Below, piece by piece: positions 1 through 38,656 of a stretch of 38,656 bases of DNA. The stretch comes from an uncultured Lachnospiraceae bacterium (lineage in GTDB: Bacteria; Bacillota; Clostridia; Lachnospirales; Lachnospiraceae): contig CAMVGV010000024.1 of the NCBI GenBank assembly GCA_947167135.1, positions 1 through 38,656 on the forward strand. Reading direction: 5' to 3'. How positions within the stretch are numbered: the stretch's first letter is position 1; every line of letters begins with the position of its first letter. Under the pieces are notes generated by a model, which saw only the letters and a program-made list of their open reading frames with translations, made no database searches and was not told the origin of the DNA. The position numbers and the translations under genes were made by a program.

Positions 1-149
1 AGTGCTTTATCTAGGAATTTTCAGGGTTGCATTGCTGTTTGTTTGTCAAAGTGCTCCGCCGTTCCGCTTCCTTCAAGGATTCCGGATCCGGCTCCTGCCC
101 GTTTTAGCTGTATTTTCGGGCAAAAATCACGCCGCCCTCAAGCGGCGCG
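1..149 (-). other. probable rRNA-operon leader, transcribed leftwards
   Basis: This is the stretch downstream of the promoter at 156-184. Read on the minus strand it starts with a GC-rich hairpin (CGCCGC at 142-147 pairing with 130-135, then a T-rich run), has a second hairpin with GCCCG/CGGGC arms around 98-122, and ends in an ACTTTGACAAACAAACAG-like segment. From memory, similar segments precede 16S rRNA in Clostridia. No rRNA body is inside the window, so the call rests on promoter strength and leader style. An open frame at 2-205 on the plus strand runs through the hairpins and the A/T tracts and is not credible. Confidence 0.5.
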
Positions 150-155
150 ATAGTT

Positions 156-184
156 ATATTAACATTGCGTATCGTATAAGTCAA
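156..184 (-). promoter_or_regulatory. strong sigma-A promoter with A-tract UP element (rrn type)
   Basis: On the minus strand TTGACT (184-179) is followed after exactly 17 bases by TAATAT (161-156). Immediately upstream, at about 188-222, is an almost uninterrupted run of A and T tracts like an UP element. The predicted start is near 149. Consensus spacing plus the UP-like tract is typical of stable-RNA promoters. Confidence 0.65.
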
Positions 185-236
185 CAACTTTTTTTATTTT
201 TTTAAAAATTTTTTTGAGCTCTTATTTTTGAGGCGT

Positions 237-659
237 TTACGATTCCCCGGATAAACTGAGATAAAACCTGAATTCTTTCTCCATTGAAGAGTCTCCTCTC
301 CTGTACTGATCCAGCCTGAGTCTGAGCTTGTCAGATACCCCGTTTTCAAGCTTTCTCGCAAACGGTCTTCCCGATCCGGTTATTGCTTCATAATCATTTT
401 TCAATTCCGATCCCATTTTTCGCGGGTTATATCAAATCCGATAATATACTCCTTTGAGCTGTCGCCGAATGCCTTTAATAATTCGTCATTGGATGGCACC
501 GGATAATCCATTCCGGTCAGACTCACAATACGCCGGTAGACAACAGGACTGTTCAATATGAACATAAAAATCCGCTTCGTTATTGTCCAGTGCCGAAATC
601 AGATGGAATAAGCTCTCCGGCGACAGATAAGCCGTGATCATATATGCTATGGTCTTCAT
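237..659 (-). pseudogene. decayed core-2/I-branching-type glycosyltransferase (GT14-like)
   Basis: Three reading-frame pieces in order resemble one bacterial beta-1,6-N-acetylglucosaminyltransferase-like protein. The start at 659 gives an N-terminus MKTIAYMITAYLSPE with a later ALDNNEADFYVHIE, like the family's start up to the 'VHID' strand. Near 540 the frame shifts and an internal block is missing: YRRIVSLTGMDYPVPSNDE follows, matching the 'LSG.DYP' region, then EYIIGFDITREKWDRN and a stop. A third frame (416-237) has RPFARKLENGVSDKL, resembling the FARKF motif near the family's C-terminus. Normal members are about 290 residues; about 130 codons remain, in different frames. The family call is by eye from these motifs. 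Confidence 0.55.
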
Positions 660-715
660 TATGACTTCATTGTACACCTTCGTGTATATCCGCTCAACTC
701 CGGTCTTTCGATGAT

Positions 716-2464
716 TTAAGCGCCTGAAGCCCCTGTCAAAACCCAGTTCCTGCTTTCGGTCTGCAGCCTTGCCATATGTGCGAATAATCCGCCGGCCTTA
801 AGGAGCTTTTCCGGGGAATCCTGTTCGCTGACGGTACCGTCAGAGAGAACGACCACCTTATCCGCCCCGGCCACGGTCCGCATCCTGTGAGCTATTATCA
901 GAACCGTCTTATCCTTTATAAGCCTTGAAATGGCGCTCTGTACCCTGCTTTCATTCTCCACATCCAGTGACGCGGTGGCCTCATCAAGAAGGATTATCGG
1001 AGCATCCTTGAGGAAAGCCCTTGCTATGGAGATCCTCTGCCTTTCTCCACCGGACAGGTCGCTTCCGTTTTCTCCTATATTGGTATCGAAGCCATTGGGA
1101 AGAGATTCAATGAATTCATCACAGTTTGCAAGTCTTGCTGCCTCCCGCACTTCCTCGTCCGTGGCATCCTTTCTGCCCACGCGTATATTTTCCATAACCG
1201 TATTATTAAACAGCACCACATCCTGGAATACTATGGAGAAGGACGAAAGAAGCGTCTCCGGGTCTATATCCTTCACATCCACCCCGCCGATCAGGATCCT
1301 TCCCTGATCCGCATCCCAGAAACGCGCCGCCAGCCTTGACACAGTGGTTTTTCCTCCGCCGGAGGGTCCCACAAGGGCTGTGACCTCTCCCTGCTTTGCG
1401 GTAAAGGAGACATTTTGCAATACATCCTTACCGTCTTCATAGGAGAAGCCTGCGTGATCAAAGGTAATATCATATCCGCCGGGATTAAAGGAGCTGCTTC
1501 CTATCTGCTCCTCCGCCTCATTTATGGTATTCATTCTGTCAACATTAACCTGCAGTGCATTAACGGCGCCCAGATTGATAAGAGTACCTGACATAGGCTC
1601 ATAAAGTCTGGATGCCACCAGCAGAAAGCAGAAGAACTGCATCAGGCCGAGGTTCCCCTCAAGCAGAAGCTCCGAGCCCGTCAGGGCAACAGTGGCGATA
1701 CCGAATTTCAGGATCATCTGGGATGTCACCACAAACATAGCAACACCAAGCTCACTGAAGATGGAGCGCTTTTCCACCTCGTTGATCTTTTCATTAAGCT
1801 CAGATAGAAAGGCCTTTTCCGCGTTATTGCTCTTCAGGTCTCTGGAGACCTCTATAAATTCCTGCACCCCTTCATTTAATTCAACCTTGGCTTTTACCTG
1901 TTTACGGGTGAAGAAATTCTGCATCCTCTTTGATGTGATCACTATAAAAAGAGAAACCGGTATGGGCCAGACTGCAGCAAGGGCCATTTGGGGATGGAAG
2001 AAAAAGAGGCTGACCGAGATTATCATTGTGGAAATGATGCTTCCATAGTATTGGGGGATCTGGTGTGAGCTCGCATGCTCCAGAGCCTCCGCATCGGTCA
2101 TTATCGCGTTGGTGAGATCCGCGAGATCCCTCTTTCCAAAGAAGGAAAGCGGCAGCTTCCTCAGCTTTTCCGCGAGATTCACCCTTCTTGTACCGGACTC
2201 GGCATAGGTGGTAAAGAAGGTAGTATTGTACTGCCATATTGTTGTAAGCATTATAAGGACCAGGCAAAGCAGAATCCCGGAAATGTAAAGAGGAGCCTTA
2301 TCCACGAGTGCTGCCCCCTGAATCCAGTCTCCGGTAAAATTGTACAATAAGCCCACAGGAAACATCAGCGCCAGATTTGATGCCACCACCGACAGAATTG
2401 CTATGATCATATCCTTCGCCCCTTTATCGGAAAGAGCAAATTTTTCTTTTAATATACTTATCAT
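716..2464 (-). CDS. ABC exporter subunit B (fused permease-ATPase)
   Basis: Half-transporter of 582 residues: an ABC transporter type 1 membrane domain with about six helices (residues 20-300) followed by a nucleotide-binding domain (about 330-570). Walker A GPSGGGKTT is at 366-374; the signature LSGGERQR, Walker B IILLDEATASLD and the switch histidine in IIAHRMRTV are intact. Its start overlaps the stop of the next half-transporter by four bases, so the two are translationally coupled and should form a heterodimer. Family resemblance is to the paired exporters found beside TetR regulators in Clostridia (siderophore, peptide or drug export). The substrate cannot be read from sequence. This partner looks full length, unlike subunit A. 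Confidence 0.9.
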   Translation of the reverse strand: MISILKEKFALSDKGAKDMIIAILSVVASNLALMFPVGLLYNFTGDWIQGAALVDKAPLYISGILLCLVLIMLTTIWQYNTTFFTTYAESGTRRVNLAEKLRKLPLSFFGKRDLADLTNAIMTDAEALEHASSHQIPQYYGSIISTMIISVSLFFFHPQMALAAVWPIPVSLFIVITSKRMQNFFTRKQVKAKVELNEGVQEFIEVSRDLKSNNAEKAFLSELNEKINEVEKRSIFSELGVAMFVVTSQMILKFGIATVALTGSELLLEGNLGLMQFFCFLLVASRLYEPMSGTLINLGAVNALQVNVDRMNTINEAEEQIGSSSFNPGGYDITFDHAGFSYEDGKDVLQNVSFTAKQGEVTALVGPSGGGKTTVSRLAARFWDADQGRILIGGVDVKDIDPETLLSSFSIVFQDVVLFNNTVMENIRVGRKDATDEEVREAARLANCDEFIESLPNGFDTNIGENGSDLSGGERQRISIARAFLKDAPIILLDEATASLDVENESRVQSAISRLIKDKTVLIIAHRMRTVAGADKVVVLSDGTVSEQDSPEKLLKAGGLFAHMARLQTESRNWVLTGASGA

Positions 2465-3984
2465 ACCGCTACACCTACCTTCCAGCTTGCTGCCTTGTTG
2501 TATTCATCCCACATCTTGCTGTACAGCTCCTTACTTTGCAGGAGTTCGTCATGCGTTCCTTCTTCCTCGACCTTTCCCTTGTCCATCATATATATCCTGT
2601 CGGCATTCCGGACAGTTGAGAGGCGGTGGGCTATCATTATTACAGTAGACTGCTTTGTAAGCTCTCCGAAGGCCTTCTGGACAAGCGCCTCATTATCGGG
2701 ATCCGCAAAGGCTGTTGCTTCATCCAGTATCACCACCGGAGCCTTTTTCAAAATAGCCCTGGCGATGGCGATACGCTGCTGCTCCCCGCCGGAAAGATAG
2801 GTTCCCTCACTGCCGAGGACAGTATGTATCCCATCCGGCAGACGATCAATAATGTCATCACACCGGGCAAGGCTCAGCGCCTTCCTTATCTCATCCTCCG
2901 TTGCATCAGGTTTTGCTATTTTCAGATTATCTGCAATGGATCTTTTTAAGAGCCTGCTGTCCTGAAAAACATAGGAAACCGTGTTCATCAGCTCGTCCTT
3001 CTCTATGTCCCGTACATCGGCTCCTCCGATCTTCACGCTGCCCTCCTCTGCATCAAAGAACCTGGAAATAAGACCCGCTGCCGTTGTCTTCCCGCTTCCC
3101 GACGGCCCTACAAGAGCAATGATCTTATCCTCTTCCGCCTTCAGCGAAAGATCATTAACTGCCGGAGCGGCATCCTCTGAATAATGATAGGTCACGTGGC
3201 TTAATTCTACGGAAGCCCCCTCCGGATGAACGGCCCTCACCGGTTCCGGAAGAGGCTTTATATCAAAGATCTCCTTTGTTCTTTTCAGAGTATCATTTAA
3301 CTTCATTGTGTTCTCAGACATAAACATGATCCTGTTCATTGTTGTCACGATAACAGGTGTAAAGATCACATAAAACAGGAAATTCGTGAGAATGTCCGCG
3401 GATGCTTCACTTCCCCCTGTAAGGAACAGCACAAGACAGATAAGAAAAGCAAATGCCGAATTGATAAAAACAGTAAACAAAGTCATTGAAGGCCGCATAT
3501 TCTTTGTATAACTGATACAGAACTTTCCGTAATCATCAATGGCCTTCTTAAACCTGTGAAATGAAAACACTGTCTGTCCAAAGGTTTTTACCACAGGTAT
3601 GCCGCGGACATATTCCACAGCTTCATTACTCATTTTTTCAAGAGCGTCCTGATAACGCTTCATATCCTCTTCCATCCGTGGTCCTGTCATCCTCATCATG
3701 CAGGCAAATGCCATGAAAAAAGGTACCAGGCAGGCCACGCCGAATCTCCAGTCATAAATGAAGAGCATTATTATCATACACACCGGAGTTACAACCGCCT
3801 GGATCATATCCGGCAGATTATGGGCAAGCATTGTTTCCGTGGAGCCCGTTGTTTCCAGTACCACCCGTCGAAGCTTACCGGATCCCATTTCGTCCGCGAA
3901 GCCCACCGGTAACCGCGCGATGTGGGAAAGCAAAGCCTTTTTCATTCCCGAAGCAGTCCTGAACGCCGCCAGATGCGAGTACAT
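2461..3984 (-). CDS. ABC exporter subunit A, N-terminally truncated
   Basis: The permease-ATPase partner of the downstream gene. The open frame is 507 residues, against roughly 580-590 for relatives. It begins at YSHLAAFRTASGMKKALL, which in relatives lies after the first two membrane helices, so about 75 residues are missing. The ATPase part is intact: Walker A GPSGSGKTT (293-301), LSGGEQQR, VVILDEATAFAD, and H-loop MIAHRLSTV. The good ribosome-binding site GGAGG (4008-4004) serves an ATG at 3998 that encodes MREKK and then reads out of frame by 14 bases relative to the ATG at 3984. This looks like an internal deletion plus frame loss. Expression would require weak internal initiation, so the transporter may be dead. 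Confidence 0.8.
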   Translation of the reverse strand: MYSHLAAFRTASGMKKALLSHIARLPVGFADEMGSGKLRRVVLETTGSTETMLAHNLPDMIQAVVTPVCMIIMLFIYDWRFGVACLVPFFMAFACMMRMTGPRMEEDMKRYQDALEKMSNEAVEYVRGIPVVKTFGQTVFSFHRFKKAIDDYGKFCISYTKNMRPSMTLFTVFINSAFAFLICLVLFLTGGSEASADILTNFLFYVIFTPVIVTTMNRIMFMSENTMKLNDTLKRTKEIFDIKPLPEPVRAVHPEGASVELSHVTYHYSEDAAPAVNDLSLKAEEDKIIALVGPSGSGKTTAAGLISRFFDAEEGSVKIGGADVRDIEKDELMNTVSYVFQDSRLLKRSIADNLKIAKPDATEDEIRKALSLARCDDIIDRLPDGIHTVLGSEGTYLSGGEQQRIAIARAILKKAPVVILDEATAFADPDNEALVQKAFGELTKQSTVIMIAHRLSTVRNADRIYMMDKGKVEEEGTHDELLQSKELYSKMWDEYNKAASWKVGVAV

Positions 3985-4021
3985 TTCTTTTCTCTCATCC
4001 TAACCTCCATTTCGATCAGTG

Positions 4022-4049
4022 ATTGTATTTTTGATCTGACCGCTGTCGA
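4022..4049 (-). promoter_or_regulatory. promoter of the ABC exporter genes
   Basis: On the minus strand TCGACA (4049-4044) is followed after 16 bases by TACAAT (4027-4022), each one mismatch from consensus. The start would fall near 4015, just upstream of the GGAGG at 4008-4004. Confidence 0.55.
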
Positions 4050-4052
4050 TCA
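4037..4052. promoter_or_regulatory. candidate TetR operator at the ABC promoter
   Basis: TGACCGCTGTCGATCA overlaps the -35 of the exporter promoter. It is a shortened version of the palindrome upstream of the TetR gene, which reads TGACCGCT-AAC-AGCGATCA on the other strand. Flanking words TCAGTGATT (4016-4024) and TGATCACTAA (4061-4070) also recur around the palindrome at 4737-4763. Shared words at both promoters point to one regulator. Confidence 0.5.
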
Positions 4053-4074
4053 CCCTGTTTTGATCACTAACAAA

Positions 4075-4098
4075 AAGAAAAAAGGCCCGAAGGCCTTT
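4075..4098 (-). terminator. intrinsic terminator of the TetR gene
   Basis: On the minus strand AAAGGCC-TTCG-GGCCTTT is followed by a run of T with one C. It has a UUCG tetraloop and starts right at the TetR stop codon, separating the regulator's transcript from the exporter genes. Confidence 0.8.
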
Positions 4099-4710
4099 TC
4101 AACATCCCATTATGTAGTGCCACCCCGGCAGGAAGAATTCCTCGATGGTTTTCAGGTGGTGCATTGCTTTTTCCAGCGGATAATTATGAGCCACCGGTTC
4201 AAAAATAGCGGTCGTATACGCGCTCATCAGAATATGCAACTCATCCTCGCTCACATCCTTTACCGGAAAGCCCTGTTCCCGCAGCCTCTCGAAGGTCTCC
4301 AGCATGATCCTCTGATGCTCCATCACAAGCTTATTGACAAAGTCTTCATACTTTGTCCCCTGTGAGCAGCAGATGATCAGACGGAACTCGTCCATATTGG
4401 GGTAAACCACCTCCCGGATCATGTCCACCTCATTATCCTTCCACATCTCATCATAGTTTCCGGAAAGAAGACCGTCATAGCCTCTTTTGATGTGGGACTC
4501 CATCCAGGCATCGAATTTCTCGATCGCAGGGTCAACAAGCTCTGAAAAAATGGCTTCCTTATCCTTGAAATGACGGTATAAGCCTCCCGATGTGATCCCG
4601 GCTCTTGCCGCGATCGAGCGGGTCGACGCGTTCTGGAATCCCTTCTCCAGGAATTCCTGCTTTGCTGCCGGAATTATGCGATTATGGCTTTCCGTCTTGT
4701 CCTTGGGCAT
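4099..4710 (-). CDS. TetR/AcrR family transcriptional regulator
   Basis: Protein of 203 residues with an N-terminal helix-turn-helix: the segment ASTRSIAARAGITSGGLYRH (about residues 28-47) is the usual TetR recognition unit, followed by FKDKEAIFSEL. The remaining helices form a ligand-binding and dimerisation domain with no recognisable ligand signature. The gene is followed by its own terminator and lies directly upstream of the ABC exporter genes on the same strand. A palindrome over its own start site, with related words at the exporter promoter, suggests it represses both itself and the exporter and is released by a transported compound. That last step is inference from the family. Confidence 0.9.
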   Translation of the reverse strand: MPKDKTESHNRIIPAAKQEFLEKGFQNASTRSIAARAGITSGGLYRHFKDKEAIFSELVDPAIEKFDAWMESHIKRGYDGLLSGNYDEMWKDNEVDMIREVVYPNMDEFRLIICCSQGTKYEDFVNKLVMEHQRIMLETFERLREQGFPVKDVSEDELHILMSAYTTAIFEPVAHNYPLEKAMHHLKTIEEFFLPGWHYIMGC

Positions 4711-4736
4711 AGCTAGCCTTTCTTTCAGAATGATTA

Positions 4737-4763
4737 TTAGTGATCGCTGTTAGCGGTCAGTGA
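4737..4763. promoter_or_regulatory. TetR autoregulatory operator (imperfect palindrome)
   Basis: Two 12-base arms, TTAGTGATCGCT and AGCGGTCAGTGA, are separated by GTT and match at 9 of 12 positions as an inverted repeat; the inner eight differ at one pair. The palindrome covers the predicted start site of the TetR promoter, as expected for a repressor. Confidence 0.6.
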
Positions 4764-4765
4764 TT

Positions 4766-4794
4766 ACTATAAAACCAAAAGTCAGAATTGTCAA
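4766..4794 (-). promoter_or_regulatory. promoter of the TetR gene
   Basis: A consensus TTGACA (4794-4789), a 17-base spacer and TATAGT (4771-4766) on the minus strand, 56 bases upstream of the ATG. The operator palindrome begins three bases after the -10. Confidence 0.75.
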
Positions 4795-4820
4795 TACCCA
4801 TTTTGTATAAGTCATAACTC

Positions 4821-7244
4821 TTATTTTTTCAAGAAATTCTTATCCCTGCGGATACATAAGATGAGAACCGCCAAAGCGACAAGCGATATGATCCTGCCGG
4901 GGACGGTACCCTGGGGCAGATACTTCATTTCCACGGAATGATCACCGGGAGCGGCATCGAAGGACATAAGTATCCCCGCTGCCTTCTTCTGCTCCGTCTC
5001 CTTCCCGTCCACATAGATTCTCCAGCCCTTGTCGTATGGCAGTGAAAGGGTCACGACTCCGCCATCCTCCGGAATGCGGATCCTTCCCTTTAGATGTGAT
5101 GATGTTATCTTCGTAAGAGACGCGGGATTTGAACGCACCTCAGACATGAGGTCATTAACCTTATCCCTGTCCTCGAAGTAAAAGAACGACTTTCCGAGAG
5201 TCAGGCTGTCGTCAACAAGTCTTATACTGATGGTGATCTCGGGAGCCTTCTTTGTTTTGTGAAAGCTCACAATATTCCATCTGTAGCGGGAGAAATATTC
5301 TCCGAAGCTTATCTCGTTCCTGAATATCTCCGCCCTCTGAATCTTATCCGAATCAAAGAACCCAAACAGATTCTGTTCCCAGTTATCTATCTTTATCCCG
5401 GTTATTATCCAGGCCTCCTTGTCCGGATCCTGCTTCTCATAAACAGTGTAATCCCTTTCTTTTCTTTCATTCAGGTTTACCGTATTCACATACAGCACCT
5501 CGGCCTTCCTGAATATCCCGTTTTCCTTGCCGTTTAAGCTGTCGGCTATAGCCTCCTGAAGCAGGAAGGGATCCGCATTGTAGGCATTGTAATTGATATC
5601 CCGGATCTTTTCCGTAGTGTTAAACATAAAGGGAAGGGCGGAATTATTCCGGAAGACGGAAATATCCTCATCCTTAAGGAGCCTCTCATACTTATTGGGA
5701 GTGGAGGTGAACTGGGAAAGAATGTAGCGTACCCCAAGAAAGCTCTCCAGGAAATCCGTTGTGGATTCATTATAAAAGGACCAGTTTCCGTTATTACGAA
5801 ATCCCAGCTTGCCCATAAAGTTTATCTTTTCCTTCTTCTCACTTGAGCTGAAATGGGATAGTCCCGCATAATCAAACTGCATGGCATCATTATTGGTGCG
5901 CCTGAAGGTCTTCTCCATACGATAAAGCTCATTTGGTTCAAGGAAAGTATCACTGTCCTCATAGCAGAGCTTCAGCCTCTCCTCCGTCCTTTCAAGATAA
6001 TCCTGATACTCAGACAGCGAAGAAAGCCCGTAGTAATTCAGGACATCCTGATAATTTACGGTAAGATCCGATAGCTGGACGATGGTCAGAAGCAGGGGGA
6101 AAATGAGCGAAAGCCGCTTTTTCTCCGATAAGGGTCCTTTCAGTACAGCGATATACGCCCTGTGCGCACATAGGATCATAAGGAAGGACAGCATATAGGA
6201 ATATCTGTAAGGAAAGCCTATGGGCTGATTGAAGCCATGCCAGGCAACGTTTAACAGATTTATCCAGAAATTGCCTATGAGAAACAGGCAGAAAGCAAGA
6301 GCCACAAGCCTCTCCTTCAGCGGAAAGCCCTTATATAACAGAAAGATCAGAAAGAATACCACCGTCAGCGTTCCGCAGAAGACATTCGGGAGACCGGTGC
6401 TTACGTTTCCGTCAAAGGCACAGGCAAAAAACTGGCGCGGCAGGCGTGTAAGGGAAAAGGTGCGGAAGATCCCAAAGGAAAAGCTGTTTTTCTCACCCTT
6501 CAGGGACAGCACCGCAGGAAGCAGATTGAATGCGCTTAGCAGTATTGCGATAAGTGAACTCCCGGCAAAGGAAAATACCGCTCTTTTATCCGGCCCTCTT
6601 TTTATCTCCTCAGATACAAAGAACAGAAATGCGAAAATGCAGATCATATAGCCGGAGTAATAATTAAAAAGAACAGCTGCTGAAAGTGTGATAATATACA
6701 GAAGCTTTTTTTCCGGTTTATCAATAAGCTCGAGAAGCCCCAAAATGATAAGAGGAAAGAGGATAAGATTTCCGGAATACATTGTAAGCTGGAAGTAGGT
6801 TGCCGCAAAACCGCACAGGGCATAGGAAACGGAAAACAGCACGGATCTGACATCCGCCTCATATTTTTCCGCTAAAAGGACTGCCATTGTCAGAGAAGAT
6901 AAGGCAGCAGTAAGGACAATAACTAAAGACTCCGCTACCGGAAGCATTGAATTCGGGAAAAGCAGGGTAAGGTAATTTAAGGGTGACAGATAATAGTAGG
7001 CGGAAAAGCCCGCCATGGATCCACCCAGATTCTTACTGAAGGAATAGGAAAAGTCATTGTTTCCGGCAACAATGGTTTTCAGATACGCGAGATAATCCAC
7101 GAACTGGTATTCCATATCGCCGGTCATCACCGTTTTGTCCCCGAAGGGCCAGATCCCGTGCAGGGCAAATACAATGACCAGAAGAAGCACCGGAATAAAA
7201 AAGGATAAGAGATACAAACATATTCTCTGTTTTTTGTCTGTCAT
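4821..7244 (-). CDS. YfhO-family polytopic membrane protein
   Basis: Large membrane protein of 807 residues. The N-terminal half holds about a dozen hydrophobic helices (the first at residues 10-30). A mainly hydrophilic extracytoplasmic C-terminal half follows, then a last helix near residues 785-800 and a basic tail. The segments [20 protein letters not shown] and [17 protein letters not shown] match the YfhO family, whose members are linked to glycosylation of lipoteichoic acid or other wall polymers in Bacillota and have a GT-C-like fold. The ribosome-binding site is GGAGGATAAGGG. It is last in the tatD-rsmA-chemoreceptor run, 40 bases after the chemoreceptor. The substrate is not predictable here. 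Confidence 0.85.
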
Positions 7245-7284
7245 CCCTTATCCTCCGATCATCCTCATTTCAAGTCCCGCCGGA

Positions 7285-9264
7285 TCAAAGCTTGAAGAAT
7301 TCCAGATCCTCTTCCAGCTTCTTTGCCAGGTCATTAAGATCAGCCGCAGACTGTGAAAGCACATTGACCGTAGCATTCAGCTCCTGCATGGATGCACTGG
7401 TCTCTTCTGTAGATGCTGCATTCTCCTGTGATATGGCGGAAAGTGAATCCATGGCATCCACGATTATGGTCTTGCTGGCGGCACTTTCCTCAGAAAGTCC
7501 GGAAATGGTGGATACCCCGTCAACAGTGGATCCCACACCGCTTATCAGCTCATTTATCGTATTGACCGTGTTGTGGAGAACCTCGTTTACGCTGTTTCCG
7601 ATCTCCGTAACCTCTCCGGTCTTTGTAATAGCGTTTTTGGACTGGCTAAGGAGCTTTGTCATCTCGCTCCTTATCTCCTCCGCTGTCTGGGCGGACTCTG
7701 TGGCAAGCTTCCCTATCTCCTCAGCCACAACCGCAAAACCGCGGCCTGCTTCTCCCGCTCTTGCCGCTTCAATGGAAGCATTGAGGGCGAGAAGGTTTGT
7801 CTGTGAAGCAATGGAGGTTATGCCGTCAACCCTTTCATTAACCGCGTGAACCGCCGCATTTGTGGCATTCATTCCATCCGTGATCTCCTGCATTGCGGCA
7901 CTCATATTGTCCATATTTGCAGAAAGCCTGGTCAGTGCATCTGCGGAAGAGGTACTGGAGTCGTTCATTGATGATGCTGTCGACGCAAGAGTCTCGGCAT
8001 TATTGGCAACATTCTGTATGGCATCGGAAAGTGTTCCGATATTTTCCGTTGCTCTCTGGATAGTATCTGCCTGCTCGGTAGCGCCCTTTGCAACCTCCTG
8101 TACCGCTTCGGACACATCATCGGTGGTCTGGCTTATCTGTCCGGCAGTTTCCGCAAGAGCCTGTGACGACTCGCTTACGGAATTCATGACATTTTTCAGA
8201 TCCGTCACCACTCCCCTGACATGATCCAGGACGCTGTTGGTATTATCAACGATATTTCCGAATTCATCCCTTCGTCCCGCATATCCCCTGATCTCCTTAA
8301 ACTCACCCTCTGCAAAGGCAGAAAGGCTTTTATTGATCGCGTTAATCGGCCTCACAAAGGACTGTGCGGTGACAAGGACAACGATCACCGCAAGTATGAT
8401 AAGAATAACTCCGATAACTGCGATCACAATGGCGCTGGATCTCGCATGAGCCGTAGCATCTTTAAGGTTAATGGCGTTGACTACCCTCCATCCGGATACA
8501 GGCTCCTTCATATATGCCATCATAGCAGTATATCCCCTGCCTGTATCAGCGGTGTATGTACCCTCATCCAGTCCGGAGGTCATAAACCGGGACTTGCTCC
8601 TGTCGTCCTCATCTCCCGGTTCGATCGAATACTGGGAATGTGCGGCTACTATACCCTTACTGTCCGCCAGGAAGCCGTCTGACGTAGCTCCCGCCAGGAA
8701 ATCATGCAGATACTCCAGATCCACATTTCTCTGAACAATACCGATGACGGCCGTTCCGTCTCCGTTATATACTGGTGTCGACAACGTCATTATGCGGCTG
8801 CCGCTGGACTTGCTGACTATCATATCGGAAACAAAGTGCTTTCCCGCCATTGCCTCCTTAAAATAATCCCTGTCCGCCACATTCACACAGTCTCCCTTTG
8901 TCCGGAAGAGCTGCTGTCCGGAGGTATCGGATACCGCTATGACATTACCGTCTCCAAAGTGGTCATTCACCACGTTCAAGTAGTAAATGATATCCCCTTC
9001 CAGTCCGTCAAAATTCTCTCCGGACAAAAACATCTTTATCTCCGGCGATGCTGCCACTGCATCGATCGCCGCAAAATTCTCCTCCAGAGTCCCGGAAAAC
9101 TCCGCTTCTATCTGGCGGCAGGTAAGCATATTCTGGAGACCCGCATCCTCCATGGCCTTATCCGTGATGGACCTGTAACTGATGATCAGAAGCACCGCTC
9201 CCATAATGATAAGCGGTACCAGCGCCATAATAAGAAGCTGCGTCCTTACCTTGAATTTTGACAT
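7285..9264 (-). CDS. methyl-accepting chemotaxis protein with Cache-type sensor
   Basis: Transmembrane chemoreceptor, 659 residues from the ATG at 9264. That start is preferred over an in-frame ATG at 9309 because GGAGGGAGAG lies just upstream and the protein then opens with the first helix (residues 8-28). An extracytoplasmic double-Cache-like sensor follows (about 35-270; [19 protein letters not shown] is typical of the family), then helix 277-299, a HAMP linker and the signalling domain with hairpin tip [20 protein letters not shown] and [13 protein letters not shown]. No CheR-binding pentapeptide is visible at the C-terminus (LEFFKL). The ligand is unknown. It lies between rsmA and yfhO and is probably co-transcribed with them. 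Confidence 0.92.
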
Positions 9265-9305
9265 TTTATCTCTCCCTCCATAAATTCTCCGTAATGCAAA
9301 GTATA

Positions 9306-10148
9306 TCACTTTCCCAATAAATCCGACAACCTTACAAATTCCTCCAGAGAAAGCTGTTCTCCTCTTACAGTCGTCCCCTTTCCGAGAAGCTCAATGGCTT
9401 CGACAATTCTATCCGGGGAACAGGTGATCCCGGGATAGTTTTTCAGCCCGTTCGCAAGAGTTTTCCTGCGCTGATTAAAGGAGGCTCTTATAATATCGAA
9501 AAGAAGCTTCTCGTCTGCCACACTTACCGGCGGCTCCTTCCTGACTTTTAGGTGCACCACGGTTGAAGAAACCTTTGGCCTGGGGATAAAGCACTCCGGA
9601 GGGACCTCCGTTACCGCTTCTGCCTCGGTGCGGTACAAAACCGCCAGGGTCAGGGCTCCGTAGGTCTTTTTCCCGGGAAGTGAAAGCATCCTCTCTGCCA
9701 CTTCCTTCTGCACCATAACCGTCATGCTGTCTATTGGCGCTTTCGACTCCAAAAGCTCCATAATGACCGGAGTCGTAATATAATAAGGCAGATTCGCAAC
9801 GACCCTTATATGTCCTCCCTGTTTCCTTCCCCGGACCAGCTCCCCTATATCGGTCTTCAGAATGTCGGCATTTATTATCCGGACATTTTCTCTTCTGCCA
9901 ACACTGTCTTCCAGCACGGGAATGAGCTTTTTATCTATCTCGACCGCTATCACCTCTCCGGCGCCTTCACTTAGAAAAGCCGTTAATGCCCCGGTTCCCG
10001 GTCCGATCTCAAGGACCGTATCCTCCTTTGTGACCTCAGAAGCCTCTACTATACGCCTCAGCACATTCTCATCCCTTAGAAAATTCTGTCCGTACTTTTT
10101 CTTGGCCCTTACATCATATTTTTTTATTACTGCAGCTGTCCCGGTCAA
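9306..10148 (-). CDS. rsmA: 16S rRNA dimethyladenosine transferase RsmA/KsgA
   Basis: SAM-dependent enzyme that dimethylates two adjacent adenines near the 3' end of 16S rRNA during small-subunit maturation. The 280 residues match the family's length. Visible landmarks are [10 protein letters not shown] (17-26), the SAM-binding loop [11 protein letters not shown] (46-56), the acidic EID (70-72), the catalytic NLPY (119-122) and the C-terminal [13 protein letters not shown]. The start is TTG at 10148, overlapping the tatD stop by four bases, with GGGGG a few bases upstream. Pairing with tatD is common in Bacillota, but the usual intervening rnmV is absent. Confidence 0.96.
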
Positions 10149-10957
10149 AATACCCCCGCGTCCTGTCGATCTGTCTTCCGGTCATCATTTGCAATGCGGT
10201 AAAGCCTGAATGCATTCCGGTATGTTGTCTCACAGACCTCTTCCTTTGATATTCCCTTCAGCTCCGCTATCTTCTCCGCAACAAGATTCAAATATCCCGA
10301 ATAATTCCGCTCACCCCTGTGAGGCACCGGTGCAAGGTAAGGGCAATCTGTTTCCAGCACTATATTCTCCAAAGGGATTGCTTCAGCCACCTCCTTCAAT
10401 GCCTTTGCATTCTTGAAGGTCACAACTCCTCCTATGCCGATAAAGAAGCCCTTCTTCACATATCTCTCAGCCATTTCCCTTGAAGCCGAGAAGCAGTGGA
10501 TCACACCTCCCATATCCTCTGCGTGACACTCCTCCAGGATATCGTATGTGTCCTGCACCGCATCCCTGGAATGGATGATAACCGGCTTATCAAGCTCCCT
10601 TGCAAGCTCCAGCTGCCTTCTGAACCAGAATGCCTGATCCTTTTTATCCGGACCTTCCTCCCAATAATCAAGTCCGATCTCGCCGATAGCCACGATCCTG
10701 CTGTTATTTCGTGTTTTTTCGGCGATCTCCGCCATAACGCCTTCATCAAGCCCTTCTATTTCCGAAGGATGGATACCGAGAGCCCCGTATGCAAAGGGAA
10801 AGCTTTTCAGGATCTCAAGGGTGCCGTCTAATGATCTCCTGTCTGCGGACACGTTCACAAAATGCGAAACCCCCTCCGAACGTGCAGTCTCTATTACGCT
10901 GTCCCTGTCCTCAGCATATCTTTCATCATCATAATGACAGTGGGTATCAAATATCAC
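10145..10957 (-). CDS. tatD: TatD family metal-dependent hydrolase/DNase
   Basis: TIM-barrel metal-dependent hydrolase of the TatD family (3'-5' DNase/RNase activity in characterised members). The GTG at 10957 is chosen over an in-frame TTG at 10972 because GAGGAG sits seven bases before it and the protein then starts IFDTHCHYDD, the family's usual first strand with the HxH metal ligands. Other ligand motifs are AIGEIGLDYW, KPVIIHSRDA, GVIHCFSAS and LETDCPYLAP. Length is about 270 residues, normal for the family. Its stop overlaps the start of rsmA. Confidence 0.93.
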   Translation of the reverse strand: MIFDTHCHYDDERYAEDRDSVIETARSEGVSHFVNVSADRRSLDGTLEILKSFPFAYGALGIHPSEIEGLDEGVMAEIAEKTRNNSRIVAIGEIGLDYWEEGPDKKDQAFWFRRQLELARELDKPVIIHSRDAVQDTYDILEECHAEDMGGVIHCFSASREMAERYVKKGFFIGIGGVVTFKNAKALKEVAEAIPLENIVLETDCPYLAPVPHRGERNYSGYLNLVAEKIAELKGISKEEVCETTYRNAFRLYRIANDDRKTDRQDAGVF

Positions 10958-11049
10958 AGAAGTTCTCCTCAATTATAGATACAAACTATAGTCCGTTATC
11001 GGAAAAAACCTTATTTACAATCATTTTCTTTTATGATAGATTTGCAGCC

Positions 11050-11556
11050 ATGAATACAATAACAACAAAAAGAATAACAGTAACCGCACTATTTCTTGCA
11101 ATGAACATTGCAATGAGCTCTTTCGGAATCCCCGTTCCGGGAGGACACCTGTATCTCTGCGACGCAGTCATATGTCTCGCAGCCATACTGTTAAACCCCC
11201 TTGAAGCCTTTGTGGTGGGTGGTATCGGCTCCTTCCTCGGAGACATGCTGTTCTACCCGCTGCCCATGTTCGTGTCTTTGGTCACGCACGGACTTCAGGC
11301 GGTGGTAATATCCCTTTTTTCACACAAATTCATGCCGAACCACCGCTTCGCCGGTGCGCTCACGGGAGTCATCATCGGTGGGGTGATCATGGTAACGGGC
11401 TACACCCTTGGAAAGATCTTTGTCTACAGCACCTTTGAGTACGCTATGATAAAGCTTCCCTACGAAATAGCCCAGGCTGCTCTTGGAGGGATACTCGGAA
11501 TGTTCCTCTGCTTCCGCTGCGGGATACAGAAGCTCTTCAATGAATACTTTTCGTGA
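11050..11556 (+). CDS. ECF transporter S (substrate-binding) component
   Basis: Membrane protein of 168 residues with five or six helices, resembling ECF S components of the riboflavin/queuosine-like type (PF07155-like). Motifs are GGHLYLCDAVICLAAILL, the small-residue GGIGSFLGDMLF stretch, and VTHGLQAVVI. S components bind a vitamin or precursor and share an energising module encoded elsewhere. The substrate cannot be assigned and no riboswitch fits in the 92 bases upstream. The chosen ATG has no clear Shine-Dalgarno; TATGAT at 11032-11037 would place transcription start only a few bases before it, so the message may be nearly leaderless. It is divergent from tatD and is the only plus-strand gene in the left half. 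Confidence 0.8.
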   Translation: MNTITTKRITVTALFLAMNIAMSSFGIPVPGGHLYLCDAVICLAAILLNPLEAFVVGGIGSFLGDMLFYPLPMFVSLVTHGLQAVVISLFSHKFMPNHRFAGALTGVIIGGVIMVTGYTLGKIFVYSTFEYAMIKLPYEIAQAALGGILGMFLCFRCGIQKLFNEYFS

Positions 11557-11562
11557 ATGATA

Positions 11563-11589
11563 AAGCTTCTTCGCTTCGGTCGGAATGAC
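11563..11589 (-). repeat. intergenic repeat, GTCATTCCGACCGAAGCGAAG type
   Basis: On the minus strand this reads GTCATTCCGACCGAAGCG followed by AAGAAGCTT. It resembles the GTCATCCTGAGCG...AGCGAAGGATCTT elements at 22184-22253 and 23170-23199, and its middle resembles the CCGACCGGAGCGAAGCGGAG tail of the palindromic repeats at 36420 and 37736. It lies between two convergent genes, right after the ECF S stop codon. Confidence 0.55.
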
Positions 11590-11592
11590 AGG

Positions 11593-12819
11593 TCATAATT
11601 CTATTCCGTCTTTTAGCGCCAGTTCTCTGGCGCTTTCCACTGAGTCCACGCCCGTTGCGTTCTTTATCGGTGCAAATTCATGCTCCCTTATGACCTCATA
11701 GGGGAGACAGCTGTCAAGCTGGTGTATCATATCTAATACCAGCTGCTCGAATTTATAACCGTTAGGCTTGTCCGGCTTGACTATGCTTCCGTCATCCGCC
11801 ATGTATTTGATCTTCTTCTCCACCACATGAAGAGGCATACGGTCTTCACTTACCCTGTCAAGCTCACTCACATGGAAAAGGTAGTTCAGGATCACACCGA
11901 AATTATATGCAGGATCCCCATTCTCATCCTTTTCATCCATCATTTCCTGTGAAAGATCATAGTACTCCACTATTGAGGGTCTTCCGTCCTCCAGACACAT
12001 TACTCCGATCTTTTCGTCCGGGACTGCCTTTTTTACCACCTTTGCCCCCACTGATGCATGATCCAGAACGGTCGCTCCCACAAAACAGGGATCCAGGATG
12101 CGCTGCAGTATATTATCCACAGCAAAGAGGTCTATCCATTCAATGCCTTCATCGGAAAGCAGCTTGTCGAGACCGGCACGCACCATTGATGAATACCAGC
12201 CCCCGTTACCGTTCGGTGAAGTAAAGAGCCTGCCCTTATCCTCCATATAGAGCTTTCCGTTAAAATCACAGGCCGGTGCCATGCTCTGCTTAAAGAATGT
12301 GACCCGGTCCTCCTTATAGCCGAAGAACTTCTTTTCCCTGAGAAATTTTACGGTTGCATCATGGTTTGCCTCACTGGTCATAATGAACAGACGGATCCAG
12401 GTATCGGTCTCATGCACCACATCAAGGAGATTCTCTATGATCCGCTGGAAAATATACACAGGCTTGTTTATCCCGATATCATACATTCCCTTTGGATTGT
12501 CGGAACCGAGCCTTGTGCCCATTCCTCCAGCAAGAAGCAGTGCTGCGGTCTTTCCTGCACGGATGACCCTTACTCCCTCATCGTGAAATTCCTTCTCACG
12601 GGATAAGATCTCTGCCCTCTGCATGACCCTGATAGGAGAAAAAACACCTCTTTTCAAGCCCACTTCCGCTTCCCCGATGTGTTTAAGCACGTTGAGATCC
12701 GTTTCCTCTATCTGGCTTAAAAGCCGCTCTCTGTCTTCCTTATCAAGCTCGTCAAAATACTTAAGAACATGCTCCTGCCCGTACTCTGCAAGCTTCTTTT
12801 CCGCTGCTTCTCTGGTCAT
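11593..12819 (-). CDS. UDPGP-family UTP:sugar-1-phosphate uridylyltransferase (UAP-like)
   Basis: Nucleotidyltransferase of 408 residues. The nucleotide-binding loop LAGGMGTRLGSDNPKGMYDI (residues 96-115) is the hallmark of the UDPGP family that includes eukaryotic UDP-GlcNAc pyrophosphorylase and UDP-glucose pyrophosphorylase, not the GalU or GlmU families. Other landmarks are FIMTSEANHDAT, FFKQSMAPA, PNGNGGWYSSM and LFAVDNILQRI. It should make a UDP-sugar from UTP and a hexose- or HexNAc-1-phosphate. UAP-type similarity favours HexNAc, but the substrate is uncertain. The ribosome-binding site is ACGGAGGAAAAAG. A hairpin separates it from the upstream SPFH gene. Confidence 0.87.
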   Translation of the reverse strand: MTREAAEKKLAEYGQEHVLKYFDELDKEDRERLLSQIEETDLNVLKHIGEAEVGLKRGVFSPIRVMQRAEILSREKEFHDEGVRVIRAGKTAALLLAGGMGTRLGSDNPKGMYDIGINKPVYIFQRIIENLLDVVHETDTWIRLFIMTSEANHDATVKFLREKKFFGYKEDRVTFFKQSMAPACDFNGKLYMEDKGRLFTSPNGNGGWYSSMVRAGLDKLLSDEGIEWIDLFAVDNILQRILDPCFVGATVLDHASVGAKVVKKAVPDEKIGVMCLEDGRPSIVEYYDLSQEMMDEKDENGDPAYNFGVILNYLFHVSELDRVSEDRMPLHVVEKKIKYMADDGSIVKPDKPNGYKFEQLVLDMIHQLDSCLPYEVIREHEFAPIKNATGVDSVESARELALKDGIEL

Positions 12820-12837
12820 TTCTTTTTCCTCCGTAAT

Positions 12838-12865
12838 AAGGCTGCCCGCAAAGGGACAGCCTTTT
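12838..12865 (-). terminator. probable terminator after the SPFH gene
   Basis: On the minus strand AAAAGGCTGTCCC-TTTGC-GGGCAGCCTTATT forms a GC-rich stem with one mismatch and a modest T-rich tail. It lies between the SPFH gene and the uridylyltransferase gene; on the plus strand it also has a short T run. Confidence 0.55.
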
Positions 12866-12906
12866 CTAATACATATTCAGCTGCTGTTTTGAACCGTATC
12901 GCCGGA

Positions 12907-14163
12907 TCAGGGCTTCGGATGACCGCAGTTCGTGCAGAACTTTCCTTCGTTCTTTGTTCCGCAGTCAGGGCAGAACCACTGCGCGGACGCTGCAGGTGCC
13001 GGAGCCGGGGTTCCGCAGTTCGTGCAGAACTTACCGGTATTCTGGGTATTGCACTGGGGGCATACCCAGCCACCGGGTGCTGCTGCCGCAGCAGGAGCTG
13101 CTCCACCCGCTGCCGGTGCAGGTGCTGCGCCCTGAGGTGCCTGTGCGCCTGCCATCTGGAAAAGCTGTCCGGCGTTCATACCTCCTGCATTTGCTGCCAT
13201 ATTCATACCTGCAAAGCCGAACATCGCGCCGCCGGCGCCCTCGTTCCTTGCAGCATCCTGCATAGCCTGAGCCTGAGCACCCACAAGGGTTGCGGCTGCC
13301 ATGCCGGGATTCCTGTTGATGGCATTTCTCTGAGCCTCTTTGATCATCCTCTCGTCTTCCTCGTCCGCCTTTATGGAGGAAACGCCGAAGGAAGCGATGG
13401 CGATGCCTCTGTGCTCTGACCACTTCTTCGAAAGGATCTCATTTAACGCATCCGCGATTTCATTCGTATGTCCGGGAACCTCACTGTAACGCACTCCCTT
13501 TGCGGAGATCTGTGCGAAAGCAGGCTGCAGTGCCGTCAGGAGCTCTGACTTCAGCTGGGAGTCGATCTCCTCTCTCTCATAAACATCCGTAACATTTCCA
13601 CAGACATTGGTATAGAAGAGAACAGGATCAACTACCTTGTATGAATATTCTCCGAAGCACTTGACCGAAATATCAATGTCAAGACCTATATTATTGTCTA
13701 CCACGCGGAAAGGCACGGGATTGGCAGTACCGTACTTATTTCCGATGATCTCCTTGATATTAACGAAATAGATCCTCTGATCCTTGGGAGCGTCACCGCC
13801 GAAGGTAAAACGCTTTCCGATATTCTTAAAGGAATCTACGATTCCCTTTCCCAGACCGCCGCTGAAGATCGATGGCTCTGTTGAAGCATCATATGTAAAT
13901 TCCCCGGGCTCCGCGCAGACCTCGGCAACCTTTCCCTGATCAACGATGATCATACACTGACCCTCATTGATCGCGATCACCGACCCGTTGGTTATGATAT
14001 TGTCTTCGCCCTTTGTATTTGAAGACTGTCTCTTTTCACTGGTTCTTTTCTGTCCTTTTACCACCAGAATGGTCTCGTCAATGGAGTCACAGTAAAAATA
14101 CTCCTTCCACTGGTCGGCAAGAACACTGCCTGCAGCATTGCCTATTGCTCTGATTAATCCCAT
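12907..14163 (-). CDS. SPFH-domain protein with two C-terminal zinc ribbons (YdjI-like)
   Basis: Protein of 418 residues. The first ~300 resemble the 'virion core protein-like' SPFH family typified by Bacillus subtilis YdjI, a membrane-associated scaffold acting with PspA/LiaH-type stress proteins. Recognisable parts are the opening MGLIRAIGNAAGSVLADQWK, the FSGGLGKG region and IASFGVSSIKADEEDERMI. A flexible Ala/Pro/Gly-rich linker (about 325-365) leads to two zinc ribbons near the end, each a CPxC followed by GKFCTNCG. Its ribosome-binding site is GAGGAGGTACT, with an extended -10 promoter upstream. No PspA homologue is in the window. Function (membrane stress or microdomain organisation) is inferred from family. 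Confidence 0.85.
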   Translation of the reverse strand: MGLIRAIGNAAGSVLADQWKEYFYCDSIDETILVVKGQKRTSEKRQSSNTKGEDNIITNGSVIAINEGQCMIIVDQGKVAEVCAEPGEFTYDASTEPSIFSGGLGKGIVDSFKNIGKRFTFGGDAPKDQRIYFVNIKEIIGNKYGTANPVPFRVVDNNIGLDIDISVKCFGEYSYKVVDPVLFYTNVCGNVTDVYEREEIDSQLKSELLTALQPAFAQISAKGVRYSEVPGHTNEIADALNEILSKKWSEHRGIAIASFGVSSIKADEEDERMIKEAQRNAINRNPGMAAATLVGAQAQAMQDAARNEGAGGAMFGFAGMNMAANAGGMNAGQLFQMAGAQAPQGAAPAPAAGGAAPAAAAAPGGWVCPQCNTQNTGKFCTNCGTPAPAPAASAQWFCPDCGTKNEGKFCTNCGHPKP

Positions 14164-14201
14164 AGTACCTCCTCTGTCTTACTAGACTTTGATTTCCTCA
14201 T

Positions 14202-14210
14202 AGTATACCA
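14202..14210 (-). promoter_or_regulatory. extended -10 promoter of the SPFH gene
   Basis: On the minus strand TGGTATACT is an extended -10 (TGn followed by a near-consensus hexamer) about 40 bases before the ATG. The weak -35 (TGAACA) would fall inside the arm of the hairpin at 14220-14256. Confidence 0.5.
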
Positions 14211-14219
14211 CATTTATCT

Positions 14220-14256
14220 GTATCTGTTCAGACCCCCCCGGATTCTGAACAGATAC
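14220..14256. other. perfect 13-bp inverted repeat after folC
   Basis: GTATCTGTTCAGA and its exact reverse complement flank an 11-base loop containing seven C on the plus strand, starting two bases after the folC stop codon. It could end the folC message, but on the minus strand no T run follows, so it is not a classic intrinsic terminator. It also overlaps the -35 region of the SPFH promoter. Confidence 0.6.
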
Positions 14257-14258
14257 AT

Positions 14259-15722
14259 CTATCTTCTGAAGAAAGAGAACAAGCCGCGCTTTTTCTTTTT
14301 CTCTTCTTTCTTCTCACCGGAAATCCCGTTTTCGTTTACCGTATGCTTTCCCTCACGCCCGCCGGCTTCGGTTTTCCTTCCCGTTCCGTCATCTGCATTG
14401 AAAAGCTTCCGTACCTCCCCCACATAATAGAAGGAGCCGAAAATGCAGATCACATCGTCCTCTTCCGCCTGGGACAGCGCCATCCGTACAGCAGTCTGCA
14501 CGGAATTGCAGGGCGTTGCAGTAAGCCCCGTCGCGGAATGTATGAACTGTGCAAGCTGAGCAGCCGGAAGCGCCCGGTGGGAAGCCGGTGTTACCGTGAA
14601 AAACTTCTTTGCGAGATGGGCAATCTCCGCCGTCATCCTGTCATACTCCTTATCCGCGAGCACTCCCATAATAAACATGACCTTCTGCTCTTCCCCGAAC
14701 TGGGATTCGATGCTCCGGGCGAGTACCATCGCGCCCTCCTCATTGTGGCTCCCGTCAACTATAACCGTCGGATCGCTCTGCAGGAGCTCAAATCTCCCCG
14801 GAATACTGGTTTTCTTTAAGCCCCGCCGCATGGAATCATCGTTTATGTTTTCATAGCCTCTGGTATACAGTATCTTTGCCGCACCTATGGCAAGGGAAGC
14901 GTTCCCCACCTGATAGATACCCGGAAGTGCGATTTCCAGATCCTTCTGCCCCGGAAGGTCGAAGGTCTGTCCCCTTAAGCTTATCTCATTTATCTTCGAC
15001 GGAAGTATGGTCCGGTGAAGCCATGCCTTTCTTTCGTTGCAGACATTCTCAAAAACCGCCTCTACCTCCGGAGTCTGGGGATACATGATGATGTCCCCGT
15101 TTTCCTTTATGATCCCTGCCTTTTCATATGCTATCTGCTCCAGGGTCTCCCCAAGGATCTCGGTATGGTCGTAGCTTATGGTGGTAAGGATCGCCAGATC
15201 CGGGGTTTTTATCACATTCGTGGCATCCAGCCTTCCACCGAGCCCCGTTTCCAGGATCACTACATTCACCTCCTGCTCCAGAAAATAGAGAAAAGCCATT
15301 GCAGTGATTATTTCAAATTCCGAAGGGTACTGTATCCTGTCCCGCTTCATATCCTCGGCGCGATCCTTGACAAGACCCGTGAGGAAGCCGAAGTCATCCC
15401 CGGAAATCGGTTCCGGCTCCTTCCCGGGAGTAAGTATCTGCATTCTCTCTGTATAATCATTAAGGTGCGGAGAGGAGTACACCCCGACCTTGTAGCCGCT
15501 TTCCACAAGTATACGGCTTAGAAAGGCGGCAGTGGAGCCCTTGCCGTTGGTGCCTGCGATATGTACGAATCTCAGCTGATCCTGCGGATTCCCGAGACGG
15601 AGTAAAAGCTCTGATATGGCCGACAGATTATACGGCTCCTGGCCGTTTGCTATGGAACGGGGCGAAAACTTCGGCACCCTGTCCAGATACTGCACAGCCT
15701 GTTCGTATGTCATTTCCTGCAT
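14259..15722 (-). CDS. folC: folylpolyglutamate synthase / dihydrofolate synthase
   Basis: Mur-ligase-like enzyme that adds glutamate to folates (and, in bifunctional members, to dihydropteroate). The P-loop GTNGKGS is at 57-63, after FVHIA, followed by YSSPHL. Later motifs VVILETGLGGRLDATNV, ILTTISYDHTEILG and VIVDGSHNEEGA are intact. At 487 residues it is longer than the usual ~430: the extra C-terminus is polar and ends in a lysine-rich run then GLFSFFRR, which could contact membrane. It lies 24 bases after the folate transporter gene folT. The start may be ATG 15722 or the in-frame ATG 15713; neither ribosome-binding site is strong. Confidence 0.92.
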   Translation of the reverse strand: MQEMTYEQAVQYLDRVPKFSPRSIANGQEPYNLSAISELLLRLGNPQDQLRFVHIAGTNGKGSTAAFLSRILVESGYKVGVYSSPHLNDYTERMQILTPGKEPEPISGDDFGFLTGLVKDRAEDMKRDRIQYPSEFEIITAMAFLYFLEQEVNVVILETGLGGRLDATNVIKTPDLAILTTISYDHTEILGETLEQIAYEKAGIIKENGDIIMYPQTPEVEAVFENVCNERKAWLHRTILPSKINEISLRGQTFDLPGQKDLEIALPGIYQVGNASLAIGAAKILYTRGYENINDDSMRRGLKKTSIPGRFELLQSDPTVIVDGSHNEEGAMVLARSIESQFGEEQKVMFIMGVLADKEYDRMTAEIAHLAKKFFTVTPASHRALPAAQLAQFIHSATGLTATPCNSVQTAVRMALSQAEEDDVICIFGSFYYVGEVRKLFNADDGTGRKTEAGGREGKHTVNENGISGEKKEEKKKKRGLFSFFRR

Positions 15723-15746
15723 GATGATATTGTTTCCTTCTGTAAA

Positions 15747-16277
15747 TTACTGAGATAACGCGCCCTTCCGCGCAAGACTGTTTACAGGTCCCGCGATGGC
15801 GGCGATGATGATAATGTTTACCGGTATCATAACAAGCTCCTTAAGAAGCCTCATGGAAAGCACCGCTGCAAATCCTCCGCTCCCGTAGAGCATGGTGAGC
15901 CAGAGCGAACTCAGCAGAAGATTCACGACAACCGTGTTGACAATGACTGCCGCGCTAATTCTTTTCAGGCTGTACGCCGCTCCGGATCTGTTGTGAAGAA
16001 ACAACCCGAAAATAATACCGCTCACGATACCTGAAATTGTGAATCCCGGGAAAAAGGGACCGGTGGGCTTAACTATATATCCTCCGATATCAGTCAGTGC
16101 CCCGTTCACCGCTGCTATGGCCGGTCCGAACAAAAGACCCGCTGCCGCAAGCGGCACGGCGGAAAAACGTATCTCGAGTACATTGCTTATCGGAACCTTT
16201 AAGAAACCGGCTATTATCCCAATGGCAACCAGAAATGATGCCATTGTCAGTGTCCGCAGGTTCTTTATTCCGGACAT
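15747..16277 (-). CDS. folT: folate ECF transporter S component FolT
   Basis: Membrane protein of 176 residues with about six helices. It matches the folate-family ECF S component: the N-terminal LTMASFLVAIGIIAGFLKVP, then EIRFSAVPLAAAGLLFGP, and especially PTGPFFPGFTISGIVSGII, the family's characteristic loop. It should bind folate and work with the shared EcfAAT module, which is not in this window. The ribosome-binding site AAGGAGGAGTAACGA is strong. Position directly before folC supports folate: uptake followed by polyglutamylation, which traps the vitamin in the cell. Confidence 0.88.
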   Translation of the reverse strand: MSGIKNLRTLTMASFLVAIGIIAGFLKVPISNVLEIRFSAVPLAAAGLLFGPAIAAVNGALTDIGGYIVKPTGPFFPGFTISGIVSGIIFGLFLHNRSGAAYSLKRISAAVIVNTVVVNLLLSSLWLTMLYGSGGFAAVLSMRLLKELVMIPVNIIIIAAIAGPVNSLARKGALSQ

Positions 16278-16295
16278 TCGTTACTCCTCCTTAAA

Positions 16296-16775
16296 CTATT
16301 TCTTTGCGCCATGTTTCTGCGCGATGCAGGTTCCTCCAACGGAAACCGCCGTACCTCCCTCCGGAACCGTTATCTCAGCCGCTCCCTTCATGGGGGATTT
16401 TCCCCCGTCCCCCTGAGCTGCTATTGTAACGGTATCGACAACTTTTCCGTCCGCATCCATCACGGTTACCGAACACATCTTGTCTGCCATTCCCACCGTA
16501 TAGTCACCGGCATCCAGCGTCGTAGTGGTCCCATCCACCAGCTTAAAATAATCAACGCCCTCCCCGGGGGTGGAACGCATATTGGCGGTATTGACATCGG
16601 GAAGCTCCGCAACAGCCTCGTCTCCCCGGCTTCCGCCCATGCCTGCCGCTCCGGTCCCAAGGATCCGGGTAAGATTATCATTCTCCGCGATACTGTCCTT
16701 TCCCGTCTTTCCGCAGGAGGCGAGAGAAAACAGCAGGGCAGTTATCATAATAAAAACCACAGTTTTCTTTACCAT
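16296..16775 (-). CDS. small exported lipoprotein
   Basis: Protein of 159 residues with a lipoprotein signal: KK, a hydrophobic stretch and lipobox LASC near residues 18-21, so the mature protein would be anchored outside the membrane. The rest is a small, probably beta-rich domain (FKLVDGTTTTLDAGDYTVGM, VTVMDADGKVVDTVTI) of no family I recognise. Its start overlaps the end of the HAD gene by seven bases and folT follows 18 bases later, so it is embedded in the folate operon. A role in folate uptake is possible but is only inferred from position. Confidence 0.75.
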   Translation of the reverse strand: MVKKTVVFIMITALLFSLASCGKTGKDSIAENDNLTRILGTGAAGMGGSRGDEAVAELPDVNTANMRSTPGEGVDYFKLVDGTTTTLDAGDYTVGMADKMCSVTVMDADGKVVDTVTIAAQGDGGKSPMKGAAEITVPEGGTAVSVGGTCIAQKHGAKK

Positions 16776-17587
16776 GTCAATTCTCCGTCAAGTATTTTTT
16801 CAAGAGCATGCTCCACAGTATCCGTGTGATATTTTCCGAGTTCCTTAACACTTTCCACCGCCGTGTCCATGGTGATGGGACATCCCGCCATTTCCAGCAT
16901 TTCCCTGTCGTTTTCGTTATCTCCGAAGCAAAGCAGGTTTTCGGCAGGGATACCGAGACGGCCAAGAACCTTTTCAAGGGCAAGACCCTTATGAACGCCG
17001 GGCGGCATAAAATCCAGCCATTCACTGCCGCCTGTGACTACCGTACATTTACCTTCAAATTGGCTTTTCCAGTTTCTTATCTGCTCATCCGTAAGCCCGG
17101 TCTTTACATAGGCGGATATCTTAAAGAACGGCTCTCTTTTTTCCCTGACATCCTTGACCCGTGTAACGTTATTTTTCACGGTAAATCTCAAAAGCTCATA
17201 ATAACCCAGGTCCCTGTCAGGTATTATACTCGTATTCACCCCGGATACAAGAACCTCTGCACCGGGAACCGCTTCGATCGCGTCTATTATCTCAATTGCA
17301 AGAGAATCCTCCATCTCTTCACGGCTTATCATTTCCCCGTCTATAAAGGTTAAGCAGCCGTTTTCACATATATATCCGATCTCCTGCCTGACCGGCGAAA
17401 ACAGCCTCTGCAGATTTGCGTACTGCCTGCCGCTGGCCGCAAAAAAGATTATTCCTCTCTCAGTAAGACGGTGTATCAGCCCCGGTGCCGCATCGGTTAG
17501 CTCCTGACTCCCGTTTAATAAAAGGGTTCCGTCCAGATCACAGGCTATTATCTTTAGTTTATGCTTTGCTCCGCTCTGAAGCACCAC
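16769..17587 (-). CDS. HAD-superfamily Cof-type phosphatase
   Basis: Cof/YbiV-like HAD hydrolase (subclass IIB) of 272 residues. The nucleophile motif CDLDGTLL is at residues 16-23, motif II is FFAASGRQY, and motif IV is LCFGDNENDREML. Relatives dephosphorylate sugar phosphates, FMN, pyridoxal phosphate or other small phosphates, so the substrate is open. The start is one of two adjacent GTG codons, 17587 or 17584, after GGAGGTTAAAGGTGCC. It is first in a four-gene run with the lipoprotein, folT and folC. A phosphatase next to folate genes could act on a folate precursor, but nothing in the sequence shows this. Confidence 0.88.
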   Translation of the reverse strand: MVLQSGAKHKLKIIACDLDGTLLLNGSQELTDAAPGLIHRLTERGIIFFAASGRQYANLQRLFSPVRQEIGYICENGCLTFIDGEMISREEMEDSLAIEIIDAIEAVPGAEVLVSGVNTSIIPDRDLGYYELLRFTVKNNVTRVKDVREKREPFFKISAYVKTGLTDEQIRNWKSQFEGKCTVVTGGSEWLDFMPPGVHKGLALEKVLGRLGIPAENLLCFGDNENDREMLEMAGCPITMDTAVESVKELGKYHTDTVEHALEKILDGELTW

Positions 17588-17721
17588 GGCACCTTTAACC
17601 TCCGGTTTTTGTTTTTGTCCTATTCATAATAACCTAAGTATGGTAAAAATTGTATATATTTTTTGTCTTTTTTGTATTATACTCTTAGGCAGGGGTTTTT
17701 GGGGGATCGGACTGTTTCTTC

Positions 17722-18810
17722 ATGGGACTGGCACATAAACTGAAAAACTTCATATTAATGGATGTGGCAGATGAAAACGAGACGAAGAAAGCATCTGTCA
17801 TAATGCGTTGTACTTCTTTATTCCTGTACCTGTTTTTCACCGTACAGTCTGTTGTGCTGTTTGCGACCGGATATACCATCGCTGCTGTGGTAAGCCTGTT
17901 TTGTCTGCTTGGATATATTGTTGCCTTTACCATGACATATCAGGGCTACACCATTCTGACGCAGCATTTCATCGAGCTTCTCACTCTGGGCTGGGTTGCC
18001 GCCTTTGTGGGGATAATGGGCTGGGACTGCTCATACCAGCATATGATCTTCTCCCTGATGCTCTTTTCTATCCTTACCTCTTACCGGAATTTTCTCTATA
18101 AGGCTGTTTTTTCCGGTTTCCTCTGTCTGTTCAGGCTGGCACTCTATTTCTATATACATCTCCATCCTCCCGTATACACGGTAGAACAGAACACCATGTA
18201 TTTTCTTAATATATTAAACACCTTTTCCACCTTCTTTGTTTTCTTTATCATAGCATTTCTCTTTTCCAAGGACTCAATGGAAATGGAAGAAAAGCTGGTT
18301 AAATATAATAAGAAGATAGAGAAGCTCGCAAAAACCGACACCCTTACCAAACTTCCGAACAGGCGGGATGCCATGGAGCGGATAGAAAAGATCCTGAAAA
18401 GATCAAGAGATGTGGATTTCTATTTGAATATAGCCATTGGTGATATAGATTTCTTTAAGAAGGTAAATGATACCTACGGACATGAAGCAGGCGACGCGGT
18501 CCTCGTGCAGATGGCTGAAATACTTAAGGATGATATGGGAGATGACGGCTTCGTTGCAAGATGGGGAGGAGAGGAATTCCTCTTTGTCTACACCAGCATG
18601 AACGGAGATGATGCCGCCATGCGGCTAAACGACCTGAAGACAAAGATCTCCCAGACCACCTTCAAATATAATGATATTGTTATAAAGCTCACCATGACAT
18701 TCGGACTCGAGGAATATGATTTCCACAATTCCATAGATGACGTGGTGAATTCAGCTGATGAGAAGCTGTACCTCGGAAAAACACAGGGAAGAAACCAGGT
18801 GGTATTTTAA
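17722..18810 (+). CDS. membrane-bound diguanylate cyclase (GGDEF)
   Basis: Protein of 362 residues: about five or six hydrophobic helices (residues 30-195), a short coiled linker, then a GGDEF domain. The domain starts TDTLTKLPNRRDAMERI, has GDIDFFKKVNDTYGHEAGD, and carries the active-site motif GGEEF, which predicts real c-di-GMP synthesis. The inhibitory RxxD site usually five residues before the motif is absent (MGDD there), so feedback inhibition by c-di-GMP at that site is unlikely. The membrane part is not a recognised sensor. No c-di-GMP phosphodiesterase or receptor is in the window. The start lacks a strong ribosome-binding site. It is divergent from the HAD gene. Confidence 0.93.
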   Translation: MGLAHKLKNFILMDVADENETKKASVIMRCTSLFLYLFFTVQSVVLFATGYTIAAVVSLFCLLGYIVAFTMTYQGYTILTQHFIELLTLGWVAAFVGIMGWDCSYQHMIFSLMLFSILTSYRNFLYKAVFSGFLCLFRLALYFYIHLHPPVYTVEQNTMYFLNILNTFSTFFVFFIIAFLFSKDSMEMEEKLVKYNKKIEKLAKTDTLTKLPNRRDAMERIEKILKRSRDVDFYLNIAIGDIDFFKKVNDTYGHEAGDAVLVQMAEILKDDMGDDGFVARWGGEEFLFVYTSMNGDDAAMRLNDLKTKISQTTFKYNDIVIKLTMTFGLEEYDFHNSIDDVVNSADEKLYLGKTQGRNQVVF

Positions 18811-18839
18811 ATTTTTCTATTCATCATTGGCTTTCTCTG

Positions 18840-18848
18840 TGGTATAAT
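18840..18848 (+). promoter_or_regulatory. extended -10 promoter of the small zinc-ribbon gene
   Basis: TGGTATAAT combines a consensus TATAAT with the TGn extension; only a poor -35 (TTCATC at 18820-18825, 17-base spacing) is upstream. It lies 36 bases before the ATG. Confidence 0.6.
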
Positions 18849-18883
18849 CAGAAGAACGAAGAGTTTTCAGGAGAGTTTGAAAA

Positions 18884-19054
18884 ATGGTCTACACTTGCAA
18901 GAAATGTCTGTTTATGTTTGACCGCGTCGGACTGGTGGAAAGGTGTCCCGACTGCGGAAGTGAGAATTTCAGGCCTGCTTCAAAGGAAGAAAAAGCAGAG
19001 TTTGAAAGTTTTCAGAAAGAATTCAGCAGGAAGAGTGAAGACCGCACTGCCTGA
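18884..19054 (+). CDS. small zinc-ribbon protein (56 aa)
   Basis: Short gene encoding 56 residues. It opens MVYTCKKCLFMFDRV and continues with ERCPDCGSENFRPAS: two CxxC pairs about 15 residues apart, the pattern of a rubredoxin-like or zinc-ribbon knuckle. A charged helix follows (KEEKAEFESFQKEFSRKSED). The gene has its own extended -10 promoter, an AGGAG ribosome-binding site nine or so bases before the ATG, and a terminator after it, so it looks like a genuine monocistronic gene. I do not recognise its function; such proteins often bind nucleic acid or act as small adaptors. Confidence 0.7.
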   Translation: MVYTCKKCLFMFDRVGLVERCPDCGSENFRPASKEEKAEFESFQKEFSRKSEDRTA

Positions 19055-19111
19055 GCATTATTGCCGGGTTTTTCGACGGTTTTCATTTTCCTTCGTATCA
19101 ATATGATTCCG

Positions 19112-19131
19112 GCAGGGTTTACCTGCTTTTT
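19112..19131 (+). terminator. intrinsic terminator after the small zinc-ribbon gene
   Basis: GCAGG-GTTTA-CCTGC followed by TTTTT on the plus strand. Its last bases overlap the stop codon of the convergent marR gene. On the minus strand no T run follows, so the fatty-acid operon has no clear terminator of its own here. Confidence 0.65.
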
Positions 19132-19570
19132 ATGTTACATTTATTTCCGGCATCAGCTCGGTTCTGATTATCTGCATCATTGAATCCAGATCTTCCATTT
19201 CTTTTTCGGAAAATCTTTTTTTACATCTTTCGACCACTGTATTTATATAATCCTGACTTATCCGGTAATACCTCATATATTTTTCCGTCGGACGGAGATG
19301 AAATTCCCTCTTGTCGTTTTCCGACTGCTTTTTTTCTATATATCCCTTTTTCACAAGACTGTTTACCTTGTAAGCCGCATTAGGGCTGGAAATCCCCATT
19401 AAATGCGCAAACTCGGATACGGTTGGCTCCCCCAGATACTTTATGCACTCCATGGAAAAAGACTCAACCGCTGTCAGGGTCGCCTCCTTTGTCTCAAATT
19501 TTGAATATATCTGCATATAGAAATACACCCGGAGGGCACTGTACAGATCGTTCAAGGACTGGCTGAGCAC
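19130..19570 (-). CDS. MarR-family regulator of the fatty-acid operon (FabT-like position)
   Basis: Winged helix-turn-helix protein of 146 residues. The DNA-binding part is PTVSEFAHLMGISSPNAAYK with wing VNSLVKKGYIEKK...NDKREFHLRPT. It is the last gene of the fab cluster, starting at GTG 19570 two bases after the fabZ stop, with GGAGGG upstream inside fabZ. In many Bacillota a MarR regulator (FabT) comes first in the fab cluster and represses it together with acyl-ACP. Here the same role is proposed from the reversed position and from the operator-like repeats at the acpP promoter. It could also control something else. Confidence 0.8.
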   Translation of the reverse strand: MLSQSLNDLYSALRVYFYMQIYSKFETKEATLTAVESFSMECIKYLGEPTVSEFAHLMGISSPNAAYKVNSLVKKGYIEKKQSENDKREFHLRPTEKYMRYYRISQDYINTVVERCKKRFSEKEMEDLDSMMQIIRTELMPEINVT

Positions 19571-19572
19571 TT

Positions 19573-20046
19573 TTATTCACCCTCCGCCCCGGTTAAGGCA
19601 AACGTGAGCTCGGCACGGACTGCAAGAGCTCCGTTCACTCTTGCTTCGGCTTTTCCGATGCCAACAGGCCCCTTCATTTCGGTAAGCTCGCAATAAAGCT
19701 CCAGAACGTCCCCGGGCTCTACCTGTTTCTTGAACCTTGCGTTCTTTATTCCGCCGAAGAGAGCGAGCTTCCCTCTGTTTTCCGGAAGTGAAAGCATTGC
19801 TACCGCCCCGGTCTGGGCAAGAGCTTCTATTAAAAGTACTCCCGGCATCACCGGACGCCCCGGAAAATGCCCGCGGAAAAAGCCTTCGTTCATTGTAACG
19901 CATTTCCTTCCCCTGGCCCATTTTCCGGGTTCAAGATCTTCTATCCTGTCCACCAGGGCAAAGGGATATCTATGTGGAAGTATCTCCGCTATCTCCGTTG
20001 CGGATAAGGTTTTCGGGGTTCTTGCTTCATCACTCACATCATTCAC
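19573..20046 (-). CDS. fabZ: 3-hydroxyacyl-ACP dehydratase
   Basis: Hot-dog-fold dehydratase that removes water from 3-hydroxyacyl-ACP in the elongation cycle. The catalytic histidine is in [13 protein letters not shown], the catalytic glutamate in [15 protein letters not shown], and [11 protein letters not shown] is intact. The 157 residues include a short N-terminal extension; family members are usually 140-150. The annotated start is GTG 20046, overlapping the fabF stop by four bases; an in-frame GTG nine bases later (20037) is equally possible. There is no FabA, so an unsaturated-chain route, if any, is encoded elsewhere. Confidence 0.95.
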
Positions 20047-21281
20047 ACTTTCTTAAATATAAGGCAGGCGTTATGTCCTCCAAAGCCCAGACTGTTACTT
20101 AAAACATAGTTAAGATCGGCGCTTATTCCCTTGACGGGTACATAGTCCAGATCACACTCGGGATCGGGAACCTTGTATCCTACCGTAGGCGGTATAAACC
20201 GGTGGCGAAGAGCCTGAACACAGAATACCGCTTCCACTCCTCCGGCACCTCCGAGAAGATGTCCTGTCATGGATTTCGTGCTTGAAACCTTAAGCTTCCT
20301 TGCGTGTTCACCGAAAACCTTCTTTATCGCTTTGGTCTCTCCCGCATCATTAAGATGTGTGGATGTTCCGTGAGCGTTGATATAGTCAATATCCTCAGCC
20401 TTTATCCCCGCATCGCTTATGGCAAGCTCCATACAGCGCCTGCCGCCTTCTCCCTCCGGATCCGGCGCAGTTACATGATAGGCGTCGCAGTTTGCGCCGT
20501 AGCCTGCAACCTCTGCGAGTATCCTCGCTCCCCGGGCTCTTGCGTGCTCTTCCTCCTCCAGAATGAGTATACCGGCGCCCTCTCCCATTACGAAGCCGCT
20601 CCGCTCCGCATCAAAGGGAATGCTTGCCCTGTCAGGATCCTCCGCCCTTGAGAGAGCCCTCATGCTCGCAAAGCCTCCCACAGCAATGGGTGAAACGGCA
20701 CCCTCGGTTCCGCCGCAGATCATCACGTCCTCATAGCCGTCCCTTATCCTGTGAAAGGCATCTCCGATCGCATTGCTTCCTCCCGCACAGGCCGTTACGG
20801 GGCAGGAGCACATGCCCTTGAAGCCGTACCTTATGGCTACGCTTGCTGCCGCCATGTTTGCTATGGTCATTGGAATATAGTGGGGATTTATCCGCTCAAA
20901 GCCCTTTTCAAGTCCCCTGTCATGCTCCTTTTCGGTAAGACCTATGCCTCCGATCCCGCTTGATATGATTACTCCGGCCCTCTCATCGGGATTTTCCTTT
21001 GAGATACCGAGACCGCTCATTGAATAAGCCTCCTCCGCAGCATAGAGGGCGTACTGGGTAAAGAGATCGCAGGTTCTCTCCTCCTTCTTTCCGAATTTCC
21101 CGGCGAAATCCAGATCCTTTACCTCTCCCGCAAGCTTTACCGAAAACTCCGATACATCGAAACGGCTTATCCTTCCTATGCCATGCCGTCCCTCTTCTAT
21201 CGCCTTCCAGCTTTCCTCCGCACTGTTTCCTATGGGGTTTACGGTTCCTATACCGGTTACAACTACCTTTCTCCTGTTCAT
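20043..21281 (-). CDS. fabF: 3-oxoacyl-ACP synthase II (elongating condensing enzyme)
   Basis: Elongating beta-ketoacyl-ACP synthase, 412 residues, matching FabF length. The nucleophile cysteine lies in [17 protein letters not shown], the two active-site histidines in [15 protein letters not shown] and [15 protein letters not shown], and the C-terminal glycine-rich loop in [15 protein letters not shown]. The nucleophile context reads CAGGSN instead of the common CATGTN, a mild variant. The start ATG follows GGGAGC in the end of fabG, two bases after the fabG stop. It catalyses condensation of malonyl-ACP with acyl-ACP and would be the only long-chain condensing enzyme in the cluster. Confidence 0.96.
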
Positions 21282-21282
21282 C

Positions 21283-22050
21283 TTATGCTCCCATTCCTCC
21301 GTCTACACCAATAACCTGTCCTGTGATATACGCGGCCTCCTCCGATGCGAGGAATGCTGCCAGGGCTCCGACCTCCTCCGGTTTTCCCGCTCTTTTTAAG
21401 GGAATGGACTTGACGGTTGCCTCTATAGCCTTCTCACTCATCTTTTTCGTCATATCCGTGTCAATATAACCCGGAGCTATAGCATTGACCGTTATCTTCC
21501 TGCTGGCCAGCTCCTTTGCAAGGCTTTTAGTAAGCCCTATCACGGCCGCCTTGCTGGCGGAATAATTGGTCTGTCCCGCATTTCCTCTTATGCCCACAAT
21601 GCTGGCCATATTGATTATCCTGCCGTAGCGCCGTCTCATCATGAATTTTGCGGCCTCCCTGCAGCAATAAAAGGTTCCTTTAAGGTTCAGATCCATCACC
21701 GCTTCAAGATCCTCGGTCTTCATATTCAGGATCAGGCCGTCCCTTGTTATCCCCGCGTTATTTACAAGGATATCCAGGTGCCCCAGCTTCTCCTCCGCGG
21801 TTTTGACGAGCCTTATCGCACTTTCCTCGTCAGAAACGTCCGTCTGCTCTATGAAAACCGGAAGGTCCATATCCGTTGTTGCACAGAGCATGGCGGTTTC
21901 CTCGGCGGCATCGATATTTCCGGAATAATTTATCATCACCGGATGCCCCGCCTTTGCAAGGGCTATAGCCACCGCTCTTCCGATGCCCCGGCTTCCGCCT
22001 GTTACAAGCGCGCATCTTCTTTCGGTCTGTTCTGATCTTTCTTCTGTCAT
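21283..22050 (-). CDS. fabG: 3-oxoacyl-ACP reductase
   Basis: NADPH-dependent short-chain reductase, 255 residues. Cofactor loop TGGSRGIGRA is near residue 17, NNAG near 97, and the catalytic triad is visible as the serine in INMASIVG and the tyrosine and lysine in TNYSASKAAV; the C-terminus VIGVDGGMGA is typical. A short charged N-terminal extension (TEERSEQTERR) precedes the first strand. It has its own ribosome-binding site, AAAGGATAAGAC, consistent with the 200-base gap separating it from fabK. fabD, which often sits at this spot, is absent. Confidence 0.95.
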   Translation of the reverse strand: MTEERSEQTERRCALVTGGSRGIGRAVAIALAKAGHPVMINYSGNIDAAEETAMLCATTDMDLPVFIEQTDVSDEESAIRLVKTAEEKLGHLDILVNNAGITRDGLILNMKTEDLEAVMDLNLKGTFYCCREAAKFMMRRRYGRIINMASIVGIRGNAGQTNYSASKAAVIGLTKSLAKELASRKITVNAIAPGYIDTDMTKKMSEKAIEATVKSIPLKRAGKPEEVGALAAFLASEEAAYITGQVIGVDGGMGA

Positions 22051-22116
22051 GTCTTATCCTTTTTCGTTAAAATGACTGTCTGTCTTTGCAAATCTTGCCC
22101 GTAAAACGATCCTGCT

Positions 22117-22160
22117 CGTCCGGTGGACGTGCGTTTGGGATGGATCGTAGCAAAGCGGAG
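22117..22160. repeat. diverged copy of the 44-47 base palindromic repeat
   Basis: It begins with the hairpin CGTCC-GGT-GGACG and ends GCAAAGCGGAG. It aligns without gaps over 44 bases to the repeat at 37739-37782, and both are followed by ACC. It lies in the gap between fabK and fabG. Confidence 0.55.
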
Positions 22161-22183
22161 ACCCCTTGGACTTTTTCCTACCC

Positions 22184-22253
22184 GAGCGTCACATCCTGCT
22201 GTCATCCTGAGCGTCACATCCTGCTGTCATCCTGAGCGTCAGCGAAGGATCTT
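22184..22253. repeat. tandem 25-base units and AGCGAAGGATCTT element
   Basis: A 25-base unit starting GAGCGTCACATCCTGC and ending GTCATCCT occurs twice in perfect tandem (22184-22208, 22209-22233). It is then joined to GAGCGTCAGCGAAGGATCTT. The end is the same element found between fabH and fabK (23170-23199). Together with the palindromic copy at 22117 this fills the 201-base fabK-fabG gap, where I see no gene. Confidence 0.7.
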
Positions 22254-23154
22254 AAAAATCCGCACAGATCTCTTCAAATATTTCCCTCAAGGAACGTATC
22301 TCTGAAATCTGGCCGCAGGTCTGTCCCGCCATAAGGCTTCCGTTGTCTGTATCACCGTCAAATACCGCTTTCCTCAGGCTTCCGAGAGTGAATTTCTCCA
22401 ACTCGTCCCTTCCGGCTCCTCTTTTTTCCTCCTTGACATAGGCACGGGCCATTTTGTTCTTAAGGATCCGGACCGGAGCGTTAACACTTCTGCCTGTTAC
22501 TATGGTGTCGCTCCCCTTAGCCTTTATTATTGCCTGCTTGTAGTTTTCATGGATCGGACATTCCATGCTTCCGAGAAGACAGGTTCCGACCTGCACACCG
22601 ACAGCTCCCAGAGCCATCGCAGCATTGAACTGCCTTCTGTCGGCTATTCCACCCGCTGCTATAACAGGAACCTTCACCGTATCGCATACCTGCGGCACAA
22701 GGGTCATGGTTGTCATCTCTCCTACATGCCCTCCGCTTTCCGTTCCTTCTGCTATGATAGCGTCCGCCCCGCAGTCCACAAGATGCTTCGCAAGTATGGG
22801 CGCGGCCACAACGGGTATCACGGTGATACCCGCAGCCTTCCAGGCATCCATATACTTACCCGGATTACCGGCTCCGGTGGTAACAACCTTTATGCCCTCG
22901 TCGATAACAGTCTGTGCCAGGTTATCAACATCCGGATTCATAAGCATTATATTGACTCCGAAGGGTTTGTCCGTTTTTTCCCTGCACTTTTTTATCTCTT
23001 CCCGAAGTCCCGCCGCATCCATGCCTCCTACCCCGATAAGCCCGAAGGCACCGGCATTTGAACAGTCCGCCGCAAAGCTTCCCGTTGCGATATTCGCCAT
23101 TCCTCCCTGTATCACAGGGAACTCTGTTCCAAGTATTTCATTTAGATATTTCAT
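22252..23154 (-). CDS. fabK: enoyl-ACP reductase II (FMN-dependent)
   Basis: Flavin-dependent TIM-barrel reductase that completes each elongation round in many Bacillota in place of FabI. The 300 residues are typical. The opening TEFPVIQGGMANIATGSFAA, the FMN-contacting AEGTESGGHVGEMTTM with the conserved histidine, and PVIAAGGIADRRQF with GAVGVQVGTC are all intact. It belongs to the same superfamily as nitronate monooxygenases, but its place between fabH and fabG makes FabK by far the best call. Its start follows AAGGAAAGAAT; an AGCGAAGGATCTT repeat lies just upstream. FabK carriers are generally insensitive to triclosan-type FabI inhibitors. Confidence 0.94.
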   Translation of the reverse strand: MKYLNEILGTEFPVIQGGMANIATGSFAADCSNAGAFGLIGVGGMDAAGLREEIKKCREKTDKPFGVNIMLMNPDVDNLAQTVIDEGIKVVTTGAGNPGKYMDAWKAAGITVIPVVAAPILAKHLVDCGADAIIAEGTESGGHVGEMTTMTLVPQVCDTVKVPVIAAGGIADRRQFNAAMALGAVGVQVGTCLLGSMECPIHENYKQAIIKAKGSDTIVTGRSVNAPVRILKNKMARAYVKEEKRGAGRDELEKFTLGSLRKAVFDGDTDNGSLMAGQTCGQISEIRSLREIFEEICADF

Positions 23155-23169
23155 ATTCTTTCCTTATCA

Positions 23170-23199
23170 GTCACTCTGAGTGCCAGCGAAGGATCTTTT
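23170..23199. repeat. AGCGAAGGATCTT intergenic repeat between fabH and fabK
   Basis: GTCACTCTGAGTGCCAGCGA followed by AGGATCTTTT, one copy in the same orientation as 22201-22253. It occupies most of the 45-base fabH-fabK gap and ends where the fabH stop codon begins. Confidence 0.65.
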
Positions 23200-24150
23200 T
23201 CATACCCCGCGGTATTTCAGCATGGCTCCCGCCATGGTAAGACCTCCGCCGAAGCCCACGAGCAGCAGCGTTTCATCCTTCTTTATCATTCCCTTTTCCC
23301 ACATCTCGTTCATTGCGATCGGAACCGATGCGGCACTGGTATTTCCGAAATGATCCATATTTTTGTAGAATTTCTCTTCGGGAGCCTTGTATTTCTTCAC
23401 CACATGATCAATGATCCTGGCATTTGCCTGATGACAGATACAGTGATCCACATCCTCCATGGTTTTTCCGCTTTTTTCAAAGATCGCGTTCATAACCCTG
23501 GGTATGGCTGAAACCGCAAACTTAAAGACCTCTCTGCCTTCCATATGAACCGTTGACTTTTCAGAGCCTACTCCCTCGATAAATATCTCCAGACCTCCCT
23601 TGGCGCCGAGATAGTCCTCGAAAAGAAGATCCTTATCCGCTCTAACGACTGCGGCTCCGGCCCCGTCGCCGAACAGTACACAGGTGGAACGGTCTGTCAT
23701 ATCAATGACCTTTGAAAGCTCCTCGACACCGATGACTATTCCATAAGGTCTGTCTCCCGAGGATAAAAGTCCCCTTGCAACCTCCAGACCGTAAATAAAG
23801 CCTGCACAGGCAGCATTAATATCCAGAACCGGAATGTCTCCGGGCAGATCCAGCTCCCTTTGAAGGAGACAGGCTGTTGAGGGTGATGCGTAAGTCGGTG
23901 TCACCGTAGCGCATACAACACAACCTACCTCTTCCCTCGGGATACCGGCTCTTTCCAGTGCCTGCTTCGCGGCAGCCGTCGCGAGGCTCAGATTATTCTC
24001 GTTCTCATTGCAGAAGTGTCTGGAGCGGATTCCCGTCCTCGTGTAGATCCACTCGTCATCGGTCTCGACGATCTTTGAAAAATCGTCATTGGTCATCACC
24101 TTTGATCCCAGACCTGTTCCGGTAGAGATTATTTCTATTCCTTTCATCAT
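23200..24150 (-). CDS. fabH: 3-oxoacyl-ACP synthase III (initiating condensing enzyme)
   Basis: Starter condensing enzyme joining acetyl-CoA (or branched acyl-CoA) to malonyl-ACP; 316 residues, normal length. The catalytic triad is visible: cysteine in INAACAGFIYGLE, histidine in CICHQANARI and asparagine in HFGNTSAASVP. The N-terminal DDEWIYTRTGIRSR is also conserved. Two adjacent ATG codons (24150 and 24147) are possible starts. It follows accA directly, three bases after its stop. Primer preference (acetyl or branched) cannot be judged by eye. Confidence 0.95.
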   Translation of the reverse strand: MMKGIEIISTGTGLGSKVMTNDDFSKIVETDDEWIYTRTGIRSRHFCNENENNLSLATAAAKQALERAGIPREEVGCVVCATVTPTYASPSTACLLQRELDLPGDIPVLDINAACAGFIYGLEVARGLLSSGDRPYGIVIGVEELSKVIDMTDRSTCVLFGDGAGAAVVRADKDLLFEDYLGAKGGLEIFIEGVGSEKSTVHMEGREVFKFAVSAIPRVMNAIFEKSGKTMEDVDHCICHQANARIIDHVVKKYKAPEEKFYKNMDHFGNTSAASVPIAMNEMWEKGMIKKDETLLLVGFGGGLTMAGAMLKYRGV

Positions 24151-24152
24151 TC

Positions 24153-25076
24153 CTACTGCATCCCCCTGAACTTTCTTCTTTTGTCCCTTAAAAGTTCTCC
24201 CGGTGACATAGCCATTAATGCGGACAGATTCTTTTCTATTGCCATATCCATGCTGCCGTAAAGGCGCTTCGGGTTTTCCTGTCCTCCACCCAGAGGCTCA
24301 GGGATCACTTCATCCGCCACATTTGCTTCCCGTATGTCATCCGCTGTAAGCTTCATTATCTCGCAGGCTTCGGCATGTCTCGAGGAATCCTTCCAGAGTA
24401 TGCTGGCAAAGCCTTCGGGGCTCAAAACGGAATAAACCGCGTATTCCAGCATCAGAAGTCTGTTGCATACTCCCAGAGCAAGAGCTCCGCCGGAGCTTCC
24501 CTCGCCCGTTACAATTGATATCACCGGCACATGATAACTGCTCATCCTGGCCATATTTCTGGCAATGGCCTCTCCCTGGCCATGCTCCTCCGCGTCGATC
24601 CCCGGAAAAGCCCCCGGCGTATCGATGAATGTGATTATGGGCCGCCCGAATTTCTCCGCCTGGTCCATTATCCGCAGAGCCTTTCTGTAGCCTTCGGGCT
24701 TTGCCATTCCGAAATTATATGCCACGTTTTCCTCGGCGGTATGTCCCTTCCGGTGTCCCACCACACTTACCGGGATCCCGTGGAACCTTGCTATCCCGCC
24801 GTATATCGCGGGATCGTCGTCATAGAGGTGATCACCCCTCTGCTCGAAGAAATCGGTAAAAAGCGCCTTGATAAAGTCATCTATATGCGGTCTCTCTATT
24901 TTCCTCGCAAGAAAGACCTTGTCCTCCGCCGTGAGGTTCACACAGGGACGGAGCAGCCTTGCTTTCTCCATGGAAAGATCCAGCATTTCCTGGTCGTCCT
25001 CTGCCCTTCCCTTTGACCTTAGCTCCTCCATCTGCATATTGATGCGTCCGACTTCCATAAGAGATTCTCTTATCAT
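24153..25076 (-). CDS. accA: acetyl-CoA carboxylase carboxyltransferase subunit alpha
   Basis: Alpha half of the carboxyltransferase that makes malonyl-CoA, 307 residues. A helical N-terminus (MEVGRINMQMEELRSKGR) is followed by the crotonase-like fold: PIITFIDTPGAFPGIDAEEH, the glycine-rich VTGEGSSGGALALGVCNR, and YAVYSVLSPEGFASILWKD. The start overlaps the accD stop by four bases (ATGA), so the two subunits are coupled for equal synthesis. The biotin carrier (AccB) and biotin carboxylase (AccC) needed to complete the enzyme are not in this cluster. Confidence 0.96.
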   Translation of the reverse strand: MIRESLMEVGRINMQMEELRSKGRAEDDQEMLDLSMEKARLLRPCVNLTAEDKVFLARKIERPHIDDFIKALFTDFFEQRGDHLYDDDPAIYGGIARFHGIPVSVVGHRKGHTAEENVAYNFGMAKPEGYRKALRIMDQAEKFGRPIITFIDTPGAFPGIDAEEHGQGEAIARNMARMSSYHVPVISIVTGEGSSGGALALGVCNRLLMLEYAVYSVLSPEGFASILWKDSSRHAEACEIMKLTADDIREANVADEVIPEPLGGGQENPKRLYGSMDMAIEKNLSALMAMSPGELLRDKRRKFRGMQ

Positions 25077-25945
25077 CCCTGGCCTCCCTTCCGGATATCC
25101 TCCGCAAAGCCGCCGCGGGAATCCTCATGCAGCTTCAGGATGTCGTAGAGCACTTCCTTCAGCTCCTGTCTCTTTACTATCCTGTCAACAAAGCCGTGTT
25201 TATGCAGATATTCCGCTCTCTGGAAGCCCTTGGGGAGCTTGACTCCGATGGTCTGCTCTATAACTCTCGGACCCGCAAAGCCGATAAGCGCACCGGGCTC
25301 CGCCAGTGTAATGTCTCCAAGAGTCGCGAAGCTCGCCGTCACTCCCCCTGTGGTGGGATGTGTGAGACAGCTGATATAAAGCCCTCCGTTTTCCGAAAAT
25401 TCCTGCACCGCAGAGGATGTCTTCGCCATCTGCATCAGGGAGTGTATCCCCTCCTGCATCCTGGCGCCTCCGCTCGCAGCGAAAATAATAAGAGGGAGCT
25501 TCTCCCTGTCTGCCGTCTCCACGGCCCTGGTAACCTTCTCCCCCACTATGCTGCTCATGCTGCCCATAAAAAAGCGGGTGTCCAGAACCACCGCGACTAC
25601 CCTTATGCCGTTTATCCGGCCAAAAGCTGTAACCGCAGATTCCTTTAATCCCGTCTTTTTTTCGAGCTTTTTAGCTTTTTCCGAATAACCCGGGAAATTC
25701 AGTGGATCCCTTACCCCGGCGTCGGAATTGAAGTCCTGTCTGCTGCCCGGATCAAAGATAAGACCCAGCCTCTGATCTGCTGACATTGCCTGATAACGCC
25801 CGCAGAAGGGGCAGATATTCATATTCTCCTGCCACACCTTCCTAACGGCCCGCCTTCCGCAGGACTTACAGTTCACATAGTCAGGCGCCAGCTTTCTCGT
25901 AACTGTCATTAAGACAGTCTTTAACGAACGCTCTTCTTTTTCCAT
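25073..25945 (-). CDS. accD: acetyl-CoA carboxylase carboxyltransferase subunit beta
   Basis: Beta half of the carboxyltransferase, 290 residues. The N-terminal zinc ribbon is intact with cysteines 26, 29, 45 and 48 (NCKSCG...ICPFCG). The crotonase-like core includes FMGSMSSIVGEKVTRA, IIFAASGGARMQEGI and LTHPTTGGVTASFA, then IGFAGPRVIEQT. It lies one base after the acpP stop and overlaps accA at its 3' end. In many relatives accD and accA are at the 3' end of the fab cluster; here they come straight after acpP. Confidence 0.96.
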   Translation of the reverse strand: MEKEERSLKTVLMTVTRKLAPDYVNCKSCGRRAVRKVWQENMNICPFCGRYQAMSADQRLGLIFDPGSRQDFNSDAGVRDPLNFPGYSEKAKKLEKKTGLKESAVTAFGRINGIRVVAVVLDTRFFMGSMSSIVGEKVTRAVETADREKLPLIIFAASGGARMQEGIHSLMQMAKTSSAVQEFSENGGLYISCLTHPTTGGVTASFATLGDITLAEPGALIGFAGPRVIEQTIGVKLPKGFQRAEYLHKHGFVDRIVKRQELKEVLYDILKLHEDSRGGFAEDIRKGGQG

Positions 25946-25946
25946 G

Positions 25947-26186
25947 TCAGCCTGCTGCTTCCTTCAGATACTCCACGATATCCCCTACTGTCTGAAGCTT
26001 CGCCAGTGTTTCATCAGGGATCTTTATATCCAGTGCTTCCTCGAATGCCATATGAAGTTCAACCAGATCCAGTGAATCAGCTTCAAGATCATCCATAATG
26101 TTTGCCTCGGGGGTCACCTGATCCTCATCACAGCCGAGAGTGTCAACGATTATCCTCTTTACCTCTTCAAATTCCATATTCTTCAT
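25947..26186 (-). CDS. acpP: acyl carrier protein
   Basis: Small acidic carrier protein, 79 residues. The phosphopantetheine attachment serine is residue 38 in [11 protein letters not shown]. The flanking helices ([13 protein letters not shown] and [20 protein letters not shown]) are standard. It is first in the fatty-acid operon, directly behind the promoter and operator repeats. The start is either ATG 26186 (only two bases after AAGGAG) or in-frame ATG 26177 (11 bases after it); neither spacing is ideal, and family alignment slightly favours the second (MEFEEVK). Confidence 0.95.
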
Positions 26187-26213
26187 ATCTCCTTTAAATA
26201 AAGCTGTTTTTCC

Positions 26214-26249
26214 GCGGCCTTACTCCGGCCGCATGTGGTTTTGAAAACC
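26214..26249 (-). other. two inverted repeats in the acpP leader
   Basis: GCGGCC-TTACTCC-GGCCGC (26214-26232) is a perfect 6-bp stem with a 7-base loop. GGTTTTGAAAACC (26237-26249) is an adjacent palindrome. Both lie in the transcribed leader between promoter and acpP. No T run follows either, so they are not obvious terminators; they may affect RNA stability or act as an attenuator. Confidence 0.5.
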
Positions 26250-26278
26250 GTGTTACATAGTAATAATAACTCAAAATG

Positions 26279-26306
26279 ATTTAGCTAAATTTCTTTTAAC
26301 TAAATC
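26279..26306. promoter_or_regulatory. candidate MarR/FabT-type operator of the fatty-acid operon
   Basis: The perfect 12-base palindrome ATTTAGCTAAAT (26279-26290) is followed 15 bases on by a near copy, TTTAACTAAAT (26295-26305). The pair covers the predicted transcription start just downstream of the -10. Paired AT-rich sites with TTTA/TAAA arms suit a small winged-helix dimer, and the operon itself ends with a MarR gene. Confidence 0.6.
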
Positions 26307-26315
26307 ACCTTGAAA

Positions 26316-26344
26316 TAAATACTACATTATTTTTCTTTTGTCAA
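26316..26344 (-). promoter_or_regulatory. promoter of the fatty-acid operon
   Basis: On the minus strand a consensus TTGACA (26344-26339), exactly 17 bases, then TATTTA (26321-26316). The -35 begins only six bases after the stop codon of the preceding lipoprotein gene, and no terminator fits between. The leader to acpP is about 120 bases. Confidence 0.75.
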
Positions 26345-26350
26345 GTCCGG

Positions 26351-27340
26351 TCAGTATACGTTCTCCACCAGTATCTCTTCGCCCTCCGGGCGGAAGCGCC
26401 ATATCGAATGCTCCGGAAGACGGTGCTCGGTTAAATAGTATTCTCCGTCGATTTCCGAGATAAAATAAGGGGTTCCGCCTCCGATGAAATAATGATAGAT
26501 GTCTTCATATTCATTATTCTGCAGACCCCTTAAAGAATGGCATCGTAATATCGTGGCATAGTCCTGATTCCATTTATCATCGGTCGATACCGTGATATAA
26601 AAGTACTCACCGATCCGGGTTATCTGTATCATACCCGCCATAGATGAAGGCACCGGATATCTTTCAAGTATTTCAAAGGTGTCCGGATCCGCCTTTAGTA
26701 TGCTCTTATTCCCTGAAACAAAATAAATCCCGTCACCGATAAGCGAGAAAGAGCGCACATAAACCCCATTGAGCTCCGGAACGGATTTCACGTCGGAGAT
26801 ATACAGGCTCCCGTCCTTCTTATCATCCTTAAAAATATACATTTCCCCGCTCATTGAGCACCAGACATAAAAGGCTTCCCTCTCCTTATCATAAACAATG
26901 TAATGGGGACGGGATGTGATATTATCGAATATCTGCGTAAGGGTGAAGCCATCTCCCTGTTTTTTATAGACGAGGATACGGTCATTTTCCGTGTCATCGG
27001 TCAGATAGACCCTTCCGTCACCGGCAAGGGTATGACCTTTATTGATCTCATCTGTCATCACAGACCAGTCCTCAAGAGGATCATCCGTATTGTCATTAAA
27101 GATGATCTGGTTATGATAACAGTCAACGATAAAGTAATCGTCACCGATCTTCGTTATCTGTGTCGGAATATCAAGAGAATTGAAGCTGTTCTTTTCCGGG
27201 GCTACAGATACGGCGGCTGCGCTATCCGTCTTCTCTACGCTTTCCGGCTCCGGGGACGCTTTTCCGTTGGCACAGCCGCTTAAAAAAAGAGCGGAAAGCA
27301 GCAGGATCCGGATGCCATAAAGCAGGATTCTGTTAAACAC
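26351..27340 (-). CDS. exported lipoprotein, probable beta-propeller
   Basis: About 329 residues from GTG 27340. That start gives a compact lipoprotein signal ([18 protein letters not shown], lipobox LSGC); an in-frame ATG at 27430 would add 30 polar residues and overlap the previous gene deeply. After a Ser/Glu-rich spacer the protein is a series of similar beta-strand blocks, each roughly 'G-D-x-Y-hydrophobic-hydrophobic' ([49 protein letters not shown]), about 45-55 residues apart. This suggests a six-bladed NHL/YncE-like propeller. It is the third gene of the sensory operon, overlapping the chemoreceptor-like gene by eight bases, so it may be the extracytoplasmic ligand-binding partner. 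The function is inferred. Confidence 0.7.
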
Positions 27341-29528
27341 GGGACTTCCCCATATCTTCCAGGCCGGCGTCAATCTCCGAAAGAAGTCCCCCTTTATTTT
27401 CCCGGGACTGAAGGGATGAGGCCGCTTCAAGAGTTTCTTTTCTCAGTTCACGGCTAAGCTTCTTCAGATCTTGAAGCTCTTTTTCGATGCCGGCGATATC
27501 TTCTGCCCGCTCAACGGTAAGATCCCCTTTATCAAGGATATGCTTCTTTGCATCAGCGAAGCCGTTCCTTGCCAGAGCCAGTCCTTCCTGCTGTTCCTTA
27601 GAATATTTTTCAAGCTGCTGCATAAGCTTATGGGTTTTTTCAAAATCCGAATTCAGTTTTTCAACGGTACTGCTTATTTCCTGAACAGATCTTTCCGTCT
27701 GTCCCGCGAGCTTTGATATTTCTCCCGCAACCACCGCAAAGCCGCGTCCCGCTTCACCGGCACGGGCAGCCTCTATGGAGGCATTCAGAGAAAGAAGATT
27801 GGTCTCACTTGCCACATCGGAGATGATCGTAGCAGCTTTATTAATATCCCTGACCGACCCGCCGGTCTCATCAAGCTGCTCTGTGATCCCTGTTATGCTT
27901 CTCCCGAGGCTTTCTCCGGAGCCTGAAAGGCTGTCCATAGCCTTTGCTGCATCCTGTAAGGCCTGTCCGCTCTCCTCTTTCATCCCGGAGGGCTTTTCCC
28001 TGAATTCTGCCAGACTGCCCTCCAGTTTATCCAGCTTTGTGTCAAAGCTGTCCAAAAGTGAAATTACCGTATCCAGCTCCTCCCTCCCGTTTCCGTACCC
28101 TCCTGACTCGGCGATCCTCTTACGGAGGGCAGCTGATCTCTCCTCTATTGCGATAAGGCTCTTTCTGAGTCCCAGGTTTTCCTCATCTCTCAGGCGTTCC
28201 TTATCCTCCCTTACCCGGCTCAGGGTTTCATTATCACGCATCCTTCTTATCGCGGAAAGACCCGTAAAGAAGAGCAGGGCTATCATAATAAGTGCAAATA
28301 CCGAAGCCAATACGGTAATGATCCCGATCCCCGTATTTCCCTTTGAAGCCCCCGATGCTGACGGCAGGGCGGCATGTGCCGGAGAATCCTTCCCGGGTTC
28401 ACTGCCTTTGACCTCCGGACTGCCTTCTTCTGTTCCGGAAACCTCCCCCTTCTCAAAAGCGGCTGCTTCCGTAGCTGCAGTATCCTCAGCATTCAGAATC
28501 GCTTCCTTTTCATCAAGACGCCCGGATATTTTGATAACCAGAGGATCTGTTTCCGGATATGCAGAAAGAGCGGTTCTCATTCCCGCAATGGCTGCTTCCG
28601 CATTTTCCTTTGCTTCCGCATTGTCCTGCCTGGCAGCAGCCTTGCTCCTGTATATCGCAAAAGCTTCATTTATGCTGTCAAAGCCGTCTATCCCCTCTTC
28701 CTTCCCGGTAAAATCACAGCCGGTGGTAAAGGTGAAGCCATTATTCTCACCAACAAAATACAGATCGTAATACACAGAGGAGAAGCCTGAAGAATCAAGG
28801 TCATTAAGTGGTATTTCCACCGATATCCGCTCGTCCTCCTGACTTCCAGTGAATTCAGCCTCCGCGCATATGCTGTCGGTACCATTGATCCTTGAAAGAG
28901 ATGTGCCCTGCAGAGCACTGCCATGGCATAACGAGAGATCCTCATCGGAAAGGGCTCCCATATCGAGAGCCTTTGAATCGTCAAACAATATCCCCGCAAT
29001 ATGTATTTTCCCCTTAAAGCTACCTCTGTCACCAATTACCCGAATAAGGGCATCTCTCCGTTTTGTCATTTCGGAAAAGCTTCCCCTGAAGCGCACCCGC
29101 AGTGCTTCTCCCTCAGGAAGCTTCACGGTCTCCATTTTGTCCAGGCTTACCCTTATCCTGTAGTTTTTGATAAGCTCAGGATCATCCTGTTTTAGGGCGC
29201 TAAGAGCGCTTCTTGCCTCACTGTCCCCGGCCGTAAAATCCGCGTATGCCTTCGCTTCGCCGCTGAAATCCGGCTCTGCTGCGGCACTTTCCGCCTGTTC
29301 GGCTCTCTCGGATGCTTCCTTTGCCAGGTTTTCCGCATCATCGGCTCTGGCATCACTCTCCGCCAGTGCAGAGGCATAGGCTGCCGCAGCAGCCTCCATA
29401 GCAGCTGCGTTTTCCTCTGCCGTCTTTACCCGTCCCGCGGAAACAAAGGAACATACCGCCAGCAGGATGACAGAAAAAACAGCCGCCAGCATTATCAGAA
29501 TGTTTTTCAAACCGTTTCCCGTATTCAA
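27333..29528 (-). CDS. methyl-accepting chemotaxis-like transducer with unrecognised sensor domain
   Basis: Protein of 731 residues. Helix 1 (about 8-30), an alanine/glutamate-rich coiled coil (35-85), a beta-rich extracytoplasmic domain (about 118-275) that I cannot assign to Cache, 4HB or PAS families, a helical and low-complexity segment (280-400), helix 2 (402-424), a charged coiled coil instead of an obvious HAMP, and then a chemoreceptor signalling domain. The hairpin tip [20 protein letters not shown] is conserved, but the next part reads [15 protein letters not shown], with glycine for the usual first glutamate. The start is TTG 29528, five bases after the kinase stop, with AAGGAG upstream. 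It probably passes a membrane signal to CheA/CheW or to the adjacent kinase. Confidence 0.8.
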
Positions 29529-29533
29529 AGAAT

Positions 29534-32500
29534 TTAATACTCCTTCAGTATCTCTACGATCCCTTCATAGTCGAACAGTGAATAAGCATTTTCCAGCTGT
29601 TCATAGCGTTCACTTTCACTGTCAGCAATGCGGAAGCCCTTCATTTTCTCAAATACGGACTCCAGCCTGTCTATATCCATCTTTTCTGCCGCATCCCTCA
29701 TTTCTTCATATACTTCTTTCATAAGCTCGGGACCGGCCGGCTGCAGATCCTCATTTGCCTTCCCGGTGAAAACATCGGCGAGCAGGGTCTTAAACTCCCG
29801 GAATTCCCGTAGAAAATCCTCATGATTCTCCCGGATATATTTCAGATCCCCCTTCTTTCCGGCATTTTCCAGGCTCTGGGCCCTTTCTCCGAGCCCTGTC
29901 GCCCCGATAAGCTTTGCAGAACTCTTCAGGGCATGCACCTTGATCGTGTAATTCTCTATATCCTCCGAAGCATAAAGATTCTCAATCTCATCCGATTTGC
30001 TTTCTATCGAATCATAAAAGATCTGTAACAGCGGCAGATACGCATCCGGAGAACCACTGTAATTAATCCCTTTGTCGATGTCGATCTCATTACAATGCTC
30101 CAGCACCTTGAGCGCACCGATCTCCCTGTTTCCGGGATCCCCGTCTTCTCTGTCCCCGTCTCCTATGACCGGAACCACCAGCTCCTCCGGCAGCATACTT
30201 ATAAGCATTTTATCAAGCTGCGCAGTATCAACAGGCTTCGACAGATAATCGTCAAAGCCCTCCGAAATGTATTTTTCCCTGGCTCCCGCTATGGCATTGG
30301 CAGTGAGACAGACAGCCGGTGTCTCCTTATTCGGATTGCTGTCATCCTCCCTGATCTCGTGCAGGGTTTCAATGCCATCCTTATCCGGCATCATATGGTC
30401 GAGAAAGATGAGATCGTATTTCTTTGACGCTGAAAGCTCCACCGCCCTGAACCCGTTCTCGGCAGTATCTATATGTACCCCGGTCTGTTTCAGAAGGCTG
30501 TTGAAAACCACCAGGTTCATCGGATTATCATCAACCGCCAGTATCTCAGCATCCGGAGCCGTAAACTTCTCTTTACAGGCTCTTCTCTTTTCCACATTCT
30601 CACGGAACGCAGACTCATAGTCTCCGAGCTCCGTCCACTTCGCAACTCCCTGCTTCAGGTCAAAACTGAAGGTGGATCCGACACCGTATGTGCTCTCAAC
30701 CTGAAGGGTCGATCCCATAAGCTTCAAGAGGCTCTCTGTCAGATTGATCCCCAGACCCACTCCCGCTATGTGACGGTTCTTCTTTTCTTCGATACGCTCA
30801 AATTCATTGTAGAGCTTTCTGATATCCTCTTCCCGGATACCGATTCCGGTATCGGTCACGGATATCTTCAGGATCACATTCCCCGGCTCATCCTTTATCT
30901 TTTCATACCCCACGCGGAAGGTAATACTGCCCTTTTCCGTATATTTTACCGCATTTGTAAGAAGGTTCATTATTACCTGCTTTATACGCTTTTCATCCCC
31001 GAACAGGTTTTTAGGTGTGCCGGGATCAAAATCAAGAATGATCTTTAAGCCCTGGGCATCCGCCCTGGTACGGATCATATTCACCATATCATTCAAAAGA
31101 TCCGAAAGATCATAAAAATCCGGCTTTATTTCCATTTCTCCTGATTCGATCCTGGAGAAATCAAGGATATTATTGACCAGACCCAGAAGGGTATTTCCCG
31201 CACTTCGTATGGTTTCGGAATATTCGACGATATTCGGGTTCTCACTCTCCCTGAATATCATTTCATTCATTCCGAGGATGGCATTTATCGGCGTCCTTAT
31301 CTCATGGGACATATTGGCAAGAAAGGCACTCTTCGCCCCGGCAAGACCTTCGGCAACGGCTTTCTCGGTTTCCAGCTCCTCAACCATGGTCTTTTCATAA
31401 TAAATACAGTTTTCCTTATGATTAAAGCCGTTATATATGGCGGTCGCCATCTTCCTGCAGCTCTCATATCCGCAGCAATTGCAGTTTATCTCCCTGGACT
31501 CGGGCGTAAGCTTATTCATGCTTACAAAAATGCCCTCCAGTTCCTTCTCATTTGGAATATCGTAACGGCATTCCTCAGAGCGGTCGGTATAGCCCCTTAG
31601 ATAATCCTCCAGCTTCAGGTTTTCAAACTGCTTATTAAAATTCTTCAGTCTTTCCTCCGGCGTATCTCCTCTGGACCAGGCGTCGCCGCTTTCGTCCTTC
31701 TTTGCCATCTCACGGATATCGAGAAGAGCATAATATGCGTCATCCGTCCTGGCCTTTTCCGGATTTACGGCAGTTCCGCAGATACAGCCGTTTTCACAGT
31801 TCAGGGCATCAATAAAGAGAAACGGGGTTTCCTTATCCCTGATCCTGTCTGCATTCTGGTGCATCCACTCATAGAGACGCCTTTCACCCTCGATCTGCCG
31901 GATAAACACCTGATCTCCGAGAAACCATTTGACGTTCTCCGCAAGCCCCCCCGGGGTGGGATAGAAAAGTCCGAGACCGTACTCGATATCGCTGTGGGAG
32001 AAATCCGCACTGATATTATGCTCCCTCACGTAATTCATCAAATGCTCGAAGGTAACATTATACTGTACCAGACCCCTGTTCTGCGGATCCTCCATCTCCA
32101 TCTTCTTTGCGATACAGGGGCTTATAAATGCAAATTTGTCGGTGACACCCATCTCCTTACGTGCATAGATCGCTGCGCACATCAGAGGACTCTGCACCGG
32201 AAAGAGCATGGGGATAAGCTCCGGAAGGTATCTTTCAATATATGAAACCACAGCGGGACAGGGCTGGGATATTCCCCCGTAGAACTTGTATCTGTCGATA
32301 TAATTAAGATATCCCCAGGTTGTAATGTCTGCACCGAAGGAAACATTTATTATCCGTTTTACGCCCAATTTCTTAAGGCCACCGATCACGTTTCCGTATT
32401 CTGAGGGGAAATTGGCTCTGAATGCCGGTGCGATAAGTATGGATATGGATTCCCCGTTTTTCAGATCCTCAAAGAAACGCTCCGTATCATCCTCATATTC

Positions 32501-32683
32501 ACGGGCTCCATGGACACAGACATCGATGCAGCTGCCGCAGGCAACACACTTGCTTCCGTCAACCTCGATCCTCGCGTGGCCGTTCTCCTCCTTGGAGATA
32601 CAGGCACCTATGGCACTGCAAACCTTGATACATTTATTGCAGCCTATGCAGTTATCATTTGTGAATACAATACTACCTTTCAT
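29534..32683 (-). CDS. FeFe-hydrogenase-like iron-sulfur hybrid sensor histidine kinase
   Basis: Soluble multidomain protein of 1049 residues with no membrane helix. Order: two ferredoxin 4Fe-4S motifs (Cys 12, 15, 18, 22 and 46, 49, 52, 56); an FeFe-hydrogenase large-subunit-like domain (about 75-330) with H-cluster ligand candidates Cys142 (SQPCPAV), Cys190 ([12 protein letters not shown]), Cys296 and Cys300 (NCENGCICG); a further CxxCGxxxC Fe-S motif (Cys 401, 404, 409, 426); HisKA with His460 (SHEIRTP); HATPase (Asn573/Asn577, DTGIGI, GVGLGI); receiver with Asp718/719, Asp762 and Lys816; HPt with His917 (HALKSSA). The proton-relay cysteine of catalytic hydrogenases is proline (141), so a sensing role is inferred. 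First gene of a three-gene operon. Confidence 0.9.
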
Positions 32684-32757
32684 TTCCTTTGCCGGTTCCG
32701 GAAACCATCCCGGTTCCTTCTGCGGATTCTCCGTATTATTCTGTCTTCCTGAAGATA

Positions 32758-32785
32758 ATAATACTATATTATGTAATTAAATCAA
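32758..32785 (-). promoter_or_regulatory. promoter of the sensory operon
   Basis: On the minus strand TTGATT (32785-32780), a 16-base spacer and TATTAT (32763-32758). The message would have a leader of about 70 bases before the kinase ATG, whose nearest purine-rich site is AAAGGAA. A TATAGT overlaps the spacer and could be an alternative -10. Confidence 0.5.
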
Positions 32786-32830
32786 AGCGGGTACCCACAG
32801 TCTGTGAAAAACAATGATCATACACGCAAA

Positions 32831-32865
32831 GAAGGCCGTTATAAAAAGATATAATAACAGCCTTC
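32831..32865 (-). terminator. terminator after the PDZ protein gene
   Basis: A 12-bp stem with one mismatch (GAAGGCTGTTAT pairing with ATAACGGCCTTC on the minus strand), an 11-base loop and a short T run. It lies 64 bases after the PDZ gene stop and before the sensory-operon promoter. It is nearly symmetric, so it may work on both strands. Confidence 0.6.
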
Positions 32866-32928
32866 TCTTACATGTTCTTCTTCTGTTATCTGTCGCCGTT
32901 TTTACCATACCGGTACGGCTTACCGGCT

Positions 32929-33606
32929 TTAATCATCCTTTCCGGCTGACAGAGTCACATTCACGGTTTTCTGCTCATAGCCATGGTTTTCGGAGGGCTC
33001 ATATACCGTGACCGCCACGGTATCGCCGGGGTTTTTGTCCGACAGGATGCTCTTCAGCTCTTCGACTGCAGATACCTTTTGCCCGTCCACCTCAGTGATT
33101 ACCGAGTGCTCCTTTAGTCCTGCCCTGTCTGCCGCTCCGTCCTTGTCTGCCTTCATGATAAGCACGCCGGCAGGAATATTGTATGACTCTCTGGCTTCGT
33201 CAGATACGGTCGTGACCATTATGTCAAGGAAAGCTCCCTGAGGTTTCGGATTTTCTCCGCTTCTATCCCCGGATTCCTGCCCCTGTCCTTCGTCAGGCCT
33301 TCCCTGCGAGTCCCGGTTCTCTTCATTTCTCCCGTCAAAGGGTGTCATATTACGGAAGAAGTCTTTTACGGAGCCGTCTTCCTTTTCAGGGGCAGCATCA
33401 GGCACATTTCCCGCTGCGTCTCCCGCCATCTCATGGACCGGATGTCCTTTTTCCGTGCCCTTCAGATAGCCGGCGCTGTATGCCGAATAACACATTGTTC
33501 CGCAAAGAACGACTATAAGAAGTGCAAATAACGGCTTTGGAACCGAGATATTGCTGTCATTCTTCGGTTTTGTTTCCTCTTTCCTTTCTTCTCTGTATTC
33601 ATCCAT
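32929..33606 (-). CDS. membrane-anchored PDZ-domain protein
   Basis: 225 residues from ATG 33606, chosen because AGGAGG lies nine bases upstream; a longer open frame to 33726 has no such site. A charged cytoplasmic tail (EEYREERK-like) leads into one helix (about residues 23-42), then a polar, Asp/Glu/Gly-rich linker (55-125), then a PDZ domain (about 130-220): GAFLDIMVTTVSDEAR, NIPAGVLIMKADKDGAADRA, GLKEHSVITEVDGQKVSAVE. This is the architecture of DegP/HtrA proteins without the protease domain, so it probably binds exported peptides or helps a protease in trans. No protease gene is adjacent. Confidence 0.8.
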   Translation of the reverse strand: MDEYREERKEETKPKNDSNISVPKPLFALLIVVLCGTMCYSAYSAGYLKGTEKGHPVHEMAGDAAGNVPDAAPEKEDGSVKDFFRNMTPFDGRNEENRDSQGRPDEGQGQESGDRSGENPKPQGAFLDIMVTTVSDEARESYNIPAGVLIMKADKDGAADRAGLKEHSVITEVDGQKVSAVEELKSILSDKNPGDTVAVTVYEPSENHGYEQKTVNVTLSAGKDD

Positions 33607-33747
33607 TATCGGTTTCCTCCTGAAAAAGTCTTGTTTTGCGTCAACAAAGGATCTTATAATCAGGATTCTAATCGAAAAATGTGTTTTTTCTTTGTCCTTT
33701 CTTTGTCTTTTTTGTGAGAAGCCCACAGCTCCCCAAATAAAGCTCCT

Positions 33748-33996
33748 CTAATACAGCTCCCTCAGCACGAGGATCGTTACTCCCTGATTATCTCCGGGCA
33801 TTATCCGCTTTACCTTCGGATCCGGCCCGTACCAGTCGTAGATCATATTCTTCAGTCTGGTGCCCCGGTTAAAGCCGTGGATCAACCTAAGCTGATAGGT
33901 TCCGGATCCGGCGGATTTCAGCGCCTTATCGATCTTTTTTACCGCTTCCTCCTGTGTCAGCCCATGAAGGTCTATCGTCACAAAAGGCTCATCCAT
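33748..33996 (-). CDS. stand-alone Smr-domain protein
   Basis: 82 residues from ATG 33996. The Smr (small MutS-related) domain is visible: VTIDLHGLTQEEAVKKID and LRLIHGFNRGTRLKNMI, followed by IMPGDNQGVTILVL. Smr domains nick or bind nucleic acids in MutS2 and in ribosome-rescue proteins. The usual HGxGxG glycine loop reads HGFNRGTR here, a weakened version. The start lies inside the end of the malic enzyme gene (8-base overlap), so it is translated by coupling; a longer start at 34044 would overlap further and is not preferred. Confidence 0.8.
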   Translation of the reverse strand: MDEPFVTIDLHGLTQEEAVKKIDKALKSAGSGTYQLRLIHGFNRGTRLKNMIYDWYGPDPKVKRIMPGDNQGVTILVLRELY

Positions 33997-35164
33997 TTCT
34001 CGCAACCCCGCTCTTTCTCGCAGCCTCAGCAACTGCTGCCGCAACTGCGGGACCTACCTTCGGATCAAAGGCATAGGGGATGATATAGTCGGGACTCAGC
34101 TCACTGTCTGAGATAAGTCCTGCAAGCGCATTTGCTGCCGCCATCTTCATCTCTTCATTTATATCCCGGGCTCTTACGTCAAAGGTTCCCCTGAAAATAC
34201 CGGGGAAGGCCAGTACATTATTTATCTGGTTCGGGAAGTCACTCCGTCCTGTAGCGATCACCTTTGCCCCTCCCGCCTTTGCATCATCCGGGAATATCTC
34301 CGGTGTGGGATTTGCACAGGCAAAGATTATGGCATCCCTGTTCATAGTCTTTACCATGTCGGTATTTATGGTTCCGGGTCCGGATACCCCTATGAAAATA
34401 TCCGCACCTTTCAGCATGTCCGCTATGCTGCCCTTTTCCTTACCGAGATTAGTCTGCTTTGCCATCTCCTCTTTTATCCAGTTGAGGCCGTCCCTTCCCT
34501 CATAGATAGCCCCTTTCCGGTCGCACATGGTAATATCCTTAAACCCTGCGGACAGGAGCAGCTTAACGATGGCTATTGCCGCAGCTCCCGCTCCGCTGGT
34601 TACGATCTTCACATCTTCCTTTTTCTTTCCCGTAACCTTGAGGGCGTTCGTGAGCCCCGCCAGAGTAATGACAGCCGTTCCATGCTGGTCATCATGGAAG
34701 ATCGGAATATCCGTCCTTTCCTTTAGCTTCCTCTCTATCTCGAAACAGCGGGGAGCGGAAATATCCTCCAGATTGATGCCTCCGAAGGATCCGGAGATAA
34801 GAGCGACCGTATTAACAAATTCATCCACATCCTTTGTTTTTACGCAGAGCGGAAATGCATCCACATCACCAAACTCCTTAAAGAGCACGCATTTCCCTTC
34901 CATAACGGGCATACCCGCCTCCGGTCCTATGTCTCCCAGCCCCAGTACCGCGGATCCGTCCGTGATAACGGCGCACATATTGTACCGCCTTGTCAGGTCA
35001 TAGGATTTGCTGATGTCCTTCTGTATGGCGAGACAAGGTTCTGCTACCCCCGGAGTATATGCAAGTGACAGATCCTCCTTCGTCTTTACGCTAACCCTTG
35101 AAACCACCTCTATTTTTCCCTTCCACTCACCGTGAAGCCTCAGGGATTCTTCCGCATAATTCAT
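33989..35164 (-). CDS. NAD(P)-dependent malic enzyme
   Basis: Decarboxylates malate to pyruvate with reduction of NAD or NADP. The 391 residues are typical of the short bacterial form. Landmarks are SLAYTPGVAEPC (substrate and catalytic tyrosine), VITDGSAVLGLGDIGPEAGMP, the metal-binding FHDDQHGTA, the Rossmann loop TSGAGAAAIAIVKLL and ACANPTPEIFP. Cofactor choice cannot be fixed by eye. Its start follows AAAGGAGCGG 11 bases upstream. It is divergent from tcdA, with 176 bases between, and is followed by the overlapping Smr gene. Confidence 0.95.
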   Translation of the reverse strand: MNYAEESLRLHGEWKGKIEVVSRVSVKTKEDLSLAYTPGVAEPCLAIQKDISKSYDLTRRYNMCAVITDGSAVLGLGDIGPEAGMPVMEGKCVLFKEFGDVDAFPLCVKTKDVDEFVNTVALISGSFGGINLEDISAPRCFEIERKLKERTDIPIFHDDQHGTAVITLAGLTNALKVTGKKKEDVKIVTSGAGAAAIAIVKLLLSAGFKDITMCDRKGAIYEGRDGLNWIKEEMAKQTNLGKEKGSIADMLKGADIFIGVSGPGTINTDMVKTMNRDAIIFACANPTPEIFPDDAKAGGAKVIATGRSDFPNQINNVLAFPGIFRGTFDVRARDINEEMKMAAANALAGLISDSELSPDYIIPYAFDPKVGPAVAAAVAEAARKSGVARNG

Positions 35165-35261
35165 TCCCGATACCGCTCCTTTCCTATAGTCCTTGGAAAT
35201 TGCGGAACGACTCCGCCTTTTCCCGTTGTTTTCCTTGATTATACCCGAAAAACCCGTAGTA

Positions 35262-35270
35262 TGCTATATT
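35262..35270 (+). promoter_or_regulatory. extended -10 promoter of tcdA
   Basis: TGCTATATT (TGn plus a near-consensus hexamer) lies 70 bases before the tcdA ATG; no clear -35. The ribosome-binding site GGGAGGT follows at about 35325. Confidence 0.45.
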
Positions 35271-35340
35271 ATGATTAAGTCGCAAAAAGTAATTCTCACC
35301 ACAAAATGCTCTTGGCGGGGACAGGGAGGTCTGAAATCAA

Positions 35341-36096
35341 ATGCCGGATCGGTTCTCAAGAACAAAATTATTATACGGAGCGGAAGTTATGGAAAAGCTT
35401 GCATCCTCCCGCGTTGCCGTTTTCGGAATAGGCGGAGTGGGCGGATATGTGGTCGAAGCTCTTGCAAGAAGCGGTATCGGGGCTCTGGATCTTATTGATA
35501 ATGACCGGATCTGCCTTTCCAATATAAACCGCCAGATCATAGCTGCCGAAAGCACCTTGGGTAAATATAAGGTTGACGTCGCCGGAGAAAGGATTCTTGA
35601 TATCAATCCGGGGTGCAGGGTAAAAACTTACAAAACCTTCTTTCTTCCCGAAACACAGGATGAATTTAACTTTCGTGAATATAACTATGTGGTTGACGCA
35701 ATCGACACCGTAACCGGAAAGCTTGCTATCATAGAAAAGGCAAAAAAAGCCGGCATACCCGTCATATCCTCCATGGGTGCCGGAAACAAGGTAAATGCTG
35801 CCCTGTTCGAGGTTGCGGATATATATGACACCTCTGTCTGCCCTCTTGCGAAGGTAATGCGGCGCGAATGCAAAAAAAGAGGTATAGATTCATTAAAGGT
35901 TGTTTATTCAAAGGAAAAGCCCCTCCGGCCTTCGGGAGACAGCTCCACAGACTGCGGGCAGCATAGCGACTGTCCTCCCGGGACAGACCGCCATGCCGCG
36001 GGACGCAGAGCTATCCCGGGATCAACAGCATTTGCTCCTTCCGTTGCAGGACTGATAATAGCAGGAGAAGTAGTCAATGATCTTGCCGAATGGTGA
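35341..36096 (+). CDS. tcdA: tRNA threonylcarbamoyladenosine dehydratase (ThiF/MoeB-like)
   Basis: E1-like adenylating enzyme of 251 residues, matching TcdA/CsdL, which cyclises t6A37 in tRNAs to ct6A. It starts DRFSRTKLLYGAEVMEKL, then the nucleotide loop VAVFGIGGVGGYVVEAL, DLIDNDRICLSNINRQI and the arginine/lysine-rich region. Later are YVVDAIDTVTGKLAIIEKA and VISSMGAGNK, and the C-terminus STAFAPSVAGLIIAG is typical. A cysteine- and proline-rich stretch (SSTDCGQHSDCPPGTD) replaces the shorter loop of relatives. It is divergent from malic enzyme and lies just before a low-gene-density region. Confidence 0.92.
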   Translation: MPDRFSRTKLLYGAEVMEKLASSRVAVFGIGGVGGYVVEALARSGIGALDLIDNDRICLSNINRQIIAAESTLGKYKVDVAGERILDINPGCRVKTYKTFFLPETQDEFNFREYNYVVDAIDTVTGKLAIIEKAKKAGIPVISSMGAGNKVNAALFEVADIYDTSVCPLAKVMRRECKKRGIDSLKVVYSKEKPLRPSGDSSTDCGQHSDCPPGTDRHAAGRRAIPGSTAFAPSVAGLIIAGEVVNDLAEW

Positions 36097-36175
36097 AGCA
36101 TTAACCCGTACCCTCGAGGCCTGCCCGCTTATCGGGGTTGCGCACTCATAGCAGATCTGTTTTTTATATTATTAC

Positions 36176-36204
36176 TTGACTTTACCGTATATGGTAATTA
36201 TAAA
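36176..36204 (+). promoter_or_regulatory. strong promoter with a palindrome in its spacer
   Basis: TTGACT (36176-36181), exactly 17 bases, then TATAAA (36199-36204). The spacer holds TTACC-GTATAT-GGTAA (36182-36197), a near-perfect inverted repeat placed where a repressor would block the polymerase. No regulator gene is next to it. Transcription would start near 36211, about 350 bases before the lipoprotein. Confidence 0.7.
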
Positions 36205-36558
36205 ATTAAAGTAACTATTTAGAACCGTCACTTGTGGTTCTGCAAATTTATATAAATGATTCGGACGCCAAAAGTACTGAATCACTGTTTTGCCGCTAAT
36301 TTATACTCAGTAACGTAAATTACTGCCAGTATCAAAACGGTATAACGAGCAAACGCAGTTAATTGCGTTTGCGAGTATACTACGTGAATTGCTACATGCT
36401 CGTGTTGTTTGACGGTGCACGATGTCCAATGGACATCGGTTTTGCTCCGACCGGAGCGAAGCGGAGAAGCAAAGTCAAATGGCTTTTTGAACAAGTTCAA
36501 ACGCGAAATCGCGATTATCGTATGGAATTATGGCTTTTAAATATAGGAGGACAATGAA
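36205..36558 (+). other. long structured leader before the acidic lipoprotein
   Basis: No gene is visible here. It holds AGAACC...GGTTCT (36221-36241); a long hairpin GTATA...GCAAACGCA-GTTAAT-TGCGTTTGC...TATAC (36340-36380) with 5 plus 9 paired bases; and the palindromic repeat 36420-36466. It ends with AGGAGG (36545-36550). An ATGAAATGA start-stop overlaps the real ATG at 36559. I see no known riboswitch class. A short minus-strand open frame (36282-36500) runs through the hairpins and is rejected. Confidence 0.5.
36420..36466 (+). repeat. palindromic repeat, copy A
   Basis: Starts with hairpin CGATGTCC-AAT-GGACATCG, then GCTCCGACCGGAGC (a second inverted repeat) and ends GAAGCGGAG. It is the same length (47) as copy B at 37736-37782. 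Their first hairpins differ by a compensated pair: T-A here, C-G there. Confidence 0.7.
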
Positions 36559-37452
36559 ATGAGGAAAATGTTCCGAGGTATAATAGCTGGAATGCTTGCG
36601 GTATTGCTCTGTGCGGGTATTTTGACAGGCTGTGGCAAGAAAGCTGAACCTGTGGCCTCCACAGCAGAGAAAACAGAGCCCAAAAATGCTGTTCCGGAGA
36701 AAACGGAACCCGAAGATTCCTTACCGGAGGATACGGAAGAATATTACGACGATGAGGAATTTGAAGAATATGAAGACTATGAAGACTTTGAAAACTATGA
36801 AGACCTTGAAGAAGAACCTGAGGAAATAACGGAGGAGCATTCCCGGCCCGATGCGAATGCGGCTGGTTCCAAAAACCTGAGCAATGAAGAAATAGTAGAA
36901 TTGGCAAAAAAACACAGTGGTGCTCCGGTTGCCGAGCTTGACCAGGTGATGGATAACGGGAATCTGTATATTCATTTATATGAGGACATGGAAGATCATA
37001 CAGCTACTATCGACTGGTATGAGATAGATCCTAAGACCCTTAAGGGCACAAATTTCATGGGTGAGGAAGTAGATCTTTCGGATGGTGCTTCTTCGGCAGC
37101 AGCTCCTTCCGACAGCGAGGGTGACGCGGGAGAAGGTGTCGCTATTGCGGACGGCGAATATGTTACTGATGAAGAATATGAAGGAGAGCTTTCCGCCGAC
37201 GGAAAAACCTTGACGATCACAACAGCTCTCTCAGAATTCGTTAACAGCCCGTCGCCGTCCTATCCGAAGCAGACATATGTCATCACGGTAGCTGATTCGT
37301 GCAAATGTGTCGAGGTGCAGGAAGAAACAAAGGTGAGTTCATTCTTTGACAAAATGGATCTTATCAATGATTTTCTAAAAGGAAAGAGCGGACTTCCGAT
37401 CACCCTGAAATTTAAGAATAATGAACTTATTGAGATCTTGTTCACTTCGTAA
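36559..37452 (+). CDS. exported lipoprotein with acidic repeat
   Basis: 297 residues with a lipoprotein signal peptide: RKMFRG, hydrophobic core, lipobox LTGC (residues 23-26). Next is a spacer with repeated EKTEP, then a very acidic run (about 55-90) built on repeated (D/E)-Y-E-D and N-Y-E-D units. A mixed domain follows containing NGNLYIHLYEDMEDHTATID, then a second low-complexity stretch (170-185), and a C-terminal beta-rich part. I recognise no family. AGGAGG sits eight bases before ATG 36559. It is monocistronic behind a strong operator-like promoter, and a 22-base hairpin without T run lies downstream. Confidence 0.78.
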   Translation: MRKMFRGIIAGMLAVLLCAGILTGCGKKAEPVASTAEKTEPKNAVPEKTEPEDSLPEDTEEYYDDEEFEEYEDYEDFENYEDLEEEPEEITEEHSRPDANAAGSKNLSNEEIVELAKKHSGAPVAELDQVMDNGNLYIHLYEDMEDHTATIDWYEIDPKTLKGTNFMGEEVDLSDGASSAAAPSDSEGDAGEGVAIADGEYVTDEEYEGELSADGKTLTITTALSEFVNSPSPSYPKQTYVITVADSCKCVEVQEETKVSSFFDKMDLINDFLKGKSGLPITLKFKNNELIEILFTS

Positions 37453-37508
37453 AGCTTTATTAAGCCGGCAGACTGACACGTTTATTTCAAAACTGACTGT
37501 ACTTTCAA

Positions 37509-37530
37509 GGATAGGGTTCTATCCCTATCC
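37509..37530. other. perfect 8-bp hairpin
   Basis: GGATAGGG-TTCTAT-CCCTATCC. It lies 57 bases after the lipoprotein stop and 16 bases beyond the tRNA remnant's 3' end. There is no T run on either strand, so it is only a weak terminator candidate. Confidence 0.5.
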
Positions 37531-37545
37531 ATTCTCATTTCAAGC

Positions 37546-37615
37546 GTCCAGGAAGACCAAACCTCCGACCTACCGCTTAGGAGGCGGTCGCTCTATCCTA
37601 CTGAGCTACGTAGAC
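37546..37615 (-). pseudogene. tRNA-Arg(CCT) remnant
   Basis: On the minus strand: acceptor 5' strand GTCTACG, D arm GCTCAGTAGGATAGAGC, and anticodon arm ACCGC-CTCCTAA-GCGGT with anticodon CCT, all tRNA-like. The 3' part is damaged: the T arm pairs only as GGAGG/CTTCC around a six-base loop TTTGGT that lacks the TTCRA consensus. The 3' acceptor strand is two bases short (TGGAC pairs with GTCTA only). There is no encoded CCA, and the total is 70 bases against about 73-77 expected. It is probably non-functional, though a functional odd tRNA is not excluded. Confidence 0.6.
37554..37583. repeat. direct repeat of tRNA-Arg 3' half, copy 1 (att-like)
   Basis: A 30-base segment from AGACCAAACCTCCG to GCTTAGGAG, covering anticodon loop to T arm of the tRNA remnant. 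It is identical at 29 of 30 positions to 37781-37810. Confidence 0.7.
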
Positions 37616-37735
37616 ATATATCTAAATATTAACTTGTATCCTTAATTTATTTCCCTCATCAGCCAGACCTGCTATCTGACAGCTTCTCCCAGAGCGCAAA
37701 GCCTTCATGTTATCAAGCGTACACGAGAGGGCGCT

Positions 37736-37782
37736 CGACGTCCGGGGGACGTCGGCTCAGCGCCGACCGGAGCGGAGCGGAG
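37736..37782 (+). repeat. palindromic repeat, copy B
   Basis: Starts with hairpin CGACGTCC-GGG-GGACGTCG and ends CCGACCGGAGCGGAGCGGAG. It is 47 bases, the same as copy A, and its last two bases overlap the second tRNA-half repeat. Confidence 0.7.
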
Positions 37783-37810
37783 ACCGAACCTCCGACCTAC
37801 CGCTTAGGAG
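37781..37810. repeat. direct repeat of tRNA-Arg 3' half, copy 2 (att-like)
   Basis: AGACCGAACCTCCG to GCTTAGGAG, the same 30 bases as copy 1 with one change (G for A), so its T loop reads TTCGG. The 5' half of a tRNA is missing. It lies between the tRNA remnant and the integrase fragment, as expected for an integration-site duplication. Confidence 0.7.
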
Positions 37811-38041
37811 CGGGTATAGGTCTTGTAGCTTTTCTATGCTTTCATGTGCGTTCAAAAGCCCGTTTTTCCGTTAGAAATCATTCGTGTGCATTAGCCATAT
37901 CTTAGAAATTGCTAAGAATGGCGTCGCTGACAAATATACCATTCTTTTTTGGCGTTATGTAGAGGGATTTTTCCAGATAAAAGAAAAGCGGCTCTACATT
38001 TTCTGCAAAACCGCTCTCTGTCCTCGTATGTTGGTCTGTTT
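37811..38041. other. non-coding stretch before the integrase fragment
   Basis: No gene is visible. On the minus strand AGCGG (38015-38011) and CCGCT (37991-37987) enclose a 19-base loop and are followed by TTTCTTTT, a possible long-loop terminator for the integrase fragment. Confidence 0.4.
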
Positions 38042-38593
38042 TTATTTGCCCATGGCTGTCATCAGCTGCTTCAGAAGATCCGCCGTTTCCGGGTTTGTCA
38101 GGAGCTTCGCCAGCGCTGCGAGATCCGAAGGCTGTTTTTCTGCATCCTGTGTATCATCTGACACCTCACTGCCTTCGAAATTCCGGTTGCTGTAAAACTC
38201 TTCTTCAAACAGCTGCGCATTCATCCGGCGGTCATCATCCAGGATGTGAGAGTACACATCCGTGACCATGGATGTCTGGCTGTGACCGGAGTCTCCCTGC
38301 ACGGCCTTTACATCGCCGCCGTTCAACTTCAGCTTATACGTGATACTGGAGTGCCGGAGACTGTGAAAAACAACATCCGGAAGATCATGCTTCCTGATCA
38401 GTTTCTTAAGGTCTGACTCGATCGTGGATGCCTCAACCGGGAAGACGTAAAACACATCCTTATTATCCAGGACTTCCAGCCTTTCTCCTGGAGTCGCTTT
38501 CGGCGATTCATCACGTATAACCCCAAATGTATACGGAGATTTTATAGTCCGAGCTGTTTTGCGGGTCGATACTCTAATGTGGCATCTCTTCAT
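38042..38593 (-). CDS. tyrosine-recombinase (integrase) C-terminal fragment
   Basis: 183 residues. Only the second part of the catalytic domain is present: box II HSLRHSS with ITYKLKLNGGDVKAVQGDSGHSQ, and the nucleophile tyrosine in VTDVYSHI. The arm-binding and core-binding domains and the first catalytic arginine are missing. Whole relatives, as recalled, are around 400 residues and end similarly (LLTNPETADLLKQL). AGGAGG (38608-38603) sits nine bases before ATG 38593, and a stop codon lies in frame upstream, so this is not simply the edge of a longer frame. It is probably a relic left by an integrative element, next to att-like repeats; activity is unlikely. Confidence 0.75.
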   Translation of the reverse strand: MKRCHIRVSTRKTARTIKSPYTFGVIRDESPKATPGERLEVLDNKDVFYVFPVEASTIESDLKKLIRKHDLPDVVFHSLRHSSITYKLKLNGGDVKAVQGDSGHSQTSMVTDVYSHILDDDRRMNAQLFEEEFYSNRNFEGSEVSDDTQDAEKQPSDLAALAKLLTNPETADLLKQLMTAMGK

Positions 38594-38625
38594 AATCTTT
38601 TACCTCCTTTTAATAACTCGTGTAC

Positions 38626-38644
38626 CCGGGGCAGAAAGCCCCGG
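38626..38644. other. GC-rich hairpin upstream of the integrase fragment
   Basis: CCGGGGC-AGAAA-GCCCCGG, a perfect 7-bp stem, 33 bases before the integrase ATG on the minus strand. No T run follows in that direction. It may end an upstream gene that lies outside the window. Confidence 0.45.
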
Positions 38645-38656
38645 AAACACTGTGTT

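What the first reader, a model, noticed from the sequence alone, without database searches (positions are those of the whole stretch)
26351..32785. Three-gene sensory operon: hydrogenase-like hybrid kinase, chemoreceptor-like transducer, propeller lipoprotein
Seen: one promoter, a 5-base gap and an 8-base overlap link the three genes. They combine a cytosolic Fe-S/H-cluster-like kinase, a membrane transducer with an unassigned extracytoplasmic domain, and an exported repeat-blade lipoprotein. Known: hydrogenase-like sensors (HydS-type) and hybrid kinases exist, but I do not know this trio as a described system. Inferred: outside binding (lipoprotein and transducer) and inside redox or H2 state (kinase) feed one response. 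No response-regulator output gene is present, so the HPt must act on a receiver encoded elsewhere.
Basis: partly seen in the sequence, partly recalled or inferred. Interest (0 to 1): 0.85.

Follow-up and report, generated by a model that had tools for sequence, protein, structure and literature searches.

The report
Hydrogenase-like sensor kinase beside a chemoreceptor
A bacterium related to Lachnospiraceae of the rumen carries a signalling enzyme whose sensor part looks like a repurposed hydrogenase, encoded next to a chemotaxis receptor and a surface propeller protein; the sensor belongs to a family that swaps its output parts, but the three-gene set is a local arrangement of a few close relatives and not a general system.

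Summary
The three genes are real and at the stated places. Gene 1 is a soluble hybrid kinase: two [4Fe-4S] motifs, an [FeFe]-hydrogenase domain keeping all four H-cluster cysteines, a Cx2Cx4Cx16C cluster domain, then HisKA-HATPase-REC-HPt without PAS. Its active-site residues resemble sensory group D, but in a quick tree its sensor falls in a separate clade whose members end in MCP, hybrid-kinase or GGDEF(-EAL) outputs. HydDB already names histidine-kinase-linked and chemotactic [FeFe] sensors (C1, C2, putative). In this genome and three close relatives an MCP-type copy lies beside hydE and hydG. Gene 2 is a two-TM chemoreceptor; its 'unassigned' outer domain looks like a circularly permuted CBM27-type jelly roll. 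Gene 3 is a six-bladed NHL-type propeller with a lipobox. The trio occurs in 3 of 48 genus genomes and kinase plus transducer in 5; elsewhere the genes have other neighbours, and in named relatives the kinase is more often near other hybrid kinases and a lone receiver protein. H2 binding and any joint response are inferred.

The parts
29534..32683 (-). Hybrid histidine kinase with a sensory [FeFe]-hydrogenase-type N-terminal half (1049 aa)
   Evidence: ORF; Pfam; no TM segment
32504..32659 (-). Two N-terminal [4Fe-4S] motifs (residues 9-60; Cys 12,15,18,22 and 46,49,52,56)
   Evidence: Pfam; each of the eight Cys present in 58 of 60 clade rows, the other 2 being gaps
31775..32446 (-). Fe_hyd_lg_C (H-cluster) domain, residues 80-303; motifs [22 protein letters not shown]
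   Evidence: PDB alignments cover the first two motifs well, the third only weakly
31406..31483 (-). Cx2Cx4Cx16C cluster motif (residues 401-426, in PF04060)
   Evidence: (22.8 bits, cut-off 23), position; four Cys in 60 of 60 clade rows
30650..31336 (-). HisKA (450-515) and HATPase_c (562-678); no PAS found before them
30203..30544 (-). Receiver domain (714-827)
29819..30031 (-). HPt domain (885-955)
27333..29528 (-). Membrane chemoreceptor-like transducer (731 aa, TTG start), TM at residues 10-28 and 403-421
28689..29183 (-). Extracytoplasmic jelly roll (residues about 116-280), CBM27-like in permuted order
27567..27923 (-). MCP signalling domain (536-654) with hairpin tip [20 protein letters not shown]
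   Evidence: E 1.7e-25
26351..27340 (-). Six-bladed NHL-type beta-propeller lipoprotein (329 aa, GTG start, lipobox LSGC)
26270..26314 (-). Inverted repeat between lipoprotein and acpP; terminator-like or an operator of the fab operon
   Evidence: terminator-like sites in the region 9 found, 8.6 expected, so not significant as a terminator
32758..32785 (-). Weak sigma-70-like match proposed as promoter (9 of 12)
   Evidence: not above chance

Best explanation
Gene 1 is a cytosolic H2- or redox-responsive phosphorelay kinase. H2 (or low-potential electrons delivered through the two N-terminal [4Fe-4S] clusters) changes the state of an H-cluster in the hydrogenase-type domain; the change passes through the Cx2Cx4Cx16C domain straight into the HisKA helix without a PAS relay, then His to Asp to HPt to a receiver encoded elsewhere, possibly a c3-type protein. 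Genes 2 and 3 sit in the same likely transcription unit but are separate devices: a chemoreceptor with a CBM27-like, possibly glycan-binding, outer domain that would signal to CheA/CheW, and a surface propeller protein. In this small clade they are probably co-expressed with the H2 sensor rather than parts of one machine. Shown: genes, domains, conserved ligands, a family with swapped outputs, limited conservation of the trio. Inferred: H-cluster occupancy, H2 as signal, direction of phosphotransfer, ligand of the chemoreceptor, co-transcription.
For: Three H-cluster Cys in 60 of 60 clade rows and the fourth in 59 of 60 (one gap); bridging Lys in 57 of 60. hydE, hydG and hydF in this genome beside the closest paralogue of the sensor, and hydE and hydG beside the MCP-type copy in the sister genomes G025, G027 and G028. 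The proton-transfer Cys is replaced by Pro, and Ser and Leu stand in place of the two Met, the latter two as in TamHydS (passages of PMC8163306). The same sensor is joined to MCP, hybrid kinase or GGDEF(-EAL): 29, 23 and 7 of 60 clade rows plus one interrupted MCP-type copy (17 of the 60 checked by Pfam); in the named scan 22, 43 and 9 of the 80 loci kept out of 212, with 6 cut or without a single ORF. The trio-clade kinases group together. A CheA and CheW are encoded on C8.
Against: No H2 binding or kinase activity is shown for any member. The Glu two places before the Met/Leu of the L3 motif in the catalytic, PAS-length and short rows (23 of 23) is Asp in 59 of 60 clade rows, and the residues around E279/E282 of CpI (numbering recalled) are not kept by my reading, so proton transfer is unexplained. 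A passage of PMC13104023 argues against the redox state of the C-terminal cluster carrying the signal in TamHydS. One clade kinase, L143, does have a PAS_3 domain. Operon status rests on adjacency only; the promoter match is no better than chance.
Confidence: 0.6

Rival explanations
1. One integrated sensory unit: propeller lipoprotein and transducer bind outside, kinase reads H2 inside, one joint response.
Against: Lipoprotein absent in 2 of the 5 pairs: no match in G018 and G028; in G018, whose transducer is split over two contigs, the next gene is acpP. Lipoprotein elsewhere mostly without HydS: 1 of 20 loci from other genera and 0 of 10 earlier ones (8 genus, 2 other genera) have HydS in the fetched flank (several flanks are cut by contig ends). 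Transducer without the kinase beside it in G040, G015, G004, G007. Kinase elsewhere with other partners.
Confidence: 0.13
2. The hydrogenase-like domain has lost the diiron site and works as a plain FeS redox sensor.
For: Proton-transfer Cys lost, Glu to Asp before L3; a third Fe_hyd motif that PDB alignments reach only weakly.
Against: All H-cluster Cys and nearly always the Lys kept across 60 diverse rows; the MCP-type copy is encoded beside hydE-hydG in four genomes.
Confidence: 0.25
3. The kinase is mainly one input of a multi-kinase network whose core is c1 (HK-REC), c2 (HK-REC-DegV-HPt) and c3 (receiver protein); the window clade has moved the kinase away from it.
For: c1 and c2 in 16, c3 in 13 of 43 named kinase-type loci; c1- and c3-like genes elsewhere in this genome.
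Against: 27 of 43 loci lack c1 and c2 within the flank (some cut by contig ends); no interaction data; c1-like kinases are common in the genus (38 of 48 genomes at E 1e-40), so presence alone says little.
Confidence: 0.35
4. Adjacency of the three genes is a chance product of insertions beside the fab operon, without functional meaning.
For: The next gene after the transducer is acpP in G018 and G040, and acpP follows after two other genes in G015, all without the lipoprotein; the kinase keeps its PDZ and malic-enzyme flank in window, G025, G027 and G028.
Against: Kinase-transducer order and strand kept in 5 genomes spanning notable divergence.
Confidence: 0.3

Closest known systems
HydDB [FeFe]-hydrogenase groups C1 (histidine kinase-linked, putative) and C2 (chemotactic, putative)
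   Same: Hydrogenase-type sensors linked to histidine kinases or to methyl-accepting chemotaxis proteins (passage of PMC5037454); C2 genes reported from rumen metagenomes (passage of PMC10811737).
   Different: HydDB defines them by clustering and linkage; I could not compare with its reference sequences. Here kinase, MCP and GGDEF(-EAL) outputs are fused to one sensor clade, usually without PAS (1 of 17 Pfam-checked clade proteins, L143, has one).
Group D (M2e) sensory hydrogenase TamHydS
   Same: Two N-terminal clusters, H-domain, Cx2Cx4Cx16C, no PAS, Ser and Leu in place of M353 and M497 (passages of PMC8163306).
   Different: TamHydS has Ala at C299 (passage of PMC10407848) and no fused output; the window sensor has Pro, Asp before L3, a fused hybrid kinase, and a clade apart from short M2e-like rows.
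Group C (M2f) TmHydS
   Same: Same modular start and C-terminal cluster domain.
   Different: Has PAS, and Gly and Ser at M353 and M497; the PAS-length rows form another clade.
Hybrid histidine kinases of the BarA/TorS/ArcB type
   Same: Kinase-receiver-HPt order (one search matches, all below the curated cut-offs).
   Different: Hydrogenase-type soluble sensor instead of theirs.
CBM27 mannan-binding modules
   Same: Profile similarity and predicted jelly roll.
   Different: Order of the halves is permuted, the whole transducer has no Trp, and it sits in a chemoreceptor.

Membership tests
Sensory [FeFe]-hydrogenase (HydS, broad sense) | Four Cys ligands of the H-cluster [4Fe-4S] part | tested here: met
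   Cys in 59/60 (one gap), 60/60, 60/60, 60/60 clade rows; window has all four
Sensory [FeFe]-hydrogenase (HydS, broad sense) | C-terminal Cx2Cx4Cx16C domain | tested here: met
   (Pfam 22.8 bits, just under its cut-off of 23)
Sensory [FeFe]-hydrogenase (HydS, broad sense) | Maturases HydE, HydF, HydG in the genome | tested here: met
   all above curated cut-offs, contig C81
Sensory [FeFe]-hydrogenase (HydS, broad sense) | Binds H2 and signals | not testable with these tools
   needs protein work
HydDB group C1/C2 | Clusters with HydDB C1 or C2 reference sequences | not testable with these tools
   reference sequences not held
HydDB group C1/C2 | Linked to histidine kinase or MCP | tested here: met
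   fused
Group D (M2e) | Ser at M353 and Leu at M497 (CpI numbering) | tested here: met
   S 56/60, L 57/60; window S and L
Group D (M2e) | No fused output, M2e length | tested here: not met
Group D (M2e) | Same clade as short M2e-like proteins | tested here: not met
   9 short rows form one clade (100), window clade of 60 rows separate (100); quick tree, group names assigned by architecture and motif, no named M2e sequence included
Group C (M2f) | PAS domain after the C-terminal cluster | tested here: not met
   none at E 0.1 or better; HisKA follows directly
Methyl-accepting chemotaxis protein (gene 2) | MCP signalling domain, two TM, CheA and CheW in the genome | tested here: met
Methyl-accepting chemotaxis protein (gene 2) | HAMP domain | tested here: inconclusive
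   no Pfam match at 0.1
CBM27 (outer domain of gene 2) | Pfam match over the cut-off | tested here: not met
   window: 0 families at E 1; 2 of 14 alignment members match, one over the cut-off (L173, 30.2 bits against 20)
CBM27 (outer domain of gene 2) | Jelly-roll fold like CBM27 | tested here: inconclusive
NHL-type six-bladed propeller (gene 3) | Fold | tested here: met

The most novel reading that the evidence does not exclude
In one lineage related to rumen bacteria an H-cluster phosphorelay kinase and a chemoreceptor with a permuted CBM27-like glycan-binding domain form a real unit, so that swimming towards plant polysaccharide and H2 tension inside the cell are read together; the sensor clade as a whole is an H2-sensing module, mostly free of PAS, that plugs directly into kinases, chemoreceptors and c-di-GMP enzymes.
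Probability: 0.12. Interest if true: 0.8.

Novelty: new variant of a known kind. Interest (0 to 1): 0.52.

Why it matters
How group C/D sensory hydrogenases pass their signal on is open: Land 2020 raises the question for group D, and a 2026 paper challenges the redox-relay idea for the C-terminal cluster (passages). A clade in which the same hydrogenase-type sensor is joined, usually without PAS, to kinase, MCP or GGDEF-EAL outputs makes this testable: kinase or cyclase activity of a matured protein with and without H2. The named relatives are mostly Lachnospiraceae, many of them with titles that name rumen or other ruminant gut samples, where H2 governs fermentation and methane (general knowledge). 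A trio-bearing isolate record exists (Lachnospiraceae bacterium AD3010).

Tried and rejected
Rejected: (1) the trio as a conserved system. (2) The promoter match as evidence. (3) Filing the sensor as group D: Ser/Leu fit, but Pro at C299, Asp before L3, the fused output and the tree do not. (4) The lipoprotein as a regular partner of HydS (1 of 20 and 0 of 10 loci). (5) Filing the outer domain as plain CBM27: the window sequence has no Pfam match, the order is permuted and there is no Trp.

Led nowhere: PDB sequence search with one distant receptor (no match); Pfam at loose E on the outer domain gave mostly chance families. The plain profile comparison of the outer domain with CBM27 found only 30 columns. 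The Foldseek 'pdb' search was never run, so only the second look pdb_via was used; families not listed there are not excluded. No complex model of lipoprotein with transducer could be made. The tree is a quick one with SH-aLRT only, and several long rows (L142, L141, L137) are unsure. Output labels came from motifs, local hits and, for seven GGDEF rows, my own list; Pfam then checked 17 of the 60 clade proteins (window, nine, seven), among them all seven GGDEF rows (five with EAL) and 8 of 29 MCP rows; the labels held. Of 89 sensor-like rows, six partial or odd ones were dropped before (L203, L219, L149 4192-5499, L150 2-925, L146 3-1712, L145 150-1610; recounted). The CBM27 set used as a yardstick (7 sequences) consists of weak Pfam matches itself (E 1e-7 to 4e-3, one under the cut-off).

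Literature: in the listings and passages from searches I saw no paper on the trio or on a GGDEF-EAL fusion of this sensor; the library holds open-licence papers only. What I read of papers were passages found by term, never whole texts.
Full report
WHAT IS THERE. The window is contig C24 of a 2.9-Mb genome. On the minus strand lie a 1049-aa kinase (29534-32683), a 731-aa transducer (27333-29528, TTG start, 5 bases after the kinase stop) and a 329-aa lipoprotein (26351-27340, GTG start, overlapping by 8 bases). Pfam gives the kinase Fer4-type motifs, Fe_hyd_lg_C, FeS (22.8 bits, cut-off 23), HisKA, HATPase, receiver and HPt; the transducer an MCP signalling domain; the lipoprotein only a sub-threshold NHL repeat. 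Hydropathy finds no membrane segment in the kinase and two in the transducer, residues 10-28 and 403-421. The proposed promoter is no better than chance.

THE SENSOR. The Pfam hydrogenase profile is matched nearly end to end (3-244 of 245). Against solved hydrogenases the N-terminal half aligns over the [4Fe-4S] motifs and the first two H-cluster motifs; the third is reached only in weak, insignificant second stretches. In my alignment of 83 sensors the clade of 60 to which the window belongs keeps the H-cluster Cys in 59, 60, 60 and 60 rows (the one miss is a gap) and the bridging Lys in 57. The proton-transfer Cys is Pro in 57 of 60; the two Met that frame the diiron site are Ser (56) and Leu (57). 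The 9 short, M2e-like rows have Ala/Ser/Val (6/2/1), Ser (8 of 9) and Leu (8 of 9); the 12 PAS-length rows have Cys (11 of 12), Gly (12) and Asn/Ser/His (8/2/2). Published group D TamHydS has Ser and Leu there and group C TmHydS Gly and Ser (passages of PMC8163306), and both have Ala at C299 (passage of PMC10407848). My PAS-length rows mostly keep Cys at that place, unlike TmHydS; I assigned group names by architecture and motif, not by reference sequences.

SWAPPED OUTPUTS. In a quick tree the 60 window-type sensors form one clade (SH-aLRT 100) apart from the 12 PAS-length rows (98) and the 9 short rows (100). Outputs within the 60: MCP 29, hybrid kinase 23, GGDEF with or without EAL 7, one interrupted MCP-type copy. 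Pfam checked 17 of them: the window kinase; MCP in L151, L131, L132, L134, L140, L144; MCP plus receiver in L113, L114; GGDEF-EAL in L117, L118, L167, L168, L170; GGDEF in L141, L161; and a kinase with a PAS_3 domain in L143. So the clade is mostly, not wholly, free of PAS. The 20 kinase-type rows from the window's genus form one clade (100) that lies among MCP-type rows, so an MCP-to-kinase swap is the simpler reading. A scan of named genomes kept 80 of 212 related stretches: kinase 43, MCP 22, GGDEF-EAL 9, cut or no output seen 4, no single ORF 2. Titles are mostly Lachnospiraceae, many naming rumen or other ruminant gut samples, with Butyrivibrio sp. CB08 and Roseburia hominis An869 (the last among the two without a single ORF).

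LINK TO THE H-CLUSTER. This genome has three Fe_hyd_lg_C genes: one with the catalytic motif TSCCP (C102, cut by the contig start), the window kinase, and an MCP-type sensor on C81 that is interrupted by a frame change in this assembly and is followed by hydE, hydG and hydF, all over their curated cut-offs. In G025, G027 and G028 the intact MCP-type gene is likewise beside hydE and hydG; hydF was not in those fetched stretches.

NEIGHBOURHOODS. In 48 genus genomes the transducer's outer domain matches in 10, nine strongly and G005 only at 8e-4. The lipoprotein matches in 11 of these 48 and in 13 of 117 relatives. Trio: window, G025, G027 (in G025 the lipoprotein is split over two contigs). Kinase plus transducer without lipoprotein: G018 and G028. 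Transducer without the kinase beside it: G040, G015, G004, G007. Of 20 kinase-type loci typed in 19 genus genomes, 5 have the transducer and 15 do not; in two of the 15 the contig ends at the kinase (L106, L107), but their genomes lack the transducer altogether. In G018 and G040 the next gene after the transducer is acpP, as it is after transducer and lipoprotein in the window. Among 43 named kinase-type loci the transducer is near 3 (by contig the records of G025, G027, G028), the lipoprotein near 2, c1 and c2 near 16, c3 near 13, c10 near 5. In Butyrivibrio sp. CB08 c1 is HK-REC, c2 HK-REC-DegV-HPt, c3 a 254-aa protein with a C-terminal receiver domain. Lipoprotein homologues occur in 22 of 299 family genomes; a HydS gene lies within the fetched flank in 1 of 20 loci from those genomes and in 0 of 10 earlier loci (8 genus, 2 other genera), plus the separately found L272.

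VERDICT. The best-supported novelty is the sensor clade: a hydrogenase-type sensor joined directly to several output types. HydDB already proposes histidine-kinase-linked and chemotactic [FeFe] groups (passage of PMC5037454), hence 'new variant of a known kind'.

Noticed in passing
window 26270-26314: Inverted repeat TGATTTAG...CTAAATCA just upstream of acpP; the fab operon ends in a MarR-family gene (19130-19570), so this could be a FabT-like operator (name recalled).
   Followed up: no
G000:C81 (L098 3860-5821): MCP-type HydS gene interrupted by a frame change in this assembly, beside hydE-hydG-hydF; intact copies exist in G025, G027, G028.
   Followed up: partly
L248 2804-6184 and the c2 cluster: Hybrid kinase with a DegV domain between receiver and HPt (Pfam-checked in L248 only); c2-cluster genes lie near HydS kinases in 16 of 43 named loci.
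   Followed up: partly
L248 6203-6967 and the c3 cluster; own genome C9:57856-58599: 254-aa protein with a C-terminal receiver domain and unassigned N-terminus; seven near-full-length homologues in this genome; at C9 it follows another hybrid kinase.
   Followed up: partly
L117, L118, L167, L168, L170 (Pfam); L282, L284 and others (local hits): Same hydrogenase-type sensor fused to GGDEF-EAL: possible H2 control of c-di-GMP.
   Followed up: partly
L113, L114: HydS-MCP proteins with an added C-terminal receiver domain.
   Followed up: no
window 32831-32865: 12-bp stem with 11-base loop between PDZ gene and kinase, seen by eye; possible terminator missed by the scanner's loop limit.
   Followed up: no
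window 7285-9309: A second chemoreceptor in the window, with a dCache outer domain.
   Followed up: no
L080 6878-9691 (G027): A membrane hybrid kinase directly upstream of the HydS kinase in one trio genome; similar genes (c10) near the kinase in 5 of 43 named loci, this one included.
   Followed up: partly
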